Source of the DNA: Xanthomonas sp. AM6
GTDB lineage: Bacteria; Pseudomonadota; Gammaproteobacteria; Xanthomonadales; Xanthomonadaceae
DNA: 64,000 bases
Assembly (NCBI RefSeq): GCF_025665335.1
Contig: NZ_CP106869.1
Location: 3,374,501 to 3,438,500 of the forward strand
Direction: 5' to 3'
Positions 1-64,000 of the stretch are shown here, in pieces. Position 1 is the first letter of the stretch, and every line of letters begins with the position of its first letter. The position numbers and the translations under genes were made by a program. The notes under the pieces were generated by a model. The model had not been told where the DNA came from, ran no database searches, and saw nothing but the letters and a program-made list of their open reading frames with translations.

Positions 1-2
1 AG

Positions 3-1757
3 GTCGCCGAGCGCTACCGCTGGCACGACGGCGTCGCCGAATGGAGCAGCCAGGCCGACCGCGGGCGTACGCCGCAGCCGCAACCGAAGCTGTACGTCAC
101 CAACGACAGCAGCCCGTGGGCGAAGTGGACCTACGCCAAGGCCCTGCTGGCCGCGCCCGGCCAGCGCCTGGACGTGCTGCCCAACGGCCGCATGCAGCTC
201 GCGCTGGTCGGCACGCTCGCGCTGCCGGGCGCCACCGGCGCGCCGCCGGTGCAGGCACGGCTGCTGCGGCTGTCCGGCCTGGACTTGGAACCGCACTACC
301 TCGCCATCGATGCGAACGACGCGTTGCTGGCCGACCTCGACGACGACGCGGTGGCGATCCGCGAGGGCTACCAGGCGCAACTGGGCACGCTGACCGATGC
401 GGTCAAGGCGCAGCAACTGGCGCATGCGCAGGCCCTGCAGCGCCAGCTCGCGCATCCGCTGGAGCGCGGCCTGTGGCTGCGCAACGTGCACGTGTTCGAT
501 CCGGTCAACGGGCTGCGCAGCGATGCGGTCAACATCCACGTCGCCGACGGGCACATCGTCTCGGTGGACGCGCAATGGCGGCCGGCGCCCGGCGACCGCG
601 TCTACGACGGCGGCGGCGGCACGGTGATCCCGGGCCTGCACGACATGCATTCGCACAGCACCCTGTCCTCGGGGCTGTGGTACCTGGCCGCGGGCGTCAC
701 CAACACCCGCGACATGGGCAACGACAACACGTTCCTGCTCGACCTCGTCGCGCGCATCGACCGCGGCGAGATCGCCGGCCCGCGCATCGTCCGCAACGGC
801 TTCCTCGAAGGCCGCAGCGCGTATTCGGCGCGCAACGGCTTCGTCGTCGACACGCTCGACGACGCGCTGAAGGACGTCGCCTGGTACAAGGACCACGGCT
901 ACTGGCAGATCAAGCTCTACAACTCGATGAACCCGGCCTGGGTGGCGCCGATCGCCGAGCGCGCGCACGCGCTGGGCATGGGCGTCACCGGCCACATTCC
1001 GGCCTTCACCAACGCCGACGCGATGATCGCCGCCGGCTACGACGAGATCACCCACATCAACCAGCTGATGCTCGGCTGGGTGCTGGCTCCGCACGAGGAC
1101 ACGCGCACGCCGCTGCGGCTGACCGCGATGCAGCGCGTCGCCGGCCTCGACCTGGACGCGCCGCAGGTGCGCCGCACGCTGGACCTGATGCGCCAGCGCG
1201 ACATCGCCCTGGACACCACCGAAGTGATCCTGGAACGGCTGATGCTCAGCCGCGCCGGCAGCGTGCTGCCCGCCGACGCGCCGTACCTGTCGCACATGCC
1301 GATCGCCTACCAGCGCTACCGCCAGCGCACCTTCGTGCCCGATCTCGACGCGCAGGCCGACGCGCGCTACCGCCAGGCGCTGGACAAGACGCTGCAGCTG
1401 ATCGGACGCCTGCACCGGCAGGGCACCGTGCTGCTGCCCGGCACCGACGACACCACCGGCTTCACCGTGCACCGCGAACTGGAGCTGTACGTCGCCGCCG
1501 GGCTGACCCCGCAGCAGGCGCTGCGCGCCGGTACCTGGCAGAGCGAGCAGCATTTCGGCCGCAGTGACCGGCTCGGCAGCGTGCATCCGGGCAAGCAGGC
1601 CGACTTCGTGCTGCTGCCCAGCGACCCGACCGCCGACATCGCCGCGATCCGCCGGCCCGCGCTGGTGGTGAAGGACCGGCAGCTGTACCTGCCCGCCGAG
1701 ATCTACCGCGCCCTGGGCGTGGAACCGTTCGCGCCGGCCCCCAAGCACATCCAATGA
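3..1757 (+). CDS. Amidohydrolase family protein, 5' end outside window
   Basis: The reading frame is open from the first bases of the window, so the true start lies upstream and the N-terminus is missing. The visible part carries the composite-domain entry typical of amidohydrolases (RNVHVFDPVNG, then GGTVIPGLHDMHSH with the metal-binding HxH), a Lys in QIKLYNS, a His in GVTGHIPAF, a His in ITHINQ, an Asp in PGTDDT, and the C-terminal LGSVHPGKQADFVLL. These fit a metal-dependent imidazolonepropionase/dipeptidase-like hydrolase. It overlaps the downstream RidA gene by 4 bases and is probably first in a peptide/amino-compound operon. Substrate is unknown. Confidence 0.85.
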   Translation, partial: VAERYRWHDGVAEWSSQADRGRTPQPQPKLYVTNDSSPWAKWTYAKALLAAPGQRLDVLPNGRMQLALVGTLALPGATGAPPVQARLLRLSGLDLEPHYLAIDANDALLADLDDDAVAIREGYQAQLGTLTDAVKAQQLAHAQALQRQLAHPLERGLWLRNVHVFDPVNGLRSDAVNIHVADGHIVSVDAQWRPAPGDRVYDGGGGTVIPGLHDMHSHSTLSSGLWYLAAGVTNTRDMGNDNTFLLDLVARIDRGEIAGPRIVRNGFLEGRSAYSARNGFVVDTLDDALKDVAWYKDHGYWQIKLYNSMNPAWVAPIAERAHALGMGVTGHIPAFTNADAMIAAGYDEITHINQLMLGWVLAPHEDTRTPLRLTAMQRVAGLDLDAPQVRRTLDLMRQRDIALDTTEVILERLMLSRAGSVLPADAPYLSHMPIAYQRYRQRTFVPDLDAQADARYRQALDKTLQLIGRLHRQGTVLLPGTDDTTGFTVHRELELYVAAGLTPQQALRAGTWQSEQHFGRSDRLGSVHPGKQADFVLLPSDPTADIAAIRRPALVVKDRQLYLPAEIYRALGVEPFAPAPKHIQ

Positions 1758-2278
1758 ATCCGATCCCCCGACCTATGCCCATCCCCCATTCCGCCTCCTC
1801 CGACACCGTGTCCGCGCGCCTGCGCGCGCTGGGCCTGGCGTTGCCGCCGCCGCTGCGCGTGCCCGATGGCGTGATCCTGCCGTTCGCGCCGGTGCACGTG
1901 GTCGGCACGCGCGTGCTGATCTCCGGCCACGGCCCGCAACACCCGGACGGGCGCATGGCCGGCGGCGGCCGCATCGGCGAAGACCTGGACGAAGCCCAGG
2001 GCTACGCCGCCGCGCGCCAGACCGCGCTGTCGATGCTGGCCAGCCTGGAACGCAGCCTGGGCAGCCTGGACCGCGTCAAGCGCTGGGTGCGCGTGTTCGG
2101 CATGGTCCGCTGCGCGCCCGGCTTCCAGCGCCTGCCGAACGTGATCAACGGCTGCTCGGACCTGCTGCTGGCACTGTGGGGGCCGGAACTGGGCCAACAT
2201 GCACGCAGCGCGGTCGGCATGGCCGAGCTTCCGTTCGGCATCCCGGTCGAGATCGAAGCCGAAGCCGAACTGCACTGA
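1754..2278 (+). CDS. RidA/YjgF/YER057c/UK114 family protein
   Basis: This 174-residue protein has the RidA fold signatures: a strand ending in LISGHGPQ, a long helix (AARQTALSMLASLERSLGSLDRV), VFGMVRCAPGF, and a final AVGMAELPFGIPVEIEAEAEL. The usual catalytic Arg neighbourhood (RxAxxV/GxxxLP) is only partly kept, as in the longer YjgH-like branch. It is cytoplasmic (no signal peptide). RidA proteins deaminate reactive enamines/imines released by PLP enzymes, which fits its place immediately upstream of a class V aminotransferase-fold gene. Its start overlaps the amidohydrolase stop (ATGA). Confidence 0.85.
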   Translation: MNPIPRPMPIPHSASSDTVSARLRALGLALPPPLRVPDGVILPFAPVHVVGTRVLISGHGPQHPDGRMAGGGRIGEDLDEAQGYAAARQTALSMLASLERSLGSLDRVKRWVRVFGMVRCAPGFQRLPNVINGCSDLLLALWGPELGQHARSAVGMAELPFGIPVEIEAEAELH

Positions 2279-2306
2279 ACCGACCGCTGCCTGCCGGAAC
2301 GCCACC

Positions 2307-3581
2307 ATGGACACTCGCCCGCCCCGTTTCGATCCCACCCGCCGGCAACTGCTGGCCGCGGCCGGCGCCCTGCCGCTGTCGGCCGCGCTGTCCGGCATCG
2401 CCGCCGCCGCGCCTGCGCCCGCCGCCGCATCCATTCGCGCAAGCGGCCTGCACGGCCTCGGCAGCGCCTTCGAGATCGCCGGCTGCTACCTCAACGGCGC
2501 CTACATGCATCCGGTCAGCACCGCCGCCGCGCAGGCGCAGCGCGGCTTCCTCGACGCGCGGCTGATGAACGCCGGCGCCGACAAGGTCGACATGGGCGGC
2601 GACCGCGAGCGCGCGATGGCCGCGCTGGGCCGGCTGCTGCATGCCGAGCGCGACGAACTGGCGTGGATTCCCAGCACCATGGTCGGCGAGAACCTGGTGC
2701 TCAACGGCCTCGGCATCCCGCACAGCCGCCAGCGCGTGGTCACCGACGCCTATCACTTCAACGGCTCGCTGTTCATGTACATGGAACTGGCCAAGCGCGG
2801 GCTCGACGTGCAGGTGGTGCGCCCGCACGACAACCGCATCCGCCTGCAGGACCTGGACAAGGCCATCACTCCGGGCACGCGCCTGGTCGCGCTGACCCTG
2901 GTATCCAGCGTCAACGGCTTCCAGCACGACCTCAAGGCGGTCTGCGAGCTGGCCCACAGCCGCGGCGCGCTGGTCTATGCCGACCTGATCCAGGCCGCCG
3001 GCAACACCCCGATCGACCTGCACGGCAGCGGCGTGGATTTCGCCGCCAGTTCCACCTACAAATGGCTGATGGGCGACTTCGGGCTGGGCGTGCTGTACGC
3101 GCGCCGCGCCAGCCAGGACGCGCTGCGGCAGACCGTGTGGGGTTACCGCCAGGAAGGCGAAACGGTTTCGCACTTCCTGCCGTTCGACCCGCCCGGCGAG
3201 CCGCTGCTGGAGACCCGGGCGATCGGCGGCCTGGCCGGCAAGATCGAAGTCGGCACGCTCAACAATTCCGCCGCCGCCGCGCTGGCGAACTCGCTGGAAC
3301 TGCTCGAGCGCGTCGGCGTGGACGCCATCCACGCATGGCGGCAACCGCTGCTGGCGCGGCTGCAGGAGGCCGTCCCGCGGCTCGGCTACCAACCGATGAC
3401 CCCGCCCGATTCCAGCTCCGCGCTGGTGTCCTTCGCCCAGCGCGACGTCGGCAAGCGCCTGGCGCCGAAACTGAAGGCGGCCGGCGTCGCCGTCACCCTG
3501 TACCGCAACTACTTCCGCGTGTCGCCGTCGTTCTACAACGGCAGCGACGATGTCGAACGCCTGATCGAGGCCCTGTCATGA
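2307..3581 (+). CDS. Tat-exported class V aminotransferase-fold PLP enzyme
   Basis: This 424-residue protein begins with a twin-arginine signal (TRRQLLAAAGALPLSAALSG, then an Ala-rich cleavage region near residue 35), implying folded, cofactor-loaded export to the periplasm. The core has class V PLP features: DAYHFNGSLF, VALTLVSSVNGFQHDL, VYADLIQAAG with the PLP-binding Asp, and SSTYKWLMGDFGLG with the Schiff-base Lys. It resembles isopenicillin N epimerase/cysteine desulfurase-like exported enzymes. The start at 2307 was chosen because the Tat signal begins there. It overlaps the following RidA gene by 4 bases. The reaction cannot be told from sequence. Confidence 0.85.
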   Translation: MDTRPPRFDPTRRQLLAAAGALPLSAALSGIAAAAPAPAAASIRASGLHGLGSAFEIAGCYLNGAYMHPVSTAAAQAQRGFLDARLMNAGADKVDMGGDRERAMAALGRLLHAERDELAWIPSTMVGENLVLNGLGIPHSRQRVVTDAYHFNGSLFMYMELAKRGLDVQVVRPHDNRIRLQDLDKAITPGTRLVALTLVSSVNGFQHDLKAVCELAHSRGALVYADLIQAAGNTPIDLHGSGVDFAASSTYKWLMGDFGLGVLYARRASQDALRQTVWGYRQEGETVSHFLPFDPPGEPLLETRAIGGLAGKIEVGTLNNSAAAALANSLELLERVGVDAIHAWRQPLLARLQEAVPRLGYQPMTPPDSSSALVSFAQRDVGKRLAPKLKAAGVAVTLYRNYFRVSPSFYNGSDDVERLIEALS

Positions 3582-4018
3582 AGCGATTCCCGCTATTGCT
3601 GTGCGCGTTGCTGCCATGGACCGCGCAGGCGGCGCCGGCGCCGCTGCAGCATTACGGCACCGCGCCCGGCGCGCCGTTTTCCGCGGCGGTGCGCGCCGGC
3701 GACACGCTCTACGTCTCCGGCCAGATCGGCACGGCGGCGCAAGGCGGGTTGCCCGAGGACTTCGCGGCGCAGGCCAACAACGCGCTGGACAACGTCGGCC
3801 GCGCCCTGGCCCTGGCCGGCGCCGGCATGGACGACGTCGCCAAGTGCACGGTGATGCTGACCGACATGGCGCAATGGCCCGCGTTCAACGCCCTGTACGT
3901 GCGCCGCTTCAAGCCCGGCCACCTACCCGCGCGCAGCGCCATCGGCGTCAACGCGCTGGCGCTGGGCGCGAAGGTGGAAATCGAATGCATCGCCTACCTG
4001 CCGCAGACCCGACCATGA
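3578..4018 (+). CDS. Exported RidA family protein
   Basis: This 146-residue second RidA protein has a Sec signal peptide (MKRFPLLLCALLPWTAQA). The mature part shows the canonical motif set: PFSAAVRAGDTLYVSGQIG, QANNALDNVGRALALAGAGMDDV, VMLTDM and the final LPARSAIGVNALALGAKVEIECIAYLP, with the conserved Arg and Glu of active RidA. It overlaps the PLP enzyme gene upstream (ATGA) and the metallopeptidase gene downstream. An exported RidA beside an exported PLP enzyme suggests quenching of periplasmic enamine/imine products; that is inference. Confidence 0.9.
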   Translation: MKRFPLLLCALLPWTAQAAPAPLQHYGTAPGAPFSAAVRAGDTLYVSGQIGTAAQGGLPEDFAAQANNALDNVGRALALAGAGMDDVAKCTVMLTDMAQWPAFNALYVRRFKPGHLPARSAIGVNALALGAKVEIECIAYLPQTRP

Positions 4019-5718
4019 CCGCACGCACAACCCGCTGGCTTTCCCTCGCCCTGTTGCTGACCCCGGCCTGCGCCGCGCTCGCGGCTGCGCCGCCCGCGGA
4101 ACCGGTGCCGCTGGAGGTGGTGCTCACGCCCAAGGTCGAGGCCGGCCAGGTCGCCGCGCTGCAGGTGCACCTGCACCTGCCCGCGCCCAAGGTCGCGGCA
4201 GGCGCGCCGTTGCTGCGGATGCCGGTGGAGCTGGTCTCCACGCCGACCGCCGCCTACAGCGCCGAACAGATCCGGGTGCGCGACGCGCGCGGCGCCTTGC
4301 CGCTGCGCGCCATCGACGAAGCCCCGGACCCGTCCGGCAAGTACCGCAACTACCTCGCCACCCGCGCCAGCGTCGGCGACGTCGAGGTCGACTACGCCAC
4401 GCCGCCGCGCAAGGTCGATGTGGACACCCGCAACGGCCCGCTGTTCGACCTGCGCGCGCAGGACGGCGGCCTGATGGGCGCCGGCGTCTACTTCATGGCG
4501 CTGCCGCCGGGCGAAGCGCCGCGCAAGATCCACCTGCGCTGGGACCTGAGCGCGCTGCCGGCCGGCGCGCGCGGCGTGTGGAGCGTCGGCGAAGGCGAAC
4601 AGCGCACCACCGCGCCGACCGACCTGCTGCGCTTCTCCTACTACGCCGTCGGCACCATGCAGCGGGTGCCGGACAACGACGACGACGTGTTCCACTTCTA
4701 CTGGATGGACACCCCGCCGTTCGACGCGCAGCTGCTGGCCACGCAGACCGGCCAGCTGTACCGCTACATGGCGCGCTTCTTCGGCGACGACGGCTCGGCC
4801 TACCGCGCCTTCGCCCGCCGCAACCCGTATCCGGCCGGCGGCGGCACCGGCCTGGCGCATTCCTTCATGTTCGGCTACGGGCCGCAGGGCCAGACCATCG
4901 CCGAAGGCCCGCAGGCGCTGCTGGCGCACGAGATGGCGCACACCTGGCCCAAGCTCGACGGCGAGGAGCATGCGCTCACCGCCTGGTACACCGAAGGCAC
5001 CGCCGAGTTCTACTCGCTGCTGCTGTCGCTGCGCGCCGGCGTGTACGCCAAGGACGCCTTCCTGCAGGCGATCAACCACCGCGCCGACGGCTACTACGAC
5101 AACCCCTACCGCGCGCTCGACAACGCCGCGGCCGGCGAACGCTTCTGGAAGGACGCGCGCGCCCAGCGCGTGCCCTACGGCCGCGGCTTCATGTACCTGG
5201 CGAGCGTGGATGCGCAGCTGCGCCAGCATGGCCGGCAGGCGCATTCGGTGGACGACCTGGTGCTGGAGGTGCTCAAGCGCCAGCGCGCCGGCGAGACCGT
5301 CGGCGTGCCCGAATGGCGCGCGATGGTGGTGCGCGAACTCGGCGCCACCGCCGGCAGCGACTTCGACGCGATGGTCGCCGGCAAACTGATCGTGCCGGCC
5401 GCCCCCGCGTTCGGCTGCTACCGCGTGGTACCGGCACCACACCAACCGTTCGAACTGGGCTTCGACCGCATGCGCATGGGCGTGGTCAAGAACCTGCTGC
5501 CCGAGTCGGCCGCCGCCCGTGCCGGCGTGCGGGAGAACGACCGCATCGTCGAATACACCCCGCTCGAGCAGGCCATGGCCGACGAACACACCCGCATGCA
5601 GCTGAAACTGGAGCGCGACGGCAAGCCGCTGCAGGTGGACTACCTGCCGCGCAGCGCACGCGTGGACGCCTGGCGTTTCGCCGTCGATCCGGCGCTGGCC
5701 GCCCGCTGCTCGCTCTGA
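4015..5718 (+). CDS. Exported HExxH metallopeptidase with C-terminal PDZ (M61-like)
   Basis: This 567-residue protein has a signal peptide (LSLALLLTPACAALAA). An N-terminal beta-rich domain is followed by a zinc-protease core with HEMAHTW and, about 30 residues later, WYTEGTAEFYS, the downstream Glu ligand, giving a gluzincin HExxH...E arrangement. The C-terminus (GVVKNLLPESAAARAGVRENDRIVEY) is a PDZ domain. The layout matches M61 glycyl aminopeptidase-like proteins. It is a clear paralogue of the next gene. It probably acts on peptides in the periplasm. Confidence 0.85.
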   Translation: MTARTTRWLSLALLLTPACAALAAAPPAEPVPLEVVLTPKVEAGQVAALQVHLHLPAPKVAAGAPLLRMPVELVSTPTAAYSAEQIRVRDARGALPLRAIDEAPDPSGKYRNYLATRASVGDVEVDYATPPRKVDVDTRNGPLFDLRAQDGGLMGAGVYFMALPPGEAPRKIHLRWDLSALPAGARGVWSVGEGEQRTTAPTDLLRFSYYAVGTMQRVPDNDDDVFHFYWMDTPPFDAQLLATQTGQLYRYMARFFGDDGSAYRAFARRNPYPAGGGTGLAHSFMFGYGPQGQTIAEGPQALLAHEMAHTWPKLDGEEHALTAWYTEGTAEFYSLLLSLRAGVYAKDAFLQAINHRADGYYDNPYRALDNAAAGERFWKDARAQRVPYGRGFMYLASVDAQLRQHGRQAHSVDDLVLEVLKRQRAGETVGVPEWRAMVVRELGATAGSDFDAMVAGKLIVPAAPAFGCYRVVPAPHQPFELGFDRMRMGVVKNLLPESAAARAGVRENDRIVEYTPLEQAMADEHTRMQLKLERDGKPLQVDYLPRSARVDAWRFAVDPALAARCSL

Positions 5719-5743
5719 CCCCCACCTGTCGCGACCCTTGCCG

Positions 5744-7483
5744 ATGAAGATGCCACGCCACCTCCGCCTGTTCCTGGCACTCGCCGCGGCCGCGCCGCCG
5801 GCCCTGGCCGCGACCGATGCGCCGTACGCGATCACCATCCATGCGCAGGCGGACGCCGCCGGCAGCAGGGTCCAGGCACTGCTGGTGGACGAAGCCATCC
5901 CGCTGCCGGCCACACCGGCCGGCGCCACTGTAGTGGCGATGCCGCACGTCACCAGCAACGTGCCCACCATCGCCGGCAGCGTCGGCGAACTGCCGGCGCG
6001 CGACGACCGCGGCGCGGTGCAGCTGCGCTACCGCGACCAGGGCGAAGGCCCGGCCCGGCAGCGCCAGTGGTACGCAGAACGCGATATCGCCGGCACCCTG
6101 CGCTTTTCCTATCGCGCGACGATGACCGAAGCGCTGGCCGCGCGCGGCGCCGCGCCGCCGATCGAACTGCGCAGCGAGGAAGGCGCCTTCTCCGGCGCCG
6201 GCGCCACCTTCCTGCTGCACCCACCCAGCGGCCGCCACGACATCGCCCTGCACTGGGACCTGTCCGCACTGGGCGCAGGCGCGCATGCCGTGAGCAGCCT
6301 GCAGGACCGCAACGCCGATGACGTGGACATGGAAGCGCTGGACAGCAGCTACTTCATGGCCGGCAAGATCGGCCTGTATCCGCAGGCGCCCGACGCCACC
6401 GGCTTCTTCTCCGCCTGGCAGGGCAACACCCCGTTCGACGCGCAAAAACTGCTGGCATGGACCCAACAACTGCGCCAGCACTACCAGGCCTTCTTCGCCG
6501 TGCCGGCCACGCCCTACGGCGTGTTCCTGCGCCGCAACCGGGTGAACCCGGGCGGCGGCATGGGCATGTACAACTCCTTCGTCGTCACCTACGACGACGA
6601 CCGCGGCAACGACCCGGAACAACTGGAACTGACCCTCGCCCACGAGATGTTCCATACCTTCCAGCCGCGCATGAGCGCCCAGTACGACGGCGAAACGCTG
6701 GCCGACGCCTGGTTCAACGAAGGCATGGCCGTGTTCTACCAGGCGCGCCTGCCGTTCCGCTACGGCATGATCGACGCCGACGCGTTCCTGAAGGATCTCA
6801 ACTACACCGCTGCGCGCTACTACACCAACCTGCTCGGCAACGCCCCGAACAGCGACGTGGCGGCGAAGTTCTGGCAGGACACCCGCATCCGCACCCTGCC
6901 CTACGACCGCGGCTTCCTGTACTTCGTCACCGTCGACGACGCCCTGCGCAAGGCCAGCAACGACCGCAAATCGCTGGACGACCTGATGCTGGCGATGCTG
7001 CAACGCCAACAGCGCAACAAACAGCTCGGCATCGCCGACTGGGAAGCGGTGCTGCGCGACTCCCTCGGCGAGGACGCCATCAAGCAACTGCACGCCATGC
7101 TCGACGGCGCCGCACCGCTACCGGCCAGCGACGCCTTCGGCCCCTGCTTCGAACGCATCTCCCAACCCATGCGCCGCTACGAACTCGGCTTCGCCCCCGC
7201 GGTGCTGACCGAATCCCCGCGCATCGTCCGCGACCTGCTCCCCGGCTCGGCCGCCGCCAAGGCCGGCGTGCAAAACGGCGACGAGATCACCCGCCCGGTC
7301 GGCCAGGATCAACTACAAGGCGAGCAGGACGGCATCCTCACCCTGCAGCTCCTGCGCGACGGCAAGCCGCTGACGGTCTCGTACAGGCCGCGCGGCGAGA
7401 CCGTGGCGACGTGGCAGTGGAAGCGCAAGCAGGGCGTTGAGGAAGCCTCTTGCTCGCTGCCCGCCACCATTCACGCAAAATGA
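5744..7483 (+). CDS. Second exported HExxH/PDZ metallopeptidase (paralogue of the preceding gene)
   Basis: This 579-residue protein has a signal peptide (MKMPRHLRLFLALAAAAPPALAA). It has the same order as the preceding protein: a beta-rich N-terminal domain, LAHEMFHTFQ with the zinc HExxH, WFNEGMAVFYQ with the third ligand, LPYDRGFLYFVTVD, and a C-terminal PDZ (IVRDLLPGSAAAKAGVQNGDEI). The ATG at 5744 is preferred over an upstream TTG because it starts the signal peptide. It arose by tandem duplication with divergence and is last in the operon. Confidence 0.85.
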   Translation: MKMPRHLRLFLALAAAAPPALAATDAPYAITIHAQADAAGSRVQALLVDEAIPLPATPAGATVVAMPHVTSNVPTIAGSVGELPARDDRGAVQLRYRDQGEGPARQRQWYAERDIAGTLRFSYRATMTEALAARGAAPPIELRSEEGAFSGAGATFLLHPPSGRHDIALHWDLSALGAGAHAVSSLQDRNADDVDMEALDSSYFMAGKIGLYPQAPDATGFFSAWQGNTPFDAQKLLAWTQQLRQHYQAFFAVPATPYGVFLRRNRVNPGGGMGMYNSFVVTYDDDRGNDPEQLELTLAHEMFHTFQPRMSAQYDGETLADAWFNEGMAVFYQARLPFRYGMIDADAFLKDLNYTAARYYTNLLGNAPNSDVAAKFWQDTRIRTLPYDRGFLYFVTVDDALRKASNDRKSLDDLMLAMLQRQQRNKQLGIADWEAVLRDSLGEDAIKQLHAMLDGAAPLPASDAFGPCFERISQPMRRYELGFAPAVLTESPRIVRDLLPGSAAAKAGVQNGDEITRPVGQDQLQGEQDGILTLQLLRDGKPLTVSYRPRGETVATWQWKRKQGVEEASCSLPATIHAK

Positions 7484-7812
7484 CCGAGCGTCTTCTGACT
7501 GGTCTAAGCGGCTGACGCAGTTCCAGCTGCAAGTACAGGCGGATGGACTTCAAAAAAGCGAATTGTGATTCTGCCAGCCTCCGCTTAACCGCTCTGCGCC
7601 ACTAACGCGCTACTGACTTCCAAGCAGAACCTCATGTTCTACTGGACCATCGCCGTCAACGTTTGGCCCCTCGACGGCACAATCTATTATCGACAAACGC
7701 ATACCGGTCAACCGCCAGAGCTTTCGCGGCCTGATCTATGAATAGTGCTAGATGGTCGCGCCGTTCACGCTCCTTTATCGCCCCTTGCCGTCATGAAGAC
7801 AGCACCAAGCTT
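7484..7812. other. Intergenic stretch without a clear gene
   Basis: The 329 bases between the metallopeptidase gene and the TIR gene hold no convincing coding region. The base composition becomes visibly less GC-rich here and stays so to about 10650, which suggests acquired DNA. A 34-codon plus-strand frame starting at 7634 exists but has nothing recognisable. Confidence 0.5.
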
Positions 7813-8670
7813 CTACGAAATCACAAAATTTTTAGTGAAAGTCGGAGAGGCAGAGTCGTTCTCAAATACGTCGAACTCCACAGCAACCAGCACGTCGCGA
7901 AATTTCACAGTTGTATGAGCAAGCCCTGGGCCCAGTGCATATAGCGACTGAGTGCCGTCATGTATCCCAAGAGGAGGCAACCGCTCCCAGTGAGTATTGA
8001 CCGGCGATATAGGAAAACCCCAGGCAAATGCTTTCTCAGGCTCATCGTCCTGCCGAAACGACCCACGGATGGTCAATTTAATGCTCTGCGACTGGCCAAG
8101 CTTAGCAGCCAAGCAATACCGGTCAGGCTCATCGATGCCCTTAGCTCCAATCAATGTTCGCACTTCAGGGCTAAGCAAATTCTGGCGACCAAGGTGTTCT
8201 CGCGGATACGCAATCCGATCCCGCGAAATAGCTTGCTTAATGGCATAAACAGCGGGGCCAAGTGCCGCAGCACCGTCACTCTTAAATCGGTCCAAATCAA
8301 ATTGCGCTGTTGTGATCCCGGCAAGATCAGACAACGTATGAACGATGCCACCTCTTGGCTCAAGGACGAAGGTTCTTCGCATGCCATGAACTCCCGCGAA
8401 GTACCCCATTTCCAAAACAACATTGAGCCGAGGAGCGTAGCCCTCAGTCCCGCGCATCTTCATTGGGTCGTCAGGTGCAAAGACGAATACTCCATAAGCA
8501 TGTGCGCGGACAGCTTCGTCAATAGATTCAAATGTTGCAACCGCAGCGGTGAAAACGTCTTGGCTCCAAATAGTTACGTCGAAATCGTACTGCAACTGGC
8601 TCTGAAGAGCCTCTGCTATGGCATGCGCCTCAGCTGATGAACCTATAAAAATTCGCTGCTTCCTGGACAT
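7813..8670 (-). CDS. TIR-like domain protein (PF10137/Cap12-type TIR) with unknown C-terminal domain
   Basis: This 285-residue protein has an N-terminal TIR of the 'predicted nucleotide-binding, TIR-like' class: RIFIGSSAEAHAIAEALQSQL (about 6-27), VTIWSQDVF, YGVFVFAPDD, and RLNVVLEMGYFAG with Glu87 as the likely NAD-cleaving residue. Residues from about 150 to the end form an unrecognised, probably beta-rich domain that may sense or multimerise. The ATG at 8670 has a GGAG 7 bases upstream and is preferred over a TTG 4 codons earlier. TIR proteins of this class act in CBASS/Pycsar-like anti-phage defence, but no cyclase is adjacent. It lies on the chromosome side of the prophage junction. Composition is clearly lower in GC than its neighbours. 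Confidence 0.75.
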   Translation of the reverse strand: MSRKQRIFIGSSAEAHAIAEALQSQLQYDFDVTIWSQDVFTAAVATFESIDEAVRAHAYGVFVFAPDDPMKMRGTEGYAPRLNVVLEMGYFAGVHGMRRTFVLEPRGGIVHTLSDLAGITTAQFDLDRFKSDGAAALGPAVYAIKQAISRDRIAYPREHLGRQNLLSPEVRTLIGAKGIDEPDRYCLAAKLGQSQSIKLTIRGSFRQDDEPEKAFAWGFPISPVNTHWERLPPLGIHDGTQSLYALGPGLAHTTVKFRDVLVAVEFDVFENDSASPTFTKNFVIS

Positions 8671-8941
8671 GCTCGGCTCCAAAATGACCTTTGTGCAGTC
8701 TAAGCGAAGCTAGTCGTTTCCCCAGCACTGGCGAAAGGAGTGCAGAAGAACTGGGTAATGCCTCCACAACGTGACAGCTTGGGGCTTTGAGCTACAAGGG
8801 ATCTGTTGCAAGAGGTGCTGCGCTGCCATGGAAGTGCTGGAGGTTGGGTGCGCTGGTCCATCCAACCGCCGCCCCCCAGATTTCACCGGCTCTAAGTCAT
8901 AAGCACAGATGGTCTGAAACAATTACCGAGCACTTATAACG

Positions 8942-8967
8942 AAAAAGGCCACCCCGGAAGGGTGACC
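8942..8967 (-). terminator. Rho-independent terminator, probably of tRNA-Thr before phage insertion
   Basis: On the minus strand GGTCACCC pairs with GGGTGGCC (8 pairs, one G-U) around a 5-base loop and is followed by five T. It lies 17 bases past the attachment core in the direction of tRNA transcription, so before integration it would have ended the tRNA-Thr transcript. Confidence 0.8.
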
Positions 8968-8983
8968 TAAGTCGTTGAATTTA

Positions 8984-9001
8984 CTGGTGCCGGAAATAGG
9001 A
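8984..9001. repeat. Prophage attachment core, left copy
   Basis: CTGGTGCCGGAAATAGGA is identical to 61591-61608, the end of tRNA-Thr including its encoded CCA. Identity breaks immediately after 18 bases. This marks the prophage end distal to the integrase. Confidence 0.9.
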
Positions 9002-9129
9002 TACGAACGCCCTTGGGGCACAAGGCTTTCCGCACCTGGTGGGGAATTTCTGCTCAGTCCTCGCGCGACCGCCGCGTCGCCTCGGCCGGCGCCGGCTTCG
9101 AAGCAGCAAGCCCGCAAGGCGGCAACCTG

Positions 9130-9570
9130 CTAGGCCGCCTGGCCTTTACCGTTGAGTATCGTATAGATCTGTTCAGCTTGGCGGAGAATCTGACGGACCC
9201 GCTCTACCTGTGCCTTGGTCTCGTTCAGGCTTACGGCATCTTCGAGCTGATAGTCAACAATTTCACGATAATTCCGCGCTGCTTCGAGCGCCAGAACGAT
9301 CCGACCCTTGGTAATCTTGAGCTGAGCCAACTCTGGATGTACGGCGTCCGTGCGCCATTCCTGAATCCGGCGCTGAAGCTCTCGATGACCAACATGCTGG
9401 GCGTCGCGGTCACACTTGGCAGACTCCGGGAGCCGTTCAGCCAACGGGAGCAACGCGTGGAAGGCAGCATAATATGCCCGGCTGGCAGCTGCTCGCAGCT
9501 CTGTCTCGTTCGAATTAGACACCGCGAACTTCTTCGCGAAATCACGCAAATCCGTTGCCTCGATTGGCAT
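9130..9570 (-). CDS. HEPN-like domain protein
   Basis: This 146-residue all-helical protein carries ELRAAASRAYYAAFHALLPLAERL near the N-terminus, the hallmark helix of UPF0332/HEPN-type proteins. Near the C-terminus is ARNYREIVDYQLED, which resembles the RN...DY motif of that family in place of a strict Rx4-6H. Family members are often RNases in toxin-antitoxin or abortive-infection systems. It lies 11 bases downstream of the 278-residue gene, so the two form an operon. It is the last gene before the attachment core and has lower GC than the phage structural genes. Whether it keeps RNase activity is uncertain. Confidence 0.65.
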   Translation of the reverse strand: MPIEATDLRDFAKKFAVSNSNETELRAAASRAYYAAFHALLPLAERLPESAKCDRDAQHVGHRELQRRIQEWRTDAVHPELAQLKITKGRIVLALEAARNYREIVDYQLEDAVSLNETKAQVERVRQILRQAEQIYTILNGKGQAA

Positions 9571-9581
9571 CTATCAGTCCC

Positions 9582-10418
9582 CTACTGACATCCCGAGATA
9601 AGACCTATCGTAACTACTCCATCAGCTAGAAGCGCCGATTCCTGCTGGGCCAGATGGCCGTAGAGAGACCACTCAAGATCGGATGCCTCTTCAGCTTCGG
9701 CCTTCACAACGAAGTTCATCATCACAGAACTGGTCCCGTCATCCCTAGGAGACGACAAGCCGCGCACAGCTGAAGCGGGAGCGCCGCGACTACGCAGGAA
9801 GGAGTGAACCTCCCCTACCAGAACGGCCAAAGCCTCAGGATCCACGGAGTTTTGTTCAATCACGAAAGGCGCGGTCAGAAAGTGTTGCTTAGAAAGAATT
9901 GCCATCCCCCCTCCCTGTGATTCACCCTCGCGGTCCTCAGGGTACTCAAGCTCAGAAATCGATGTGTCGCCAATAGAATGGCCGGCAGCACTAAGTTCGT
10001 CGCGGATGCGCCCAGACTCACTCAGCCAACCGCAATAGCCCAGCGCTTGAGCGATATGAGCGCGCGCAGCAGGCGAAAGAGTCCCCTCATCTGCCACTAG
10101 ACCTTTGAAGACAGACATCAGTTTCAGAGGCTGACCACTGAATGCAAGCAGATGCAGGTAGCGAACCAGACGCTGCTCACTTCCACCGGTTGCTCGTAGG
10201 ACGCGATCGTACAGGGCATCGGCGCTACTGAGATCATTGTCCAGAACCGACACCATCGCCTTGACTTCTAACGCACCCAGCGCGTCACTGCGCGAGAGCT
10301 TCTCAGCTTCCGCGGCGAGGCGCTTTACATCGAACTCAGTCCAACGGCCCGAGTGAAGGAGCTCGTTCGCGCGATGGAGCAGATCTTTAAGAATCGTCCG
10401 CGGGACCGATTGGGCCAC
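9582..10418 (-). CDS. Unknown helical-repeat-like protein, operon partner of the HEPN-like gene
   Basis: This 278-residue protein has no recognised family. The first ~160 residues are helical and suggest TPR-like hairpins (LEVKAMVSVLDNDLSSADALYDRVLRA, HIAQALGYCGWLSESGRI). The last ~100 residues look alpha/beta (FLTAPFVIEQNSVDPEALAVLVGEVHSFL, SVMMNFVVKAEAEEASDLEWSLYGHLA). It is 11 bases upstream of the HEPN-like gene and presumably co-transcribed with it. It could be an antitoxin, sensor or second effector subunit; no nucleotidyltransferase (MNT) motif was found. Confidence 0.6.
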   Translation of the reverse strand: MAQSVPRTILKDLLHRANELLHSGRWTEFDVKRLAAEAEKLSRSDALGALEVKAMVSVLDNDLSSADALYDRVLRATGGSEQRLVRYLHLLAFSGQPLKLMSVFKGLVADEGTLSPAARAHIAQALGYCGWLSESGRIRDELSAAGHSIGDTSISELEYPEDREGESQGGGMAILSKQHFLTAPFVIEQNSVDPEALAVLVGEVHSFLRSRGAPASAVRGLSSPRDDGTSSVMMNFVVKAEAEEASDLEWSLYGHLAQQESALLADGVVTIGLISGCQ

Positions 10419-10440
10419 GACATCTCTCTTTCGTGAGGGT

Positions 10441-10463
10441 GTAAAGGCCGCTTCCTAGCGGCC
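10441..10463 (-). terminator. Terminator-like hairpin upstream of the HEPN operon
   Basis: On the minus strand GGCCGCT pairs with AGCGGCC around a 4-base loop and is followed by TTTAC. It probably ends the late transcript coming from the tail and SRAP genes. The U-tract is short. Confidence 0.55.
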
Positions 10464-10706
10464 GCCGGAATTATGCCCGGGCCGCCGGCAGATACAAGAG
10501 TCTAACGGCCTGGGACGCCCGAAACTTGAACGACAGGTCATCAGTCACGCATCGAGCCTGAACAACAACATGAACGGGCCATCAATTCAGGCTGGTCCAG
10601 CGCCGCAAAGCCCAAAACTAGACCCAGACTAGGTGTCATACAACCGGCGCCGGTGCGGCTTGCCAATTCTGTCTACCTAAGCGTCCAAAATGACCCGCAC
10701 CGTTTC

Positions 10707-11627
10707 TTACGCGGCAATCCTGTGCTCGTAGAACGGGTGCTGCTTGTCGTCAAAGATGGCGTAGAGCGCGGCCAGGTCGCCCGGGGTCGGGTTGAGCCAG
10801 GCGTCGATGTGCTCGGGCTTGATGTTGACGATCGTCCGGTCGTGGCCGGCGGCCGCCACTTCGGGCTCCGGCGCGTCCGTGATCGCCGCGAACGACAGCA
10901 GGTCCGGCTCCACGCCGGCCGGGTCGCGCCAGTGCGACCACAGGCACGCAACGAGCATCGGCTCGCCGGTGCGCGGCACGAACTCGATGCGCTGGTTCTT
11001 GCCGTCGGTCTCCACGTTCTCGTAGAAGCGGTCCGCCACGATCAGCCCGTGGCTGTAGCCGAACTGGCGGCGCCAGAAGCCCTCCAGGTTGTCCCGGCGG
11101 GCGTTGTAGGTGCCGGGGAACTTCCGGTCGTACAGCGCCGGCGTGCCGGCCGGGCGGCACTGGTAGCGCATCGGCTTGACGACGCGCTGGCCACCCTCGA
11201 CCACCAGCACCGGGCAATACACGCCTGGGAAGATGCGGTTGTCGTCCGCCCCGCGCACGCCCTTGAGCACGTCCAGCCGGCGCTGGGCCTGCGCGATCTT
11301 GTTGGTGCCGATGCGCACGTCCTCGCGCGCCTTCTTCGTTTCCTTGACCTGCAGCGCTCGCTCGGCGTCACCGACGCGCCGCTTCTGGTCGAAGATCTCC
11401 CGCGTCAGGGCATCGGCCTCGGCCGCGTCGGCCTCGCGGAGGTTCGCCTGCAGCTCCGGCGGCCCGATCTCCAGCAGCTCCCGGATCGTGGCGCGCGGCG
11501 CTTTCACCCGTCGCGGCCGCTCCTCCGGCGACCAGAAGGTGCGCACGTACTCGTCGATGTCCATGACGGCGCCGAAAGTGCGCTGGTACTTCTTGAACTC
11601 GGCGTACACCTGGGCGCTGTAGCACAT
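10707..11627 (-). CDS. SRAP-family (HMCES/YedK-like) abasic-site protein
   Basis: This 306-residue protein begins MCYSAQV, placing the catalytic Cys at position 2. It carries the conserved SRAP strands: ARRDNLEGFWRRQFGYSHGLIVADRFYEN with the active-site Glu, LVACLWSHW, SFAAITDAP, and GHDRTIVNIKPEHIDAWL with the His. Known members form a thiazolidine crosslink with abasic sites in single-stranded DNA. The stretch at about 60-115, rich in Lys/Glu/Ala/Arg, is an insertion relative to YedK and probably forms a helical arm. It sits at the distal end of the late operon as an accessory gene. Confidence 0.85.
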   Translation of the reverse strand: MCYSAQVYAEFKKYQRTFGAVMDIDEYVRTFWSPEERPRRVKAPRATIRELLEIGPPELQANLREADAAEADALTREIFDQKRRVGDAERALQVKETKKAREDVRIGTNKIAQAQRRLDVLKGVRGADDNRIFPGVYCPVLVVEGGQRVVKPMRYQCRPAGTPALYDRKFPGTYNARRDNLEGFWRRQFGYSHGLIVADRFYENVETDGKNQRIEFVPRTGEPMLVACLWSHWRDPAGVEPDLLSFAAITDAPEPEVAAAGHDRTIVNIKPEHIDAWLNPTPGDLAALYAIFDDKQHPFYEHRIAA

Positions 11628-11628
11628 G

Positions 11629-11856
11629 CTATTCGGCCAGCCTCGCCTTGATGGCGTCGACGATCGCGTGCATCCGCTCGGTCACGTGCTCGCAGTCCTC
11701 CTGCCGCGCAGCGTCCTCGATCACGTCGGCGTGGCCGGCGAACTCGGCCCAGAAATCGCCGTCGTCGGGGCACTGCTCCAGCATCGCGGGCACCTCGGCT
11801 TCGAGGGCGTCCAGCATCTTGTCCAGGTCGGCCCTGGTCTTGGCTTCGGTCTTCAT
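11629..11856 (-). CDS. Small acidic helical protein, paralogue of 11883-12107
   Basis: This 75-residue protein is unrecognised. Its pattern LDKMLDALEAEVPAMLEQCPDDGDFWAEFAG...ARQEDCEHVTERMHAI aligns with the neighbour's LDDFIDALAAELPELVDRC...AAQEDQEYVLRRIGAM, so the two look like tandem duplicates. It lies just upstream of the SRAP gene. Confidence 0.6.
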   Translation of the reverse strand: MKTEAKTRADLDKMLDALEAEVPAMLEQCPDDGDFWAEFAGHADVIEDAARQEDCEHVTERMHAIVDAIKARLAE

Positions 11857-11882
11857 AGGGCAATGCTAGCGCCGGCCTTTGT

Positions 11883-12107
11883 CTACGAGGGTGAACAAGA
11901 CCCTGAATGGCTTGGCGGCCGCATCGCGCCTATGCGCCGCAGCACGTATTCCTGGTCCTCCTGGGCGGCCGACGCGACTATCGATGCCTGCCCTTCCGCC
12001 AGCACGGCAAGGAACGTGGCCTCCGAGTCGCAGCGATCGACCAGTTCGGGCAGCTCGGCCGCCAGCGCGTCGATGAAGTCGTCCAGCTCGGAGCGTTTCA
12101 GGTACAT
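11883..12107 (-). CDS. Small acidic helical protein, paralogue of 11629-11856
   Basis: This 74-residue protein is unrecognised and resembles the downstream 75-residue protein over about 55 residues. It differs at the C-terminus (MRPPSHSGSCSPS). Confidence 0.55.
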   Translation of the reverse strand: MYLKRSELDDFIDALAAELPELVDRCDSEATFLAVLAEGQASIVASAAQEDQEYVLRRIGAMRPPSHSGSCSPS

Positions 12108-12145
12108 GCGCCGAGGCTGCCGATGCGGCCGTAGCGGGCGTGTGA

Positions 12146-12475
12146 TCAGCCACGCAGCTGCCTGGCGAGCCGCCTTTCTGCCCGCGTGGGCTGCACCCCG
12201 GCCAGCTTCTTCCTCGCGCCGGTCGCGACCTCCCAGCGCAGCCGCTCAGCGTGGGCGCTGGCCCAACGATCGACAGAGCGCATCGCCGCGCTGCGGCTGC
12301 GGAAGTAGGCGTGCGGGTAGGAGATCGTGTTCTCGTCGTGCCGATTCACATTTGCGATCCACCGCCCGCGGATAGCGGTCTGGCTCACGCCCGCGACGAT
12401 CTTGCCCGCGCACTTCAGCCAGTCCTGGCCCCAGCGGTTCGTTGGATCCCATGCGAAGTCGTCAGGCAGCTCCAT
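12146..12475 (-). CDS. Hypothetical phage protein
   Basis: This 109-residue basic protein has no recognised domain (WDPTNRWGQDWLKCAGKIVAGVSQTAIRGRWIANVNRHDENTISYPHAYFRSRSAAMRSVDRW). The central part resembles a small phage AP2/integrase-type beta-sheet plus helix (RWIANVNRH...SYPHAYFRSRSAAMRSVDRW), but this is weak. It lies downstream of the tail genes in the same orientation. Confidence 0.5.
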   Translation of the reverse strand: MELPDDFAWDPTNRWGQDWLKCAGKIVAGVSQTAIRGRWIANVNRHDENTISYPHAYFRSRSAAMRSVDRWASAHAERLRWEVATGARKKLAGVQPTRAERRLARQLRG

Positions 12476-12672
12476 GCTGGCATGCTACCGGCGACGGTCT
12501 CAACGGCCGAGACGGGCGGCTGAAGGTTTCAGGAGCCGGCCCGGCGCTGCTCAGGCGCCACGCGGGTTGAGCGGCCACCTTGGCCCCGCGTCCGGCATGG
12601 CCAGGATCGCATCGGCGCCGGGCCACAGCTATCAGCGCCTTCCGTGCCGCGATGTGGGAATTCTCCTACCGC

Positions 12673-13212
12673 CTACGGGACCGGGAACACCCGGGCTTGG
12701 TACGTTCCAGCGTCCCAGCCTGTCTGGCCGGTTACCGCCTTCAGGTCGGTCCAAGTCGCGTTGTCGTTCGATCCCTGCAGCACGAAATCGCGCGGGAACC
12801 TCCCGGCCACGCCTACTTCATCCGGGGCTCGAATGATCACGAACTCTCTGACCTCCACCGCGTTGCCTGCGCCGAAATCGTACTTGAGCCACTGCGGCAG
12901 CGACGCCCCGGTGTTCGTGTACCAGCTGTTCCCGCCCGAGTAGATTTGGTCGAACGCCTCAGCTGGGGTGTTGTCGGGGAAGAATGACGAGGCCGTTGCG
13001 GCGCCAGCCGCTGCATCAGCTGGGTTCGTCAACTCGTCCTCCGGCGGCGCTGGATAGTTGGAGCCCCCGGGCACAGAGCGCAGGATCAGCTCATTGAGCC
13101 CGGTGTAGTCGCCGAACGCGCCCCCGTTGTTGGCGGTGATGTACAGCCGGATGTAGCGAAATGCCGCTGGCTGCTCGACCGCGGCGCTGCCGGCAGTAAT
13201 GCCGGGAATCAC
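12673..13212 (-). CDS. F5/8 type C (discoidin)-like distal tail protein
   Basis: This 179-residue protein starts at a GTG overlapping the preceding stop (GTGA). The sequence FRYIRLYITANNGGAFGDYTGLNELIL, followed by ASSFFPDNTPAEAFDQ...SWYTNTGASLPQWLKYDFG...VEVREFVIIRAPDEVGVAGRFPRDFVLQGSNDNATWTDL, is a discoidin-type jelly roll that commonly binds carbohydrates. As the last tail gene it is the best candidate for a receptor- or glycan-binding tip. Confidence 0.75.
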   Translation of the reverse strand: MIPGITAGSAAVEQPAAFRYIRLYITANNGGAFGDYTGLNELILRSVPGGSNYPAPPEDELTNPADAAAGAATASSFFPDNTPAEAFDQIYSGGNSWYTNTGASLPQWLKYDFGAGNAVEVREFVIIRAPDEVGVAGRFPRDFVLQGSNDNATWTDLKAVTGQTGWDAGTYQARVFPVP

Positions 13213-13970
13213 GCCGGCACCGTCGCGCCGAGGACGTCCCACTCGTCCGCCGCCGCCCTCTTCAAGGTGACCGTTCCGCCCTGCGGGATCGCGAGCGTCC
13301 CGCCGGCCGGGGCATTGAGCGTCACGCCTGCGCCGGCCGTCAGCGTCGCAACGCCGGCACCCACGTTCCGCAGGTGCGCTTCCGCGCTCGCTGGCATGGG
13401 CTCGGTGGCGTCGGGCTGGACGGTCCATGACTTGGCCGATGCGCTGGTGAGCCTCGTGTACGCGCCGACGTCGCCGGCCACCATGTCGTGAGCCGTGCCT
13501 GCGAACGTCGCGACCGGCGCGAACGCCGAGGAAGGCGCGGCCGCGATCTCGTCGATCGCGCCTTGAACGTCGGTCGCAGTCAGCCCCGACGTGCTGTTGT
13601 CGTAGGTCACGTCCGCCGCAGCGGGCACGCCACCACCGCCCCCGAGTGGCTCATACGCGGTGCCGTTGAAGGCATACAGGGCGCCGGCCAAGTTGATCGT
13701 AATGCCGGCAACCGGCGCATAGGCGTACCAGGTGCCGCCGCGGAACAGCGCGAGGTCGTTCGGATCGAAGCTGGCCCACTGTGCACCGGTGGCACCGGCC
13801 GGGATCACGTAGATGTCCCCGTCGTCAGGCGTAGCAGGCTGCGCTGCCACGTCGGCGGCGATCACCAGCCCATTGAGGATTTCCCATCTCAGGGCATTGT
13901 CGTTCGCGGGAATGCTGTTCTGGTTCGTGCCGGATTCCCAGACTTCGAACGGGAGGATCGGGGTGCTCAT
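13209..13970 (-). CDS. DUF2793-like tail protein
   Basis: This 253-residue protein has an N-terminal part (ILPFEVWESGTNQNSIPANDNALRWEILNGLVI...DDGDIYVIPAGATGAQWASFDPNDLALFRGGTWYAYAP) that matches the DUF2793 pattern found in phage and gene-transfer-agent tail fibres. The rest is low-complexity beta sequence (VQGAIDEIAAAPSS...). It starts 4 bases inside the end of the tail-tip gene and overlaps the discoidin gene. Confidence 0.75.
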   Translation of the reverse strand: MSTPILPFEVWESGTNQNSIPANDNALRWEILNGLVIAADVAAQPATPDDGDIYVIPAGATGAQWASFDPNDLALFRGGTWYAYAPVAGITINLAGALYAFNGTAYEPLGGGGGVPAAADVTYDNSTSGLTATDVQGAIDEIAAAPSSAFAPVATFAGTAHDMVAGDVGAYTRLTSASAKSWTVQPDATEPMPASAEAHLRNVGAGVATLTAGAGVTLNAPAGGTLAIPQGGTVTLKRAAADEWDVLGATVPA

Positions 13971-16900
13971 ATGGTCTCCGAGACTGCCGGGCCAGGCCCG
14001 GTGATGCGGTTGATTGCCGACACGCTGACGACGACGGAGGGACCGAGGCTGCTGGCGTCGATGGTGATGGTCTGGCTGGTGGTGTCCTGGGTGATGGGCG
14101 GCAACGCGCCGTCATCGGCGGTGACGCGGAAGCCCTGGAAGTTGATCGAGGCGATCGGGTTGGCCTCGGTGCCAAAGCGGTGCCGCGCCGCCCAGGTCGC
14201 AGTGATCGACCCGCCGCTGCGAGACACACGAAGCGACGCCACCGGCCACTCTCGCTGCGACTGTGCAGTCACGACGTGCGACTGTTGTTCGGCCGACTCC
14301 GGGCTTTCGCTGCTCGATACGGCGCGATCCACGACGGTCTGTCCGATCAAGCCGCTGGTCACGTTGATGAGCTTCACGCCGGACAGCAGGACGAATCGCG
14401 CACCGACCGCGTGCACACTCGGCCCGGTGTTGAGGCGGCCGCGTAGTAGGTCCGACAGAACCCAGTTGCCGGCGCCGTCCTCCTCCACGTCCTTGTACTG
14501 GAGGATCTCCCAGCCGCCGCCGGCCTTCTCCAGTGCAAACGCCCCGCCCTCGCTCAAGAAGCTGGATTCGGACAGGTCTTCCAGCACATCGCTCGGGTTG
14601 GTCAGCGCGACCACAACGCGGTTCGTGCGGTCCCGGTAGAACTCGCTGGCTGCCGGCACCTCCTGCAGCAGGGTGCCCATGACGGTGCCGCTGGCGTCCT
14701 GCAGGACGGAGCCGAAGGTGCTGCCACCGTCCAGGCTTCGCTGCAGGGTTGCGCCATACCACGCATCGCTGATGCCGGACATCGCCGCGTACTCGACCGG
14801 GTTCGCCAGATCGTTGATGTCCACCAGCGCAGGGATGTCCAGTATCGCGAGTTGCGTTGCCCCCACGATGCTGCTCGGCGGGGGCGTGGGCTCGGGCAGC
14901 GGCACGCCGGTGACGTTCGCGGTGTACGCGCTCTGGCGGTCGTGCCTGCAGGTCAGCTTGATCTCCCCGGCCGCATGTTCATGCTTCTCGATGCGCAGTC
15001 GGAAGACGCTGCCGCGCAGTGCCAGGCCGATGTTGTCCGCGGCGACCAGATCAAGGTGCTTGTCAGAGATCGAAAACGGCAGCTCTCCCTCCTGGTCGGT
15101 CCATGCAACCTTGTGCAGCTTCACGACGGTCTGCTGCGCCTCAGTGGAATCCATCACCACCGGCACCGACACAGAAGTTTCGCCCGTCACGCGAACGTCC
15201 CTGCTGCTGCGAGCGCTTGTCGCCTTCGCAGTCTCGTAGCCGCTGATGGCGTTCTGGTACTCCAGGTGCAGCTTCGCCGGGAACTCGCGCGCGTCCTCTC
15301 GCGTCGATGTTTCGGGCTCGTCGATCAAGTCGTCGAAGGTGAGTGTGCGAACAACCGGCTTGCCCCGCTTCGGGAAGTGGATGACCTTGTCGTACTCGCT
15401 CGCATCGAAGAAGTACGGGGCACGCAGAGCATTGATCGCCGAGGCGCCCGTGTAACCTCCGGCCAGGACGAACCCCGCGACTGGGTCGGTCAGCTCGGAC
15501 ACGTCATAGTCGCTATCGTTCAGCCCACATCGATCGATAATGTCGGCGACGATGGCCGACAGCGTGTCGGGCACCGCGGTGCCGCTGCCCACGCTCAGAC
15601 CGTCGTTGAGTGCCATGTAGCGCTGGTTGCCGCTGCCGACTTCGGAGATGAGCGTCAGCCTCTCCATCAGGTTGGTTCTGTAGACGCTGACGCCCAGGCC
15701 TGTCGGAGCCACAAGCAAATATCGTCGATCGAACGACAGCGCCGCGGAGAATATCCCCTCTGCAGGCTGCGCCGGGTCTGGATAGCGGTCCAGGACGTAC
15801 GTTCCCTCCCCCGTTTGCAGGAGGCGGAACACCGTGATGTAGGGCGCGTCAGCGCTCGTGAAATAGAAGAAATCCAGGAACCCCGACCAGTATGCCCCGC
15901 GGCTCGCCGCCACACCGAGCAGGGTGAGGTCTTGGAAGAACAGATAGGGCATCGGGTTGGCGGCCTCGACGTTGAAGATGAAGATGTTCGCGCCATTGGT
16001 GTGGCAAATCATCCCGCCGTCGGGACGCCACTCCACCAGCCCACCGTTCTCCCCGGACGAATAGACCGCCACCGACTGCCGCAGCAGCAGTACGTCGCCC
16101 GGCACCGGCCTGATCAGGAAGATCTTGACCGGCACTTCTCCGGTCACCGAACACCCGATGCGAAGGTTGTTCGTCGGGCAGAAGCGGATGTGGTCCACGT
16201 TCGTTTCCGCACCGACCGAGGGGGACGCGAAGAACTCCAGGCCGCTCTCTGTGACGCGGTAGACCATGAGCTTCCGCGTCCCTCGATTGCCCACGGCCAT
16301 CCACTTCTGATCCGGCGAAAACGCCACGGTGTCGCATGTCCCGTCGGGCACGAGGCCCGTGATCGTGACCGGTAGAAAAGTCTCCGAGACGCGATCGAAG
16401 CGGTACACGCGCAGGTACGGAGCGTTGAACCAGCAGCTCGCCGTCAGCGTTCCGTCCGGCGACACGGCCAGCGGCTTGGCCGATGGATTGACGGTGAGGA
16501 AGGTGGTCGACGGCTGCTGGTTCAAGTCGTCGTAGGTGCCGGTGAAGTAGGCCTCCGAGGTCACTACCTTGGGAGACCATGTGATGTCGGCATCCCGCGC
16601 CACCACCTCGAACCGGTATTGCGGGATGCTGCCGCGGCGGTCGGTCAGATCCGCCTTCGGGAAGACGATGTACGCGCTGCCGCGGTAGGCCGGCGCGTTG
16701 CCGATGCCGAGTACCGACTCGATCTCGGAGTCCGACATCTGGTCCTCGCTGCCCAGGTGCAGCACGAAGCGGCTCGCGAACTTCGTGCTGTCCTCCGGGA
16801 TCGTCGACCCCTCGCGCACGTCATAGACCAGCTTCTCGTCCTCCCAGATGCGCAGGATGCCGCTGATCGGCCCCTCGCAGATCCGGATGGCGAACGACTG

Positions 16901-17200
16901 GAACAACCGCTCGTATTCGGTGACGGGGCCACCGCCTTTCGCGGCCTGCTCCCGCTCCTTCCGAATGCTCTTTGGGCCGGTCCAGATCAGATTGCCGGCG
17001 ACAGCCGCGGTGCCGTACACGATCGCACGGTAGGCGCCCTCGGCGGAGGTCTGGATTGCGGTGTCGCCGATCTTCGGCCCCTGCACTACCAGGGGATCGA
17101 CGACATTCGCGATCGTAGCTCCAACAGCGTAGCCGAGCGCAGGGTTGCCAAAGTAGGCGCCAACGACGGCTCCCACGATAGGAAGAACTTGACGTGCCAT
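13967..17200 (-). CDS. Tail tip protein with an inserted beta-propeller
   Basis: This 1077-residue protein is translated from the ATG at 17200 (TGATG overlap with the NlpC/P60 gene). The N-terminal hydrophobic Gly/Ala stretch (1-45) and YERLFQSFAIRICEGPISGILRIWEDEKLVYD are typical of tip attachment proteins. Residues about 225-525 are a separate repeat domain with LAVSPDGTLTASCW, VAFSPDQKWMAVGNRGTRKLMVYRV, VEWRPDGGMICHTNGANIFIFNV and LSFDRRYLLVAPTGLGVSVYR, which read as beta-propeller blades. After it the phage fold resumes (LSAIVADIIDRCGL...) and ends in fibronectin-like modules. It probably contacts the host surface. Confidence 0.8.
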   Translation of the reverse strand: MARQVLPIVGAVVGAYFGNPALGYAVGATIANVVDPLVVQGPKIGDTAIQTSAEGAYRAIVYGTAAVAGNLIWTGPKSIRKEREQAAKGGGPVTEYERLFQSFAIRICEGPISGILRIWEDEKLVYDVREGSTIPEDSTKFASRFVLHLGSEDQMSDSEIESVLGIGNAPAYRGSAYIVFPKADLTDRRGSIPQYRFEVVARDADITWSPKVVTSEAYFTGTYDDLNQQPSTTFLTVNPSAKPLAVSPDGTLTASCWFNAPYLRVYRFDRVSETFLPVTITGLVPDGTCDTVAFSPDQKWMAVGNRGTRKLMVYRVTESGLEFFASPSVGAETNVDHIRFCPTNNLRIGCSVTGEVPVKIFLIRPVPGDVLLLRQSVAVYSSGENGGLVEWRPDGGMICHTNGANIFIFNVEAANPMPYLFFQDLTLLGVAASRGAYWSGFLDFFYFTSADAPYITVFRLLQTGEGTYVLDRYPDPAQPAEGIFSAALSFDRRYLLVAPTGLGVSVYRTNLMERLTLISEVGSGNQRYMALNDGLSVGSGTAVPDTLSAIVADIIDRCGLNDSDYDVSELTDPVAGFVLAGGYTGASAINALRAPYFFDASEYDKVIHFPKRGKPVVRTLTFDDLIDEPETSTREDAREFPAKLHLEYQNAISGYETAKATSARSSRDVRVTGETSVSVPVVMDSTEAQQTVVKLHKVAWTDQEGELPFSISDKHLDLVAADNIGLALRGSVFRLRIEKHEHAAGEIKLTCRHDRQSAYTANVTGVPLPEPTPPPSSIVGATQLAILDIPALVDINDLANPVEYAAMSGISDAWYGATLQRSLDGGSTFGSVLQDASGTVMGTLLQEVPAASEFYRDRTNRVVVALTNPSDVLEDLSESSFLSEGGAFALEKAGGGWEILQYKDVEEDGAGNWVLSDLLRGRLNTGPSVHAVGARFVLLSGVKLINVTSGLIGQTVVDRAVSSSESPESAEQQSHVVTAQSQREWPVASLRVSRSGGSITATWAARHRFGTEANPIASINFQGFRVTADDGALPPITQDTTSQTITIDASSLGPSVVVSVSAINRITGPGPAVSETI

Positions 17201-17631
17201 CAGGCGATCCGGAAGACGTGGGTGATGCGGAACAGCCACAGCGCGTCAAGGCGCTGCTCGACTACCAGACCCCGTTGGGTGGCGTCCGCGTTTGCGTGGA
17301 TGATGCTCAGGCCGCCCAGTGGGTGGTCAGCGACGATGGCGACGTGGTGTGGGTTGACGTCGAAGCGCAGCAACAGCACGTCGCCCGCCCGCAGGAACTC
17401 GGCCGGCACCGCCCCGACCGCGACCGGCGGCCCGAACGCGCGCGTGGCCGCTTCCACGAGCCCATCGTTGAACGGCTCGCGGCCGTAGTGGCGCTGATCC
17501 TGAATCGGCTTGCCGATGTCTCTGCAGGCCAGGACCAACAGGCCGGCGCAGTCCAGGCCGCGGCGAGACCGCCCGCGGTGGCGGAACGGCACGTGCAGGT
17601 AGGCGCGCGCGGCCGCAACAAGCGCGGTCAT
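17200..17631 (-). CDS. NlpC/P60 family tail peptidase
   Basis: This 143-residue protein starts at ATG 17631, overlapping the DUF2163 gene (ATGA). YLHVPFRHRGRSRRGLDCAGLLVLAC places the catalytic Cys at 28, and HHVAIVADHPLGGLSIIHAN supplies the His. This is the small tail-tip cell-wall hydrolase of siphophages and GTAs, used to open peptidoglycan during DNA entry. It is followed directly by the tip protein gene, the usual order. Confidence 0.88.
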   Translation of the reverse strand: MTALVAAARAYLHVPFRHRGRSRRGLDCAGLLVLACRDIGKPIQDQRHYGREPFNDGLVEAATRAFGPPVAVGAVPAEFLRAGDVLLLRFDVNPHHVAIVADHPLGGLSIIHANADATQRGLVVEQRLDALWLFRITHVFRIA

Positions 17632-18635
17632 GCCGTCTCGCCTTCGGTGAAGTCCTGCGACGTGCTGCCGCCCAGGCTGGGGCCGACAGAAGCGCCCGGC
17701 ACGCTGAGCTGGCCAGCGTCGCCGATCGGGATGTGCGGCTCGCCGCGGAAGTGGTTCACCCGCTCCAGCGCCCACCAGCGCAGGCAGCCGTGGTCCGCGT
17801 CGTCCCACTGCTTGCTGCAGTCCGGGCGGATCTCGAAGCTGTCGCCTACCTGCATCGGATAGTCGGTCTTGAACGAGAGCGTGACCTCGCCCCCCGCTGT
17901 GTTGCTCTCGATCTCGGTGTCGCGACCGGCGTTCAACCCAGTCTTCCAGTACACCTTGCCCGGGGACAGTTCGTCCGCGCCGAACGCCGCCGCCACGTCT
18001 GCGGAAGCGAACGTGATGTTCGTCTCCAGCCCAACAGCGGTGATCGTGCCGGCGACCAGCAGGCTCGTGGCGTCGAAGCCACACGGAAAGCGTTGCTCCG
18101 GCACGTCGCCGCCGGTGCCGATGGGCTGGCTGCCGAAGGTCGCCCTGCAGGTCAGGGAATCCCGCTCGACCACCGACTGCCGCAGGCGCTTCGTCTTGCC
18201 GAACAGCTCTTCGACGAACGATAGGCCGTCGTCGTTGATGGACACGCGCCCGATCTCGCCGGCACCGAGCACGACGTGGCCCTGGCTCAGGTCCTCGTAG
18301 TTGACGAGGTAGGCCACCCATCGCGCGTAGTCGTAGACGCCGGCGCGAATGTCTGCCTCGCTGATCGGGAGGTCGAATTCCGGCAGCAGGCCGGTCGCCT
18401 CCGCGTTGTCGACGCTCATGTCCATGCCCGCGGCCATCGTGCTGAGCTGCATGCCGATGATCGGCGAATAGGCGACCGCGCCGTCGCCGTCGTCGTACAC
18501 CACTTCCCGATCGGTCATGACGGCGCCGTAGGGAGCCACGCCGGGACGTACGGACGCTATGCGTAGCAGCACCGTCGTGGTGGTCGCGTCCTGCGCCAGG
18601 TGGGCGCGGAGCGCGATGGGGATGTTCCGCGGCAT
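17628..18635 (-). CDS. DUF2163 tail protein (GTA gp13-like)
   Basis: This 335-residue protein shows DUF2163 features: an N-terminal MPRNIPIALRAHLAQDATTTTVLLRI, DVSVDN-like MDMSVDNAEATGLL, and a Cys/Trp-rich C-terminus (PDCSKQWDDADHGCLRWWALERVNHFRGEPHIP). It is a distal tail/hub component. It lies between the DUF2460 and NlpC genes, the conserved GTA-like order. Confidence 0.88.
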   Translation of the reverse strand: MPRNIPIALRAHLAQDATTTTVLLRIASVRPGVAPYGAVMTDREVVYDDGDGAVAYSPIIGMQLSTMAAGMDMSVDNAEATGLLPEFDLPISEADIRAGVYDYARWVAYLVNYEDLSQGHVVLGAGEIGRVSINDDGLSFVEELFGKTKRLRQSVVERDSLTCRATFGSQPIGTGGDVPEQRFPCGFDATSLLVAGTITAVGLETNITFASADVAAAFGADELSPGKVYWKTGLNAGRDTEIESNTAGGEVTLSFKTDYPMQVGDSFEIRPDCSKQWDDADHGCLRWWALERVNHFRGEPHIPIGDAGQLSVPGASVGPSLGGSTSQDFTEGETA

Positions 18636-19234
18636 CAGCTCTCTTCCTCCGGCGGCGGCACTTCCAGAAGTTCCACTTGGCCGTTGGTCGCGTTCACGTT
18701 GTCCAGGGTGAAAGGCAGGTTGTCCTGGTCAAACCGCACCCACACGTCGAACTCTCCGGTCCAGCGCAGCACGTGGCCGTCTGCCGGTGGCGCCGCGAAG
18801 GTCACCGTCCCGCGCTCCATATCGACCACGGGCGAAACCGGCGCGCCGTTGTCGGTGATGGTCGCGGCCACGATCGCGTACACCGGACGTTCGTACGAGA
18901 TGCCGTCGATCGTGGAAAACTTCGCCAGTTGGAACTTCGTCTGCACGCCGTCGCCGATCGCGAAGATCTCGTTCGCCGCCTGGAAGTCGAGGTAGTCCTT
19001 GAACCGGAAGCAGTGCAGCTTCCCGCGGCACACCATGTGCATGCGCTTCAACTCCCGATAGGCCTCCTTCGAGATGTTGAGAAACGGTGCGGTGTAACTG
19101 TGCCGCGCGATGCTCCAGTCGGCGTTGCGGCGCTCGCGGCCGTTGGCCATCTCCACGATCCGCGTCGAGAAGTTGGGGCCGCCCTCGAACCCGTAGCCCG
19201 GGCACGGCGGCAGATAGGCATCCAGGTACGCCAT
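18635..19234 (-). CDS. DUF2460 distal tail protein (GTA gp12-like)
   Basis: This 199-residue protein matches DUF2460: YGFEGGPNFSTRIVEMANGRERRNADWSIARHSY, then FRFKDYLDFQA, and late WTGEFDVWVRFD. It is the distal tail ring joining the tube to the hub. It overlaps its neighbours by single bases. Confidence 0.9.
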   Translation of the reverse strand: MAYLDAYLPPCPGYGFEGGPNFSTRIVEMANGRERRNADWSIARHSYTAPFLNISKEAYRELKRMHMVCRGKLHCFRFKDYLDFQAANEIFAIGDGVQTKFQLAKFSTIDGISYERPVYAIVAATITDNGAPVSPVVDMERGTVTFAAPPADGHVLRWTGEFDVWVRFDQDNLPFTLDNVNATNGQVELLEVPPPEEES

Positions 19235-21411
19235 CAGCTGATCCCTCGCGAGGTGGCGGCGTTCGCCTTCCGGCCGACGTCCGCCGCGATCTGCTGCTTC
19301 GACCTACGATCCAGGCGCCCCTGCGTGTTGAAGTTGTTGATCTGCGTAAGGCCCCGGCCGCCGCCGCCGGCAGTGATCGCCTGCGTCTGCGGCGCGGTGT
19401 AGACGCGGCCCGCGGTCCTGGGAACGAACATCTCCGGGCCGTCTTCACCGACGAGGTAGGCCCGATCTCCCAGGATGTCGCCGCCGCTCGCCTTGGCGCC
19501 GCCGAAGGCGCCGATGATCGTGCCGATCCAGTCGCTCCAGCCGCCGCCCTGCGGGGCGCCAGCTGCCGTGCCGCCGCTCCCACCGAATGCGCCGGCCAAC
19601 GAGGAAAGCCAACCGCCCGCGGCGCTTCCGCCGTTCTCGCCCTGCTTGCCGAACAGCTTGTCGGCCCAGCCATCCGCCACCATCTTCGCCAGCCGATCGT
19701 TGATCGAGTCCAGGAAGTCCATCAGCGCTTCCTTCGCCGAAGAGCTACCGCGAATCAGGTCCTTCGCCGCGTCTGAGAACGAATCGCGGAAGTCATCCTG
19801 CAGGTCGATGCTGCGTTGCATCGCCTCGCCTTCTTCGTACAGCTGATCCGAGAGGCGCCCGATCGCGTCGCGCTGGGCCTCGGTGGCGCCGACGCCGAGA
19901 TAGCGCAGCTCGATCTCGCGCTGACGCTCCTTGTTGCTCTTGCCGAGCAGGTCGATCTCGAACTGCAAGTCGGCCGCGTGGTCCTGGAAGGACTTGGCCT
20001 GGTCCGCCACCGCGCGGGCGTAGTCCTCCGACTGCTGGTTGACCTCCTGCTGCGCCGCGCGCTCCAGCTCCAGCAGATCCACCTGCGCCTGCTTGTCCGT
20101 CAGGCCCTGCTTCTGTGCCGCGCTGAGCTTCGACAGCTCGCCGCTCTGCAGGTCGAACGCCAGCTTCGCCATCGCGCTACTGTTGCCGTTCAGCGCGATC
20201 TGCTGTTCCAGCTGCTCGTTGATGCTCTTGTAGGCCGCGGCGAGCTTGTCGGCTTCCTTCTCGGCCTCGGACTTGCCGCCGCGTCCATCCCCGGACTTAG
20301 GGGGCTTCGGAGGATTGAATACTCCCGCGAGATCAACCTGGGTGTCGGCCGGCGTACGCCCTGGCGAATGGCGAGACCTGGTGCCGCCTTGGCGCTTCTT
20401 GGTTCCCTTCTCGTTCTCCAGGGGGTCTCCAAATCCCGCAAGGAGGGAGGCATCAACAGTCAGTGAGGCACCGTTGACAATTTGACTCCAATCAAGGCCG
20501 ACAACGCCTTTGGCAATCTCGGCCAAGCCCTGCAGGGCGATCGTCGTTCCTTGGATACGATCATCCAACCATTGCAGCGGGATCATCGCGACCTCGATCG
20601 CGCCGCCAAGAACTCGCAGCACATTCCCGATGTCCTCGGCGACCACCTGCAGCTTCTCGCCATCACGTGCACCGTCGAGGAACTTGTTCTGTAGGTCGAC
20701 CAGATCGGGAAGAAGATCCGCGGCGACAGCGTTCGCAACGCCGGTGAGGAACAGCTTCATGCGGCTGAGGTTGTCGTTGAATTCCTCGGCGTTGGCCCCG
20801 GCTTCGGTGCTGATGACCTGGCCGAACGCGGCCGCCTCGTCGGCTGCATCCCTGAGCCCACTCGACCCGTCCTTCAGCAGCGGGATCAGGTTCTGGAAGC
20901 TGCGGCCGAAGATGTTCAGGCCAGCGGCGATGATCTCCGGCGAGCCTTTCTGCTCTTCGAAGACGTCGGCGAAGTCCTTGAAGACGTCGGTCGAGCTACG
21001 CAGGTTTCCGGCGGTATCGGCGACCTCGATGCCCAGCGCCTTGAAGATCTTGGCCTGCTGGGACGCCGGGTCCAGCGCCTCCGCCTGCGCCTTCGTCAGG
21101 CGCCCGAGCGAGGTCTGCAGGTCGGTCATCGCCACATCGGCCAGGCCGGCGGCGTAGCTGAGCTTGGAGAACTCTTCGGTGGTGGTGCCGGAGCGCTGCG
21201 CCGCCTTGCTGATGTCGTCCATCGTGTTGACGGACTGCTGCAGAAGCGCCGCGGTCGCCGTCGCGGCCGTGGCCAGCGCCGCGCCGATGGCGGTGCCGGC
21301 GTCCTTGGCCTCCCGCTCGAACTTTTTCAGCCGCTTCGACGCCCGATCCGTGTCGGTGACGAAGCTGCCGGTGCGCATCAGCAGATCGATAACGATGGAA
21401 CCTGCTGCCAT
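19234..21411 (-). CDS. Tail tape measure protein
   Basis: This 725-residue protein begins GSIVIDLLMRTGSFVTDTDRASKRLKKFEREAKDAG, followed by a hydrophobic Ala/Thr segment and long coiled-coil-forming helices (EQLEQQIALNGNSS..., LLELERAAQQEVNQQSEDYARAVADQ). The C-terminus is Gly-rich (GGSAAGGWLSSLAGAFGGSGG), then LVGEDGPEMFVPRTAGRVY, a motif common at the end of tape measures. Its length sets tail length. The start lies 5 bases downstream of the GT reading-frame stop. Confidence 0.92.
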   Translation of the reverse strand: MAAGSIVIDLLMRTGSFVTDTDRASKRLKKFEREAKDAGTAIGAALATAATATAALLQQSVNTMDDISKAAQRSGTTTEEFSKLSYAAGLADVAMTDLQTSLGRLTKAQAEALDPASQQAKIFKALGIEVADTAGNLRSSTDVFKDFADVFEEQKGSPEIIAAGLNIFGRSFQNLIPLLKDGSSGLRDAADEAAAFGQVISTEAGANAEEFNDNLSRMKLFLTGVANAVAADLLPDLVDLQNKFLDGARDGEKLQVVAEDIGNVLRVLGGAIEVAMIPLQWLDDRIQGTTIALQGLAEIAKGVVGLDWSQIVNGASLTVDASLLAGFGDPLENEKGTKKRQGGTRSRHSPGRTPADTQVDLAGVFNPPKPPKSGDGRGGKSEAEKEADKLAAAYKSINEQLEQQIALNGNSSAMAKLAFDLQSGELSKLSAAQKQGLTDKQAQVDLLELERAAQQEVNQQSEDYARAVADQAKSFQDHAADLQFEIDLLGKSNKERQREIELRYLGVGATEAQRDAIGRLSDQLYEEGEAMQRSIDLQDDFRDSFSDAAKDLIRGSSSAKEALMDFLDSINDRLAKMVADGWADKLFGKQGENGGSAAGGWLSSLAGAFGGSGGTAAGAPQGGGWSDWIGTIIGAFGGAKASGGDILGDRAYLVGEDGPEMFVPRTAGRVYTAPQTQAITAGGGGRGLTQINNFNTQGRLDRRSKQQIAADVGRKANAATSRGIS

Positions 21412-21415
21412 GGGT

Positions 21416-22038
21416 CTAGCTCCTGAGGGGCGGGCGCAGGCCGAAGGCCCGCATGGTTGCGACGTCGGCGTCTTCGTACCCGGCGAAGGCCGGATCGGGT
21501 GCCAGGAAATCCATTGTTGCGTCGAACTTCGCGCCGTTCGAGGCGGCCATCACCGCGGCCGGGCGGTGGAAGCGGTGACGGTCATCGAATGGGTAAAGCA
21601 GGTAGTACGCATGCCATGAGTCGATCTCCGACTGCGGCAGCAGATCGATCTCCCAGATGAACTTGCCGAGCGCTAGCCCAAGGGCGTGTCGGAACCACGC
21701 GGGCCCTCGCTCGGCGAGTCTTTTTTTTCCTCTTCGACCGTGCGCGACACCGCGATGACGTGCGGGAACAGGACGTTGATCGCGTCGATGGAGAGGGCCT
21801 TGGCCTCTTCGTTCGTGAGCGTCGGCCGGCCGCGCGCGTCCTCGCAGAGGCTGCAGGCGATCAGGCGCTGCATCGCGAAGATGCGCACGTTCTCGTCCTC
21901 GGAACGGGTGTCGCGCTGGAAGCGGAAGAACTCGCCGCCGGTGACGGGCTTGAACCAGGTGGTGTGCTTCTGGCCATCGGCGAGCGTGATCTCGCGCTCG
22001 ACCGCGGTGGAAGGAGTGAGGAGGAGCTTTTTGTCCAT
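21416..22038 (-). CDS. Tail assembly chaperone fusion made by -1 frameshift (lambda gpGT-like)
   Basis: The zero frame of the G-like gene contains GAG GAA AAA AAA GAC, a run of eight A (21721-21728). A -1 slip there moves ribosomes into a frame open to the TAG at 21416-21418, adding a tail that reads LAERGPAWFRHALGLALGKFIWEIDLLPQSEIDSWHAYYLLYPFDDRHRF and ends GYEDADVATMRAFGLRPPLRS. This is the T-like domain. The fusion would be 207 residues. The T frame has no start or Shine-Dalgarno of its own, and its position before the tape measure matches lambda G/GT. Coordinates include the single re-read base. Confidence 0.8.
21673..22038 (-). CDS. Tail assembly chaperone, zero-frame product (lambda gpG-like)
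   Basis: This 121-residue protein (MDKKLLLTPSTAVEREITLADGQKHTTWFKPVTGGEFFRFQRD...) ends in EEEKKDSPSEGPRGSDTPLG, the charged end that carries the slippery sequence. It is short, soluble and placed between the tail tube and tape measure genes, as for tail chaperones. It provides the major non-frameshifted product. Confidence 0.82.
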   Translation of the reverse strand: MDKKLLLTPSTAVEREITLADGQKHTTWFKPVTGGEFFRFQRDTRSEDENVRIFAMQRLIACSLCEDARGRPTLTNEEAKALSIDAINVLFPHVIAVSRTVEEEKKDSPSEGPRGSDTPLG

Positions 22039-22109
22039 GCGTCTCTGCCGTAGGTAGGTGGGACGCCGGATGCGCAGCAGCACTCCGCGCAGAGCCGACG
22101 CCGTGGGGG

Positions 22110-22619
22110 TCAGGTCGGCTGCGGGCCGTTCCAGAACGGGCGCTCCGGGCCGGAGCGCTGGATGGTCAGCGTGCCGCGCACGATCTCGTTCGTGGCCACG
22201 TCGATGTTCACCTCCGACACGTAGCCGTCGAAGCCGATGGTGGTGCGCAGCGGCGAAGCCGGCGGCACGAAGTGGCCCTCGCTGTCCAGCGTCGGGGCGA
22301 TGCCGCGGCCGTCGGAGAAGCCGACCATCCACTCCTGGTTGTCGCCGCTGGCCTTCAGATCCCACAGGGTCTGGTGGCTGAAGCTGGACGGGATGAAGTT
22401 GAACGGCACCGAGATGGCATTGGGATTGCCGAGGCCGGCCTTGTAGGTCTTGTCCTCCTCGTTGTCGAGGCAGGTGTCCTCGAGCTGATCCTTGGTGCCG
22501 CCGCCGATGCCGGTGATGCCGGTCGGGCACGCGAACTTGACGACCTGCTCCACGCTGGAACTCAGCTTGTCGACAAGGTAAAGCTCGGTTCCCTGGGTAC
22601 GAAGGGTTCCAGCGGTCAT
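22110..22619 (-). CDS. Major tail tube protein
   Basis: This 169-residue protein (MTAGTLRTQGTELYLVDKLSSSVEQVVKFACPTGITGIGG...DTCLDNEEDKTYKAGLGNPNAISVPFNFIP) fits the lambda gpV/phage tail tube N-terminal-like fold in length, start and beta content. It lies upstream of the G/GT genes, the expected place. A hairpin with a U-tract precedes it. Confidence 0.85.
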   Translation of the reverse strand: MTAGTLRTQGTELYLVDKLSSSVEQVVKFACPTGITGIGGGTKDQLEDTCLDNEEDKTYKAGLGNPNAISVPFNFIPSSFSHQTLWDLKASGDNQEWMVGFSDGRGIAPTLDSEGHFVPPASPLRTTIGFDGYVSEVNIDVATNEIVRGTLTIQRSGPERPFWNGPQPT

Positions 22620-22633
22620 TTCGATTCCTCAAT

Positions 22634-22656
22634 GAAAAAGCCGCCTTTCGGCGGCT
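22634..22656 (-). terminator. Intrinsic terminator/attenuator ahead of the major tail gene
   Basis: On the minus strand AGCCGCC pairs with GGCGGCT around a GAAA tetraloop and is followed by TTTTTCA. It lies between the tail-terminator and tail-tube genes inside the late operon, so it either needs antitermination to be passed or tunes tail gene dosage. Confidence 0.75.
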
Positions 22657-22677
22657 GGTGGTGGGTATGCCAGCGGC

Positions 22678-23040
22678 TCAGCGCTGGTCGATGAAGTCGG
22701 CCTCAATGCCGACGCGGTACAGCTTCGTGTCGGGGTCGCGGTTGTCGATCACGACCCTGTTGCAGATGAGGACGGCATCCAGTGCGGCGCGCACCGCCAA
22801 CGCGAGCCGATGCACGTCGCCGTCGCCGGTCTCGCCGCCGCAATAGCAGTCGATCTGCACGCTGGTGAAATCGCCGCACGGCGTGTCGCTCAGGTTGTCG
22901 TAGGGCTGGCCGGTGACGATCTGCCAGACGATGTACGGCCGCGCTTCCGTCTGCGCGATCTGGCCGTGCCGGCCGATCCTGTCGCCCACGATCGCGGCCA
23001 CAGCCGGCGTGCGGATGGTGCGGTAGACCTTGGGGAACAT
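22678..23040 (-). CDS. Tail completion/terminator protein (DUF3168-like)
   Basis: This 120-residue protein (MFPKVYRTIRTPAVAAIVGDRIGRHGQIAQTEARPYIVWQIVTGQPYDNLSDTPCGDFTSVQIDCYCGG) matches the DUF3168-type tail terminator, which caps the tube at the head-proximal end. Start ATG 23040 overlaps the preceding stop by one base. Confidence 0.8.
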   Translation of the reverse strand: MFPKVYRTIRTPAVAAIVGDRIGRHGQIAQTEARPYIVWQIVTGQPYDNLSDTPCGDFTSVQIDCYCGGETGDGDVHRLALAVRAALDAVLICNRVVIDNRDPDTKLYRVGIEADFIDQR

Positions 23041-23525
23041 CAGCGGCCCTTGTTCTGTTGTGCCAGCTTCTTCACGACACGATCCAGGCGCGCGACCAAG
23101 TCGGTCACCACCACGTTGATGGTCTGCGAGCCTTGCTCGATCACCGTGCGGCGGATGAAGGAACGGGCCGGCTGCTTCACCGAGCCGTATTCCTTGATCT
23201 GCGCGGACTTCAGCGTGCTGACCTGCTCCCCCTTGCGGCCGGGGTACATCTTCCGCTTGATGCGGACCAGGTAGCGCTCGCCCTTCCCGCCGATCGGCGC
23301 CTTGCCGCGGCTGGTGATGATGTTCTCCGCCAGCAGGCCGGTGGACTCTTCGCCCGGTTCGAGCACGGCCCGCAGGTTCTCGCGCTCCTTGTCGCGCAGG
23401 AAGCGCGCGCCCTTCGCCAGCGCCGACTTGACCGGGCCGCCGCGCTTGCTCACCACCTCGGGCGGCAGCGACCGCAGCGTGTTCAAGACGCCGTCGATGC
23501 CCTTGATTTCCAGCCCGCTCTTCAC
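23040..23525 (-). CDS. HK97 gp10-like head-tail connector/tail protein
   Basis: This 161-residue protein starts at a GTG overlapping the glycosyltransferase stop (GTGA). VKSGLEIKGIDGVLNTLRSLPPEV...ALAKGARFLRDKEREN and the C-terminal SAQIKEYGSVKQPARSFIRRTVIEQGSQ are characteristic of the HK97 gp10 family. The normal order (head closure - gp10 - terminator) is interrupted by three extra genes. Confidence 0.82.
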   Translation of the reverse strand: MKSGLEIKGIDGVLNTLRSLPPEVVSKRGGPVKSALAKGARFLRDKERENLRAVLEPGEESTGLLAENIITSRGKAPIGGKGERYLVRIKRKMYPGRKGEQVSTLKSAQIKEYGSVKQPARSFIRRTVIEQGSQTINVVVTDLVARLDRVVKKLAQQNKGR

Positions 23526-24202
23526 CGGTAGAACTCCGCGTCGTCCCCGATCCACGACTGCAGCAGCGCGCCGTCGGCGTCCGGCTGCCCATTGAAGTCG
23601 TCGTGGTGCCCCATGCCGATCCCGCCGCGGCCGGGCAGGCCCTTGATGCCGACCACGCGGTGCCCGCCGAACAGGTGGCGATCGCGCGCGCGGCGCCACA
23701 GCTCCAGGTCGATGAACTTGGGCCGGGCCTCGCACGCCGCGGCGAATTCCTGCAGCGCGCTGCCGCGCATCGCGGTGCTGCACAGGCTGGCGTGGCCGGT
23801 GTTCGCCAGCTGCCGGCAGCGGCGCTGCTGCACGTTGTAGTAGCGCGCCCGATGCTCGCCAACCAGCTCTGCGCGCTCCAGCGCCTGGTCGACGGTGCTG
23901 AGCCAGTCGGCCGCGTAGTGGTCGTCGTCTTCGATGATCACCAGCCGCTCGTCGGCGCCAACGGCGGCCAGGCCCTTGAGCAGGTTCCGCGCCTGCGTAT
24001 TCTGTCCGGGCGCCCAGTGCGGCGACGGACGCACCAGCACCAGCTGCCAGCGGGCGCGCTGGAACGTCACGGGCTGCGGGTCCGGGCCGTCGTCCACGAT
24101 CACCCATCGCACCATGCCGGTGTAGTCTTGCCGCGCCATCCAGCGCTCGCACAGCGCCCAGGCGGCCGGCCGAGCACCGGTGGCAGTCAGGAGCGTCAGC
24201 AC
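23522..24202 (-). CDS. GT-A fold glycosyltransferase-like protein
   Basis: This 226-residue protein starts at a GTG inside the end of the methyltransferase gene. LTLLTATGARPAAWALCERWMARQDYTGMVRWVIVDDGPDP is a nucleotide-sugar transferase beginning, and VIIEDDDHYAADWLSTVDQAL supplies a DxD-like acidic motif. Lacking a signal or TM segment, it should be cytoplasmic. Its place among structural genes suggests modification of virion proteins or an accessory surface-modification role; both are inference. Confidence 0.75.
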   Translation of the reverse strand: MLTLLTATGARPAAWALCERWMARQDYTGMVRWVIVDDGPDPQPVTFQRARWQLVLVRPSPHWAPGQNTQARNLLKGLAAVGADERLVIIEDDDHYAADWLSTVDQALERAELVGEHRARYYNVQQRRCRQLANTGHASLCSTAMRGSALQEFAAACEARPKFIDLELWRRARDRHLFGGHRVVGIKGLPGRGGIGMGHHDDFNGQPDADGALLQSWIGDDAEFYR

Positions 24203-24753
24203 CGCGCCACCGCGAAGGTATGCATCGGCAGGCGCCGGCGCGCCACGCCGCGCTCGCCGTGGTCGTTCAGCTCGATGGGAAGCTCGCCGGCGTTCTCGAG
24301 CGCCATGCTCTGGAACCCCGCGTCTTGCAACAGCAGGCGCAGGCCGCTCTGGCTGAAGCGGTAGTAGTCGTCCGGGTATCCGTGCTCGGGGAAGGCGAAC
24401 AGCGTGGTGATCACCAGCAGGCCGCCCGGCTGCAGCACGCGGCGCAGTTCCGGCAGGGCGAGCCAGGGCCGAGCCACGTGCTCCAACACCTCGGAGCAGA
24501 CGATGCCGCTGAACCGGCCCGACCATTCCGCCGGAAGCTCGTGGATGTCGGCTACCTGGTCGACGCCCTCGCCCGCCTGCATGTCGATGCCGGTCCACTG
24601 CCCCGTGGCCAGGTCGCGGTTCGTGCACCACCACGCGGCCGGGTCGTGGATGCGGCTGCCGACTTCCAGCACGTCATCGCCGAGGGCTGGCGCGTGGCGC
24701 TCGATGTAGGCGCGGATGCGGCCGCGCACCGAGTTAAGCGGCAATCTGTTCAT
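24196..24753 (-). CDS. Class I SAM-dependent methyltransferase
   Basis: This 185-residue protein has motif I DVLEVGSRIHDP, TGIDMQAGEGVDQVADIHELP, FSGIVCSEVLEHVARPWLALPELRRVLQPGGLLVITT (motifs II-III) and FAFPEHGYPDDYYRFSQSGLRLLL. This is the pattern of small-molecule/sugar methyltransferases found in polysaccharide loci. It lies next to the glycosyltransferase and overlaps both neighbours, so the three genes form one module. Confidence 0.82.
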   Translation of the reverse strand: MNRLPLNSVRGRIRAYIERHAPALGDDVLEVGSRIHDPAAWWCTNRDLATGQWTGIDMQAGEGVDQVADIHELPAEWSGRFSGIVCSEVLEHVARPWLALPELRRVLQPGGLLVITTLFAFPEHGYPDDYYRFSQSGLRLLLQDAGFQSMALENAGELPIELNDHGERGVARRRLPMHTFAVARC

Positions 24754-25237
24754 CGAATTCGAAGCACCTGAGGGCGGAACCGGGGGTGCAGTTCACGACG
24801 CGGACGTGCGGGTGCTGCCGCGCCCACTGTGCGAACTGCTGCTTGTGGATCTCGCGCCGTGCCGGCGCCGTGTTGGTGAGGCCGTTGGTGTACGGCCCGA
24901 AGAAGTGAGAGCCCTGCAGATCGAAGCCGTGCAGACGGACCAGCGTGGCACCCAGGTGGGCCGCAACTGCCAGCGCGAGCACGCCGCTGTTCCAGTTGGT
25001 CAGCGCGCCGGCCAGCTGATGCACGCCCGCGATCCGATGACTGCTGTAGCGTTCGCCGGCGAACTCGCGAGCCGCCGGGTACTTGTCCCACCACTGCCGA
25101 TCGCTGGCCGCCAGGAACTCCGCCCACGGTGCCAGTTCGAAGGCGTTGCTCACGACACCGACGCGGCGCGCGCGCAGTCGCTCCGCCAGTTCAGCCGATG
25201 CGCTCGGCCCTGGCCCCAGAAGGTCGATCTCGATCAT
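24734..25237 (-). CDS. DUF115/Rossmann-like phage protein of the glycan module
   Basis: This 167-residue protein starts at ATG 25237. MIEIDLLGPGPSASAELAERLRARRVGVVSNAFELAPWAEFLAASDRQWWDKYP, with LTNWNSGVLALAVAAHLGATLVRLHGFDLQGSHFFG, has the GPS...W...D...G(F/Y)D layout seen in DUF115 and sialyltransferase-like proteins. This assignment is tentative. It is coupled to the methyltransferase and glycosyltransferase genes. Confidence 0.5.
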   Translation of the reverse strand: MIEIDLLGPGPSASAELAERLRARRVGVVSNAFELAPWAEFLAASDRQWWDKYPAAREFAGERYSSHRIAGVHQLAGALTNWNSGVLALAVAAHLGATLVRLHGFDLQGSHFFGPYTNGLTNTAPARREIHKQQFAQWARQHPHVRVVNCTPGSALRCFEFDEQIAA

Positions 25238-25575
25238 TGGCCGTCGTTGACCCCGGCCGACACGGGGATGGTGATGTACTCCAGCCCCGAGGCCTTGTCC
25301 GGCAGCAGGCCGGCGATGTTGTAGACCTGGCCGCGGTGCAGGATCCGCATCGTCGGCGCGAGGCCGGCTCGGTAGCGGATGGTGATCCGCGCCGTCACCG
25401 CGGCCTGAGTCTGGCTGGACTGGACGAACTCGCGCGCCGACAGCGGCTCCACCGCCGCCCAGACCGTGGCCACGTCGACCCATGCAGTCTGCGACACGCC
25501 GTCGCTGTCCCTGGTCGTCTCCTGCTGCTGGATCAGCACCCGGTGCCGAAGCTCGCCCGCCGCCACGTTGCTCAT
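25234..25575 (-). CDS. Head closure protein (SPP1 gp16/head-tail adaptor family)
   Basis: This 113-residue protein starts at ATG 25575. AGELRHRVLIQQQETTRDSDGVSQTAWVDVATVWAAVEPLSAREF and ITIRYRAGLAPTMRILHRGQVYNIAG are diagnostic of the phage head-tail joining/adaptor family. Confidence 0.88.
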   Translation of the reverse strand: MSNVAAGELRHRVLIQQQETTRDSDGVSQTAWVDVATVWAAVEPLSAREFVQSSQTQAAVTARITIRYRAGLAPTMRILHRGQVYNIAGLLPDKASGLEYITIPVSAGVNDGQ

Positions 25576-25970
25576 CAGGCCACCGTCGTGCGGCGCAGCG
25601 GCGCCAGCTGTGCGGTGGCGGCCCTCGACAGCACGTAGCCATAACCGGCGTCGGCCGGGACGACGTTGTCGCCCTCGCCTTCCCGGTAGCGGTACTGCGA
25701 AGCCAGCTCCAGCAGCGTGGCGGCGATCACCGAGGGGTGCAGGATCAGCGCGCCATTGCTGTCCTCGGCCGGCAGCGGGATGCCGGCGCTGTCGCGCACC
25801 AGGTCGCCGTTCGAATCGCGCAGCAGCACGTACAGGCGCCACTCCTGCTTCAGCCATGCCGCGACCGAGGCCGACACGGCCGGGATCCAGATGGCCAGCC
25901 AGCGATCATCGGCGCCGCTGTCGATGCGCAGATGCTCGCGGGCATCTGCCGCGGTGACGAAATCAGCCAT
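25575..25970 (-). CDS. Head-tail connector (HK97 gp6-like)
   Basis: This 131-residue protein begins MADFVTAADAREHLRIDSGADDRWLAIWIPAVSASVAAWL, typical of the gp6-like adaptor ring that binds the portal. It precedes the head closure gene and overlaps the repeat protein gene by 8 bases. Confidence 0.82.
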   Translation of the reverse strand: MADFVTAADAREHLRIDSGADDRWLAIWIPAVSASVAAWLKQEWRLYVLLRDSNGDLVRDSAGIPLPAEDSNGALILHPSVIAATLLELASQYRYREGEGDNVVPADAGYGYVLSRAATAQLAPLRRTTVA

Positions 25971-26985
25971 TGCCGGCTCCCAGCTTCACCGGCTCGGCCG
26001 GCACGCGCACGCTCTTGCCGTCCTTGCCGTCGCGGCCCTTGCGAGCGGCCAGCGCCCAGTCCTGCTCGTTCTCCATGCACGGCCGCGAGGCGTTGTCGCG
26101 CTTGGCGATCCACAGCGCGCCGTCGTGGGTGATGGACTGGCCGGCTTTCGTGCCCAGGCCCTCGCGCCAGAAGCCGCGGTGGACCATATACGGCAGCACC
26201 AGCTCGTTCCGCCGCTCCCCGGCGGCCAGGGTGATGACGAAGCCGCGCTCGGCGTCGTAGTGCCCGGCCGCCGATTCGAAGCCGATGCCATCGCGGCCGT
26301 CTTCGCCCACTACCTTGCCGAGCTTGATGGCTTCGCCCTTCGTGGTGGTGACCACCAACTCGCCGGTGCGGTCGATCATCGCGCCGGCCAGGCCGACGCC
26401 GTCGGCGCCATCCTTCGGCGGGTGCGCGGCCAGATGCTTGGCGACCTGTGTGGCGATCTGCTCTTCGCTCACCGGATCAGCATCGCGGCCGTCCTTCGGC
26501 GCGGGAAGCGCGGCGACCGCGGCTGCGACGGCCTTCTCGATCGTAGCCGGATCCGCGTCCCTGCCGTGCTGCACCGGATTGGCTTCGAAGTGCTTCGCCA
26601 CAGCATCGGTCGTTGCCAGGTCCACCAGCGTCTGCAGCCGATCCGACGCCAGCAGCTTCGCCACTACCGCATCGGCGATCGTGTCGACGTCCACCGGTTC
26701 GGCATCGCGGCCGTCGCGGGGCGGATGCTGCTCGAGGTGGCGTGCCACCTGCGCCGCCACCTGCTCATCCGAGACGGGCTCGGCATCCTTGCCGTCCTTC
26801 GGCGGCGGCAGCGCGGCCATGGCCTCCGCCACCATCTTCGCCACCAGCGCCGGATCCGCGTCGGCGCCGGGCTCGCCCTTCTCCGGCGCGCGCGCCTCAA
26901 GCGCCGCGACTTGGCGCTGCACCGGCGCCAGCGCCTCGCGGATGAGGCGGGCCAGCTCCTTGCCGAACTCGATCGGATCACTCAT
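25963..26985 (-). CDS. Repeat-containing virion protein with CBM5/12-like module
   Basis: This 340-residue protein contains four imperfect modules separated by K/R-DG-K/R-DA-x-P turns (PPKDGKDAEPVSDEQVAAQVARHLEQH, PPRDGRDAEPVDVDTIADAVV, HGRDADPATIEKAVAAAV, PAPKDGRDADPVSEEQIATQVAKHLAAH), then GEDGRDGIGFES. A carbohydrate-binding-like unit follows (MVHRGFWREGLGTKAGQSITHDGALWIAKRDNASRPCMENEQDW), and the end is RKGRDGKDGKS. It is encoded next to the portal, so it may decorate the capsid or act in assembly. Confidence 0.7.
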   Translation of the reverse strand: MSDPIEFGKELARLIREALAPVQRQVAALEARAPEKGEPGADADPALVAKMVAEAMAALPPPKDGKDAEPVSDEQVAAQVARHLEQHPPRDGRDAEPVDVDTIADAVVAKLLASDRLQTLVDLATTDAVAKHFEANPVQHGRDADPATIEKAVAAAVAALPAPKDGRDADPVSEEQIATQVAKHLAAHPPKDGADGVGLAGAMIDRTGELVVTTTKGEAIKLGKVVGEDGRDGIGFESAAGHYDAERGFVITLAAGERRNELVLPYMVHRGFWREGLGTKAGQSITHDGALWIAKRDNASRPCMENEQDWALAARKGRDGKDGKSVRVPAEPVKLGAGNG

Positions 26986-28414
26986 TGCACAGCACCTCGG
27001 CTCGGGCGGCCGCGATGGCCTTCATCATGAAAAGCTGGTGGCGCAGCTCGCGCACCTCGTCGGTGTCGGCTGGCGGCGGCGCGTCGGCCGGCTCCGCGGG
27101 GGCTGGCTCGGCAGCCGACGGCGGAGCGATCTTGTTGAGCCGCACCTGGTCGAGCGGATAGTCCTGCTGCTGCATGTAGACCGTGTCGCCGCCGATCAGG
27201 CCGCGGAGCCCGAAGGCCAGTCGCCCCTCGTTGGGGGTTTCGATGCCACCGCCGACCAACTTCGTGTGCACGTCGGCCTGCTTGCCCACGTCCATTCGCA
27301 GGAGCGGCTCCAGGTCCAGCTCCACGCCCTGCGGCCGGCTGATGCCGAGGCCTTCGTCCAACAACGCTTCGATTGCCTCGATGTGCGCCTGCAGGGCGTC
27401 GGCGTAGTACAGCTGGTTGATGTCGTCGACCTTCATGCCGGCCGGGATGGAGCCGATACCGATCTTGAACGGCGGCACGCCGAAGGGCTGGCACACCTGC
27501 TCGTCGGAGTAACGCATCTGCTCGACCAGCTGCGAGTCCGCGGCCTTGAAGCCGAACGGGGTGAACTTCATGTCCGCGCCGACCACCGCGACCTTGCCGG
27601 CGTTGAAACCCTGGAAGTTGGTGTTCCAGTAGTCCTTCACCAGCTGCGCGTCCTCGTCGGACATGCCGGCCGGCGCCGTCAGGATGCCGCCCGGGTTCGC
27701 GCCGTTGCTGAAGAACGTGGTCGAGTCCTTCAGGATCTTGAGATTCTTCACCGCAGGCCAGTGCGCCGCGCACAGCGGCGGCACGCCGATCAGCTGGTGG
27801 TGGAAGCAGTTCATCCGGTCGTGGATGATCTCGCTCGCCGGAACGATCAGCTGCTCGCCCGGGTAGTTCGCGGGCAGCAGGTTCGACCCGGTGCCGTAGT
27901 TGATCTGGTAGAAGACGTCGCCGCTGTCGGACACCATCGGCTGCACGCGGCACGGATCCAGCACCCACAGCCGCGTCACCACGCGGCGATCATCGCGCCC
28001 CTTCAGCACGTAGGTGTTGCCCTGGATCAGCTTCGACAGCAGCCAGGCCTCGCGGAACTGCTGCGCCGTCTGGTAGGCGTTCGGCTTGCGCAGCACCGGC
28101 CAGTACGCCGTGTTCGCGGTGTCGATCGACCAGATGCCGTTGACGTCCTCGATCTTCAGCAGGAACGGCAGCTTGCCGATGTCCGAGGCGATGCGGTTCA
28201 GGCAGCCGTAGAGCGTCGGATAGCACAGCACCGTGCTCTGCCGCTCCTCCATGTTGCGCTGCCAGGCGCCGGTGAACGGCTCCTGGACCATCAACGTGTG
28301 CCAGTCATCCCGCCCCGGAGCAGCGACGGCAGGCGTCAGCGCCTTCAGATAGCCGACGCCGTACTTTCGAACACCGGCCTCAGTGGCCAGCTCTCGGGGC
28401 GAAAATCCGGTCAT
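26978..28414 (-). CDS. Portal protein (HK97 family)
   Basis: This 478-residue protein has STVLCYPTLYGCLNRIASDIGKLPFLLK, EAWLLSKLIQGNTYVLKGRDD, PADEIIH-like VPASEIIHDRM and GVPPLCAAHWPAVKNLKILKDSTTFFSNGANPGGILTAPAGMS, the standard HK97-type portal signature. The C-terminus is Pro/Ala-rich. It forms the dodecameric DNA channel. Confidence 0.93.
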   Translation of the reverse strand: MTGFSPRELATEAGVRKYGVGYLKALTPAVAAPGRDDWHTLMVQEPFTGAWQRNMEERQSTVLCYPTLYGCLNRIASDIGKLPFLLKIEDVNGIWSIDTANTAYWPVLRKPNAYQTAQQFREAWLLSKLIQGNTYVLKGRDDRRVVTRLWVLDPCRVQPMVSDSGDVFYQINYGTGSNLLPANYPGEQLIVPASEIIHDRMNCFHHQLIGVPPLCAAHWPAVKNLKILKDSTTFFSNGANPGGILTAPAGMSDEDAQLVKDYWNTNFQGFNAGKVAVVGADMKFTPFGFKAADSQLVEQMRYSDEQVCQPFGVPPFKIGIGSIPAGMKVDDINQLYYADALQAHIEAIEALLDEGLGISRPQGVELDLEPLLRMDVGKQADVHTKLVGGGIETPNEGRLAFGLRGLIGGDTVYMQQQDYPLDQVRLNKIAPPSAAEPAPAEPADAPPPADTDEVRELRHQLFMMKAIAAARAEVLCNE

Positions 28415-28683
28415 TCGGAGGCTTCCTCGCTCGCGTTGCCCTTGGTCGCGCGCTTCTTCGCGACCTTGCGGCCAGTCTTCTTCGCTACCGGCGGAGCCTC
28501 TTCCTGATCGCCGACTTGGCCGGAACCCGGACCATCGGCAATAGGCGCCAACGGCGGCTGCGTGGCGGCCTGAGCCACCATGTCGCGCCGGATGTACTTA
28601 CCGCGCTGCACCAACACGTCGGCGATCTTCGGGTGCACGCGCGCGACCCTGCCGCCCTTGCTCAGGATTTCGACCTTGCTCAT
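28411..28683 (-). CDS. Small Lys-rich protein between capsid and portal genes
   Basis: This 90-residue protein (MSKVEILSKGGRVARVHPKIADVLVQRGKYIRRDMVAQ then a Pro-rich link and KKTGRKVAKKRATKGNASEEASE) has a short beta-helix N-terminal region and a basic tail. It might be a head protein that contacts DNA; the function is unknown. Confidence 0.6.
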   Translation of the reverse strand: MSKVEILSKGGRVARVHPKIADVLVQRGKYIRRDMVAQAATQPPLAPIADGPGSGQVGDQEEAPPVAKKTGRKVAKKRATKGNASEEASE

Positions 28684-28707
28684 TGGAACCTCACTTGTTG
28701 GAAGAAG

Positions 28708-28732
28708 TGGCGGGGCCGCGGAGGCCCCGCCA
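28708..28732. terminator. Strong GC-rich hairpin after the major capsid gene
   Basis: TGGCGGGGCC pairs with GGCCCCGCCA around a 5-base loop, just past the capsid stop. There is no U-tract on either side, so it more likely stabilises the capsid mRNA 3' end or attenuates transcription than terminates it. Confidence 0.5.
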
Positions 28733-28743
28733 CCGCCGCTCGA

Positions 28744-30162
28744 TTACGAGCTGGTCGGAATCGAAGCCCGGCCCCAGTTGACGCGCGCCCACGCGACCGC
28801 CTGCGGGCGCCGGCGCTGCCAGTTGATGAAGCGCTCGACGAGGAACGCCACGCTGTTGGTCTGCCACAGCGAGACCACCTGCTGTGCCGTGGGCGTGGTG
28901 CTGTTCATCGTCGGCGCGTCGTCCATCACCAGCGAAGCCTGATCCGACATCGAGACCTGCAAGCCGCCTTCGTCGCCCAGGAAGATCTCGTCGCCCTTGA
29001 TGAGCGCGATCACCGCACCATCCTCGTCGTCCGGCACGAAGGCCGAAACGAACGCCGGCAGGCCCAGGAACGTGCCGCCGGTGAAGTTGATGCCGGGGAA
29101 CTCGGACGCGCCCAGAGGATTGGCCATCAGCGAAAGCGCAATTGCGGTCCGCTCCGACATCGCCCAGAACGAACCGGCCAGGGACAGGTTGGAGCCTGCG
29201 ATGGCGTTCATCAGCGCGGCGGCGCCCGCGCGGATTGCGTCCGCGTCGCTACCCGCCGGCACGGTCGTGGCGGGCACGCCATTGAGGATCGAGGCGGGCG
29301 CCTCGTCGGCAACGGCAGCGGCGTCTGGATCGATGAACTGCGTGTCGATGGTCTGGTTGACCGCGCGACCCAGTTCGTCGCGCAGCAGCGCGTCGGCGGC
29401 CGGCGTGGCGCGCATCATCGTTTCCTTCGTGGCGGCGGCGATCGCAGCGACCTTCAGCGGGACGAGCTTCGCGCGGCTGTAGGACCACCGGGTCAGCGGC
29501 TTCGCGCCGCCCTCCTTGGTCCACTTGCCGATCGCGGCGGAACCCTGCACCAGCACCGGCGTGTCGAACGGCAGATTGCGCAGGCGGTCGGAGACCTGGC
29601 CCAGCAGCGATCGCGGGCGCAGCCACTCGACGAAATCGGCGAACGCCACGCCGCCGTCGGTGATCAGATTGCCGGCCCAGTTCGCGTTGCCCGTGCTGGC
29701 GGCCGGCACGGCGGCTTTCTGCTGGATGATGCTGTGCAGGCGCTCGTCGCCCGGGTAGACCGCGCGCGCGACGTCGATCGGGCTCTGGTGGTGCACGTGG
29801 GACACGGCCAGGCAGCGCGCGAGGCGAGCGAAGCCGATGCCGGCATCCACCTTCTCGACCGCCTTGAGCTGCGCGGGCTCGAGCGAACGGCCCTCGCCGC
29901 GCGAGACGATGTCCTCGTTGCCCTTGGCGATGATCGCCGCCGGCACGGCCGACTTGGCCTGCACGGCCTGCAGGCGGGTCAGGCGGTCGATGTCGCCGTC
30001 GAGCGACTTGATCTGGCCTTCCAGGTCGTCGAACTCTTCCTGCTCGGCGGTGTTGAAGGAACGGCTCTCGTCCATGGACTTCTGGGCGATGTCGCCCAGC
30101 TTCTTCTGGTGCGCTTCGCGGGTCGCGCGCAGCGCTTCCAGCTGTTCGGCGATGGTCTTCAT
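28744..30162 (-). CDS. Major capsid protein (HK97 fold)
   Basis: This 472-residue protein has an N-terminal coiled-coil delta domain (MKTIAEQLEALRATREAHQKKLGDIAQ...FDDLEGQIKSLDGDIDRLTRLQAVQA), expected to be removed by the protease. The capsid core follows: VPAASTGNANWAGNLITDGGVAF, LLRDELGRAVNQTIDTQFID, GSFWAMSERTAIALSLMANPLG and FPGINFTGGTFLGLPAFVS. The start has AAGGA 6 bases upstream. Confidence 0.93.
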   Translation of the reverse strand: MKTIAEQLEALRATREAHQKKLGDIAQKSMDESRSFNTAEQEEFDDLEGQIKSLDGDIDRLTRLQAVQAKSAVPAAIIAKGNEDIVSRGEGRSLEPAQLKAVEKVDAGIGFARLARCLAVSHVHHQSPIDVARAVYPGDERLHSIIQQKAAVPAASTGNANWAGNLITDGGVAFADFVEWLRPRSLLGQVSDRLRNLPFDTPVLVQGSAAIGKWTKEGGAKPLTRWSYSRAKLVPLKVAAIAAATKETMMRATPAADALLRDELGRAVNQTIDTQFIDPDAAAVADEAPASILNGVPATTVPAGSDADAIRAGAAALMNAIAGSNLSLAGSFWAMSERTAIALSLMANPLGASEFPGINFTGGTFLGLPAFVSAFVPDDEDGAVIALIKGDEIFLGDEGGLQVSMSDQASLVMDDAPTMNSTTPTAQQVVSLWQTNSVAFLVERFINWQRRRPQAVAWARVNWGRASIPTSS

Positions 30163-30267
30163 TGCGTTTCCTTGGTGGCGCAGCCGTTCGGCCCGGGTTC
30201 CACGCCGGGCAGTGCCTGCAAGATTGGGAAGCGGGTTCCACCCCGCGGGGCCGTGCGGCCCGATACT

Positions 30268-30837
30268 TCAGTGCAGCAACTTCACCGCGCCGCCGGCCGG
30301 CCGTTCGACCGGTGCCGCCTGGCGCTGGATGAGGGGGACGCCGTAGTTCGCCGGGCGGCGCGCGCCGGTGTCCATGGCCTTGATGCTCTGGATCGTGGCC
30401 GCCGCGTTGGCCGGGATCGTCACCAGGGACAACTCGTAGATTTCGGTCTCGGTGAAGCGGATGCCGCCCGATTCCATGAAGCTGTATTCCAGCGCTCGGA
30501 AGCCGATCGACACGCCGCGGACCAACTTCTCCTTCACCGACTGCCAGGCGAGGTCGACCAGATCCTTGAGCGCACCGGGCGTCTCGATCTTCGCGACGCT
30601 CGCGGTGAACGGGATGCCCTTGGCCGTCGGCTTGCCGAACTTCACGACGCCGACCGGGCTGTCATGGCGGTGCTGCCACAGCAGAGGCAACTCGGCCGCG
30701 AATTTGGCGCCCAGCGGCTCCACGATGTCCCCCATGCGGTCCGGTTCCGGCGTGGTGGCCCAGCCGGTGATGACGCGCTGGTCGTCGTCGTAGGACTTCA
30801 CCTCCAGCAGGCTGTAGGCGCGGTTTTCGTTCTTCAT
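30268..30837 (-). CDS. HK97-type prohead protease
   Basis: This 189-residue protein starts at ATG 30837. GWATTPEPDRMGDIVEP, LPLLWQHRHDSPVGVV with the catalytic His, LVRGVSIGF with Ser near 110, and ELSLVTIPANAAATIQ are the U35 peptidase family motifs. It processes the scaffold domain of the capsid protein. Its start overlaps the terminase stop by one base. Confidence 0.92.
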   Translation of the reverse strand: MKNENRAYSLLEVKSYDDDQRVITGWATTPEPDRMGDIVEPLGAKFAAELPLLWQHRHDSPVGVVKFGKPTAKGIPFTASVAKIETPGALKDLVDLAWQSVKEKLVRGVSIGFRALEYSFMESGGIRFTETEIYELSLVTIPANAAATIQSIKAMDTGARRPANYGVPLIQRQAAPVERPAGGAVKLLH

Positions 30838-32522
30838 CAGGTTCCACCCAGGGTCATGAGGACGAGCTTCTTGTTCTGTGGCTCGGGGTTCCGAGACATC
30901 AGCTCGACGGCATTCATCGCCGCCATCAGGGGGTCGATCTTTCCGACTCCGCTGGCCGCCTTGGTCACGTAGAGGGCGTTCTTCGACGCCTCGACCTTGG
31001 CATTGCCCACGCACCAGTCCATCAGCCGCGAGCCGTCGTGCGTCAGCAGGCCGTCGGCCAGCCAGCGCTCGAACACCTTGCAGGTGCCGGTCAGCTGCCA
31101 GCCTTGGCGGATGCCGGTGATCAGCTCCGGATCGATCTTCTCGGCGGCCAACACGTCCAGCACGGTGCCCAGCCCGGAGGGATCGACGCCGATCCCGGCC
31201 AGCAACCTGGCCTTGGCCACCTGCTTCACCATGACCGCCATGTCACGGAGGTCCGTTGCGCCGTCCTCTGCCTCGCTTCCGACCAGCAGGTGGCCGTCGG
31301 CGATGAAGTCCTCGTAGCGGGTTTCCTGGCTCTTCCGACGCTTCAGTGCCTTCGGGTGAGCGAACGCTCGGCACACCAGCAGCTTGCGCTTCGTGTGCCT
31401 GTCCCTGCCGCAGAACGACAGGCCCAGCAGGTCGTCCAGGCCGCCGCCGTCGATGCCCACGGTGATGGCGTCGCAGCGCCGGATCAGCCCCTCAAGCGTC
31501 AGCCGCTTGTCGGCCTGAGCCTCCCAGAACTCAGCACCGGCCCAACTGCCCTGGTGGAGCGCCACGCCGATCTGGATGTTCAAGTGCTGCGAGCCCCAGC
31601 TGCGCAGCTCTGCCTCGCTGGTGCCGACCGCGTCCTCGAACTCCTCGACCATCCGCTCCAGCGTGATGGCGCGCCCGATGTTCGGGTTCAGCAGCGGCCA
31701 CAGCTGCGGATCCTTCCACTGCTGGTCCTTCGATTCCTGCACCTCCTGCGGGAACTCGAACAGCACCGGCAGCATCTTGCCGAGCCGCTTGCCATCGCGG
31801 ATGTCGCGAGCCTTCTGCAGTTCGTCGGCGAAGACGCCGACCGGTTGCTCGTCGCTCTGCGTGGTGATGAACCAGAGGAACGCTTCGGGGTACGGCACCA
31901 TGCCGCCGCGGATCTGTCGCAGCGCCTGCGGCGCCTTCGACTTCTTCGCGCACACGTGCAGCTCGTCGATCAGCGCGCCGCCGGACACCTTGATGCCCGT
32001 CAGCACGCCCGGGTCGAACGTCATGATCTCCAGCGAGGCTTTCGTCTCGCGGTGGATGATCGTCTTCAGGTGGTGCCGGATGTGGAACTTCGCGTCGAGC
32101 ACCGGGTCAAGCTCGATCGCGCCGGCAGCGGCATCGAACGCCAGCTGCGCCGTGTCCTGCACCGGTGCGGTCATCAGGAACGTCGCGCGCGGGCGCTTGT
32201 TCAGCAGTACCGCGGTGACCATGCCCAGCGCGCCGAACGTGGTCTTCGCGTTCTTCTTCGGCACCAGGGCGAACAGGTCGCGGATCTCTCGCTGCCCGGT
32301 CGCCGGGTCCACGGCACCGAACATGCAGCGGACCACTTCTTGGAACCACTCGCCGCCGGCCTCGGCCACCGTAGGCGTGCCTGGCACGTCTGCGAGCCGC
32401 AGCCGGCCGAAGATCTGCGCGGCGCGCTCGGCCTGCGGCGTCCACAGCGGCAGATCGCCGACGGGGAGCCGCCCAGCCTGCAAGCGCTCCCACCAATCGC
32501 GGCAGGAGAGGTCCCAGGCCAC
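30837..32522 (-). CDS. Terminase large subunit
   Basis: This 561-residue packaging motor has an ATPase with a divergent Walker A ALVPKKNAKTTFG (about 86-97), a Walker B ALIDELH (183-189) and an ITTQSDE coupling motif. The RNase H-like nuclease has GIDGGGLDDLLGL as its first acidic motif. It belongs to the Terminase_1/YmfN-like group of HK97-type phages. Confidence 0.93.
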   Translation of the reverse strand: MAWDLSCRDWWERLQAGRLPVGDLPLWTPQAERAAQIFGRLRLADVPGTPTVAEAGGEWFQEVVRCMFGAVDPATGQREIRDLFALVPKKNAKTTFGALGMVTAVLLNKRPRATFLMTAPVQDTAQLAFDAAAGAIELDPVLDAKFHIRHHLKTIIHRETKASLEIMTFDPGVLTGIKVSGGALIDELHVCAKKSKAPQALRQIRGGMVPYPEAFLWFITTQSDEQPVGVFADELQKARDIRDGKRLGKMLPVLFEFPQEVQESKDQQWKDPQLWPLLNPNIGRAITLERMVEEFEDAVGTSEAELRSWGSQHLNIQIGVALHQGSWAGAEFWEAQADKRLTLEGLIRRCDAITVGIDGGGLDDLLGLSFCGRDRHTKRKLLVCRAFAHPKALKRRKSQETRYEDFIADGHLLVGSEAEDGATDLRDMAVMVKQVAKARLLAGIGVDPSGLGTVLDVLAAEKIDPELITGIRQGWQLTGTCKVFERWLADGLLTHDGSRLMDWCVGNAKVEASKNALYVTKAASGVGKIDPLMAAMNAVELMSRNPEPQNKKLVLMTLGGT

Positions 32523-32936
32523 TTACTGCGCCGCGCGCCGGATCGGGGTGACCTTGTCGTCCAGCAGGTCCGCCCACTCGGTGCCGGCCTGTGCGCCGAC
32601 CGCGGCAGCGTTCGCCTGCTCCTTCTTACCCACCGGCGTCTCCTTCGCGACCGGGGGCGCAGCCAGCGTCGGCGTGTGCGCAAGGAACGCCTTCTGGGCC
32701 GCCACGTTGCCCTTAAGTGCCGTCCTCGCCATGGCGTCCAGCACCTCCATGCGCCGGCGCAGCGCCACGGTCGATAGCTCCTTCTCGAAGTACTTCTCCA
32801 GCGTGTTGCGGGCGACGCCAATCCCGATGGCGATCTCCTCGTGCGACATGCCGCCGGCCGCGGCATTGGTCACCATCCGCCGCTGTGCCGCCGTCGGCGT
32901 GAACGCTGGCCGGCCCGCTTTCGTGTTCTTGCGCAT
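32523..32936 (-). CDS. Probable terminase small subunit
   Basis: This 137-residue protein has a helix-turn-helix (RRMVTNAAAGGMSHEEIAIGIGVARNTLEKYFEKEL) followed by helices with TALKGNVAAQKAFLAH. This arrangement is typical of small terminases that recognise the packaging site. It directly precedes the large subunit with no gap. Confidence 0.75.
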   Translation of the reverse strand: MRKNTKAGRPAFTPTAAQRRMVTNAAAGGMSHEEIAIGIGVARNTLEKYFEKELSTVALRRRMEVLDAMARTALKGNVAAQKAFLAHTPTLAAPPVAKETPVGKKEQANAAAVGAQAGTEWADLLDDKVTPIRRAAQ

Positions 32937-33089
32937 AAATGGCCTTCAGCCTGAAATTCCGGCCGAGAAAAAACCTCTGAATGAGTGGGCGGCGGGTGTC
33001 CGTCGAGACGGGCCGTAGGTTTTCCCCTCCCCCCCGGTACATGTGCCGTGGATCGGGGGCGCCCAACGCTCGCGCTCCACGTTGTCCGT

Positions 33090-33422
33090 TCAGCTTCGCG
33101 CCGCACCGCGCCGTGCCTCGGCCTGCGTCTTGACCTTGTGGCAGTCGTGGTTGATCGCCCTCAGGTTGGACATGTCGTCCGTGCCGCCCTCTGCCACCGG
33201 CACGATGTGGTCCACCTCGTCAGCCAGCAGCGGGAGCCGGCCACTGGATTGGCATGCCTCGCACTGGCACAGGTAGCCGTCCCGTTTGAGCACGGCCTCG
33301 CGCTTCCTGCGCCAGGGGCGCCCGCCTCTGCCCTGCCCGTAGGTGGGTACCACCGGAGCTGATGGCTTCAGCCTGCTGGGTGCGCAGCTGATGCGCGGCG
33401 CCAGCGTCGTCACCCTGGCCAT
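33090..33422 (-). CDS. HNH endonuclease near the packaging genes
   Basis: This 110-residue protein starts at ATG 33422 (TGATG overlap). RKREAVLKRDGYLCQCEACQSSGRLPLLADEVDHIVPVAEGGTDDMSNLRAINHDCHKVKTQAEA is a complete HNH with zinc Cys pairs. HNH genes next to terminase are needed for cos cleavage in HK97-type phages, which makes cos packaging likely. Confidence 0.88.
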   Translation of the reverse strand: MARVTTLAPRISCAPSRLKPSAPVVPTYGQGRGGRPWRRKREAVLKRDGYLCQCEACQSSGRLPLLADEVDHIVPVAEGGTDDMSNLRAINHDCHKVKTQAEARRGAARS

Positions 33423-33736
33423 CAGGGCTTCTCGTACGGCTGCGCAGTGCTGCCCAGGTACGGGCCAGCCACGCTGACACCTGCCGCCCTCAGCAGCAGG
33501 CGACGCCACCAGGTCAGCCGGGGACGCTCGTGCACCTCCAGCCACATCCCGGGCATGGTCTGCACCTCGGCATAGCACTCAATGTGGGCGCGCCAGATGT
33601 CGTCCACTTCCGCCATCAGCACCACGCGGGTGACGCCCTTCAGCTCCACCCCATCCACCAGCACCTTGGTGCCACGGGTTGGGGTGGTGCCGATGTGCTC
33701 GTCCATTGCCGCCGGCACGATCGTCACGATACCCAT
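33422..33736 (-). CDS. Hypothetical phage protein upstream of HNH
   Basis: This 104-residue protein starts at ATG 33736. MGIVTIVPAAMDEHIGTTPTRGTKVLVDGVELKGVTRVVLMAEVDDIWRAHIECYAEV looks like a small beta-sandwich; the function is unknown. It overlaps both neighbours by one base. Confidence 0.6.
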   Translation of the reverse strand: MGIVTIVPAAMDEHIGTTPTRGTKVLVDGVELKGVTRVVLMAEVDDIWRAHIECYAEVQTMPGMWLEVHERPRLTWWRRLLLRAAGVSVAGPYLGSTAQPYEKP

Positions 33737-33882
33737 CAGCCCAGACTCTCCGTCTGGTCGCGGTCGCCCGGCATCACGTCGCCATCCAGGCTGGTGGATG
33801 GCTCCTCCTCGCCCTCGGCTGCCAGCGCTTCCAGCAGCGCATCCAGCTTCCGCTCGATGCGATCCAGCTGACTGTCGCTCAT
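33736..33882 (-). CDS. Small acidic coiled-coil-like protein
   Basis: This 48-codon gene reads MSDSQLDRIERKLDALLEALAAEGEEEPSTSLDG and ends TESLG, with TGATG coupling to the next gene. The Leu-spaced helix DRIERKLDALLEAL is common in small phage proteins near packaging genes. The 265 bases between it and the spanin gene show no clear gene. Confidence 0.5.
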   Translation of the reverse strand: MSDSQLDRIERKLDALLEALAAEGEEEPSTSLDGDVMPGDRDQTESLG

Positions 33883-34147
33883 CGCCTACCCCCACGCCCT
33901 AGGACTGCTTCGGAAATTCCGCAAGTGGATCGACGCCGACGCCGGCCGGACCATTCGCACGGCCCAGCGGAAAAAGCGGAAGTGGATCGGCGAGCCAGGC
34001 CCGCAGACGATCCCTGCGCGGCCCCGCTGCGCCCGTTGACTGCTCCCAGAGCTGGGCCAGGCTGCAATCCCACCAACCCGGAGTCAGGTACCACCATGGA
34101 CGTTTCCATCGAACACCTCGCCCTCGCCGCCCACCTCATCCAGCTGC

Positions 34148-34651
34148 TCATCTCGGCTGCCGGCCGTTGGCTTCTGCGGCCGCCGGCACCACGCGATCCA
34201 CCACGATCACGGCTTGGGCGGCGTGGACGTGGTCGTCGGCGTCGCGCCCGACTTGAACAGCAGCTCCCGCAACCTCTGCTCGTAGTTGGGCGTGCGCATC
34301 ACGTTCGACGGCGCCGGCGACAGCCTGGGACAGTAGGTCGGTGCTGCAGGTGGCGAGGTCGTCGCGCAGCTGGAGACTGCCGTCACGCACGCCAGCCACA
34401 ACAGCAGCAGGGACGGCCTGGGCCGCGGTGCGGTCTTCTTCATGCTTCACTCCGATGGCGGCCATGGTGTTGGCCTGCTTGTGCTCGATGTCGCGCGCCC
34501 CGGCCTGGGCCTTGGCTTCGCCCTGAGCCGCGGCGGTCTCCTGCTGGGACGTGGCCAGGTCCGCGCTGCGGTCGCGCCACTCACGGCCGGCCCAGAACGC
34601 GAGCGCCGTCCAGGCAACGAGCCCGACGATGGTGATCAGGATCCGGTTCAC
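34148..34651 (-). CDS. Rz: i-spanin (Rz-like)
   Basis: This 167-residue protein starts at GTG 34651. It has one N-terminal TM segment (ILITIVGLVAWTALAFWAG) followed by a long Ala/Glu/Gln/Asp-rich periplasmic helix (SADLATSQQETAAAQGEAKAQAGARDIEHKQANTM). This matches inner-membrane spanins that join with an o-spanin to fuse the membranes. The second spanin gene lies wholly within it in another frame. Confidence 0.82.
   Translation of the reverse strand: MNRILITIVGLVAWTALAFWAGREWRDRSADLATSQQETAAAQGEAKAQAGARDIEHKQANTMAAIGVKHEEDRTAAQAVPAAVVAGVRDGSLQLRDDLATCSTDLLSQAVAGAVERDAHAQLRAEVAGAAVQVGRDADDHVHAAQAVIVVDRVVPAAAEANGRQPR
34207..34443 (-). CDS. Rz1: o-spanin lipoprotein (Rz1-like) nested inside Rz
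   Basis: This 78-residue protein has a basic N-terminus and a hydrophobic stretch ending in a lipobox (LACVTAVSSC, Cys26), then a Pro-rich mature part (ATTSPPAAPTYCPRLSPAPSNV...STPPKP). It is fully embedded in the Rz gene in a different frame, as in lambda. It anchors to the outer membrane. Confidence 0.8.
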   Translation of the reverse strand: MKKTAPRPRPSLLLLWLACVTAVSSCATTSPPAAPTYCPRLSPAPSNVMRTPNYEQRLRELLFKSGATPTTTSTPPKP

Positions 34652-34653
34652 GG

Positions 34654-34788
34654 TCAGCCCCTCGGCATGTTGGATAGGTCGGCCCACAGCCACGCCAGCG
34701 CGGCAAGGAGCGCCAGGCACAGGCCTGCGATGAGCCACCCCGGCGGATCACCTGCGGGCGGCAGGCCGCGGTCCCAGCGGTCGATCAC
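34654..34788 (-). CDS. Small single-TM protein of the lysis cassette
   Basis: This 44-residue protein starts at a GTG overlapping the previous stop (GTGA). It reads IDRWDRGLPPAGDPPG then a TM helix WLIAGLCLALLAALAWLWA. It ends 2 bases before the spanin start. It could be an antiholin or pinholin-like protein. Confidence 0.55.
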   Translation of the reverse strand: MIDRWDRGLPPAGDPPGWLIAGLCLALLAALAWLWADLSNMPRG

Positions 34789-35102
34789 TTCCCGGCCGCC
34801 AGCTCGTGGATTCGGTTCATCGCCCAGGTGTAGGCCCACTGGTCGATGATCGAGATCCGGGTGACCTTCTTGCCGTTGCGCGTGGCCTGGGTGACCTCGG
34901 TACTCTCGACCAGCATCGCCACCGCCAGCAGCGCGCTGCGCGTTGTCGGGTCGGGTTCCTTGATGATCTCGATCGCGTCCGACACCATCGACCGCAGCGA
35001 GTCCAGCAGCCCGGCGGTCGGCCGCGCGTTGCGCGTGTCGATCAGCGCCAGCGCCTGCTGCAGGCCCTTGATCGCGTCCTTGTGGCTACGCGCCCGGGGC
35101 AT
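34785..35102 (-). CDS. Hypothetical protein in the lysis cassette
   Basis: This 105-residue soluble helical protein (MPRARSHKDAIKGLQQALALIDTRNARPTAGLLDSLRSMVSDAIEIIKEPDPTTRSALLAVAMLVES) overlaps the holin-like gene by 17 bases and the small TM gene by 4. Function is unknown. Confidence 0.6.
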   Translation of the reverse strand: MPRARSHKDAIKGLQQALALIDTRNARPTAGLLDSLRSMVSDAIEIIKEPDPTTRSALLAVAMLVESTEVTQATRNGKKVTRISIIDQWAYTWAMNRIHELAAGK

Positions 35103-35562
35103 CGCCGCCTCCCTGCTCCGGGGCGTCGCCGGGGTTCGGCTGCAGCGATTCCGGCCGCGCGCAGGGGAAGATGCGGTAGAGCATCCCCGAAGCCGTGGTC
35201 CACAGCCCCATCGCGGCGAAGCCGGTCATCAGAGCGAACCATGCGCCGCGCGGCGTCGGCACCTTGGCCCAGCAAACGACGATCGCCAGCAGGCAGCTCC
35301 AGAAACGGATCCGCGCCTTGGTGAACGCCGGCGGCCAGGACGCGCGCATGCCGATCTGCTGGGGCAAGTGCGGCAGCAGCAAGCCGATCGCGACGCTGAT
35401 CGCCAGGCTCATCCACATGGCCTCGACCTGCGGCACCGCCAGGAAGCTGCCCATATCGACCAGGAACAGCTTCACCGCCGGCCAGTTGTCGGCCAGCGCC
35501 AGAGCGCTGCCAGCGACGGAGACGGCCCCGGCCAGCTGCGCCAGCGTGATCCGCGATTCCAC
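35086..35562 (-). CDS. Putative holin (multi-TM)
   Basis: This 158-residue protein starts at GTG 35562. It has hydrophobic segments around 47-65 (MWMSLAISVAIGLLLPHL), 88-100 (FWSCLLAIVVCWA) and 107-125 (AWFALMTGFAAMGLWTTASG) and a hydrophilic Pro/Gly-rich C-terminus. It follows the endolysin gene directly and precedes the spanins, so a holin role is likely. No family match is claimed. Confidence 0.65.
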   Translation of the reverse strand: MESRITLAQLAGAVSVAGSALALADNWPAVKLFLVDMGSFLAVPQVEAMWMSLAISVAIGLLLPHLPQQIGMRASWPPAFTKARIRFWSCLLAIVVCWAKVPTPRGAWFALMTGFAAMGLWTTASGMLYRIFPCARPESLQPNPGDAPEQGGGDAPGA

Positions 35563-35563
35563 G

Positions 35564-36055
35564 TCAGGCCTCCGCTACCTGGCCGCCGGCGCGCCTGTAC
35601 GCCGTCAGCAGGTTGTCCAGCTTCTGCTCATGCTGGCCGTAGCCGGCGCCGGGCAGGCTCGCCCAGATGTTCGACACCCGCGCAATGGCCTCCCGGATCT
35701 TGCCGGCCTGGATCAGCGGCAGCGCCTTGCGCTCGCGGATCTGCTGCAGCGCGATCTTGTCCTGGCTCAGCGGCGAGAAGTCGGCCAGACCGAGCGTCTT
35801 GCGGTAGGCGTCGAAGTAGCGGCGCAGGAGCTGGTAGCGCCCGGCCGCGGTCGACTGGATGCGCAGCGCCGGCAGGTCCACCAGCACCCGCGGGTGGTCC
35901 GCGTAGCTGGTGAACAGCTTGCCGCCGACGATCACGTCGTAGCCGTGGTTCGCGGTCGGCTGCTTGCCGTTGTCGGTCCCCTCGGACCAGGCCAGCATGT
36001 CCAGGAAGGCCACGACGTTGCGGCCACCAGCTTGCTCGGGCGTGATGACTGCCAT
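35564..36055 (-). CDS. R: Endolysin, lambda R-type lytic transglycosylase
   Basis: This 163-residue protein starts at ATG 36055. It follows lambda gpR along its whole length: AFLDMLAWSEGTDNGKQPTANHGYDVIVGG with catalytic Glu25, FTSYADHPRVLVDL, STAAGRYQLLRRYFDAYRKTLGLADFSPLSQDKIALQQI and VSNIWASLPGAGYGQHEQKLDNLL. No signal peptide, so it needs the holin for release. A terminator separates it from the TIR gene upstream. Confidence 0.93.
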   Translation of the reverse strand: MAVITPEQAGGRNVVAFLDMLAWSEGTDNGKQPTANHGYDVIVGGKLFTSYADHPRVLVDLPALRIQSTAAGRYQLLRRYFDAYRKTLGLADFSPLSQDKIALQQIRERKALPLIQAGKIREAIARVSNIWASLPGAGYGQHEQKLDNLLTAYRRAGGQVAEA

Positions 36056-36140
36056 GGGTTCTCCGGACAACGGCAATAGGTGCCCGGCCCGCGGTCCAGC
36101 TGGACGCATGGCTTGGTCTGGCGAGGAGCCGGGCGGAAAC

Positions 36141-36171
36141 GAAAAAGCCCCCGGGGATCTCCCGAGGGCTT
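36141..36171 (-). terminator. Intrinsic terminator between the TIR gene and the lysis genes
   Basis: On the minus strand AAGCCCTCGGG pairs with CCCGGGGGCTT (ten pairs, one mismatch) around a 5-base loop, followed by TTTTTCG. It lies 45 bases past the TIR stop and 85 before the endolysin. Its place is like lambda tR', which Q antitermination must pass to express the lysis and late genes. Confidence 0.85.
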
Positions 36172-36215
36172 CTATGTCAGCGTGCCGAAAAAACTACACC
36201 AGAGGTGTGCACCTG

Positions 36216-37370
36216 TCAATCTTGCGCAGGTGGGCGAATCCACGCGAAAGGACCGCTCCGCCGGAGATAAGGCAGTATGTCGTAGAAGGGAACGAAGACT
36301 GTCCAGCTGCCCTCAGCGTAAGGACCAACTTGGTATGGCGGAAACATGAAGGTCAGCCCATCATCTGAGATGCTGAAGTTCAAGAAATTCTCGATATCTG
36401 CCCCCGCACCGTCCTTGATCCATTCAAGGCTAGAGCCATCGGCCTCACGCCCAAACCTTCTCCAATATTCCCGCTGCAACTCTGCAATGGAAAAATTACT
36501 TACTGCCTCTATGGCTGGCGAAAGCTCACTGAAGAGATCACTCAGTTCAAGCTGAACCAAATGCGGCGTCAACACGAAGTTGTATGTTTCGAAATGAGAG
36601 TTCGGATGCGCGGCTCCAGCTCCATACCAGCCGACACGAAATATAAGGCTCAGAAGACGCTCCGACGAATAGGCGATTTCGTAGTCGTCCCAGCGGCCGT
36701 TTGAAGGAGGGGCATCGAGTTGGTCAGAAAACAGATCAGGGCTCTGGTCCCAGATCTTCTGCCTAGCGTCTACGGCCGCCTTTCTGGCTCGTCCCTCGAA
36801 GAACTGGCTAAGTTCTTCCGCTAGCGGAGACGCAACCTGCGACGTGAATTTTGGATACGACACCGAGATATCGTGCCCAGGCAAGCCTTCCCAGCGCTCG
36901 ACAATTGCTTTTGGAATAACTCGAAATGGCCCAAACTCAGCACCCTCTTCGCCCTTAATTGACTGCTGCTCGGCGGCCAACGCAAGGGCTGACGTCACGC
37001 TACTTCTCGCGTCTGGACTGTTCCAATCGACGTACTGGAGCCTCGATGAAATTTGTGAAGGGACCTCACAAGGCTCGAGAAGCACCGGGACTGCGTAGAC
37101 ATCCGTTGGCTGTTTGTAGACCAGCTTCTGTAAAGCCTCGTTCGCCTCGCGTTGCACAAAGCCGCGCTTGTGCACGCTTCTCGGGCTAAGCAGAAGAAGA
37201 ATGACATTGGCGTCGCTGAATGCCTTCGCTATTTCCGCTTCCCAGTTTTGCCCCGGAAGCAAACACCTCTGGTCTATCCAAGGTTCAACACCTATGGACG
37301 CGAGCCAGTTGTAAATTTCTAGAGCAGCCTCTCCATCCTCTCTGGCGTAGCTTACAAATACCTTGAGCAT
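36216..37370 (-). CDS. TIR domain fused to DUF4163/DUF3298-like domain (probable phage-borne defence or conversion gene)
   Basis: This 384-residue protein starts at ATG 37370 (MLKVFVSYARED, the usual TIR beginning). Residues 1-130 are a TIR_2 domain: KVFVSYAREDGEAALEIYNWLASIGVEPWIDQRCLLPGQNWEAEI, VILLLLSPRSV and FVQREANEAL with Glu75 as the likely NAD-cleaving residue. Residues about 165-255 resemble DUF4163 (ISVSYPKFTSQVASPLAEELSQFFEGRARKA). Residues 250-362 resemble DUF3298 (GAAHPNSHFETYNFVL, QLELSDLF, NFSISDDGLTFMFPPYQVGPYAEGSWTVFVPFYDILPYL). There is no signal peptide, so it is cytoplasmic, unlike RsiV or PdaC. It lies 39 bases downstream of the Q-like gene and has clearly lower GC than the phage. 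Confidence 0.8.
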   Translation of the reverse strand: MLKVFVSYAREDGEAALEIYNWLASIGVEPWIDQRCLLPGQNWEAEIAKAFSDANVILLLLSPRSVHKRGFVQREANEALQKLVYKQPTDVYAVPVLLEPCEVPSQISSRLQYVDWNSPDARSSVTSALALAAEQQSIKGEEGAEFGPFRVIPKAIVERWEGLPGHDISVSYPKFTSQVASPLAEELSQFFEGRARKAAVDARQKIWDQSPDLFSDQLDAPPSNGRWDDYEIAYSSERLLSLIFRVGWYGAGAAHPNSHFETYNFVLTPHLVQLELSDLFSELSPAIEAVSNFSIAELQREYWRRFGREADGSSLEWIKDGAGADIENFLNFSISDDGLTFMFPPYQVGPYAEGSWTVFVPFYDILPYLRRSGPFAWIRPPAQD

Positions 37371-37409
37371 AAAATTCCAGCGACCCTGTGTTTCAGAAAG
37401 CATACTAGG

Positions 37410-37841
37410 TCACGCCGCCTCTGACACCCACCCCTCTAGACGACCCCGTACACGCTGAAATCCTAGCTCTACCAGGGTTAAATACTGTCGCATCGACACT
37501 GGACGCTGCCGGCAATTCGCCATTAGCGTGACCGCGGTGTCGTATCGCTCAACTTTCCTTCGGCCGGAACCGCAATAGTAGGCCCGCAGTGAACATGACA
37601 TGCCGATGTTGTCGCGGGCGATGCTGGCGACAATGCTCTCTATCTCTTGAGCACGCGGATCGCAGAACAGTGGCGCGTATCCTTGGGGCCTTGCCGGCAT
37701 CTCACCGCGGTGTTCAATCAGGATCTGGAGCATATTTTTCGACTGATGGCCCAAATACTCACAGTCGCGTGCTAAGCAGAATTCCTCGCCCCACTGCTCA
37801 AGTCGGCGGCGCACATACACTCCAAAGGTATCAAGCTGCAT
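37410..37841 (-). CDS. Q-like late antiterminator
   Basis: This 143-residue protein shows the layout of phage Q/ArpU/RinA-type late regulators: an N-terminal LEQWGEEFCLARDCEYLGHQSKNMLQIL, a middle RAQEIESIVASIARDNIGMSCSLRAYYCGSG, and a C-terminal RYDTAVTLMANCRQRPVSMRQYLTLVELGFQRVRGRLEGW that may be a helix-turn-helix. Position (last early gene, before lysis and late genes) supports the role. Base composition is lower in GC, as for the adjoining TIR gene. The family assignment is by pattern only. Confidence 0.6.
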   Translation of the reverse strand: MQLDTFGVYVRRRLEQWGEEFCLARDCEYLGHQSKNMLQILIEHRGEMPARPQGYAPLFCDPRAQEIESIVASIARDNIGMSCSLRAYYCGSGRRKVERYDTAVTLMANCRQRPVSMRQYLTLVELGFQRVRGRLEGWVSEAA

Positions 37842-38088
37842 CGCGGTATTTCTCCAAGGTATTCGGGTCGAGTCGGAAAACGGGCTGCTTCTTGTCCCAG
37901 CTGCAGGCGCCCTTCTGCCGTTCCTCCTGACCGCGGCAGTGGACGATGCCCAGCGTGGTGGCGCGGCAGGCGCAGATGCAGCAGTTGCCGTGCCGGCGGC
38001 GGTCGGCGTCCATGCGCTTGCGCAGGACGCGGGCGTGGTGGCGCTCGGTGTAGCGCTCGGGCTGGGTGAGGTCGTGGGGGTTGCTCAC
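37831..38088 (-). CDS. Cys-rich small protein (NinF/zinc-finger-like)
   Basis: This 85-residue protein starts at a GTG overlapping the RuvC-like stop. RMDADRRRHGNCCICACRATTLGIVHCRGQEERQKGACSWDKKQPVF contains six Cys and one His in the likely metal-binding region. The N-terminal PERYTERHHARVLRKRM is basic. It may bind nucleic acid, as nin-region proteins do. Confidence 0.6.
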   Translation of the reverse strand: MSNPHDLTQPERYTERHHARVLRKRMDADRRRHGNCCICACRATTLGIVHCRGQEERQKGACSWDKKQPVFRLDPNTLEKYRDAA

Positions 38089-38603
38089 GCGGCGCGGGCT
38101 CCCAGCTCGGTGTGCTCGTGGTACAGCGCCAGCAGAAGCGCCTCGCTGCGGCCGTCGTCCTTCTTCCGCTGCAGCAGCGGCGCCGCCGACGGGAACCGCG
38201 CGATGGCCAGCAGCCGAGAGGCGTCCTTGTCCTTGCCGATCAGGCCGTAGTGGCGCTTCCAACTGGCCGGCTCGGCGAGGCTGAAAGGGATGCCCATCAC
38301 CTCGAAGACCGCTTTCACCTTGGCGTAGCTCTCGCCGAAGTTCATCGACGACTGCGCGCCTGGCCGCCGGTCGCCCTTGGGCGGCATTGCCCGGACGCGC
38401 TCGACGCAGCCGCAGAAATAGGCGCCGGGGTGCGCGGCGCGCAGCGATCGGATGAACACGGCGATTGCGCGCGCGTCCACCTCGCGCTTGTTGCCCACCG
38501 CCATGGTCGGCATGTCGATGACCGGCCCGGCCTCGCCGTCGATCAGCGCGGCGACTGCGCCCGACATGCCGGGGTCAGCGCCCAGAACTACGCGAAGGGT
38601 CAT
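38085..38603 (-). CDS. RuvC-like Holliday junction resolvase
   Basis: This 172-residue protein starts at ATG 38603 (ATGA overlap). VVLGADPGMSGAVAALIDG carries the first catalytic Asp (10), YFCGCVERVRAMPPKGDRRPGAQSSMNFGESYAKVKAVFEVMGIPFSLAEPASWKRHYGLIGKDKDASRLLAIARFP the second and following motifs, and KDDGRSEALLLALYHE the C-terminal acidic motif. It is a phage functional analogue of RuvC/RusA, placed in the nin-like region. Confidence 0.88.
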   Translation of the reverse strand: MTLRVVLGADPGMSGAVAALIDGEAGPVIDMPTMAVGNKREVDARAIAVFIRSLRAAHPGAYFCGCVERVRAMPPKGDRRPGAQSSMNFGESYAKVKAVFEVMGIPFSLAEPASWKRHYGLIGKDKDASRLLAIARFPSAAPLLQRKKDDGRSEALLLALYHEHTELGARAA

Positions 38604-39307
38604 GCTGCGCTTCTCCATGTCGGGATGGTCCGCGGCGCCGGCGCGGCCTGGATGCCGGGCAGCCGATCGACGGCGCCGCCGCGCGCCAGGAACTGCTCGA
38701 CGGTCTCGGCCGGGCGGGCGCTGGGCACGACGACGGGTTTGGGCGTCATGCCGGCGACGCTGCCGACGCGCTGCAGCCTGGTCGGTGCTGGCCGCGGCGC
38801 GCGGGCACGCTCCTGCTTGCCGGCGGCGACCTTGGCCAGCCACTCGGCGCGCGTCATGCGGCCAGCTGCGTGGCGGGCCAGTCGCTTGCGCTCGGCGGCG
38901 CGCTGCTTGGCGTAGGGCAGATCGCGGAAGCGAGCCTCGCGCGCCGCCCGTCGCTGGGCACTCTCGGCCTGCAGCGCCGCATGCCGCTGCTCCCGCGCCG
39001 CAGCCAGTTCCTCGCGGGAAAGCCCGCCATCGCGCTTGTGCCGCGCACGCGCCATCGCCGCGCGCTTCGCCTTGCGCTCCTCAGGCGTCAGCTTCCACGC
39101 CCTGGTCGGCGGCTGCACGAACTGGTAGCGCATACCCCGGCCCATGCCCTCGCTGACCAGCTGGCCGCCCTGCACCATCGTGCGGATCGTCCACGCCACC
39201 ATCTGGCGCTCCTTGCCGGTCGCGCCCAGGCCGTCCGACACCTCGGCCGCCGACCGCATCCCGCCGGCGGCGATCAGCCAGGCCCGCACCCGCGCGGCGC
39301 GGCTCAT
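38600..39307 (-). CDS. HTH-containing basic phage protein
   Basis: This 235-residue protein starts at ATG 39307 (GGAG 6 bases upstream). It begins with a winged-helix-like MSRAARVRAWLIAAGGMRSAAEVSDGLGATGKERQMVAWTIRTMVQGGQLVSEGMGRGMRYQF, then a long Arg/Lys/Ala-rich helix (about 70-165) and a Pro-rich end. A GTG at 39349 in the same frame is an alternative start. It may regulate DNA-level processes in the nin region. Confidence 0.65.
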   Translation of the reverse strand: MSRAARVRAWLIAAGGMRSAAEVSDGLGATGKERQMVAWTIRTMVQGGQLVSEGMGRGMRYQFVQPPTRAWKLTPEERKAKRAAMARARHKRDGGLSREELAAAREQRHAALQAESAQRRAAREARFRDLPYAKQRAAERKRLARHAAGRMTRAEWLAKVAAGKQERARAPRPAPTRLQRVGSVAGMTPKPVVVPSARPAETVEQFLARGGAVDRLPGIQAAPAPRTIPTWRSAA

Positions 39308-39338
39308 GCGGCGCTCCGGCGCGGCTGGCGTTGCTGGT

Positions 39339-39512
39339 TCATCGGGCACCTCCGAAGAAGCCGCCCCACCAGAGCAGTAGCGCCATCAGCGCCGTTGCGA
39401 TCAGCGACGCGACGAAGTTGTGCTTCCCGGTTTGCGGTCGGCCATCCTTGATGAGGCTGTTGGTCAGGCCGACCGTAGCCAGGATGATCCAGATGATCTG
39501 TGGTGCGTTCAT
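39339..39512 (-). CDS. Small two-TM membrane protein
   Basis: This 57-residue protein reads MNAPQIIWIILATVGLTNSLIKDGRPQTG, then VASLIATALMALLLWWGGFFG. These are two hydrophobic helices joined by a short basic loop. It lies between the Ref-like and HTH genes, overlapping the former by 4 bases. Confidence 0.6.
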   Translation of the reverse strand: MNAPQIIWIILATVGLTNSLIKDGRPQTGKHNFVASLIATALMALLLWWGGFFGGAR

Positions 39513-39904
39513 GCTGCCCTCGCGGTGTTGAGTAGGTGGTCCTGGTACTGCTGCCAGGCTTCAGTGCCGCGGCCGCCGAGCACGTCCAGCGTCCACATGC
39601 GGAATTCGCGGGCCTGCTCTTGGAAGCTCGGGCCGTAGATGGCGTACATGGCCTTGCCGTTGCGGTTCGGCAGCGGGATGCCCTGGTGGTGCCAGTCACC
39701 CATGGCGACGACCGCGTGCTGGCCGATCTGCTTCTGCCCGTGCAGGTCGCCGAGGTTGCGGTGATGGAGACGAATGTGGCCGCACCAGATGGACGGCTGC
39801 AGGCCGGCGGCTATGCGCCAGCGGCAGACCACGCAGCCGAGCGCGCGCGCCGCGTCCTGGTAGGCCTGCTCGGCGCGCGTCGCCGGCTTGATCGCGCGCT
39901 TCAT
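39509..39904 (-). CDS. Ref-like HNH nuclease (P1 Ref/DUF968 type)
   Basis: This 131-residue protein starts at ATG 39904. AARALGCVVCRWRIAAGLQPSIWCGHIRLHHRNLGDLHGQKQIGQHAVVAMGDWHHQGIP fits the Cys/His pattern of phage P1 Ref (a RecA-dependent nuclease), including the GQHxVVxxxxWHHQG end. It would act in recombination. Confidence 0.75.
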   Translation of the reverse strand: MKRAIKPATRAEQAYQDAARALGCVVCRWRIAAGLQPSIWCGHIRLHHRNLGDLHGQKQIGQHAVVAMGDWHHQGIPLPNRNGKAMYAIYGPSFQEQAREFRMWTLDVLGGRGTEAWQQYQDHLLNTARAA

Positions 39905-39978
39905 GCGCCCCCCCGCCCAAGGCTTGCGTGCGGCTGGTCCACGTTGCACGATGCGGCCAACCACAGCGAAGGACCGAC

Positions 39979-40524
39979 ATGGCCGACCCTCTCTACTGCC
40001 CTTGGTTCTTCTCTGCGCCCTGTCTCAAGCCAGAGGTTTGGGCTGCATGGGCCCAAGCGATCTTGTCGGTAGCAGCCATTTTTGTGGCGGCGAAACTCCA
40101 GCGGTGGCAAGCCCAGGATGCCTCGCGAGAGAAGATGCACTCCTGCATCGAGTTGATCTCTTTCGCTACGTTTGTCGCGTCGCTGATGGAACGTCACTTC
40201 GAAGGGAAGAAGATCGGCGGTCCGCGTGTGATCCATGCCGAGCTCGTGCAGCTTTGCCGAGCATTTGATTCCATCAACTACATGGACATTCCTAACCGAC
40301 AACTGGCCGTATGCGTGCAGCGCGCTGCATCCACGGCGAACACCCTGCGATCCATCCAAGAGCTTCTTCTGGAGCACAAGAAGCTGGATCAAGAACGGTC
40401 GCTGGGAATCATCAAGAAGCACTCCGCGGCTCTCGATAGCCTTCTTGGCGAAGCCATGAAGGCCACTGGCGTGCGGCCCCGCGACCTCAACGAGCAAAAG
40501 GAACTTCCGCCGGATGTCGGATGA
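39979..40524 (+). CDS. Single-TM protein encoded against the operon (moron)
   Basis: This 181-residue protein starts at ATG 39979. Residues about 18-38 (EVWAAWAQAILSVAAIFVAAKLQRW) form one TM helix close to the N-terminus. The rest is soluble and helical with an I/L-spaced end (RSIQELLLEHKKLDQERSLGIIKKHSAALDSLLGEAMKATG). It lies alone on the plus strand within a minus-strand operon and has lower GC, which fits an independently expressed cargo gene. Superinfection exclusion or defence is possible but unsupported by homology. Confidence 0.7.
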   Translation: MADPLYCPWFFSAPCLKPEVWAAWAQAILSVAAIFVAAKLQRWQAQDASREKMHSCIELISFATFVASLMERHFEGKKIGGPRVIHAELVQLCRAFDSINYMDIPNRQLAVCVQRAASTANTLRSIQELLLEHKKLDQERSLGIIKKHSAALDSLLGEAMKATGVRPRDLNEQKELPPDVG

Positions 40525-40532
40525 TCTGACGC

Positions 40533-41156
40533 TCATGCTGCCTCCCTAGCCTGCCCGCTGGCCATGAGCCAGAACTCGGCGCGCACGTCGTCCAGAAGCA
40601 CATGCGTGTAGTGCTCGCCGATGTGCGCGGTGATGCCCTCGAACAGCCGCCGGAACTCGTCCTCGTCCATGCAGTCGAACGCCAGCGAGCGCGCCACCGT
40701 GACCGGGATCGTCTCGATCCGCGGCAGCACCTCGCGCAGCAGCTTCGCCGCGCCCGGGCCGAACGCGGCATCGGCAGCCGCCAGCACCGCGGACACCACC
40801 GCCGTGGCGTCCATGTCGACCTGCTCGCAGCACACGCCGGCCTCGCGCTGCAGGCGCTTCACCGCCTCGTGCGTGTCTAGGCTTTCCCAGCCGTCGACGT
40901 TCTCGACCATCAGCGCGCCGATCTTGTGCAGCAGCCGGTGGCGCCAGGCGTCGCGCGGCGCCTTGATCTCTAGCCGCACCTCCTGCCCGCGCCGGTAGCC
41001 GCGCTGCCGCATCAGCTCGCGGTCGACCTCGTGATTGGCGAGGATGCCCAGCCGCTCTTCCCCGGTCGCCAGCACCACGACGGCCTCGATCAGGCCGTAG
41101 ATCGGCCGGCTAGCGCGCTTGGCGCGGATCTTCTTCGCTGCTGCGGTCAGGGTCAT
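40533..41156 (-). CDS. Phage replication-region protein (DUF1367-like)
   Basis: This 207-residue protein starts at ATG 41156. RRGQEVRLEIKAPRDAWRHRLLHKIGALMVENVDGW and VTVARSLAFDCMDEDEFRRLFEGITAHIGEHY resemble the arrangement of DUF1367 proteins found in lambdoid nin regions. The identification is moderate. It is coupled to the preceding 62-residue gene. Confidence 0.55.
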   Translation of the reverse strand: MTLTAAAKKIRAKRASRPIYGLIEAVVVLATGEERLGILANHEVDRELMRQRGYRRGQEVRLEIKAPRDAWRHRLLHKIGALMVENVDGWESLDTHEAVKRLQREAGVCCEQVDMDATAVVSAVLAAADAAFGPGAAKLLREVLPRIETIPVTVARSLAFDCMDEDEFRRLFEGITAHIGEHYTHVLLDDVRAEFWLMASGQAREAA

Positions 41157-41341
41157 GGCTTGCTCCCAACCAGCTCGGCGATGAGCTGGATGCGCGCGGG
41201 CGTGAACGAGATCCGATTGACCTTCGTCCATCGGGATTGACCGACACCGCGGTGCCACAAGAACGTGCCATCCCAGCCCCATTGGGCACGGCCGTCGTGG
41301 TGAGGATCCTTCGCGGTGCGGTAGATGGCGTCGCCGTTCAT
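41153..41341 (-). CDS. Small hypothetical protein downstream of the helicase
   Basis: This 62-residue protein (MNGDAIYRTAKDPHHDGRAQWGWDGTFLWHRGVGQSRWTKVNRISFTPARIQLIAELVG) is aromatic-rich and of unknown function. It is overlapped at both ends by 4-base stop/start junctions, which supports its reality. Confidence 0.6.
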   Translation of the reverse strand: MNGDAIYRTAKDPHHDGRAQWGWDGTFLWHRGVGQSRWTKVNRISFTPARIQLIAELVGSKP

Positions 41342-42831
41342 TCGTCGCCGTCCTGCCGCGCGGCGGCGGCCGTGACCTTGCGGAACCCGCGTGGGCGCGC
41401 CGGCGCCGGCTTGTCCTCGCTCTCGATCGGCGCGGGCTGCCAGTACTCGGGCAGGTTCTGGAACTTGAACCGCTCGGGCATGTAGAGCGCGCGCACCTCG
41501 CCGGCTGGCCCGTTGCGCTGCAGCGCGACGATCAGCTCGGCGGTGCCCTTCCAGCGGCTGTCGCGGTGGTAGACCTCGTCGCGGTAGATGAAAATTACCG
41601 CGTCCGCGTCCTGCTCGATCGAGCCGGAATCGCGCAGGTCCGACGGGATCGGACGCTTGTCCCCGGGCCGCTTCTCCAAATCGCGGTTGAGCTGGCTCAA
41701 CAGCAGCACCGGGATGCCCAGCTCGCCCGCCATCAGCTTCAGCGCCCGGGTGATGTCGCCGAAGCCCTGCGCGCGGTTGTCGCCGCTGATCTGCATCAGC
41801 TGCAGGTAGTCGATCACCACCAGGCCGAGCGGCTTGCGCGCGTGCTGGCGCCGCACCTGCGCGACGACGTGCTCCACGCGGGCGTTGCGCGGCTTGCTGA
41901 CGTAGATCTCCGCGGCGCGCAGCCGCTTCATGGCCTTGGTGACGTTCGTCCAGTCAACGTCGTCCAGATCGCCGGAGCGGATGCGGCCGCCGTCGATGTC
42001 GCCGATCGACGACAGCATGCGGTCGCCCAGTTCCTCGGGCTGCATCTCGAAGCTGAAGACCGCCACCGGCACGCTGCGGTTCAGCGCCGCGTGCTCGGCG
42101 ATGTTCTGGGCCAGCGTGGTCTTGCCCATCTTCGGGCGGGCGGCCAGCACGTACAGGCCACCCGGCTTCAGGCCGCCCAAGAGCGTGTCCAGGTCGTCGA
42201 TGCTCGTCGACAGTCCCTGCGCGTCGCCCTCACCCCGGGAGCGATCGCCGAGCCGGTCGAACACACGTTGCATCACCGGAGCGACCAGCTCCAGGTCGCA
42301 GGGCTGGGTGTCCAGCAGGTGTCCGATCCGCGTCTGCGCGTCGCCGATCAGTTCGACGCTGCTGCGGCCGCCGGCGGCGAACGCATCATCGACCAACTCG
42401 GTGCCCACCTCGATCACTCGGCGCAGGCGCGCTTTGTCCGCAACGATCTCGGCGTGCGCGCGGATGTTGGCCGCCGACGGCGTGGTGCTGGACAGCTCGA
42501 CCAGGTACGCGCCGTCGCCGATCGCCTCCAGCTGACCCTGATCCTGGAACCAGTCGCCGAGCGTCACCGTGTCGAACGGCCGCGGCGGCACCGCCGTCGC
42601 CATCTCCCGAATCGCGCGCCAGATCAGCCGGTGGTCGCGGCGGTAGAAGTCCTGCTCGCTCACGATGTCGGCGACCTGATCCCAGGCGCTAGCCCGCAGC
42701 ATCAGGCCACCCAGCACCGCCTGCTCGGCGTCCATGCTGTGCGGCGGCACCCGCACCGAGGTGCGATGCTCCTGCCGCGGCGGCTCGCCGTACAGCTGCG
42801 CCATGCGCTCCGTGTCGTCGTGCGCGTTCAT
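41338..42831 (-). CDS. dnaB: Replicative DNA helicase DnaB
   Basis: This 497-residue protein begins its conserved N-terminal domain at PHSMDAEQAVLGGLML. The RecA-like domain has VLAARPKMGKTTLAQNIAEHAA (Walker A), VAVFSFEMQPEEL, LGLVVIDYLQLMQISGD (Walker B) and VLLLSQLNRDLEKRPGDKRPIPSDLRDSGSIEQDADAVIFIYRDE. It is phage-encoded and directly downstream of the O-like initiator, so replication needs no host loader exchange. Confidence 0.95.
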   Translation of the reverse strand: MNAHDDTERMAQLYGEPPRQEHRTSVRVPPHSMDAEQAVLGGLMLRASAWDQVADIVSEQDFYRRDHRLIWRAIREMATAVPPRPFDTVTLGDWFQDQGQLEAIGDGAYLVELSSTTPSAANIRAHAEIVADKARLRRVIEVGTELVDDAFAAGGRSSVELIGDAQTRIGHLLDTQPCDLELVAPVMQRVFDRLGDRSRGEGDAQGLSTSIDDLDTLLGGLKPGGLYVLAARPKMGKTTLAQNIAEHAALNRSVPVAVFSFEMQPEELGDRMLSSIGDIDGGRIRSGDLDDVDWTNVTKAMKRLRAAEIYVSKPRNARVEHVVAQVRRQHARKPLGLVVIDYLQLMQISGDNRAQGFGDITRALKLMAGELGIPVLLLSQLNRDLEKRPGDKRPIPSDLRDSGSIEQDADAVIFIYRDEVYHRDSRWKGTAELIVALQRNGPAGEVRALYMPERFKFQNLPEYWQPAPIESEDKPAPARPRGFRKVTAAAARQDGDE

Positions 42832-43820
42832 GCCGCGTGCTCCGTCATCGCCCGGTCGAACAGCTTCGCGATCACCGTCTCGCGCAGCAGGTACTCGAAG
42901 TCGGGCTTCCAGCTCTCGTGCCCCGGTCCGCCCGGCTTCCGACCAGCGTGGAAGTCGTCATCGGCCGCGGTCTCGAACAGCTCCGTCCAGAACCGCGGCG
43001 TGACCCGCTCGTTGCCGTACAGCTTCCGGCAGATGGCGCGCGCCGTCGGCAGGGCCTTCTCGACCGCCTTGATCCGCGGCTTGTTCAGCACCGTGCAGGC
43101 GACCAGCTCGCCGGCCGGCTTGGCCAGCAGCCGGTTGTAGGCGGCCTGCGCCTCCTCGGCGATCTGCTGGATCCGCTGGGTCTTCCGGTGGCTCAGGTCA
43201 GCAGGTGGCGACGGCGGGGTCAGCGTCAGCGACGCGGACGAATCCGAGCGAAGCGAGGAAGCTTCTTCCTGCTCCTGCTCCTGCTCCTGCTCCTGTTCCT
43301 GTTCCTGATTAGGCATAGCCTTCTGGGAAGGCTTACCGGAAGGCTTTCCGAAAGCCTCATCGAAAGCCTTGGCGAAAGACTCTCCAAGCCCGTAAACAAA
43401 GGCTCTCAGCTGCTCCAGCGCCTTCTGCTTGAGGGCGCATTCCGGCACTAGGTCGAACTCGGCACCCCAACTGCGGACCACGTTCGGCGACTCGGGCCGG
43501 TTGTGCTGGATGGCCTTCGGAATCCACACCACGCGCGCCTTGAAGTCGGCTTCCGCCATGCCTTCCCGAAAGACTTCCCGAAAGGCTTCGTCGAAGGCTT
43601 CCAGTTCCCAATCCAGCTCCTCGGCCATGGCGGCGCGCCCAGCACGGAACAGGCCGGGGATCGGGCCTGTGTGGGGCCCGGTGATCAGGAACAGCCACAG
43701 CCCCTGCCCTGACGGCTGCATGCGGGTCAGCCTGCGGAACTTCTCGTCGCCCCATGTGCGCACCTCCACCTTGCGGTAGCGGCTGCGCGACGGGCGGTTA
43801 TCGGCGTCGGCCATCGTCAT
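42828..43820 (-). CDS. O-like replication initiator protein
   Basis: This 330-residue protein starts at ATG 43820 (ATGA overlap). The N-terminal domain YRKVEVRTWGDEKFRRLTRMQPSGQGLWLFLITGPHTGPIPGLFRAG...WIPKAIQHNRPESPNVVRSWG is shared by phage replication proteins. A repetitive linker (GKPSGKPSQKAMPNQEQEQEQEQEQEQE) follows, then a C-terminal domain (KTQRIQQIAEEAQAAYNRLLAKP...ARAICRKLYGNERVTPRFWTELFETAADDDFHAGRKPGGPGHESWKPDFEYLLRE). It should load DnaB at an origin within or near this gene. Confidence 0.82.
   Translation of the reverse strand: MTMADADNRPSRSRYRKVEVRTWGDEKFRRLTRMQPSGQGLWLFLITGPHTGPIPGLFRAGRAAMAEELDWELEAFDEAFREVFREGMAEADFKARVVWIPKAIQHNRPESPNVVRSWGAEFDLVPECALKQKALEQLRAFVYGLGESFAKAFDEAFGKPSGKPSQKAMPNQEQEQEQEQEQEQEEASSLRSDSSASLTLTPPSPPADLSHRKTQRIQQIAEEAQAAYNRLLAKPAGELVACTVLNKPRIKAVEKALPTARAICRKLYGNERVTPRFWTELFETAADDDFHAGRKPGGPGHESWKPDFEYLLRETVIAKLFDRAMTEHAA
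43268..43307. repeat. Hexanucleotide repeat in the O-like gene
   Basis: CCTGCT is repeated four times, then CCTGTT twice and a partial unit. On the coding strand it encodes the Glu-Gln repeat. Lambda O carries origin iterons inside its gene; this one is too short and GC-rich to be called iterons but lies in the matching place. Confidence 0.8.
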
Positions 43821-43900
43821 GCGCCCCGCAGCAGGTGCAGGCAGCCGGCGACGTGCCACTGCATGCGGACGATCGACATCGCGCGGGCTGTGGCGTTCAT
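43817..43900 (-). CDS. 27-residue peptide between CII-like and O-like genes
   Basis: The reading frame MNATARAMSIVRMQWHVAGCLHLLRGA starts at ATG 43900 overlapping the CII-like stop and ends overlapping the O-like start, with ATGA junctions at both ends. This layout suggests a translated coupling peptide; the function is unknown. Confidence 0.5.
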   Translation of the reverse strand: MNATARAMSIVRMQWHVAGCLHLLRGA

Positions 43901-44433
43901 GCGGCGGCGCTCCTGCGAGCCTTGCTCGCGGCGGCCAGCAAACGGCGCTCGGCACGCAGGACCATCTGCCGCAGAGCGCGGTAGGCCTGGACCATCTCGT
44001 CGAGTTCTTCGCGGTCGAGGACGCCGTCCTCCATGCTGTCCGCGGTCACCGCGCACACCCGGCCGGCGTGGCCAGCGATCGACAGAGCCTTGGCCTGGAT
44101 CGCTTCCAGGTCGCTCGCCCACGTGTTCGGATCGGACTCCGGCGCTAGTTCCTGGAACAGGCCGAACTGCCCGCCGAAGACCTGCAGCCACTGCAGCGCT
44201 TCCTCCTCGCCGTTGGCATGCTGCCGCATCCACTCGGTCAGAAGTTCCGCCATCTCGACCGAGATCGCTTCGCCCTTCTGCGCCGTCAGCTTCGCGCGCA
44301 GGCTCTCCATGTGGATGGCCTTGCCACGTCGCTGGGTCAAGAAGTGGGCGGCGGCAGCGAGACCGCCCGGTGCCCGACGAACGCTGTTGTAGAGCACGTC
44401 GAGCCAGTAGAGGTTGGAGAGGCGGCGGGTCAT
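43897..44433 (-). CDS. CII-like regulatory protein (Phage_CP76 type)
   Basis: This 178-residue protein starts at ATG 44433 with AAGG 9 bases upstream. LYWLDVLYNSVRRAPGGLAAAAHFLTQRRGKAIHMESLRAKLTAQKGEAISVEMAELLTEWMRQHANGEEEALQWLQVFGGQFGLF follows the CP76/CII pattern (helical DNA-binding N-terminus, KL...Nxx-like turn, GG). It lies between the Cro side and replication genes, where CII belongs. The C-terminus is a long helix. Confidence 0.7.
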   Translation of the reverse strand: MTRRLSNLYWLDVLYNSVRRAPGGLAAAAHFLTQRRGKAIHMESLRAKLTAQKGEAISVEMAELLTEWMRQHANGEEEALQWLQVFGGQFGLFQELAPESDPNTWASDLEAIQAKALSIAGHAGRVCAVTADSMEDGVLDREELDEMVQAYRALRQMVLRAERRLLAAASKARRSAAA

Positions 44434-44502
44434 GCGGATCACCTTGAAGACCGGGAAATTTCAGGGGTGCGGCGAAGTTCAATGCAGCGCACCATCTGCG
44501 CC

Positions 44503-44664
44503 ATGGAGAAGATCAAGTCAGGGAAGCGGGCCAGGGATGGCCAGGTGCGCGTGCCGCGCGGCGAGAACGTCACCGCGCTGGTGAAGGTCGGAGGGAACTG
44601 GCTGGCCGCTCGATGGATCGACGGCCGAATCGTTTGCCGGGTGCTGCGCCGCGGAGCGGCGTGA
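44503..44664 (+). CDS. Small basic beta protein, plus strand
   Basis: This 53-residue protein (MEKIKSGKRARDGQVRVPRGENVTALVKVGGNWLAARWIDGRIVCRVLRRGAA) is unrecognised. It runs against the surrounding early operon and precedes the zinc-ribbon gene by 85 bases on the same strand, so both may belong to one inserted unit. Confidence 0.5.
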   Translation: MEKIKSGKRARDGQVRVPRGENVTALVKVGGNWLAARWIDGRIVCRVLRRGAA

Positions 44665-44749
44665 CCCGTGTTTGTCCAACTGGGAGTCGCCCTCCTTGCG
44701 GTAGGCTGCTGTTTCCACACGAACAGCCAGAGCCCGCAGGGAGGGCGAC

Positions 44750-45274
44750 ATGGATTTCAGCTCAATTGCCACAGTCATCGCCTCGCTCAAGACGGCGCAG
44801 GACATCGCTGTCGCCACGCTGGGCGTCCGCGACTTCAACGAGTCGGCGGCAGCGATCTCGAAGATCAACGAGCAGTTGCTGGCTGCCCAGCAGGGACTGC
44901 TGATCCACAACACCACGCTGCTCCAGTTGCAGCAGCAGCACTTCGAGACCGCAGAGGAGCTGCGAAAACTCAAAGAATCCCTCGCGGAGAAGAACCGCTA
45001 CGGCCTGTTCGACATCGGAGGTGGCGTGTTCGTGTACCGCGTGGACGTCGTCCCACAAGAGGGCGGGACCGGTGAGCCAGGCGCCACGCAGCCGCAGCAC
45101 TACCTCTGCCAGCCGTGTTGGGACAAAGGCACCAAGTCCGTCCTGCAGCGGTGGGGGGCGACCACATGGAAGTGCACGATCTGCAACCAGCTCTACGCCC
45201 CCAGGGCTCCCGACGGCACCAGGCTCGCGAACGACTCGTCCGTCCTCACCTTCACCACAGGGCAGTGGCGCTGA
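44750..45274 (+). CDS. Coiled-coil plus zinc-ribbon protein, plus strand (moron)
   Basis: This 174-residue protein has an N-terminal helical half (MDFSSIATVIASLKTAQDIAVATLGVRDFNESAAAISKINEQLLAAQQ...LLQLQQQHFETAEELRKLKESLAEKNRYGLFDI), and a C-terminal ribbon with CQPCWDKG...WKCTICNQLYAP (two CxxC). The pattern is common among phage-borne accessory proteins of unknown role. It is encoded against the Cro-CII operon. Confidence 0.65.
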   Translation: MDFSSIATVIASLKTAQDIAVATLGVRDFNESAAAISKINEQLLAAQQGLLIHNTTLLQLQQQHFETAEELRKLKESLAEKNRYGLFDIGGGVFVYRVDVVPQEGGTGEPGATQPQHYLCQPCWDKGTKSVLQRWGATTWKCTICNQLYAPRAPDGTRLANDSSVLTFTTGQWR

Positions 45275-45562
45275 GGCCTCCACCACCATCGCCTGGGCCA
45301 AACTGACGGAGAAGACCGCCGGTCCCAGTAGGCCGGCGCGTGCATGCGGACGCCACAACAGATGGGCCCTGGCGCTTTGCCGGCGCTGGATCGCGAGCCG
45401 CGACCTCAGCAGCGTCTTCCGATGGTCAGCCGGCGGTGAGCACTGCCACGGGTGCAGCTTCGCCCCAGTGAAAGACGCGATAAATTCCGCGCGAATCCGC
45501 TCTATCTCCGACGCGGAAAGTGTCGGCGTGTCCGACGGGCGAAATAGGGGCGGCACGCGCAT
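44762..45562 (-). CDS. Gene following cro, apparently overrun by the plus-strand insertion
   Basis: From ATG 45562, just after the Cro stop, the first ~75 codons read as a plausible phage protein (MRVPPLFRPSDTPTLSASEIERIRAEFIASFTGAKLHPWQCSPPADHRKTLLRSRLAIQRRQSARA). After that the open frame runs antisense to the zinc-ribbon gene and looks non-coding. Either the true gene is short and lost its stop, or the insertion removed its 3' end. The 3' limit given is only the end of the open frame. Confidence 0.35.
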   Translation of the reverse strand: MRVPPLFRPSDTPTLSASEIERIRAEFIASFTGAKLHPWQCSPPADHRKTLLRSRLAIQRRQSARAHLLWRPHARAGLLGPAVFSVSLAQAMVVEASAPLPCGEGEDGRVVREPGAVGSPGGVELVADRALPCGRPPPLQDGLGAFVPTRLAEVVLRLRGAWLTGPALLWDDVHAVHEHATSDVEQAVAVLLREGFFEFSQLLCGLEVLLLQLEQRGVVDQQSLLGSQQLLVDLRDRCRRLVEVADAQRGDSDVLRRLERGDDCGN

Positions 45563-45563
45563 C

Positions 45564-45800
45564 TCAGGCGGCCTTCTGCTGGTCGGCGGCAGTGCCATCT
45601 TCGGCTCCCGACGGCGGCGGAGCATCCGTCGCATGCAACTGGTGCAACTTGACGGCGGCCATCCCGCCCGGCTCGCGCGTGCGGCCCTGCTTGATGTCGC
45701 TCACAGCCTGTGGGGATTTCTCGATCGCGCGGCCGATCTCTGTCAGAGACCAGCCCCTCGCCTCGAGTGCCTTGATTCGGTCTGCCCATGTCGTGTCCAT
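45564..45800 (-). CDS. Cro-like repressor
   Basis: This 78-residue protein has an HTH: WADRIKALEARGWSLTEIGRAIEKSPQAVSDIKQGRTREPGGMAAVKLHQLH. It diverges from the CI-like gene over the operator cluster. Its ATG is only 5 bases past the -10 hexamer TAGGAT, so the mRNA is probably leaderless. Confidence 0.8.
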   Translation of the reverse strand: MDTTWADRIKALEARGWSLTEIGRAIEKSPQAVSDIKQGRTREPGGMAAVKLHQLHATDAPPPSGAEDGTAADQQKAA

Positions 45801-45805
45801 AGCCC

Positions 45806-45834
45806 ATCCTATGGCATCCCATAGTTTCAGTCAA
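45806..45834 (-). promoter_or_regulatory. Early promoter (PR-like) for cro
   Basis: On the minus strand TTGACT (45834-45829) and TAGGAT (45811-45806) are 17 bases apart. One operator overlaps the -10 side and another the -35, so bound repressor would block RNA polymerase. Confidence 0.78.
45809..45824. promoter_or_regulatory. Operator 1 of the cro/cI region
   Basis: CTATGGCATCCCATAG is a perfect 6-base inverted repeat (CTATGG/CCATAG) with a 4-base centre. The same palindrome recurs at 49205-49220. Confidence 0.8.
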
Positions 45835-45847
45835 CGGCATCCCATAA
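45832..45847. promoter_or_regulatory. Operator 2 of the cro/cI region
   Basis: CAACGGCATCCCATAA keeps one perfect half (CCATA) and a diverged second half of the same palindrome. It overlaps the -35 of the cro promoter. Confidence 0.7.
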
Positions 45848-45860
45848 CGGAATTCCATAA
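45845..45860. promoter_or_regulatory. Operator 3 of the cro/cI region
   Basis: TAACGGAATTCCATAA is a third, weaker copy of the palindrome. It lies 10 bases upstream of the CI start, so it could autoregulate cI. Confidence 0.65.
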
Positions 45861-45870
45861 GAATTGCGGG

Positions 45871-46473
45871 ATGAATGGGACGAAGGCCACAACCGTCGGC
45901 GACCGAATCGTGGAGGCGCGCGAAGCCAAGGAGATGTCGCGCCCAGAGCTGGCCAAGCTCGCAAAGGTAAAGTACCCAACCCTTGCTGGCTTGGAGAATG
46001 GCGACCAGGTCACGTCGACGCAGCTGCCGGCGCTGGCGGCGGTGCTTGGCGTCACCGCCTTGTGGCTTGCGACCGGGAAAGAGCCGCGCTATGCGGAGGC
46101 CTCGGAGCCAGACGATCCCGGCCAACTGGTAACCCCCGCAGCCCTCGATCCTCGCCTACTGTCGCGCACTCACACTTTTTTGGCGGCGGACCACCCGTAC
46201 GACCTCACCGACCCTGGCGAAGCCGCTTTGTTCGCCAGTGCATACGAGTGGCTCGCACAGCAAGACGAAGCCACGGATTCACCACAGTCGTTCACCAAGT
46301 TCTTGCGCTGGGCGGCTATGCGGAACCTCACGGCGCCTAAGGCCCCGACTGGCGATAAGCCGAAAGGCAGTGCGGCAATGAGCCGGTGGCGAAACAGCCT
46401 GAACGAGTTCGCGAACACGGATCTTGAGCTGAGCCAGGAGCCAAAGAAGGGCGCGAAGTTGTCTACAAAGTAA
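45871..46473 (+). CDS. CI-like repressor without peptidase domain
   Basis: This 200-residue protein starts at ATG 45871. The N-terminal HTH is TVGDRIVEAREAKEMSRPELAKLAKVKYPTLAGLENGDQVTSTQLPALAAVLGV. The C-terminal part (residues about 75-200) lacks the S24 Ser-Lys dyad, so self-cleavage after SOS is not evident and induction may use another route. It is divergent from cro. Confidence 0.82.
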   Translation: MNGTKATTVGDRIVEAREAKEMSRPELAKLAKVKYPTLAGLENGDQVTSTQLPALAAVLGVTALWLATGKEPRYAEASEPDDPGQLVTPAALDPRLLSRTHTFLAADHPYDLTDPGEAALFASAYEWLAQQDEATDSPQSFTKFLRWAAMRNLTAPKAPTGDKPKGSAAMSRWRNSLNEFANTDLELSQEPKKGAKLSTK

Positions 46474-46518
46474 CGGCGATATGGCTGTAACTTGACCCCC
46501 AGGGATTGGGGTCGACAC

Positions 46519-48084
46519 ATGGGCTATAGGACGAAACAGCTGGGGCTAGCCCTGTTGTATGCAGCAATTTATGCGGTCGCGTTCCGCACTGCCTGGCAGC
46601 ATTCCGAAGATCAGTTCTATCTCCCCGCCGGGCTGCGAATCGCCGCGCTTCTGTTCGCTCCGTATCGATTTTGGCCGAGCATCTTGATCGGCGACGCGGT
46701 AGCGATGATGGCTATCCGAGTGCCGATCGCTGCCGATCTGAATGCCTCTGCGATCTGGCCCTACGCCAGTTCGATGCTGCTAAGCCCGCTGGTTTCTCTC
46801 GCTCCGCTGGCAATCAGGACACGTTTTGCATCGGCGATGTCGAACGAACGTTGGCTACCCGTCGCGTTGTTGGTTGTAGCTGTTTGGGGCGTCTCCGTCA
46901 GCACGTTTTTGAATGCACTGCTAGGCGGACCGGTGGATAGCGATCTCGTCGCCTACATCTACCGCTTCAGTATCGGCCAGTACCTCGCGATCATGGTGGC
47001 GGTGCTCCCCGTGCTGCTGTGGGTCCGCAGAAATGATGCGACGCATGCGCCGCCACATCTTGTTCGTGATGCGTTCATTGCGATGGTGGTGCTGGGCATT
47101 GCATACGCAGCCCTGCCCGTCTCCAACCAGCACTGGGAAAAGCTTGCGCTGCTCGGCGCAATGCTCCTGCCACCTGTCTCCCTCGCCTTTCTGCACGGCT
47201 GGAGAGGCGCGGCTGTCGGGATCGTGGTGACGACATTGGCACTCGGCCTTGCCATGCCGGATACGGGCCTGCTGGGCAACAAGGACCTCGCGGTTTTCGT
47301 CGCGCAGCAATCGTTGGCGGTCGTCGGCACGGTGCTCATGGTGCTGGGCTCCGCCGTGTCCAGCGAATACGACAAGACCTCGCGGCTCCAGCGCGCAAAA
47401 GCCGATGCCCTATGGCTGGCTCGATGCAACCACCTATCGGCGGAGATGTTGCTTCGCGATTGTGCTCAGGCAATTGCCGATGAGCAGGCTGAGATCGACG
47501 CGGGCTACCGCAAGACGGCCAAGCAACTGAAGGCGGAGGGCCGCTACTCGCTCGCCCTGCAGGTCAATACCCAGGGCTTCCAAAACAGCCGCATGCTATT
47601 CAAGCAGGTGACGGCGCTCTATCCGCTGGATCTGGATAGTCTGGGGCTGTTCGAGGTGCTGCAGTCGGATGAATTTCTTGCCGTCGCCTATGGCCGCGTG
47701 ACGATGGTGTCGCTGCGCGGCAGCATCGAGCAGCACAGCTCAACGCTACAGCTCGTCGCTCATCGGAGCATCGCGCATGCGATCGAGCTTTTGCCGCATG
47801 GGGAGAGTCGGCTCCAGGTTCGCGCCTGGACCCTGCGCAGGCGGCGCGGCATATCGGTGACGCTGCGATCCGAGTCGAAGACTTCGACTCAGCCTGATGC
47901 GCAGCGGTTGCGCCTTGCTGAAATGCAGTTGCAGGCCAAGGTGCAGGCATACGGCGGCGCATTCAAACGCCGTCGCATGCGAGTGGTTTTCACGCTAACC
48001 GAAGACGTCGATCAGTTCTTGGAAACCGGCACAATCACCCACGAGACGCCATTAGTGCCCTTCAGCGCCCTCACGACGAAGTGA
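46519..48084 (+). CDS. MASE1-domain membrane protein with degenerate kinase-like C-terminus
   Basis: This 521-residue protein has about eight TM helices in the first 290 residues, with the MASE1 pattern (LALLYAAIYAVAFRTAW, LPAGLRIAALLFAPYRFWPSILIGDAVAM, SSMLLSPLVSLAPLAIRTRF). The cytoplasmic part (about 295-521) starts like a dimerisation helix (SEYDKTSRLQRAKADALWLARCNHLSAEMLLRDCAQAIADEQAEID) and ends in a beta-rich region that resembles a worn HATPase fold but shows no N/G1/G2 boxes or phospho-His. It is in the rexAB-like position between cI and the second operator. Confidence 0.75.
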   Translation: MGYRTKQLGLALLYAAIYAVAFRTAWQHSEDQFYLPAGLRIAALLFAPYRFWPSILIGDAVAMMAIRVPIAADLNASAIWPYASSMLLSPLVSLAPLAIRTRFASAMSNERWLPVALLVVAVWGVSVSTFLNALLGGPVDSDLVAYIYRFSIGQYLAIMVAVLPVLLWVRRNDATHAPPHLVRDAFIAMVVLGIAYAALPVSNQHWEKLALLGAMLLPPVSLAFLHGWRGAAVGIVVTTLALGLAMPDTGLLGNKDLAVFVAQQSLAVVGTVLMVLGSAVSSEYDKTSRLQRAKADALWLARCNHLSAEMLLRDCAQAIADEQAEIDAGYRKTAKQLKAEGRYSLALQVNTQGFQNSRMLFKQVTALYPLDLDSLGLFEVLQSDEFLAVAYGRVTMVSLRGSIEQHSSTLQLVAHRSIAHAIELLPHGESRLQVRAWTLRRRRGISVTLRSESKTSTQPDAQRLRLAEMQLQAKVQAYGGAFKRRRMRVVFTLTEDVDQFLETGTITHETPLVPFSALTTK

Positions 48085-48443
48085 TCCGAGCTATAGACGA
48101 TCGTGCCGACGGTGCTGCTCGGTGCGATGGTCACGGAGTCGACGTCTGAGCCCATCGGCATCACCCACGCTGTGGAGTCGATGCGACCGACTGCGGCGCG
48201 CACCACACCTCGGCTATCGTTGATTTGCAAATAGCTGATGCCGTCACGCAGAAACTCGTAGACGCCCCACTCCGGATCCACAGAGAGATTCGTTGTCTGC
48301 GGGGAGCTTTCGCCCAATCCCTTTGCTGCCGGCGTGCCGCTGCCGCCCGAAGGGCAGCAGGCTATCGCGGCAACTGGAGAGCCGATCAAAATAGCCCCCA
48401 TCAAGATCCTCGGCACTCGATAGTAATGCAGAATTCCAGTCAT
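48012..48443 (-). CDS. Putative lipoprotein, convergent with the MASE1 gene
   Basis: This 143-residue protein starts at ATG 48443. It has an export signal ending near VAAIACC (lipobox-like) and then a Gly/Ser-rich link. The mature domain is beta-rich (WGVYEFLRDGISYLQINDSRGVVRAAVGRIDSTAWVMPMGSDVDSVTIAP...VSWVIVPVSKN). Its 3' end overlaps the MASE1 gene's 3' end by 73 bases. Confidence 0.6.
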   Translation of the reverse strand: MTGILHYYRVPRILMGAILIGSPVAAIACCPSGGSGTPAAKGLGESSPQTTNLSVDPEWGVYEFLRDGISYLQINDSRGVVRAAVGRIDSTAWVMPMGSDVDSVTIAPSSTVGTIVYSSDHFVVRALKGTNGVSWVIVPVSKN

Positions 48444-48481
48444 TGATCGATCCCTCAGTGTCGGTAAAAGAAACGGCTGAA

Positions 48482-49012
48482 TCAGTTGCGAGCGTTGCAA
48501 GTCTCGCCGCGGCACTCGATGATCAAAGTTGAGCCCGCTGAGCACTTTGCCTGATAAAGCATGGCCCCGGATGACTCGCCCAACGACGTGGGAGCTTGGC
48601 ATCCTCGTGCGCTAGCGAACCCCTTAGCAGCGGCGGCATTGCCAACTGCTTCCATGCTTCCCGCTGTCCCGATGTCGGTGTAGCGGATAGCCTCACCTTC
48701 AACGGTAATAAGGCGCCGCCCATCGTTAGCCTGCGTGTGGCGAACAATCACTGCATCAGCGCGCACCTGGCTGCCAGCGGCTCGCAACTGCTCAAGGGCG
48801 TCGCTGATAGTTGGATCAGTAAAGCCCGGCTTGTATTTCTTGGCGGACACCATTCCCACGGACTGGAATGGTCGCTGAGGCGTCGAATAGAGAATATCCA
48901 CTTGTCCACTACGCGCACCGGGCTCGCTGTTGGTCGTAGGCACGACCTGATAGCTGGTACACCCGGCCAGCAAAAGCGCAACGACACTTAATCCGACAAA
49001 CCCCTTTTTCAT
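48482..49012 (-). CDS. Lipoprotein
   Basis: This 176-residue protein starts at ATG 49012 with a clear lipobox signal (MKKGFVGLSVVALLLAGC). The mature part is SYQVVPTTNSEPGARSGQVDILYSTPQRPFQSVGMVSAKKYKPGFTDPTISDALEQLRAAGSQVRADAVIV, resembling Rcs-type/DUF4156 surface lipoproteins. It probably forms an operon with the second lipoprotein and may alter the lysogen's surface. Confidence 0.78.
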   Translation of the reverse strand: MKKGFVGLSVVALLLAGCTSYQVVPTTNSEPGARSGQVDILYSTPQRPFQSVGMVSAKKYKPGFTDPTISDALEQLRAAGSQVRADAVIVRHTQANDGRRLITVEGEAIRYTDIGTAGSMEAVGNAAAAKGFASARGCQAPTSLGESSGAMLYQAKCSAGSTLIIECRGETCNARN

Positions 49013-49180
49013 ATCTATCCCCCTGTTTGCGTAGCTTCGCTGCCGAGCCGCCACCGGCTGCGCATTGCACGCAACTTTCGCAGCCCTGATCGATGTCCCA
49101 ATCGCCGCATCGATGGTAGCAGCCGCCGAACCGAACCAAAGGCCCGTCCAGTTGGGCTGAAATCTTGTCTACGAAGAAAT

Positions 49181-49196
49181 CTATGGGATTCCATTG
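49181..49196. promoter_or_regulatory. Operator 4 (second, OL-like region)
   Basis: CTATGGGATTCCATTG is a near-palindromic copy of the cro/cI operator. It overlaps the -35 of the plus-strand early promoter. Confidence 0.72.
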
Positions 49197-49223
49197 ACAT
49201 GCAGTTATGGCATCCCATAGGAT
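49194..49223 (+). promoter_or_regulatory. Early promoter (PL-like)
   Basis: TTGACA (49194-49199), an 18-base spacer, and TAGGAT (49218-49223), the same -10 as the cro promoter. Operators cover both hexamers. It drives the plus-strand early and recombination genes from 49266. Confidence 0.8.
49205..49220. promoter_or_regulatory. Operator 5 (second, OL-like region)
   Basis: TTATGGCATCCCATAG differs at one base from operator 1, 3.4 kb away. It covers the spacer and -10 of the early promoter. Two shared operators flanking the repressor gene allow DNA looping as in lambda. Confidence 0.78.
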
Positions 49224-49265
49224 AGGAGCCGTCAGCCCACCAAGGGCACCCGACGGGACCAGGAC

Positions 49266-49451
49266 ATGGCACACGCAGGAGTCAGGCAGTACGCAGAACC
49301 GGTTACGGCCGGGGTGGTGGACACGACCGGAGAGGTCCAGGTCGTCTCCGGCTGCATCTACATCAGGATGTCGGTGGCAGACGCCGCTGAACTGGCCCGC
49401 CAGCTGGCCGTGGCCGTCGAGCGCGCCACCTGCGCGACGCTGGAGGCCTGA
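49266..49451 (+). CDS. First gene of the plus-strand early operon
   Basis: This 61-residue protein (MAHAGVRQYAEPVTAGVVDTTGEVQVVSGCIYIRMSVADAAELARQLAVAVERATCATLEA) is of unknown function. It follows the repressor-controlled promoter directly. Confidence 0.65.
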   Translation: MAHAGVRQYAEPVTAGVVDTTGEVQVVSGCIYIRMSVADAAELARQLAVAVERATCATLEA

Positions 49452-49454
49452 GCC

Positions 49455-49784
49455 ATGGCCCGCCTCTACATCCGCAACACGCCGACCGAGCGCCAGTGCC
49501 CGACGTGCCTGGGCGCTGGGGAGCTGATCCGGAACACCAGTTCGAACGGCGACCCGCAGCGCGAGTACACCGTGGCCTGCACCGAGCCGGGCTGCTGCGA
49601 CGGCTGGGTCCGCTGGGCGGCGATCGATCCGCTGGAGCGGCTGGCCGCGGCGCGCGCCGGGCATCTGCGGCGCAATCCGATCCAGTCCCAGCGCTACGGC
49701 GCGGCGTTCGCTCAGGCTTTCAGCGACGTGCGGCTGCCGCAGTGGTCGCCGGCGCCGGCCATGCCGTGGAGGCACGCGGCGTGA
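49455..49784 (+). CDS. Zinc-ribbon early protein
   Basis: This 109-residue protein has RQCPTCLGAGEL...YTVACTEPGCCDGWVRW, a DnaJ-type CxxCxGxG-like metal site. It may bind single-stranded nucleic acid or protein. It is coupled to the next gene. Confidence 0.65.
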   Translation: MARLYIRNTPTERQCPTCLGAGELIRNTSSNGDPQREYTVACTEPGCCDGWVRWAAIDPLERLAAARAGHLRRNPIQSQRYGAAFAQAFSDVRLPQWSPAPAMPWRHAA

Positions 49785-49984
49785 ACTACTTCGACCCCTT
49801 CGCATCGCTGTTCGGCGGCCTGTTTTCCGTTCGCCCCGAGCCGACCACCAACGCCGGCCGCTATCTGCAGCAGTTGGACCACGGAGACAGCCGGTTCGCG
49901 CGCACGGGCGAAGAAGTCAGCGACGAGCTGCTGGCTGGCCTGCGCCGCATCCAGATCGTCACCGCCAAGGAGCAGCGGGCATGA
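49781..49984 (+). CDS. Small early protein
   Basis: This 67-residue protein starts at a GTG overlapping the previous stop (VNYFDPFASLFGGLFSVRPEPTTNAGRYLQQLDHGDSRFARTGEEVSDELLAGLRRI). No family was recognised. Confidence 0.55.
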   Translation: MNYFDPFASLFGGLFSVRPEPTTNAGRYLQQLDHGDSRFARTGEEVSDELLAGLRRIQIVTAKEQRA

Positions 49985-50319
49985 GCGCGCAGACCAAGGG
50001 CGTGGATGTGCTGGCGGTGATCGCGAAATACGTTGACCAGCGGCATACGGAACTAGCAGAACTGAAGAGCTACATCCGAGGCGGCGTGGTAAGCAAGTTC
50101 GAAAAGGAACTGGCCGATCTGACCGGCTGGCACCAGGAGGCTGTGGAGGCCCACGCCGCCGTGGCCGAGCTGATCTCGCTGCTGCGAATCAGCGCCGGGA
50201 ACGTGCGCTCTCTTGGCCCGGCCGGTGCGCTCGAAGCGCTCCCCCACGGTCCATACGGCGAGTGGCTGCGCCAGTTGGACGCCGCTCTCGCCCGCTGCGG
50301 GAGCCAGTCCCATGGGTGA
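49981..50319 (+). CDS. Helical early protein
   Basis: This 112-residue protein (MSAQTKGVDVLAVIAKYVDQRHTELAELKSYIRGGVVSKFEKELADLTGWHQEAVEAHAAVAELISLL) is mostly helical and unrecognised. It overlaps both neighbours. Confidence 0.6.
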   Translation: MSAQTKGVDVLAVIAKYVDQRHTELAELKSYIRGGVVSKFEKELADLTGWHQEAVEAHAAVAELISLLRISAGNVRSLGPAGALEALPHGPYGEWLRQLDAALARCGSQSHG

Positions 50320-50572
50320 GATCGCCGACATGATGCTGGAAGGCGACCTGTGCGAGTGCTGCGGCGGATACCTGCCCGGCCAAGGTCAGGGCTTCCCGCG
50401 CCGCTGCCAGGGCTGCCAGCCGACCAAGGCCGAACGCAAGGCCGAGAACATCGCACGCCACGAAGCGTTGATCGCCCAGCAGAAGAAAGCGCCCTGCCCG
50501 ACGTGCGGGAAGCGCGTGCGCATCGTCGGCATGGCCGACCACCAGCGTGATGCACATGGGAGCCAGCCATGA
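50312..50572 (+). CDS. Zinc-binding early protein with two CxxC sites
   Basis: This 86-residue protein starts at ATG 50312. CECCGGYLPGQGQGFPRRCQGCQP and APCPTCGKRVRIVGMADHQRDAHGSQ give a ribbon and a C2H2-like element. It is probably a nucleic acid- or protein-binding early factor. Confidence 0.65.
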   Translation: MGEIADMMLEGDLCECCGGYLPGQGQGFPRRCQGCQPTKAERKAENIARHEALIAQQKKAPCPTCGKRVRIVGMADHQRDAHGSQP

Positions 50573-50769
50573 GCGCCTACGAAATCAAGGTCACTTTCAC
50601 CGCTTTGTGCCCTGCCTGCGGAGCTGAGTGCGAGGCGTACACGACGGAGGCGAAGCGGACCACAAGTGTCTTCGATCGCGACAACCCCTACGAGCGGTGC
50701 GACCGCCGCGTGTTCGTGAAGCCTTGCGACAAGTGCTTCCAGTTCAAGCCACAGGAGAAGTCGGAATGA
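50569..50769 (+). CDS. Zinc-ribbon early protein
   Basis: This 66-residue protein (MSAYEIKVTFTALCPACGAECEAYTTEAKR...VKPCDKCFQF) is a complete two-knuckle zinc ribbon. The role is unknown. Confidence 0.6.
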   Translation: MSAYEIKVTFTALCPACGAECEAYTTEAKRTTSVFDRDNPYERCDRRVFVKPCDKCFQFKPQEKSE

Positions 50770-50987
50770 GCGCGCAGATCCTGCAGTTCCCGATCCGGGA
50801 CAGCTACGACAAGCACCAGGTCTCGCACGTGCGCCGGCTGGCCGCCGAACTCGGCCATGACCCGAGGCAGGCCGAGCGCGACTTCCTCGCCGCCGGCTGC
50901 CCGCAGGCCCGGCGCAACGAACTTGCGGAGCGCGCGCGCCGCGCCCACATGCACACCCCTGACGACGACGGCCCGGAGGCCGCTTGA
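50766..50987 (+). CDS. Small HTH-like early protein
   Basis: This 73-residue protein (MSAQILQFPIRDSYDKHQVSHVRRLAAELGHDPRQAERDFLAAGCPQARRNELAERARR) is basic and helical, perhaps DNA-binding. It starts 4 bases within the zinc-ribbon gene end. Confidence 0.55.
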   Translation: MSAQILQFPIRDSYDKHQVSHVRRLAAELGHDPRQAERDFLAAGCPQARRNELAERARRAHMHTPDDDGPEAA

Positions 50988-50989
50988 CC

Positions 50990-51100
50990 ATGGACCTTTT
51001 TCTCCTCGGCGCCGGTGCCGGCGTCGTCGGCGGCTTCATCGCCGGCCTCGTGTTCGCATACCGCGCATCGACCCGCCTGATCGCGGAGCTGATGCCGTGA
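50990..51100 (+). CDS. 36-residue TM peptide
   Basis: MDLFLLGAGAGVVGGFIAGLVFAYRASTRLIAELMP is one Gly-rich TM helix with a basic end. It is coupled by TGATG to the next membrane protein gene. Confidence 0.5.
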   Translation: MDLFLLGAGAGVVGGFIAGLVFAYRASTRLIAELMP

Positions 51101-51357
51101 TGCGCGCTTTCGCCCTGCTCCGCGTGCTGGCATGCGGCTTGGCCCTGGGCTTCCTGGCCGACCTGCTGCGCCGCTGCGTGATCGTCGAGGCCTGGGCCGT
51201 CGGCCCGGTCGTCGCGGTGCTGCTGGTGCTGGCGCTGATCGCGACGCGTTGGTCCTGGCGCGCTGCTCGCCGCGCGTGGCTGCCGGCAGAACCTGCGGCG
51301 CCGGCCGCTCCCGCCGCCCCCGACTTCCCCAACCAGCCGCGCCGCGGCATCCGCTGA
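51100..51357 (+). CDS. Small two-TM membrane protein
   Basis: This 85-residue protein has two hydrophobic helices (AFALLRVLACGLALGFLADLL and VGPVVAVLLVLALIATRW), then an Ala/Pro-rich cytoplasmic tail. It may be one unit with the preceding TM peptide. Confidence 0.6.
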   Translation: MRAFALLRVLACGLALGFLADLLRRCVIVEAWAVGPVVAVLLVLALIATRWSWRAARRAWLPAEPAAPAAPAAPDFPNQPRRGIR

Positions 51358-51395
51358 TCCCCGCCGGCGCGGCCGGCACTACCGACGAGGTTCCC

Positions 51396-51992
51396 ATGTT
51401 GAACGTGCAAAACCACCCGGCGAAGGTGACCAAGGTCAACCCGCTTTCCGAGAACCACGGCGACGAGGTCGAGCCCGCCGGCTCCATCACCGTCGAGGTG
51501 ATCGCCAGCAACCAGAAGCTGGACGAACTGCAGCCCGGTCTGCGCGACGCGCTGTGCCGCGCGCCGACGGCCGGCGACCAAGGCTCGCTGATCGAGGCCA
51601 AGACCTCGGACGGCAAGACCGCGGTGCGCTTCCCGCTGCTCGGGACGACCTGGGCCGGTGAATACCCCGGCTACGAGGTGCAAATTGCCGGCGGCCTGGG
51701 CCTGGAGGATCCCATCGTGCTGGTGGACGCGAAGCTGAAGAACATCAGCTGGAAGCTGCTGGAAGGCGGCAGCGTGGCGTTCAAGGTCACGATCATCGCG
51801 CACCCGGATGCCGACGAGGCCGGGCAGCTCTGGTATCTGCAGAAGCGCGAGATCGACCTGACGCTGACCCCGCCCGCGGCGCAGGCGCAACAGGACGACC
51901 TCGGCGGCGGCGACACGCTCGACGCCCAGGACGCCGCCGACGCTGCCGCGGAAGCCTCCAGCCTGATCGAAGCCGGCAAGAAGGCCGCCTAA
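51396..51992 (+). CDS. Conserved-looking phage protein ahead of Sak4
   Basis: This 198-residue protein (MLNVQNHPAKVTKVNPLSENHGDEVEPAGSITVEVIASNQKLDELQPGLRDALC...VRFPLLGTTWAGEYPGYEVQIAGGLGLEDPIVLVDAKLKNISWKLLEGGSVAFKVTIIAHPDADEAGQLWYLQKREIDLTL) looks like a beta-sandwich. It occupies the slot where recombination cassettes carry an SSB, but it has no OB-fold motif that I recognise. Confidence 0.6.
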   Translation: MLNVQNHPAKVTKVNPLSENHGDEVEPAGSITVEVIASNQKLDELQPGLRDALCRAPTAGDQGSLIEAKTSDGKTAVRFPLLGTTWAGEYPGYEVQIAGGLGLEDPIVLVDAKLKNISWKLLEGGSVAFKVTIIAHPDADEAGQLWYLQKREIDLTLTPPAAQAQQDDLGGGDTLDAQDAADAAAEASSLIEAGKKAA

Positions 51993-52068
51993 CCCCCGCA
52001 GGCCCCTCCCCTGGGCCTGCAGCACCCGCGCCGGCCGGGTTCCCCAACGCCGGCAACTGGATACCGCC

Positions 52069-52170
52069 ATGCCAACCGACGAGGACGTGTTCCCGGACGT
52101 CACCGATCCGCGCGAACCCGATCTGCCCGACCCGACCTACCCCTTCGACCCAACGCCTTTGGAGTTCTAA
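52069..52170 (+). CDS. 33-residue acidic peptide
   Basis: MPTDEDVFPDVTDPREPDLPDPTYPFDPTPLEF is Asp/Pro-rich and ends 2 bases before the Sak4-like start. It may be a DNA-mimicking or coupling peptide; there is little to support either. Confidence 0.45.
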   Translation: MPTDEDVFPDVTDPREPDLPDPTYPFDPTPLEF

Positions 52171-52172
52171 CA

Positions 52173-53069
52173 ATGGCCCTTCGCATCGTCCGTTCTGCCG
52201 ACCCGATCAAGGTCACCCGCCTCAACGTCTGCATCTACGCCGCCCCCGGCCTGGGCAAGACGTCCATCTCGTTCACCGCCGACAAGCCGCTGCTGCTGGA
52301 CTTCGACCGCGGCGCGCACCGCGCCACGAACCGCAAGGACACCGTGCAGGTGGAGTCGTGGGAGGACGTGGCCAGCATCACCGCCGACGACCTGGCCGAC
52401 TTCAACACGGTCATCGTGGACACCGCGGGCCGCGCGCTCGACGTGCTGACCGCCGACATCATCCGCCGCAATCCGAAGGCCGGCCGCGGCGGCGCGCTGA
52501 CGCTGCAGGGCTACGGCACGCTCAAGGCCGAGTTCGTCGCCTGGCTGAAGCACCTCAACGGCCTGGGCAAGGACGTGGTGCTGATCGCGCACATGGACGA
52601 GCAGCGTAACGGCGACGAGATCATCGAGCGCCTGGACGTCCAGGGCGGCAGCAAGGGCGAGATCTACAAGGCCGCCGACGCGATGGGCCGGCTGTCGATC
52701 CGCGACGGCAAGCGCGTGCTGAACTTCAGCCCGACCGATGCCGCGTTCGGCAAGAACCCTGGCCAGCTGGACCCGCTGGACGTGCCGCGCCCGGACCTGG
52801 CGCCCACGTTCCTGGCCGACGTGATCGATCGGATCAAGGCCCGCTTGAACGAGCTGACCGAGGAGCAGCGCGAGGCGCAGGCGCTGATCGAGAAGTGGCG
52901 CATGAGCCTCGCCGACGTTGAGGACGCGCAGGGCATCAATGCGCTGGTCGCCAGCGCCGGCGACGCGCCGCTGGTGGTCAAGGCGCTGATCAACGACCGC
53001 GCCAAGAAGCTGGGCCTGAGCTTCGACAAGAAGGCCGGCGAGTACGCATTGCCCGAGAAGGCGGCCTGA
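52173..53069 (+). CDS. Sak4-like single-strand annealing ATPase
   Basis: This 298-residue RecA-fold protein has Walker A CIYAAPGLGKTSISF (about 20-34), LLLDFDRGAHRA, a Walker B-like FNTVIVDTAGRALDVL, and VVLIAHMDEQRNGDEIIERLDVQGGSKGEIYKAADAMGRL. This is the AAA_24/Sak4 pattern. Together with the following nuclease it forms the recombination module. Confidence 0.82.
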   Translation: MALRIVRSADPIKVTRLNVCIYAAPGLGKTSISFTADKPLLLDFDRGAHRATNRKDTVQVESWEDVASITADDLADFNTVIVDTAGRALDVLTADIIRRNPKAGRGGALTLQGYGTLKAEFVAWLKHLNGLGKDVVLIAHMDEQRNGDEIIERLDVQGGSKGEIYKAADAMGRLSIRDGKRVLNFSPTDAAFGKNPGQLDPLDVPRPDLAPTFLADVIDRIKARLNELTEEQREAQALIEKWRMSLADVEDAQGINALVASAGDAPLVVKALINDRAKKLGLSFDKKAGEYALPEKAA

Positions 53070-53071
53070 CC

Positions 53072-53686
53072 ATGCGCGTGTCTGCCACCGATATCGATGC
53101 GTTCCGGTACTACCGGGACAACGAGGACGCTGAGCTGGAGCCGTTGCTGGCCCAGCTGCGGCGACAGATGGCGCCGACCGAGCCCATGCTGGCCGGCCGT
53201 GCCTTCCACAAGGCGCTCGAGCTGGCGCCGCCGGGTGAGGTGGGCGTGTTCGAGCAGGACGGCTATCGGTTCGAGATCGCCGCCGACGTGGAGATCGACA
53301 TCCCCGACGTGCGCGAACTGAAGTCGACGCGGGACTACGTGATCGGCGGCGTGCCGGTGACGCTGGTCGGCATGGTGGACGCGATCCACGGCCGCCGGGT
53401 GGACGACCACAAGACCACGACGCGCTTCGATCCGGAGCGCTTCCTGGACAGCTACCAGTGGCGCATCTACCTGGAGGTGTTCGGCGCGGACGAATTCCGC
53501 TGGAATGTGTTCGAGTGGAGCAATTCGGAGCGCGAGCCTCAGACCTACGTGGTGCGCGCAGTGAATCCGCTGACCATGTACCGCTACCCCGGCCTGGCCG
53601 CCGACGTGGAGCGCGAGCTGGCCGAGTTCGTGGCCTTCGCCCGGCAGTACCTGCCCGAGCGCTTCGCTCTGGAGGAGGCCGCCTGA
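53072..53686 (+). CDS. PD-(D/E)XK (Cas4/RecB-like) exonuclease
   Basis: This 204-residue protein has LAGRAFHKALELA, then GMVDAIHGRRVDDHKTTTRFDPERFLDSYQWRIYLEVFGADEFRWNVFEW. The D...DxK core is the RecB-type nuclease motif and QWRIY is motif III. It supplies resection for the Sak4-like protein. Confidence 0.85.
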   Translation: MRVSATDIDAFRYYRDNEDAELEPLLAQLRRQMAPTEPMLAGRAFHKALELAPPGEVGVFEQDGYRFEIAADVEIDIPDVRELKSTRDYVIGGVPVTLVGMVDAIHGRRVDDHKTTTRFDPERFLDSYQWRIYLEVFGADEFRWNVFEWSNSEREPQTYVVRAVNPLTMYRYPGLAADVERELAEFVAFARQYLPERFALEEAA

Positions 53687-53910
53687 TGCGCCGGACCTGC
53701 ACCCACTGCGAGCGCCGGCTGCCGGAGAGCGAGTTCAACTGGGCCGGCGGCAAGCGCCGCGGTGCCTGCCGGCTCTGCGACAACGACGTGCAGCGCACGC
53801 GCGCGCCGCTGGCTCCGGTGCGCGTGGACGCGGTGCAGGTCCGGCTGAACAACACCTTCAACCTGTGGCACGGGCCGGTGAGCCGCGCGCCGCTGAGGAT
53901 CGCTGCATGA
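53686..53910 (+). CDS. Four-Cys zinc-finger protein (HNH-like N-terminus)
   Basis: This 74-residue protein (MRRTCTHCERRLPESEFNWAGGKRRGACRLCDNDVQRTRAPLAP) has two CxxC pairs as in the zinc part of HNH proteins, but no His-Asn-His catalytic core. It is coupled to the exonuclease gene. Confidence 0.6.
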   Translation: MRRTCTHCERRLPESEFNWAGGKRRGACRLCDNDVQRTRAPLAPVRVDAVQVRLNNTFNLWHGPVSRAPLRIAA

Positions 53911-54161
53911 CCCGACACCTCGGCCGCCGCGCGCCGCGGCGCAATGGCGGCTTCAGCTGGGGCCGCGTGCTGCTCAGCGACACGACGGTCACCTACCGCC
54001 TGTTCCGGCGCGACCACACCGGCCATTGCCACTTCTGGCCGCTGGAGTTCGACGCCGCCACCCCGCGCCGCTCGATCGCCAACGACCTGCGCCGCGCGCG
54101 CCACAAACTGCGCGACAAGGTGGACGAGATCGACCTGGCCGCAATGGGAGTCACCGGATGA
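53907..54161 (+). CDS. Hypothetical protein
   Basis: This 84-residue protein (MTRHLGRRAPRRNGGFSWGRVLLSDTTVTYRLFRRDHTGHCHFWPLEFDAATPRRSIANDLRRARHKLRDKVDEIDL) is of unknown function. A further ATG at 54158 starts a frame that is immediately overrun by the minus-strand gene. Confidence 0.6.
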   Translation: MTRHLGRRAPRRNGGFSWGRVLLSDTTVTYRLFRRDHTGHCHFWPLEFDAATPRRSIANDLRRARHKLRDKVDEIDLAAMGVTG

Positions 54162-54166
54162 ACCGC

Positions 54167-54871
54167 CTAGCTGTGGAGAGCAGGCACCGGCTCCATGGGT
54201 GGGTACTCGTGGATCGTCATACCCACGTATGCCTGGAGGGCATGGGCGCAGCCAACCGCGTCCGCATAGACCTTCAGCAGCATCACCTCCAACGCCTCGA
54301 AGGTCTCGGGAGCGCTTCGCTCGAGGTAGTAGCAGCGTCCCTCGTGTCGGACGATCGGCTTGGTGATCACATTGGCGGCAACGTGGAGCTCACGCACCAG
54401 GCTCATCAGCAGAGAGAGCTTGTTACCGAGCCCAGGCGGCAGGGTATGCAGCCTAGGCTCCGCGAGTTCAGCTCCAGGAAGTTGGATCCTCTCCACTCTC
54501 GGGGCTATATCAAAAGCAATCTCCGCGACACGGAACGGGTACGGCATGCCCCGCCTGGGGTCTTCCTCAAAGGAGAGCCGTGCCCCTCTTACCGCAAGCA
54601 GGCCGCCTTCGATCTTGATCGGCAGACCGGTCAGTTCCGCGACCAGCAGATGCGCGATGATTCTTGCCGTCCCATCGCGTTGCGACTGCACCTCATCGTG
54701 TTGCGCCGCGGCTATCTCGGTTGCCCTCTTCGCGGTTTCCTTGGCTTCCAACGACGTTCGCCACGCCAGCAGCCCCACCGCCCCGGTGAGGATCGCCGAC
54801 CACGCCTCCCAGTCTATGCCGCACGTGGGACTCAGGCTCCAGCATCGCGACAACCCATAGATCCAGTCCAT
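54167..54871 (-). CDS. Single-TM protein encoded against the early operon (moron)
   Basis: This 234-residue protein has one TM helix near residues 22-40 (WEAWSAILTGAVGLLAWRTSL), a charged helical linker (EAKETAKRATEIAAAQHDEVQSQRDGTARI), and a soluble C-terminal domain (LVRELHVAANVITKPIVRHEGRCYYLERSAPETFEALEVMLLKVYADAVGC). The plan (short N-terminus, TM, cytoplasmic domain) resembles the gene at 39979. Opposite strand and lower GC mark it as inserted cargo. Confidence 0.7.
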   Translation of the reverse strand: MDWIYGLSRCWSLSPTCGIDWEAWSAILTGAVGLLAWRTSLEAKETAKRATEIAAAQHDEVQSQRDGTARIIAHLLVAELTGLPIKIEGGLLAVRGARLSFEEDPRRGMPYPFRVAEIAFDIAPRVERIQLPGAELAEPRLHTLPPGLGNKLSLLMSLVRELHVAANVITKPIVRHEGRCYYLERSAPETFEALEVMLLKVYADAVGCAHALQAYVGMTIHEYPPMEPVPALHS

Positions 54872-54903
54872 CTGATCCCCCTTTGTCAGGAGGCGATTTT
54901 GCC

Positions 54904-55062
54904 ATGACCAGCATCCACCAGAACGACCGCCTGGCCGCCCTGCAGTGGGCCGTCGAGCGCGCGCGCCAGGCCGCAGCCAGCGACGAGCTGGTCCGCCTCA
55001 ACGTCCTGCCGGCGCTGCAGCAGCTGCGCGACGAAGCGCAGAGCGAGGCGCGCGGTGGCTGA
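54904..55062 (+). CDS. Small helical protein ahead of the helicase-methyltransferase
   Basis: This 52-residue protein (MTSIHQNDRLAALQWAVERARQAAASDELVRLNVLPALQQLRDEAQSEARGG) is one or two helices and overlaps the next gene's start by 8 bases. Function is unknown. Confidence 0.55.
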   Translation: MTSIHQNDRLAALQWAVERARQAAASDELVRLNVLPALQQLRDEAQSEARGG

Positions 55063-57655
55063 CCCCTACCGCGAGTTCCTGGAGCGCAAGGTGCGCGTCG
55101 CACCGTCCCTGGGCTTCGACGTCGCCGCGGAGGACGTGAACCCGATCCTGACGCGACACCAGCCCGATGCCGTGCGCTGGGCATGCGCTGGCGGCCGCCG
55201 CGCCCTGTTCGAGGCCTTCGGCCTGGGCAAGTCGGTGCAGCAGATCGAGATCCTGCGCCTGGCACGCGCGCATGCCGGCGGCGCCGTGGGTCTGGTCCTG
55301 CCGCTGGGCGTGCGCCAGGAGTTCGCCGCGGACGCCCGCATGCTGCGCACCGGTGACCACGAGCGCGTAACCGACGAGCAGCGGCGCCAGCTTGCCGCGT
55401 GGATCAAGCAGGATCCGCGGCGCGCGCCGGACGTGCGGTTCGTGCGCACGACAGCGGAGATCGATCCGAGCTTCGACGGCATCCACATGACCAACTACGA
55501 ATCGGTGCGCGACGGGAAGATCGACCCGGCGGCGTTCACCGCCACCAGCCTGGACGAGGCTTCGGTGCTGCGCAGCTTCGGCTCCAAGACCTACCAGGAG
55601 TTCCTGCCGCTGTTCCAGTCGGTCCGGTACCGGTTCGTGGCCACCGCCACGCCCAGCCCGAACCGCTACAAGGAGCTGATCCACTACGCCGGCTACCTCG
55701 GCGTGATGGACACCGGGCAGGCCCTCACCCGCTGGTTCAAGCGCGACAGCAGCAAGGCCGGCAACCTGCAGCTCTACCCGCACAAAGAGCGCGAATTTTG
55801 GTTGTGGGTGGCCAGCTGGGCGCTGTTCCTGCAGAAGCCCTCTGACCTCGGCTACAGCGACGAAGGCTACGACCTGCCGCCGCTGAAGGTGCATTACGTC
55901 GAGGTACCGGTGGACCACTCCACCGCCGGCGCGGAACGCGACGGACAGCACAAGCTGTTCCGGGACGCCTCGCTGGGCGTTGTGGACGCGGCGCGCGAGA
56001 AGCGGGAGACGATCGGGCCGCGCGTCGCCGCGGTGCGCGGCATCCTCGACAAGTACCCGGAATCGCACTGGCTGGTCTGGCACGACCTCGAAGCGGAGCG
56101 GCACGCGTTGCAGGCCGCCATCCCGGATGCGGTCAGCATCTACGGCGACCAAGACCTGGAGCAGCGCGAGCAGGCGGTGATCGACTTCAGCCAGGGGCGC
56201 ATCCGGATCCTGTCGGCCAAGCCGGTCATCGCCGGCAGCGGCTGCAACTTCCAGCGGCACTGCCACCGCGCCGTGTTCGCCGGCATCGGCCACAAGTTCA
56301 ACGACTTCATCCAGGCGGTCTACCGCATCCAGCGGTTCCTACAGGAGCACGCCGTCGAAATCTGGATCGTCTACGCCGAGTCTGAACGCGAGACGCTGGC
56401 CAGCCTGCAAGAGAAGTGGAACCGAGACACGGAGATGCGAGCACGCATGAGCGAGATCATCAGGGAATACGGCCTCAGCGAGGCCGCCATGGCGCAGGTA
56501 CTGCAGCGCTCGATCGGCGTGGAGCGGATCGAAGCCAGCGGCACCGGTTGGCTGGTCGCGAACAACGACTGCGTGGACGAGACCAGGCGCATGGACGAGA
56601 ACAGCGTCGACCTCGTGGTCACGTCGATCCCGTTCGCCAACCACTACGAGTACAGCCCTAGCTACAACGACTTCGGGCACACCGACGACAATGCGCACTT
56701 CTGGGCGCAGATGGACCACCTGACGCCCGAGCTGCTGCGGATCCTCAAGCCCGGCCGCATCGCGACGATCCACGTCAAGGACCGGATCCAGTTCGGCGCA
56801 GTCACCGGCGCCGGCGTGCCGACGGTCAGCCCGTTCCATGCCGAGGCGATCTTCCACTACCGCTCCCACGGCTTCGACTACATGGGGCTGATCACGGTGG
56901 TGACCGACGTGGTGCGCGAGAACAACCAGACCTATCGCCTGGGCTGGTCCGAGCAGTGCAAGGACGCGACGAAGATGGGCGTCGGCTCGCCCGAGTACGT
57001 CGTGCTGCTGCACAAGCCGCAGACGGATCGCTCCCGCGGCTACGCCGACGTGCCGGTGCGAAAGGAGAAGGCCCACTACACCCGGGCGCGCTGGCAGGTC
57101 GATGCGCATGCCTTCTGGCGGTCCAGCGGCAACCGCCAGCTCACTGCCGACGACCTGGCGCAGCTCGGGCCGGACAAGCTCGCCAAGCTGTTCACCGAAT
57201 ACAGCCTGCGCGAGATCTACGACTACGAGACCCACGTGCGCATCGGCGAGGAACTCGAAGCGCGCGGCGCGCTGCCCTCGACCTTCATGTCCCTGGCGCC
57301 GGGCAGCCACGACCCGGACGTCTGGCACGACGTGAACCGCATGCTGACGCTCAACGGCGAGCAGACGCGCCGGGGCTTGGAGAACCACATCTGCCCGCTG
57401 CAGTTCGACATCGTCGATCGGCTCATCCAGCGCTTCAGCAATCCGGGCGAGCTGGTGTTCGATCCATTCGGAGGCCTGTTCACCGTGCCCTATCGCGCGC
57501 TCAAGCTCGGCCGCCGGGGCCGCGCTGCGGAGCTGAGCACACCCTACTTCATGGACGGCATCCGGTACCTGCAGGCGGCAGAACGGGAGATCGCCATGCC
57601 CGGCCTGTTCGATGCGATCGAGGTCGACGCCTCCGACATGGACCGCGCCGCATGA
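55055..57655 (+). CDS. SNF2-type helicase fused to DNA methyltransferase
   Basis: This 866-residue protein starts at GTG 55055. The helicase part has EAFGLGKSVQQIEIL (Walker A, about 53-66), TSLDEASVL (DEAS box), ATATPSPN (motif III), SAKPVIAGSGCNFQ and FIQAVYRIQRFLQ (motif VI). From about 490 the methyltransferase has VVTSIPFANHYEYSPSYNDFG as motif IV (TSIPF in place of DPPY/TSPPY), LLRILKPGRIATIHVKD, and ELVFDPFGGLFTVPYRALKLGRRGRAAEL (motif I), in the beta-class order. It resembles in plan phage helicase-methyltransferases such as P1 DarB and may protect DNA from restriction. Confidence 0.85.
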   Translation: MADPYREFLERKVRVAPSLGFDVAAEDVNPILTRHQPDAVRWACAGGRRALFEAFGLGKSVQQIEILRLARAHAGGAVGLVLPLGVRQEFAADARMLRTGDHERVTDEQRRQLAAWIKQDPRRAPDVRFVRTTAEIDPSFDGIHMTNYESVRDGKIDPAAFTATSLDEASVLRSFGSKTYQEFLPLFQSVRYRFVATATPSPNRYKELIHYAGYLGVMDTGQALTRWFKRDSSKAGNLQLYPHKEREFWLWVASWALFLQKPSDLGYSDEGYDLPPLKVHYVEVPVDHSTAGAERDGQHKLFRDASLGVVDAAREKRETIGPRVAAVRGILDKYPESHWLVWHDLEAERHALQAAIPDAVSIYGDQDLEQREQAVIDFSQGRIRILSAKPVIAGSGCNFQRHCHRAVFAGIGHKFNDFIQAVYRIQRFLQEHAVEIWIVYAESERETLASLQEKWNRDTEMRARMSEIIREYGLSEAAMAQVLQRSIGVERIEASGTGWLVANNDCVDETRRMDENSVDLVVTSIPFANHYEYSPSYNDFGHTDDNAHFWAQMDHLTPELLRILKPGRIATIHVKDRIQFGAVTGAGVPTVSPFHAEAIFHYRSHGFDYMGLITVVTDVVRENNQTYRLGWSEQCKDATKMGVGSPEYVVLLHKPQTDRSRGYADVPVRKEKAHYTRARWQVDAHAFWRSSGNRQLTADDLAQLGPDKLAKLFTEYSLREIYDYETHVRIGEELEARGALPSTFMSLAPGSHDPDVWHDVNRMLTLNGEQTRRGLENHICPLQFDIVDRLIQRFSNPGELVFDPFGGLFTVPYRALKLGRRGRAAELSTPYFMDGIRYLQAAEREIAMPGLFDAIEVDASDMDRAA

Positions 57656-57849
57656 CCGACCAGCTTTTCCCCCGCCCGCCCCGCCGCATGCGCCAGCCGC
57701 CGAAGTCGCTTCTTCGGGAGCAGCTGGCGGCCACCGTCGACGAGAACATTCGGCTCCGCGCCGAGGTCGAGCGGCTGCGCTCGGCCTGGTGGCGTCGCTT
57801 CCTCAACACGATACGCAACTGGCGCCGTGCGCCGAAGGACATTGCATGA
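57652..57849 (+). CDS. Small basic coiled-coil protein
   Basis: This 65-residue protein (MTDQLFPRPPRRMRQPPKSLLREQLAATVDENIRLRAEVERLRSAWWRRFL) has a leucine-zipper-like helix and overlaps the methyltransferase stop (ATGA). Confidence 0.55.
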   Translation: MTDQLFPRPPRRMRQPPKSLLREQLAATVDENIRLRAEVERLRSAWWRRFLNTIRNWRRAPKDIA

Positions 57850-58067
57850 GCAAGTACACCGAACTCGACGCGGCCATCGTGCACGCGATCGAGAACCACG
57901 AAACCCAGTGCGCTGGCATCGTTGCGCGCGTGGAGGCCGAAGTGCTGGCTGTCGCCGCCACCGGCCCGAAGGCGAAGCCCCTGGGCCGCTACGTGGACGC
58001 CCGCCTGCAGGCCCTGCGCAAGGCCGGCCGCATCAAGTTCGCCAAGGGCCACTGGAGCATCGCATGA
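57846..58067 (+). CDS. Small winged-helix-like protein
   Basis: This 73-residue protein (MSKYTELDAAIVHAIENHETQCAGIVARVEAEVLAVAATGPKAKPLGRYVDARLQALRKAGRIKFAKGHWSIA) has the helix-helix-wing arrangement of small phage DNA-binding proteins. Confidence 0.6.
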   Translation: MSKYTELDAAIVHAIENHETQCAGIVARVEAEVLAVAATGPKAKPLGRYVDARLQALRKAGRIKFAKGHWSIA

Positions 58068-58957
58068 ACACCACAATCACCCCCGAGGCGCTGGCCGAGC
58101 TGATCGCTAAGCAGTGGGACGGCTGTATGTACGACAGCGTTGGCGAGACCATCAACATCGGCGAAGCAATCCGAGCCGCCGGGAAGCGCCTCGCCGCCCT
58201 CCCCGAGCTACTGGCAGTGCAGGCGGCGAGCAGCGCGGGCGGGCAGGAGCCGGTCGGAGAGGTTGTACAGCTTTTCGCCACCACGAAGGCCGGGCAGATG
58301 TTCAAAGACCTGCCTCTAGGAACACAACTGTTTGCCGCCCCCGTCGCCGGTGAGGCTGCAGAGCTGTCGCCCGAGTTCACGGACACGGCGCGCGCGGCTA
58401 TCGCGTGGGTGCTGTGGCATCACCAGGGCGGAAGCAGCGCAGTAGGCCAGCCTCTGCGGTATGCGCTCGGCATGGGCGACCATGAGCCGCTGAACGATCA
58501 GCGGATCGCCGAAGCAAAGCGCTATGCCAGCTTGGTCGGCGCCAAGACCGAAGACTTCAAGCGGCCCGCGCCTGCTGCTGTGCCGGTGGAAGAAAGCCCC
58601 ATCGTCGCCGCACTGAAAAGCGGGGCGATGGCCGGAGTGATTGCCTCCGAAAAGTCGGCAGCGCCGCGCGTTTGGGCCGAGCGCACCGAGAATTGGATGG
58701 GCGCACGACGGAGCAAGCAGCCGGCAGCGCAGGGCGTGGACCTGGCTCCTGGCATCGAAGCTGCCGCGAAGCTGATCCGGCAGGAGGCTGATGACTATGC
58801 GGAGCAATTCGGTCACGACGACATGGGCGGCCTGTCATTTGGGAGCGGCCGCCACGCTGACGTGAAGTCGGACCACCACAATTTCATGCTGGAACTTGTG
58901 GATGAGCTGCGCGCCCTGATCGACAGCCAGCACCAGCAGCAGGAGAGCGGCGCATGA
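58064..58957 (+). CDS. Hypothetical early protein (Ea22-like architecture)
   Basis: This 297-residue protein starts at ATG 58064. It has low-complexity linkers and repeated helices (ALAELIAKQWDGCMYDSVGETINIGEAIRAAGKRLAALPELL; DLAPGIEAAAKLIRQEADDYAEQFGHDDMGGLSFGSGRHADVKSDHHNFMLELVDELRALIDSQHQQQ). This resembles modular, rapidly changing early proteins of lambdoid phages; the function is unknown. Confidence 0.6.
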   Translation: MNTTITPEALAELIAKQWDGCMYDSVGETINIGEAIRAAGKRLAALPELLAVQAASSAGGQEPVGEVVQLFATTKAGQMFKDLPLGTQLFAAPVAGEAAELSPEFTDTARAAIAWVLWHHQGGSSAVGQPLRYALGMGDHEPLNDQRIAEAKRYASLVGAKTEDFKRPAPAAVPVEESPIVAALKSGAMAGVIASEKSAAPRVWAERTENWMGARRSKQPAAQGVDLAPGIEAAAKLIRQEADDYAEQFGHDDMGGLSFGSGRHADVKSDHHNFMLELVDELRALIDSQHQQQESGA

Positions 58958-59220
58958 GCCAGATCGTCGTTTTCCCGCGCGGGCAACTCAGCGACGCTGA
59001 CCGGGCAATCCTGACCGAGGCGGGCGTGGTGGCCGTCGAGGCGGACGACCCGAGCAAGGTCGTCACCGTTCTACCGGGCGCGCCGCTGGCAACGCCGAAC
59101 GACTTAACCATGGCGGCCTTGTCAGCGGTTGCCGCCTGCCCGATGGACAGCACCCATCGGCGGTTCGTGGTCGAGCTGCATCGGCGCATCGCACGGCGTG
59201 AGGAGAAGCTCAATGGCTGA
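58954..59220 (+). CDS. Hypothetical early protein
   Basis: This 88-residue protein (MSQIVVFPRGQLSDADRAILTEAGVVAVEADDPSKVVTVLPGAPLATPNDLTMAALSAVAACP) looks alpha/beta and is unrecognised. It is coupled to neighbours at both ends. Confidence 0.6.
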   Translation: MSQIVVFPRGQLSDADRAILTEAGVVAVEADDPSKVVTVLPGAPLATPNDLTMAALSAVAACPMDSTHRRFVVELHRRIARREEKLNG

Positions 59221-59590
59221 CATCGAACAGCAGGCCCACATTGCGGAACTGGCCGCTCTGCGCCGCAACTCTCGCGCCAGGTCTGCTCAACGTTCCGCGC
59301 TCGATGCGGCGATCGCCGCGCTGGCACCGAAGCCTCAGGCCCACGGCTTGCCTCCGCTCCCCATTGCATTCTTCGATGAGTTCGGCGCCGGTGCCGATGA
59401 TCAAGTCCAGGACTACGCGCGCGCCGCTCTCGCATCGCAGCCCCAGGCGCCCGCAGTGGTGGTGCCGGAGGAATGGCGCGCGTTCGTCGAGTCCTGCGCC
59501 GACATGCGAGGCCTATCGGTGGACGGGAACAGGCTCGCCCTGAAGGCCCGCGAATTGCTCGCCGCCGCGCCGGCGCCGGAGGTGCGGTGA
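59213..59590 (+). CDS. Hypothetical early protein
   Basis: This 125-residue protein (MADIEQQAHIAELAALRRNSRARSAQRSALDAAIAALAPKPQAHGLPPLPIAFFDEFGAGADDQVQDYARAALASQPQAP...) shares the KPQAHG/PLP linker style of modular phage early proteins. The role is unknown. Confidence 0.55.
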   Translation: MADIEQQAHIAELAALRRNSRARSAQRSALDAAIAALAPKPQAHGLPPLPIAFFDEFGAGADDQVQDYARAALASQPQAPAVVVPEEWRAFVESCADMRGLSVDGNRLALKARELLAAAPAPEVR

Positions 59591-59847
59591 TGGGCTACAC
59601 AAACCCACTTCTGCAGCTGGAGGCAGGCAAAGCGTTGCTTGCGTTACCCGCGTCCGATCGCTCTCGCATCGAGGCCGTCATGCGCGATCTGCGCCACCAG
59701 GCCAACGCCGAGGCTGAGAAGGCGTGGCGAAAGCGCAAAGGCCCCATGGCTGCGTATTGGCGCGCCGTTGCCACCTACGCCCGCCATGTCGCCCACGCCC
59801 TATCGAAATCGGAGCGCGCCGCGCCGGCGCCGGAGGTGTCGCGATGA
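59590..59847 (+). CDS. Hypothetical early protein
   Basis: This 85-residue basic helical protein (MGYTNPLLQLEAGKALLALPASDRSRIEAVMRDLRHQANAEAEKAWRKRKGPMAAYWRAVATYARHVAHAL) is unrecognised. Confidence 0.55.
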   Translation: MGYTNPLLQLEAGKALLALPASDRSRIEAVMRDLRHQANAEAEKAWRKRKGPMAAYWRAVATYARHVAHALSKSERAAPAPEVSR

Positions 59848-60215
59848 CCCTGCAGCATCTTGTCGCTGAAGCGATCAGCCTGGCCGGCGGCAACACCTGC
59901 GCCTCTGGCCACGACTGGCGTTCCGACGGTGGACGGGCCTGCCCTCGTGGTGGAAGTCGCTGCAGCCAGGCGGTCTATCGGTGCGCTCGGTGCGGCGCCG
60001 AGGACTACGGCGATCCGGGCGGCCCTGGGCACGCCGACTGCAGCGGCATGCGCCTGTGCTCCGGAGAAGACGAGCCAGTGATCGCGTGCGAACACTGCGG
60101 CCGGGTCTGCGAGTCGAACGACGACCGCGACGCCACCCGCGCCGGATGGCGCAACACCTGGGACGGCTGGGAATGTCCCGAGCATCAACCGCCGGAGGGT
60201 GGCAGCCATGGCTGA
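59844..60215 (+). CDS. Cys-rich zinc-binding early protein
   Basis: This 123-residue protein contains CASGHDW, CPRGGSRCSQAVYRCARCGAEDY, HADCSGMRLC and CEHCGRVCES with many metal ligands, suggesting two zinc ribbons. Function is unknown. Confidence 0.6.
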   Translation: MTLQHLVAEAISLAGGNTCASGHDWRSDGGRACPRGGSRCSQAVYRCARCGAEDYGDPGGPGHADCSGMRLCSGEDEPVIACEHCGRVCESNDDRDATRAGWRNTWDGWECPEHQPPEGGSHG

Positions 60216-60483
60216 GCGTCCCGACCAGCATTCCGATGCTCACTTGCTCGCGACCCTGGCCGCGCTGATCGAAGGCGACCGATGGCTCAATGCCGACGCC
60301 TCGGCGGTCTTCTTGGGGCTGGTGACGCCAAGCGGCGATCCGAATCGGCGCGGATTTCTGGAGCGCGTAGCGTGTCGGCCAAGCTTCCCGGCGCCCCTGA
60401 TCATCGGCAACGAGAAGAAGTGGAAGAAGTCCGAGATTGCGCGGTGGGCTGACGACGAGCGGAAGATCAGCCGAGCTGCCTAG
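60208..60483 (+). CDS. AlpA/Xis-like excisionase
   Basis: This 91-residue protein starts at ATG 60208. DRWLNADASAVFLGLVTPSGDPNRRGFLERVACRPSFPAPLIIGNEKKWKKSEIARWADDERKIS matches the winged-helix AlpA/recombination directionality factor pattern. It converges with and overlaps the integrase gene by 17 bases. Confidence 0.72.
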   Translation: MAERPDQHSDAHLLATLAALIEGDRWLNADASAVFLGLVTPSGDPNRRGFLERVACRPSFPAPLIIGNEKKWKKSEIARWADDERKISRAA

Positions 60484-61438
60484 CCAGCGACGAGGCCGGC
60501 TCGTTGTAGTAGATCATGAGCGACTTGAGGTCGCGGTGCCCGATCACTCGGGCCAACTGCAGCACGTCCAGCTTCTTGGACAGCCTCCAAATGGCCTCGG
60601 CGCGGCTGTCATGGAAATGGACCAACCGGTGCGGCGTCTTGTCCCGCACCTTGCGCCAGAGTGCGTCGCGCGTGGCCGCATCGATCGCAAAGACTGGCCC
60701 AAAGCCGAGCGGCAGCGCCCGCAGGATCTCGCAAGCGCGCAGCGTCAGGGGCACGTCGCGAGAATCCCCGTTTTTCGTCTTGGGAAGATGCACGTAGCGA
60801 TCATCCAAGTGGATGTTCGGCCAGGTCAACGCCAGTATCTCCCCCGAGCGCATCGCCGTCTCCAGCGCGAACAGGAATGCTAGGCCGGTACGCTGGGTCG
60901 CCGTCTCGGCAGAAAGCTTGTCCCATACCCCGAACGCTGCGGCCAGCGCCGCCACCTCCTCCGCACTGACGCGACGCGCCCTGCCCTTGGGTGTCTGCGG
61001 CCACCGCACATCGGACATCGGGTTCTCGCGGATCCAGCGCCAGTCGCGCCGGGCCACCTCGAGCACGGCGCGCAGCAGGTTCATCTCGCGCGCCACCGTG
61101 CCGGGCTTGACTTGGGTCAGGCGGTCATCGCGCCAGCGGGAGAAGTCCTCCGGCCCCAGTGCAGCGATCCGGCGGGCCGCGATCGGGTCGCGCTTCAGCG
61201 CTTTCAGGCGGATCAGCTCCCAGTGGGAACCGCCCCGCTTCGGCGCCACCTCGTCGCTGTAACGCTGCATGGCGTCGCTGTAGGTCTTGTCGGGCAGCTT
61301 CGTGCCGCGCAGCTCGGCCTCACGCTCCAGCGCCCACTGGGCGGCCTCCTGGCGCGTCTTTTTCGTCGCCGAGTCGCGAACGCCGTCGACATAGACCTGG
61401 ACCCGGTACTTGTTGCCTGATTTTTGGATGCTCGCCAT
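60467..61438 (-). CDS. int: Tyrosine recombinase integrase
   Basis: This 323-residue protein starts at ATG 61438. It has an N-terminal Arm-type region (ASIQKSGNKYRVQVYVDGVRDSATKKTRQEA), a SAM-like core-binding domain, and a catalytic domain with ALETAMRSGEILAL (Arg I), PKTKNGDSRDVPL (Lys), VHFHDSRAEAIWRLSKKL (H-x-x-R), LARVIGHRDLKSLMIYY (His near 301, Tyr near 310). It is next to the tRNA-Thr attachment site, as for tRNA-targeting phages. Confidence 0.93.
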   Translation of the reverse strand: MASIQKSGNKYRVQVYVDGVRDSATKKTRQEAAQWALEREAELRGTKLPDKTYSDAMQRYSDEVAPKRGGSHWELIRLKALKRDPIAARRIAALGPEDFSRWRDDRLTQVKPGTVAREMNLLRAVLEVARRDWRWIRENPMSDVRWPQTPKGRARRVSAEEVAALAAAFGVWDKLSAETATQRTGLAFLFALETAMRSGEILALTWPNIHLDDRYVHLPKTKNGDSRDVPLTLRACEILRALPLGFGPVFAIDAATRDALWRKVRDKTPHRLVHFHDSRAEAIWRLSKKLDVLQLARVIGHRDLKSLMIYYNEPASSLARQLG

Positions 61439-61590
61439 GGGCCCCATCGTATGGGGAAATTTTGGGGAATGGGGGCGGGCAACCCCGGGCAAATCGTTGC
61501 GGCAACGGAAAATGAAAACGCCCGAAACCGTTGCGGCCCGGGCGTTTCGTTGTGAATCGTGCCGATGATGCAATCCGGCAGATTCGGGTC

Positions 61591-61608
61591 CTGGTGCCGG
61601 AAATAGGA
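61591..61608. repeat. Prophage attachment core, right copy
   Basis: CTGGTGCCGGAAATAGGA overlaps the CCA end, discriminator and acceptor/T-arm 3' half of tRNA-Thr. It is identical to 8984-9001. Confidence 0.9.
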
Positions 61609-61667
61609 ATCGAACCTACGACCTACGCATTACGAATGCGCCGCTCTACCAACTGAGCTATTCCGGC
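61592..61667 (-). tRNA. tRNA-Thr (CGU anticodon)
   Basis: On the minus strand a 76-base cloverleaf folds with a GCCGGAA/TTCCGGC acceptor stem, the anticodon loop TTCGTAA (anticodon CGT), a GTTCGATTC-like T loop and encoded CCA. It is intact because the phage brought the 3' end. Confidence 0.95.
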
Positions 61668-61702
61668 TGAACCGCAAATTCTAGGGGGCCGCGGGCGTCC
61701 GG

Positions 61703-62653
61703 TCAATTGACCAGGCGCAGGCGCAGTTCCTTGGGCAGGGCGAACACCATCGACTCCGGTTCGCCGGCCAGTTCGCCGACGCCGTCGGCGCCCAGTTCGC
61801 GCAGCCGCGCGATGACGCCGTCCACCAGCACCTGCGGGGCGGAGGCGCCGGCGGTCAGGCCGATGCGGCGCTTGCCGACGACCCAGGCCGGGTCGATCTC
61901 GTCAGCGCCGTCGATCAGGTAGGACTCCACCCCGTCGCGCCGCGCCAGCTCGCTGAGCCGGTTGGAATTGGAGCTGTTCGGCGAGCCGACCACCAGCACC
62001 AGGTCGCACTGCCTGGCCAGGTCGCGCACCGCGTCCTGGCGGTTCTGGGTGGCGTAGCAGATGTCGTCGTTCTTCGGCCCCTGCATCGCCGGGTAGCGCG
62101 CGCGCAGCGCGTCGATGATGCCGCGGGTGTCGTCCACCGACAGCGTGGTCTGGGTGGTGTAGGCCAGGTTCTCCGGCTGCTGGATGTCCAGCGTGGCGAC
62201 CTGCTCGATGTCCTCGACCAGGTAGATGCGCCCGACGCCGCGTTCGCGGTTCCATTGGCCCATCGTGCCCTCCACTTCCGGGTGGCCGGCATGGCCGATC
62301 AGCACCACGTCGCGGCCGGCGCGGCAGTGCCGGGCCACTTCGAAATGGACCTTGGTGACCAGCGGGCAGGTCGCGTCGAACACCTTCAGCCCGCGCCGCT
62401 CGGCCTCCTGGCGCACCGCCTGGGACACGCCGTGGGCGCTGAAGATGACGGTGTTGCCGTCGGGCACTTCGTCGAGCTCCTCGACGAAGATCGCGCCGCG
62501 CTGCTTCAGGTCGTCGACCACGAAGCGGTTGTGCACCACCTCGTGGCGCACGTAGATCGGCGCGCCCAGGGTCTCGATGGCGCGCTTGACGATCTCGATC
62601 GCGCGGTCGACACCGGCGCAGAAACCACGGGGATTGGCGAGCAGGACGTCCAT
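61703..62653 (-). CDS. ispH: 4-hydroxy-3-methylbut-2-enyl diphosphate reductase IspH
   Basis: This 316-residue protein has the three iron-sulphur Cys motifs: [26 protein letters not shown] and [11 protein letters not shown], plus [13 protein letters not shown]. It catalyses the final step of the MEP isoprenoid pathway. It lies 7 bases downstream of lspA and is probably co-transcribed with ileS-lspA. Confidence 0.97.
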
Positions 62654-62660
62654 GCCCCGA

Positions 62661-63164
62661 TTATCCCGCTTTTCGCTTCGACTTGCCGTCGAACACGCCG
62701 AACAGGGCGATGCCCACGGCGCCGGCGACGATCGCCGAGTCGGCGATGTTGAACGAGGGCCAGTAGTGGTCGCCCACGTACCACTGGATGAAATCGACCA
62801 CGTGGCCGTGCATCAGCCGGTCGATCACGTTGCCGATCGCGCCGCCGATGACCAGGGCGTAAGGCATCGCGCTGCGCCAGTCGCCGCGCGGGGTGCGCGC
62901 CAGCCACCAGGCCAGCAGGCCGCTGATGCCCACCGCCAGCGCGGTGAAGAACCACAGCTGCCAGCCGCCAGCCTGGCTCAGGAAGCTGAACGCAGCGCCG
63001 GTATTGTAGGTGCGGTACCAGTTCCAGAAGCCGGGGATCACCGGCACCGCGGTGAACTCGGGCAGGCTGGACAGCACCCAGGCCTTGCTCCACTGGTCCA
63101 GGCCGATCACCAGCGCGGACAGCAGCAGCCAGATCAGGGCGGAGGGGTTGGGTCGTACGGTCAT
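62661..63164 (-). CDS. lspA: Lipoprotein signal peptidase II
   Basis: This 167-residue membrane protein has four TM helices. The aspartic protease motifs are [24 protein letters not shown] and [19 protein letters not shown] with the two catalytic Asp. It cleaves prolipoproteins at the inner membrane. The C-terminal DGKSKRKAG is cytoplasmic. Confidence 0.97.
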
Positions 63165-63259
63165 GCGCGAGGTCCGCCTTGGGCGAAGGATCAGGTGGAG
63201 GGACGGCTAGGTGCGACGCGGCAACGGCACGGGACGCGCCGCCGCCGCGCCAGGGCGGA

Positions 63260-64000
63260 TCAGAACCAGCGGCGCTCCTCGCCCGGCCCGGCGATGTTGC
63301 TGACGCAGCGGCCGCACAGTTCCGGATGCGCCGGGTCCACGCCGACGTCGGCGCGGTGGTGCCAGCAGCGCACGCACTTCTGCTTGGAAGTGGCCTGGGC
63401 GCTGACGAAGATCTCGTCGGTGCTGGCCTCGCGCACCACCACGTCGCCGCTGATGAACAGGAAGCGCAGTTCCTCCTGCAGCGGCTGCAGCTTGGCTGCC
63501 GTGGCCGCGTCGGCGGCGACGGTGATCTCCGCCTCCAGCGCCGCGCCGATCACGCCGTTGCCGCGCATCGGCTCCAGCACCTTGGACACCTGCTCGCGCA
63601 GCGCCAGCAGCTGCTCGAAGTCGGCCGCGCTCAGCGCCGCGTCTTCCGGCAGCGGCGCCAGGCCTTCGTACCAGGTGGCGAACAGCACGTTGCCGACGTG
63701 CGCGCCGGGCAGGTAGCCCCACAGTTCGTCGGCAGTGAAGCTCAGGATCGGCGCGATCCAGCGCACGAACGCCTCGGCGACATGGAACATCGCGCTCTGC
63801 GCCGAACGCCGGCCGCGCGAGTCCTCGGCCATCGTGTACAGCCGGTCCTTGGTCACGTCCAGGTACAGCGAGCCCAGGTCCACGCTGCAGAAGTTCAGCA
63901 GCGCCTGCACGATCGCGGCGAAGTCGTAGCGCTCGTAGGCGGCCTTGATCTGCTCCTGCAGCTCGTAGGCGCGATGCACGATCCAGCGGTCCAGCGCCAC
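63260..64000 (-). CDS. ileS: Isoleucyl-tRNA synthetase, C-terminal part (start outside window)
   Basis: The final 246 residues include the anticodon-binding domain ([55 protein letters not shown]) and end with the zinc finger [39 protein letters not shown]. The catalytic half lies beyond base 64000. The 95 bases to lspA hold no gene. Confidence 0.96.

Follow-up and report, generated by a model that had tools for sequence, protein, structure and literature searches.

We identified in a prophage of Xanthomonas sp. AM6 a gene that joins a TIR domain to a DUF4163-DUF3298 module in one protein, and it is likely that this gene is a single-gene abortive infection system in which the DUF4163-DUF3298 module would detect a phage product in the cytoplasm and trigger the destruction of NAD+. 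This reading is supported by the fusion itself, its conserved motifs, the lack of an export signal, the co-inheritance of the two halves, the absence of a shared partner gene, a mobile or defence-related context, and one case in which the same module is joined to an HNH nuclease.

The fusion gene and its domains

The gene occupies positions 36216..37370 on the minus strand of the window, that is, the whole stretch of 64,000 nucleotides that was analysed, and encodes 384 amino acids in a single open frame; Pfam matches and alignment with 16 other full-length fusions define it as a TIR-DUF4163-DUF3298 fusion. An in-frame ATG at 37403 is a possible alternative start that would add 11 residues, and the start at 37370 is preferred because of the start positions in relatives. 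The first ~130 residues had been read from the sequence as a TIR domain, and residues 4-118 (37017..37361, minus strand) indeed match TIR_2 (PF13676; E 1.1e-22, 81.2 bits against a cut-off of 28) and align with TIR sequences in the PDB. In this alignment the codon of the catalytic-type Glu75 lies at 37148-37146 (minus strand). The DUF4163/PdaC-like part, which ends in a conserved G.AAHPN motif, spans residues 168-258 (36597..36869, minus strand) and matches PF13739 with E 4.7e-4 and 21.7 bits, below the cut-off of 29.1. It is followed by the DUF3298 domain with its PY.V..YA.G motif at residues 277-362 (36285..36542, minus strand), which matches PF11738 with E 2.2e-15 and 57.8 bits against a cut-off of 24.1. 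Since the TIR match starts at residue 4 there is no space for an export signal, in agreement with the sequence-only reading.

Pfam gave no polysaccharide deacetylase domain in the window protein. An APAZ match was also absent, and all PADLOC matches at E <= 0.001 lie in the TIR part. The best PADLOC model was TIR-SAVED, with a SPARTA-type model second, and this order counts against our preferred reading. NCBIfam returned matches to the TIR part and an esterase-family match on residues 229-365, all far under their cut-offs. The G+C content of the gene is 53%, compared with 67% for the window, and only 1.1% of 629 overlapping gene-sized windows (its own included) are as low, which fits a recent cargo gene. 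No second full-length copy was found in the same genome.

Prophage setting

We found the fusion gene within a lambda-like prophage, the location that the sequence-only reading had proposed. The minus-strand genes run in the order DnaB, NinB, a Ref-like nuclease (profile match below cut-off), a Q-like antiterminator, the TIR fusion, a hairpin, an endolysin, an unassigned ORF, Rz, HNH and terminase, and an integrase adjoins ispH/LytB at the other prophage end. The upstream neighbour (37410..37841, minus strand) has no match in Pfam or PHROGs and is assigned to Q because it is 50.0% and 48.9% identical to the annotated "putative antitermination protein Q" of two Cylindrospermopsis phages, in both of which the gene annotated directly after Q is labelled spanin. 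Downstream lie the endolysin (35564..36109, minus strand; phrog_90, 3.2e-57), the unassigned ORF without a PHROGs match (35086-35562, minus strand) and the Rz-like spanin (34148-34738, minus strand; phrog_2466, 1.1e-18).

A strong intrinsic-terminator-like hairpin with a T run (36141..36173, minus strand) separates the TIR gene from the lysis genes; it was located by hand in the fold of 36134-36215 (-35.7 kcal/mol, z -3.7). The terminator scan did not list this hairpin and gave a weaker site at 36208-36196, which is not above chance (1 found against 1.9 expected). A promoter scan found no promoter near the fusion gene, which also weighs against our preferred reading. A possible late promoter, seen by eye, is a TTGACA at 36219-36214 that overlaps the stop codon ahead of the hairpin and has a poor -10. 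The fusion gene itself might be transcribed only together with Q after induction, and its expression from a silent prophage is uncertain.

The same slot, with the fusion between Q and the lysis genes, was found in a 44-kb viral contig (L005) that carries a Q-like gene (phrog_127, 3.5e-24), the TIR fusion, holin, endolysin and Rz, and whose fusion protein is 57% identical to that of the window. In a second contig (L064) two ORFs that look Rz-like and hydrolase-like by eye adjoin the fusion, and in a third (L004), where it is on the opposite strand, it is flanked by the small terminase gene and by a phrog_4300 gene that follows a primase. A prophage gene that serves the phage's own lytic cycle, for example by setting the time of lysis or altering host metabolism once the prophage is induced, would also be expected in the place that the fusion has in the window and L005, behind Q and ahead of the lysis cassette, where its proximity to Q suggests co-transcription. 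We consider such a role very unlikely, as the Pseudomonas, Burkholderiales and rhizobial island copies described below lack that setting and the copies in L004, L064 and Escherichia coli are on the strand opposite to the adjoining phage genes.

Two further genes of the window prophage run against the direction of the phage genes. One (46492-48084, plus strand) encodes a 530-aa MASE1-domain protein, which is unusual phage cargo. The other (39928-40524, plus strand) is a low-GC ORF of 198 aa between the Ref-like gene and NinB that has no Pfam match and is possibly another cargo gene.

A divergent protein family with patchy distribution

Using patterns and profiles, we found relatives in viral contigs, bacterial genomes and two rhizobial plasmids. 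The fusion thus constitutes a protein family with 19 distinct full-length members, 17 of which were aligned and two more (L114 and L116) read, in Pseudomonas, Burkholderiales, rhizobia, viral contigs and E. coli. The bacterial-genome search gave eight loci, seven of them full-length. One viral-contig search gave nine loci, all TIR fusions, from which four new proteins were left, since three loci repeat L003, L005 and L004 and another three (L065, L066 and L069) encode one protein; L114 and L116 were the new ones among eight loci of a further search. L003 and L005 encode the same protein, and two shortened copies, L013 and L030, were excluded from the 17. The former, from Geomobilimonas (5935-6513), ends soon past the TIR part, and the latter is a TIR gene of an Acidovorax plasmid (4995-5378) with an IS3 transposase close behind.

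The aligned relatives are 23-57% identical to the window protein. In all 17, W31, D33, G40, W43, E46 and E75 are invariant in the TIR part and G252, A254, H255, N257, P345, Y346, Y351 and G354 in the C-terminal part, and this conservation in both halves of divergent homologues excludes a chance ORF. The identities of the TIR and C-terminal parts covary over the 136 pairs (Mantel r 0.98, with 0 of 2000 permutations as high), indicating that the halves are inherited as a unit; common descent alone suffices to explain this, so it speaks for co-inheritance only.

A full-length match was found in one of 299 genomes of the order (E limit 1e-3), in one of 20 genomes of the genus (E limit 1e-20) and in one of 398 genomes of the phylum (E limit 1e-30), the latter two limits being ones that distant fusions could escape; in each case the match was the window's own. 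The collection of phage records gave no match. This patchy presence led us to reject a housekeeping gene, and the fusion is likewise not the common annotated housekeeping family that the sequence-only reading had named as a result that would refute it.

The TIR domain

A profile built from 14 family TIRs and searched against PDB sequences gave 17 matches at E <= 0.01, the best being 8qlo (2.6e-7). Two of the first nine carry the name TIR-APAZ, and we take eight of the nine, 8qlo included, to be SPARTA-type TIRs; AbTIR-type structures are among the remaining matches. PADLOC models that are presumably SPARTA-type were best for five relatives. In the alignment with 8ifk, Glu75 corresponds to E77, G40 to G42 and R110 to R114 (numbers counted by hand). 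The sequence-only reading had proposed Glu75 as the catalytic-position residue, and its residue count is correct. R110 is an arginine in 14 of the 17 fusions and a lysine in the other three. E77A is used as a catalytic mutant in a study of a SPARTA-type TIR, where mutations of G42 and R114 impaired assembly and NAD+ consumption (PMC10474274, with 8ifk taken as the same protein by its numbering).

By its profile matches and the glutamate at the catalytic position, the TIR domain of the fusion is probably of the NADase type. Some TIR domains are non-enzymatic, and a TIR that acts as a scaffold only, in a protein whose function is unrelated to NAD+, would fit that background. We regard this as extremely unlikely, given that W31, D33, G40, W43, E46 and Glu75 stay invariant down to 23% identity with the window protein.

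The C-terminal module and its relation to RsiV

We examined the C-terminal parts of 13 family members, all of which match DUF3298 and 11 of which match PdaC (E <= 0.1). Two of them, L029 (32.7 bits) and L031 (31.4 bits; P0002), exceed the PdaC cut-off that the window protein misses. The sequence-only reading had called this half "RsiV/PdaC-like" and named the two Pfam profiles as the check. The DUF3298 identity holds throughout, and the PdaC assignment is below cut-off in the window protein itself and carried by L029 and L031. The label is further weakened by the missing deacetylase domain and by the fact that the family C-terminal profile did not match RsiV even at E <= 10. In the PDB this profile matched 3cyg (7.1e-13), 3s5t (1.1e-9) and MPT64 (1e-3).

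A broader DUF3298 profile, to which exported DUF3298 proteins had been added, does match RsiV (8.7e-13), with TTQASSYT of RsiV aligned to GGAHPN in the profile and to GAGAAHPN in the fusion. In RsiV, the DUF4163-DUF3298 part binds lysozyme in the active site of the latter (PMC5014341), and the stretch E163-T171 accounts for 10 of the 21 rows of the lysozyme contact table (Table 2 of the same paper; residue numbers matched by hand). This contact loop 1 is absent from the fusion, which keeps a generic GGAHPN-type loop in its place. The second contact loop, YEVAPGY, has a generic counterpart in the fusion, PYQVGPYAEG.

These comparisons bear on a lysozyme-like trigger, in which the module's saddle would grip a phage lysin, either an endolysin or a virion lysozyme, at its active-site cleft in the way that RsiV engages C-type lysozyme, and would set off the destruction of NAD+ while lysin builds up in the cytoplasm. 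The ligand of RsiV, the retained second loop and the adjoining lysis genes in the window and L005, with the Rz-like and hydrolase-like ORFs of L064, would all suit such a trigger. Nevertheless we consider it unlikely, with the replacement of contact loop 1 weakening the case for an RsiV-type lysozyme receptor. In addition, MPT64, which is nearer to the fusion in sequence than RsiV, did not co-purify with lysozyme (PMC5014341). No lysis genes adjoin the fusion in L004, L031, L065 and L068 (by eye) or in the chromosomal loci that were read, and a chitinase-like ORF in L070 is ~3 kb off. The gap between Q and the lysis genes may be a mere cargo slot, and the endolysins of the carrier phages would themselves have to avoid self-activation.

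The GGAHPN and PY.V..YA.G motifs are also present in exported DUF3298 proteins; being common to these, they give no pointer to a phage ligand, which counts against the preferred reading of the module as a phage sensor. Judged by eye and without an export predictor, stand-alone DUF3298 proteins of the phylum appear to be exported at 24 of 25 loci (23 displayed and L052, with one gene counted twice as L016 and L044), the remaining locus, L040, being the HNH form. In a second set of 17 loci, 15 were stand-alone and 13 of these were in the correct frame (frames were wrong for L106 and L107); all 13 look exported by eye.

An HNH form of the same module

We also found, at L040 (1033-1983, plus strand), an HNH nuclease joined to DUF4163-DUF3298, adjoining an FRG-domain gene (14-946). 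The HNH (1.2e-9) and DUF3298 (1.3e-8) matches are above cut-off and the PdaC match (0.002) is below. A swap of the killing domain on the same module is as expected of an intracellular sensor, and the HNH version suggests that the system is defined by its sensor and not by the TIR domain. The form is known from one genome, a point against our preferred reading. A search of 293 genomes gave no second HNH-DUF3298 protein, only L040 and one match to the HNH part, and viral contigs gave none, with three plasmids matching the HNH part only. A further HNH protein at L091 (1474-2331, plus strand) is 51% identical to L040 over the HNH part and differs by eye in its C-terminal part; the HNH domain may thus be an exchangeable effector too.

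Genomic neighbourhoods and the search for a partner

Several of the chromosomal and plasmid copies are near known defence genes. PADLOC matched neighbours to IetA, IetS and a PifA-like protein at L011, to PDC-M60A, B and C at L009, to a caspase and a bSEFIR protein at L006, to IetA, IetS and PDC-S57 at L029, and to DarT at L028. Five neighbours scanned at L008, L010 and L012 and two at the phage loci L064 and L068 gave no match. Overall, 12 of the 22 neighbours scanned were matched (8/10, 4/10 and 0/2 over three scans of 25 proteins, three GF131 cargo genes not being counted), and the matches fall at five of eight chromosomal or plasmid loci, which are all the full-length non-viral loci except L007 and the window. 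As the neighbours were picked by eye without a random-gene control, this is guilt by association and not a statistic. IetA-IetS lies near the fusion in two unrelated hosts, a Pseudomonas (L011, 1105-4686) and an Agrobacterium (L029, 12289-15574).

We compared 1293 open frames of at least 70 codons from 17 loci, all against all, and the fusion was the sole ORF family present in all 17, with flanks of at most ~6-8 kb that are shorter in L007, L064 and L068. The other shared groups were mostly frames overlapping the same gene, along with a four-locus group that is LysR-like by eye (one annotated PcaQ), the repeat described next, and IetA and IetS in L011 and L029. A two-gene system was rejected, as no neighbour is common to the 17 loci. 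Long inverted repeats lie upstream of the fusion in three Pseudomonas genomes (L006 5342-5782, L009 5594-5838 and L011 5411-5789), with partial similarity in L004; Rfam gave no match to the L006 repeat region. Because two of the three Pseudomonas genomes also have copies at other places, the repeat was not counted as part of the system.

The lack of a partner is relevant to a Thoeris-like arrangement, in which the TIR domain would make a cyclic ADP-ribose-type signal for a separate effector. ThsB proteins are TIR proteins, and PADLOC ThsB models match the window protein (5.7e-7). Its top NCBIfam match is to the Thoeris type III protein ThcB4 (5.7e-9, 35.3 bits against a cut-off of 220), and the caspase-like and bSEFIR-like genes of L006 could be taken for effectors of this kind. 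We nevertheless find this arrangement improbable, as no effector gene is common to the 17 loci within the flanks given above and the top PDB matches of the TIR profile are SPARTA-type TIRs.

Near-identical copies in Escherichia coli

Of 5426 complete E. coli genomes, 15 carry the L065 variant with 99.9-100% identity, and there its homologue WP_000688840.1 is annotated merely as "TIR domain-containing protein"; the DNA of the window gene itself had no match in E. coli. In the four records examined (IAI39, DSM 103246, Rb-23 and 1002W03) the gene is oriented opposite to the adjoining phage genes and has on one side a satellite-like block with Icd-like, primase, SSB, capsid, decoration and helix-turn-helix genes. 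On its other side are a lambda-like capsid gene, N-terminally incomplete according to its annotation, and then tail genes of lambda-like type. Three of these records annotate the primase gene as broken, and IAI39, the only one examined that far, also shows an integrase and tRNA-Arg. From its gene content we label the element PICI-like.

Strain GF131 has the same flanks with other cargo between them, namely DUF3892 and three hypothetical genes (L082, 5011-6948), and in two further strains the block is elsewhere and the terminase small subunit is at that place. The E. coli site therefore accepts varying cargo. PICIs are reported to carry immune systems in accessory regions (PMC11364771). The GF131 genes are possibly undescribed defence cargo; three of the four were scanned by PADLOC and gave no match.

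Proposed function

We infer a sensor role for the module, activation by assembly, NAD+ cleavage and phage defence as the outcome. In the abortive infection reading that we prefer, the DUF4163-DUF3298 module would act in the cytoplasm as a receptor whose ligand comes from an invading phage, and binding of this phage product would gather the TIR domains into an active NAD+-cleaving assembly. The collapse of NAD+ would then halt the infected cell ahead of phage release, which would protect the lysogen population and the resident prophage. The fusion is carried by phages and a PICI-like satellite or lies beside defence genes, without a fixed partner.

There are precedents for such a mechanism. SpbK is a TIR NADase that a phage portal protein activates and that loses its activity on change of Glu192 (PMC11984713), and Thoeris TIR proteins have been described to sense major capsid proteins (PMC12578639). 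A prophage with such a gene must escape it on induction, as BstA does by means of a DNA element (PMC8585504).

Potentially, DUF4163-DUF3298 could be a general intracellular phage sensor with swappable effectors, whose ligand is a phage cell-wall hydrolase held by the RsiV-type saddle. The effectors found on the module to date are a TIR domain in 19 distinct proteins and an HNH nuclease in one. This extended version is a long shot; if true, the cell would read the phage's own lysis enzyme as an alarm. Knowledge of the trigger would reveal whether phage detection inside the cell makes use of a recruited lysozyme-receptor fold, and the near-identical copies in E. coli make the question testable at once in laboratory strains.

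Comparison with known systems

TIR immunity is known, and as far as we found, a DUF4163-DUF3298 sensor appears not to have been described before, consistent with the earlier statement that no TIR-DUF3298 defence protein was known. A full-text search, which did not reach supplementary candidate tables, found no paper with both TIR and DUF3298. Judged from its listing, the DUF3298 literature found apparently does not concern TIR defence, subscription papers and bioRxiv preprints being mostly outside the search. The E. coli protein accession, its locus tag and the obvious fusion name gave no literature match, and the main text of an E. coli pangenome screen (PMC9519451) contains neither TIR nor DUF3298. 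The fusion would thus represent a new type of sensor for TIR immunity and a cytoplasmic role for a module so far studied in exported proteins.

SpbK, which is carried by ICEBs1 and activated by the SPbeta portal protein, resembles the fusion in being a single TIR defence protein on a mobile element, with a catalytic glutamate and a separate sensor. However, its TIR domain is C-terminal and its sensor N-terminal, and DUF3298 is not mentioned in the accessible part of PMC11984713. The TIR-NLR of P4-like satellites is likewise a single-gene TIR system on a phage satellite, but its sensor consists of a STAND NTPase and TPR (PMC9122126). The TIR-APAZ proteins of SPARTA are the top PDB matches of the TIR profile and share the glutamate and glycine positions (Glu75 and G40 for E77 and G42). 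They differ in having APAZ, a short Argonaute partner and guide RNA sensing, where the fusion has DUF4163-DUF3298 as its sensor. In Thoeris there is a linked effector gene of the ThsA or another type, which was not found as a shared partner in the 17 fusion loci.

On the side of the module, the PdaC deacetylase is set apart by the polysaccharide deacetylase domain that Pfam does not find in the fusion. The nearest solved relatives of the C-terminal part, 3CYG, 3S5T and MPT64 (Rv1980c), lack a TIR domain, and MPT64 is secreted, unlike the fusion with its lack of an export signal. RsiV (5JEN) shares the DUF4163-DUF3298 module and uses it as a receptor, but it is a membrane anti-sigma factor with the module outside and a different contact loop 1. 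Where RsiV has a cytoplasmic sigma-binding part and a membrane segment before the module, the fusion has a TIR domain.
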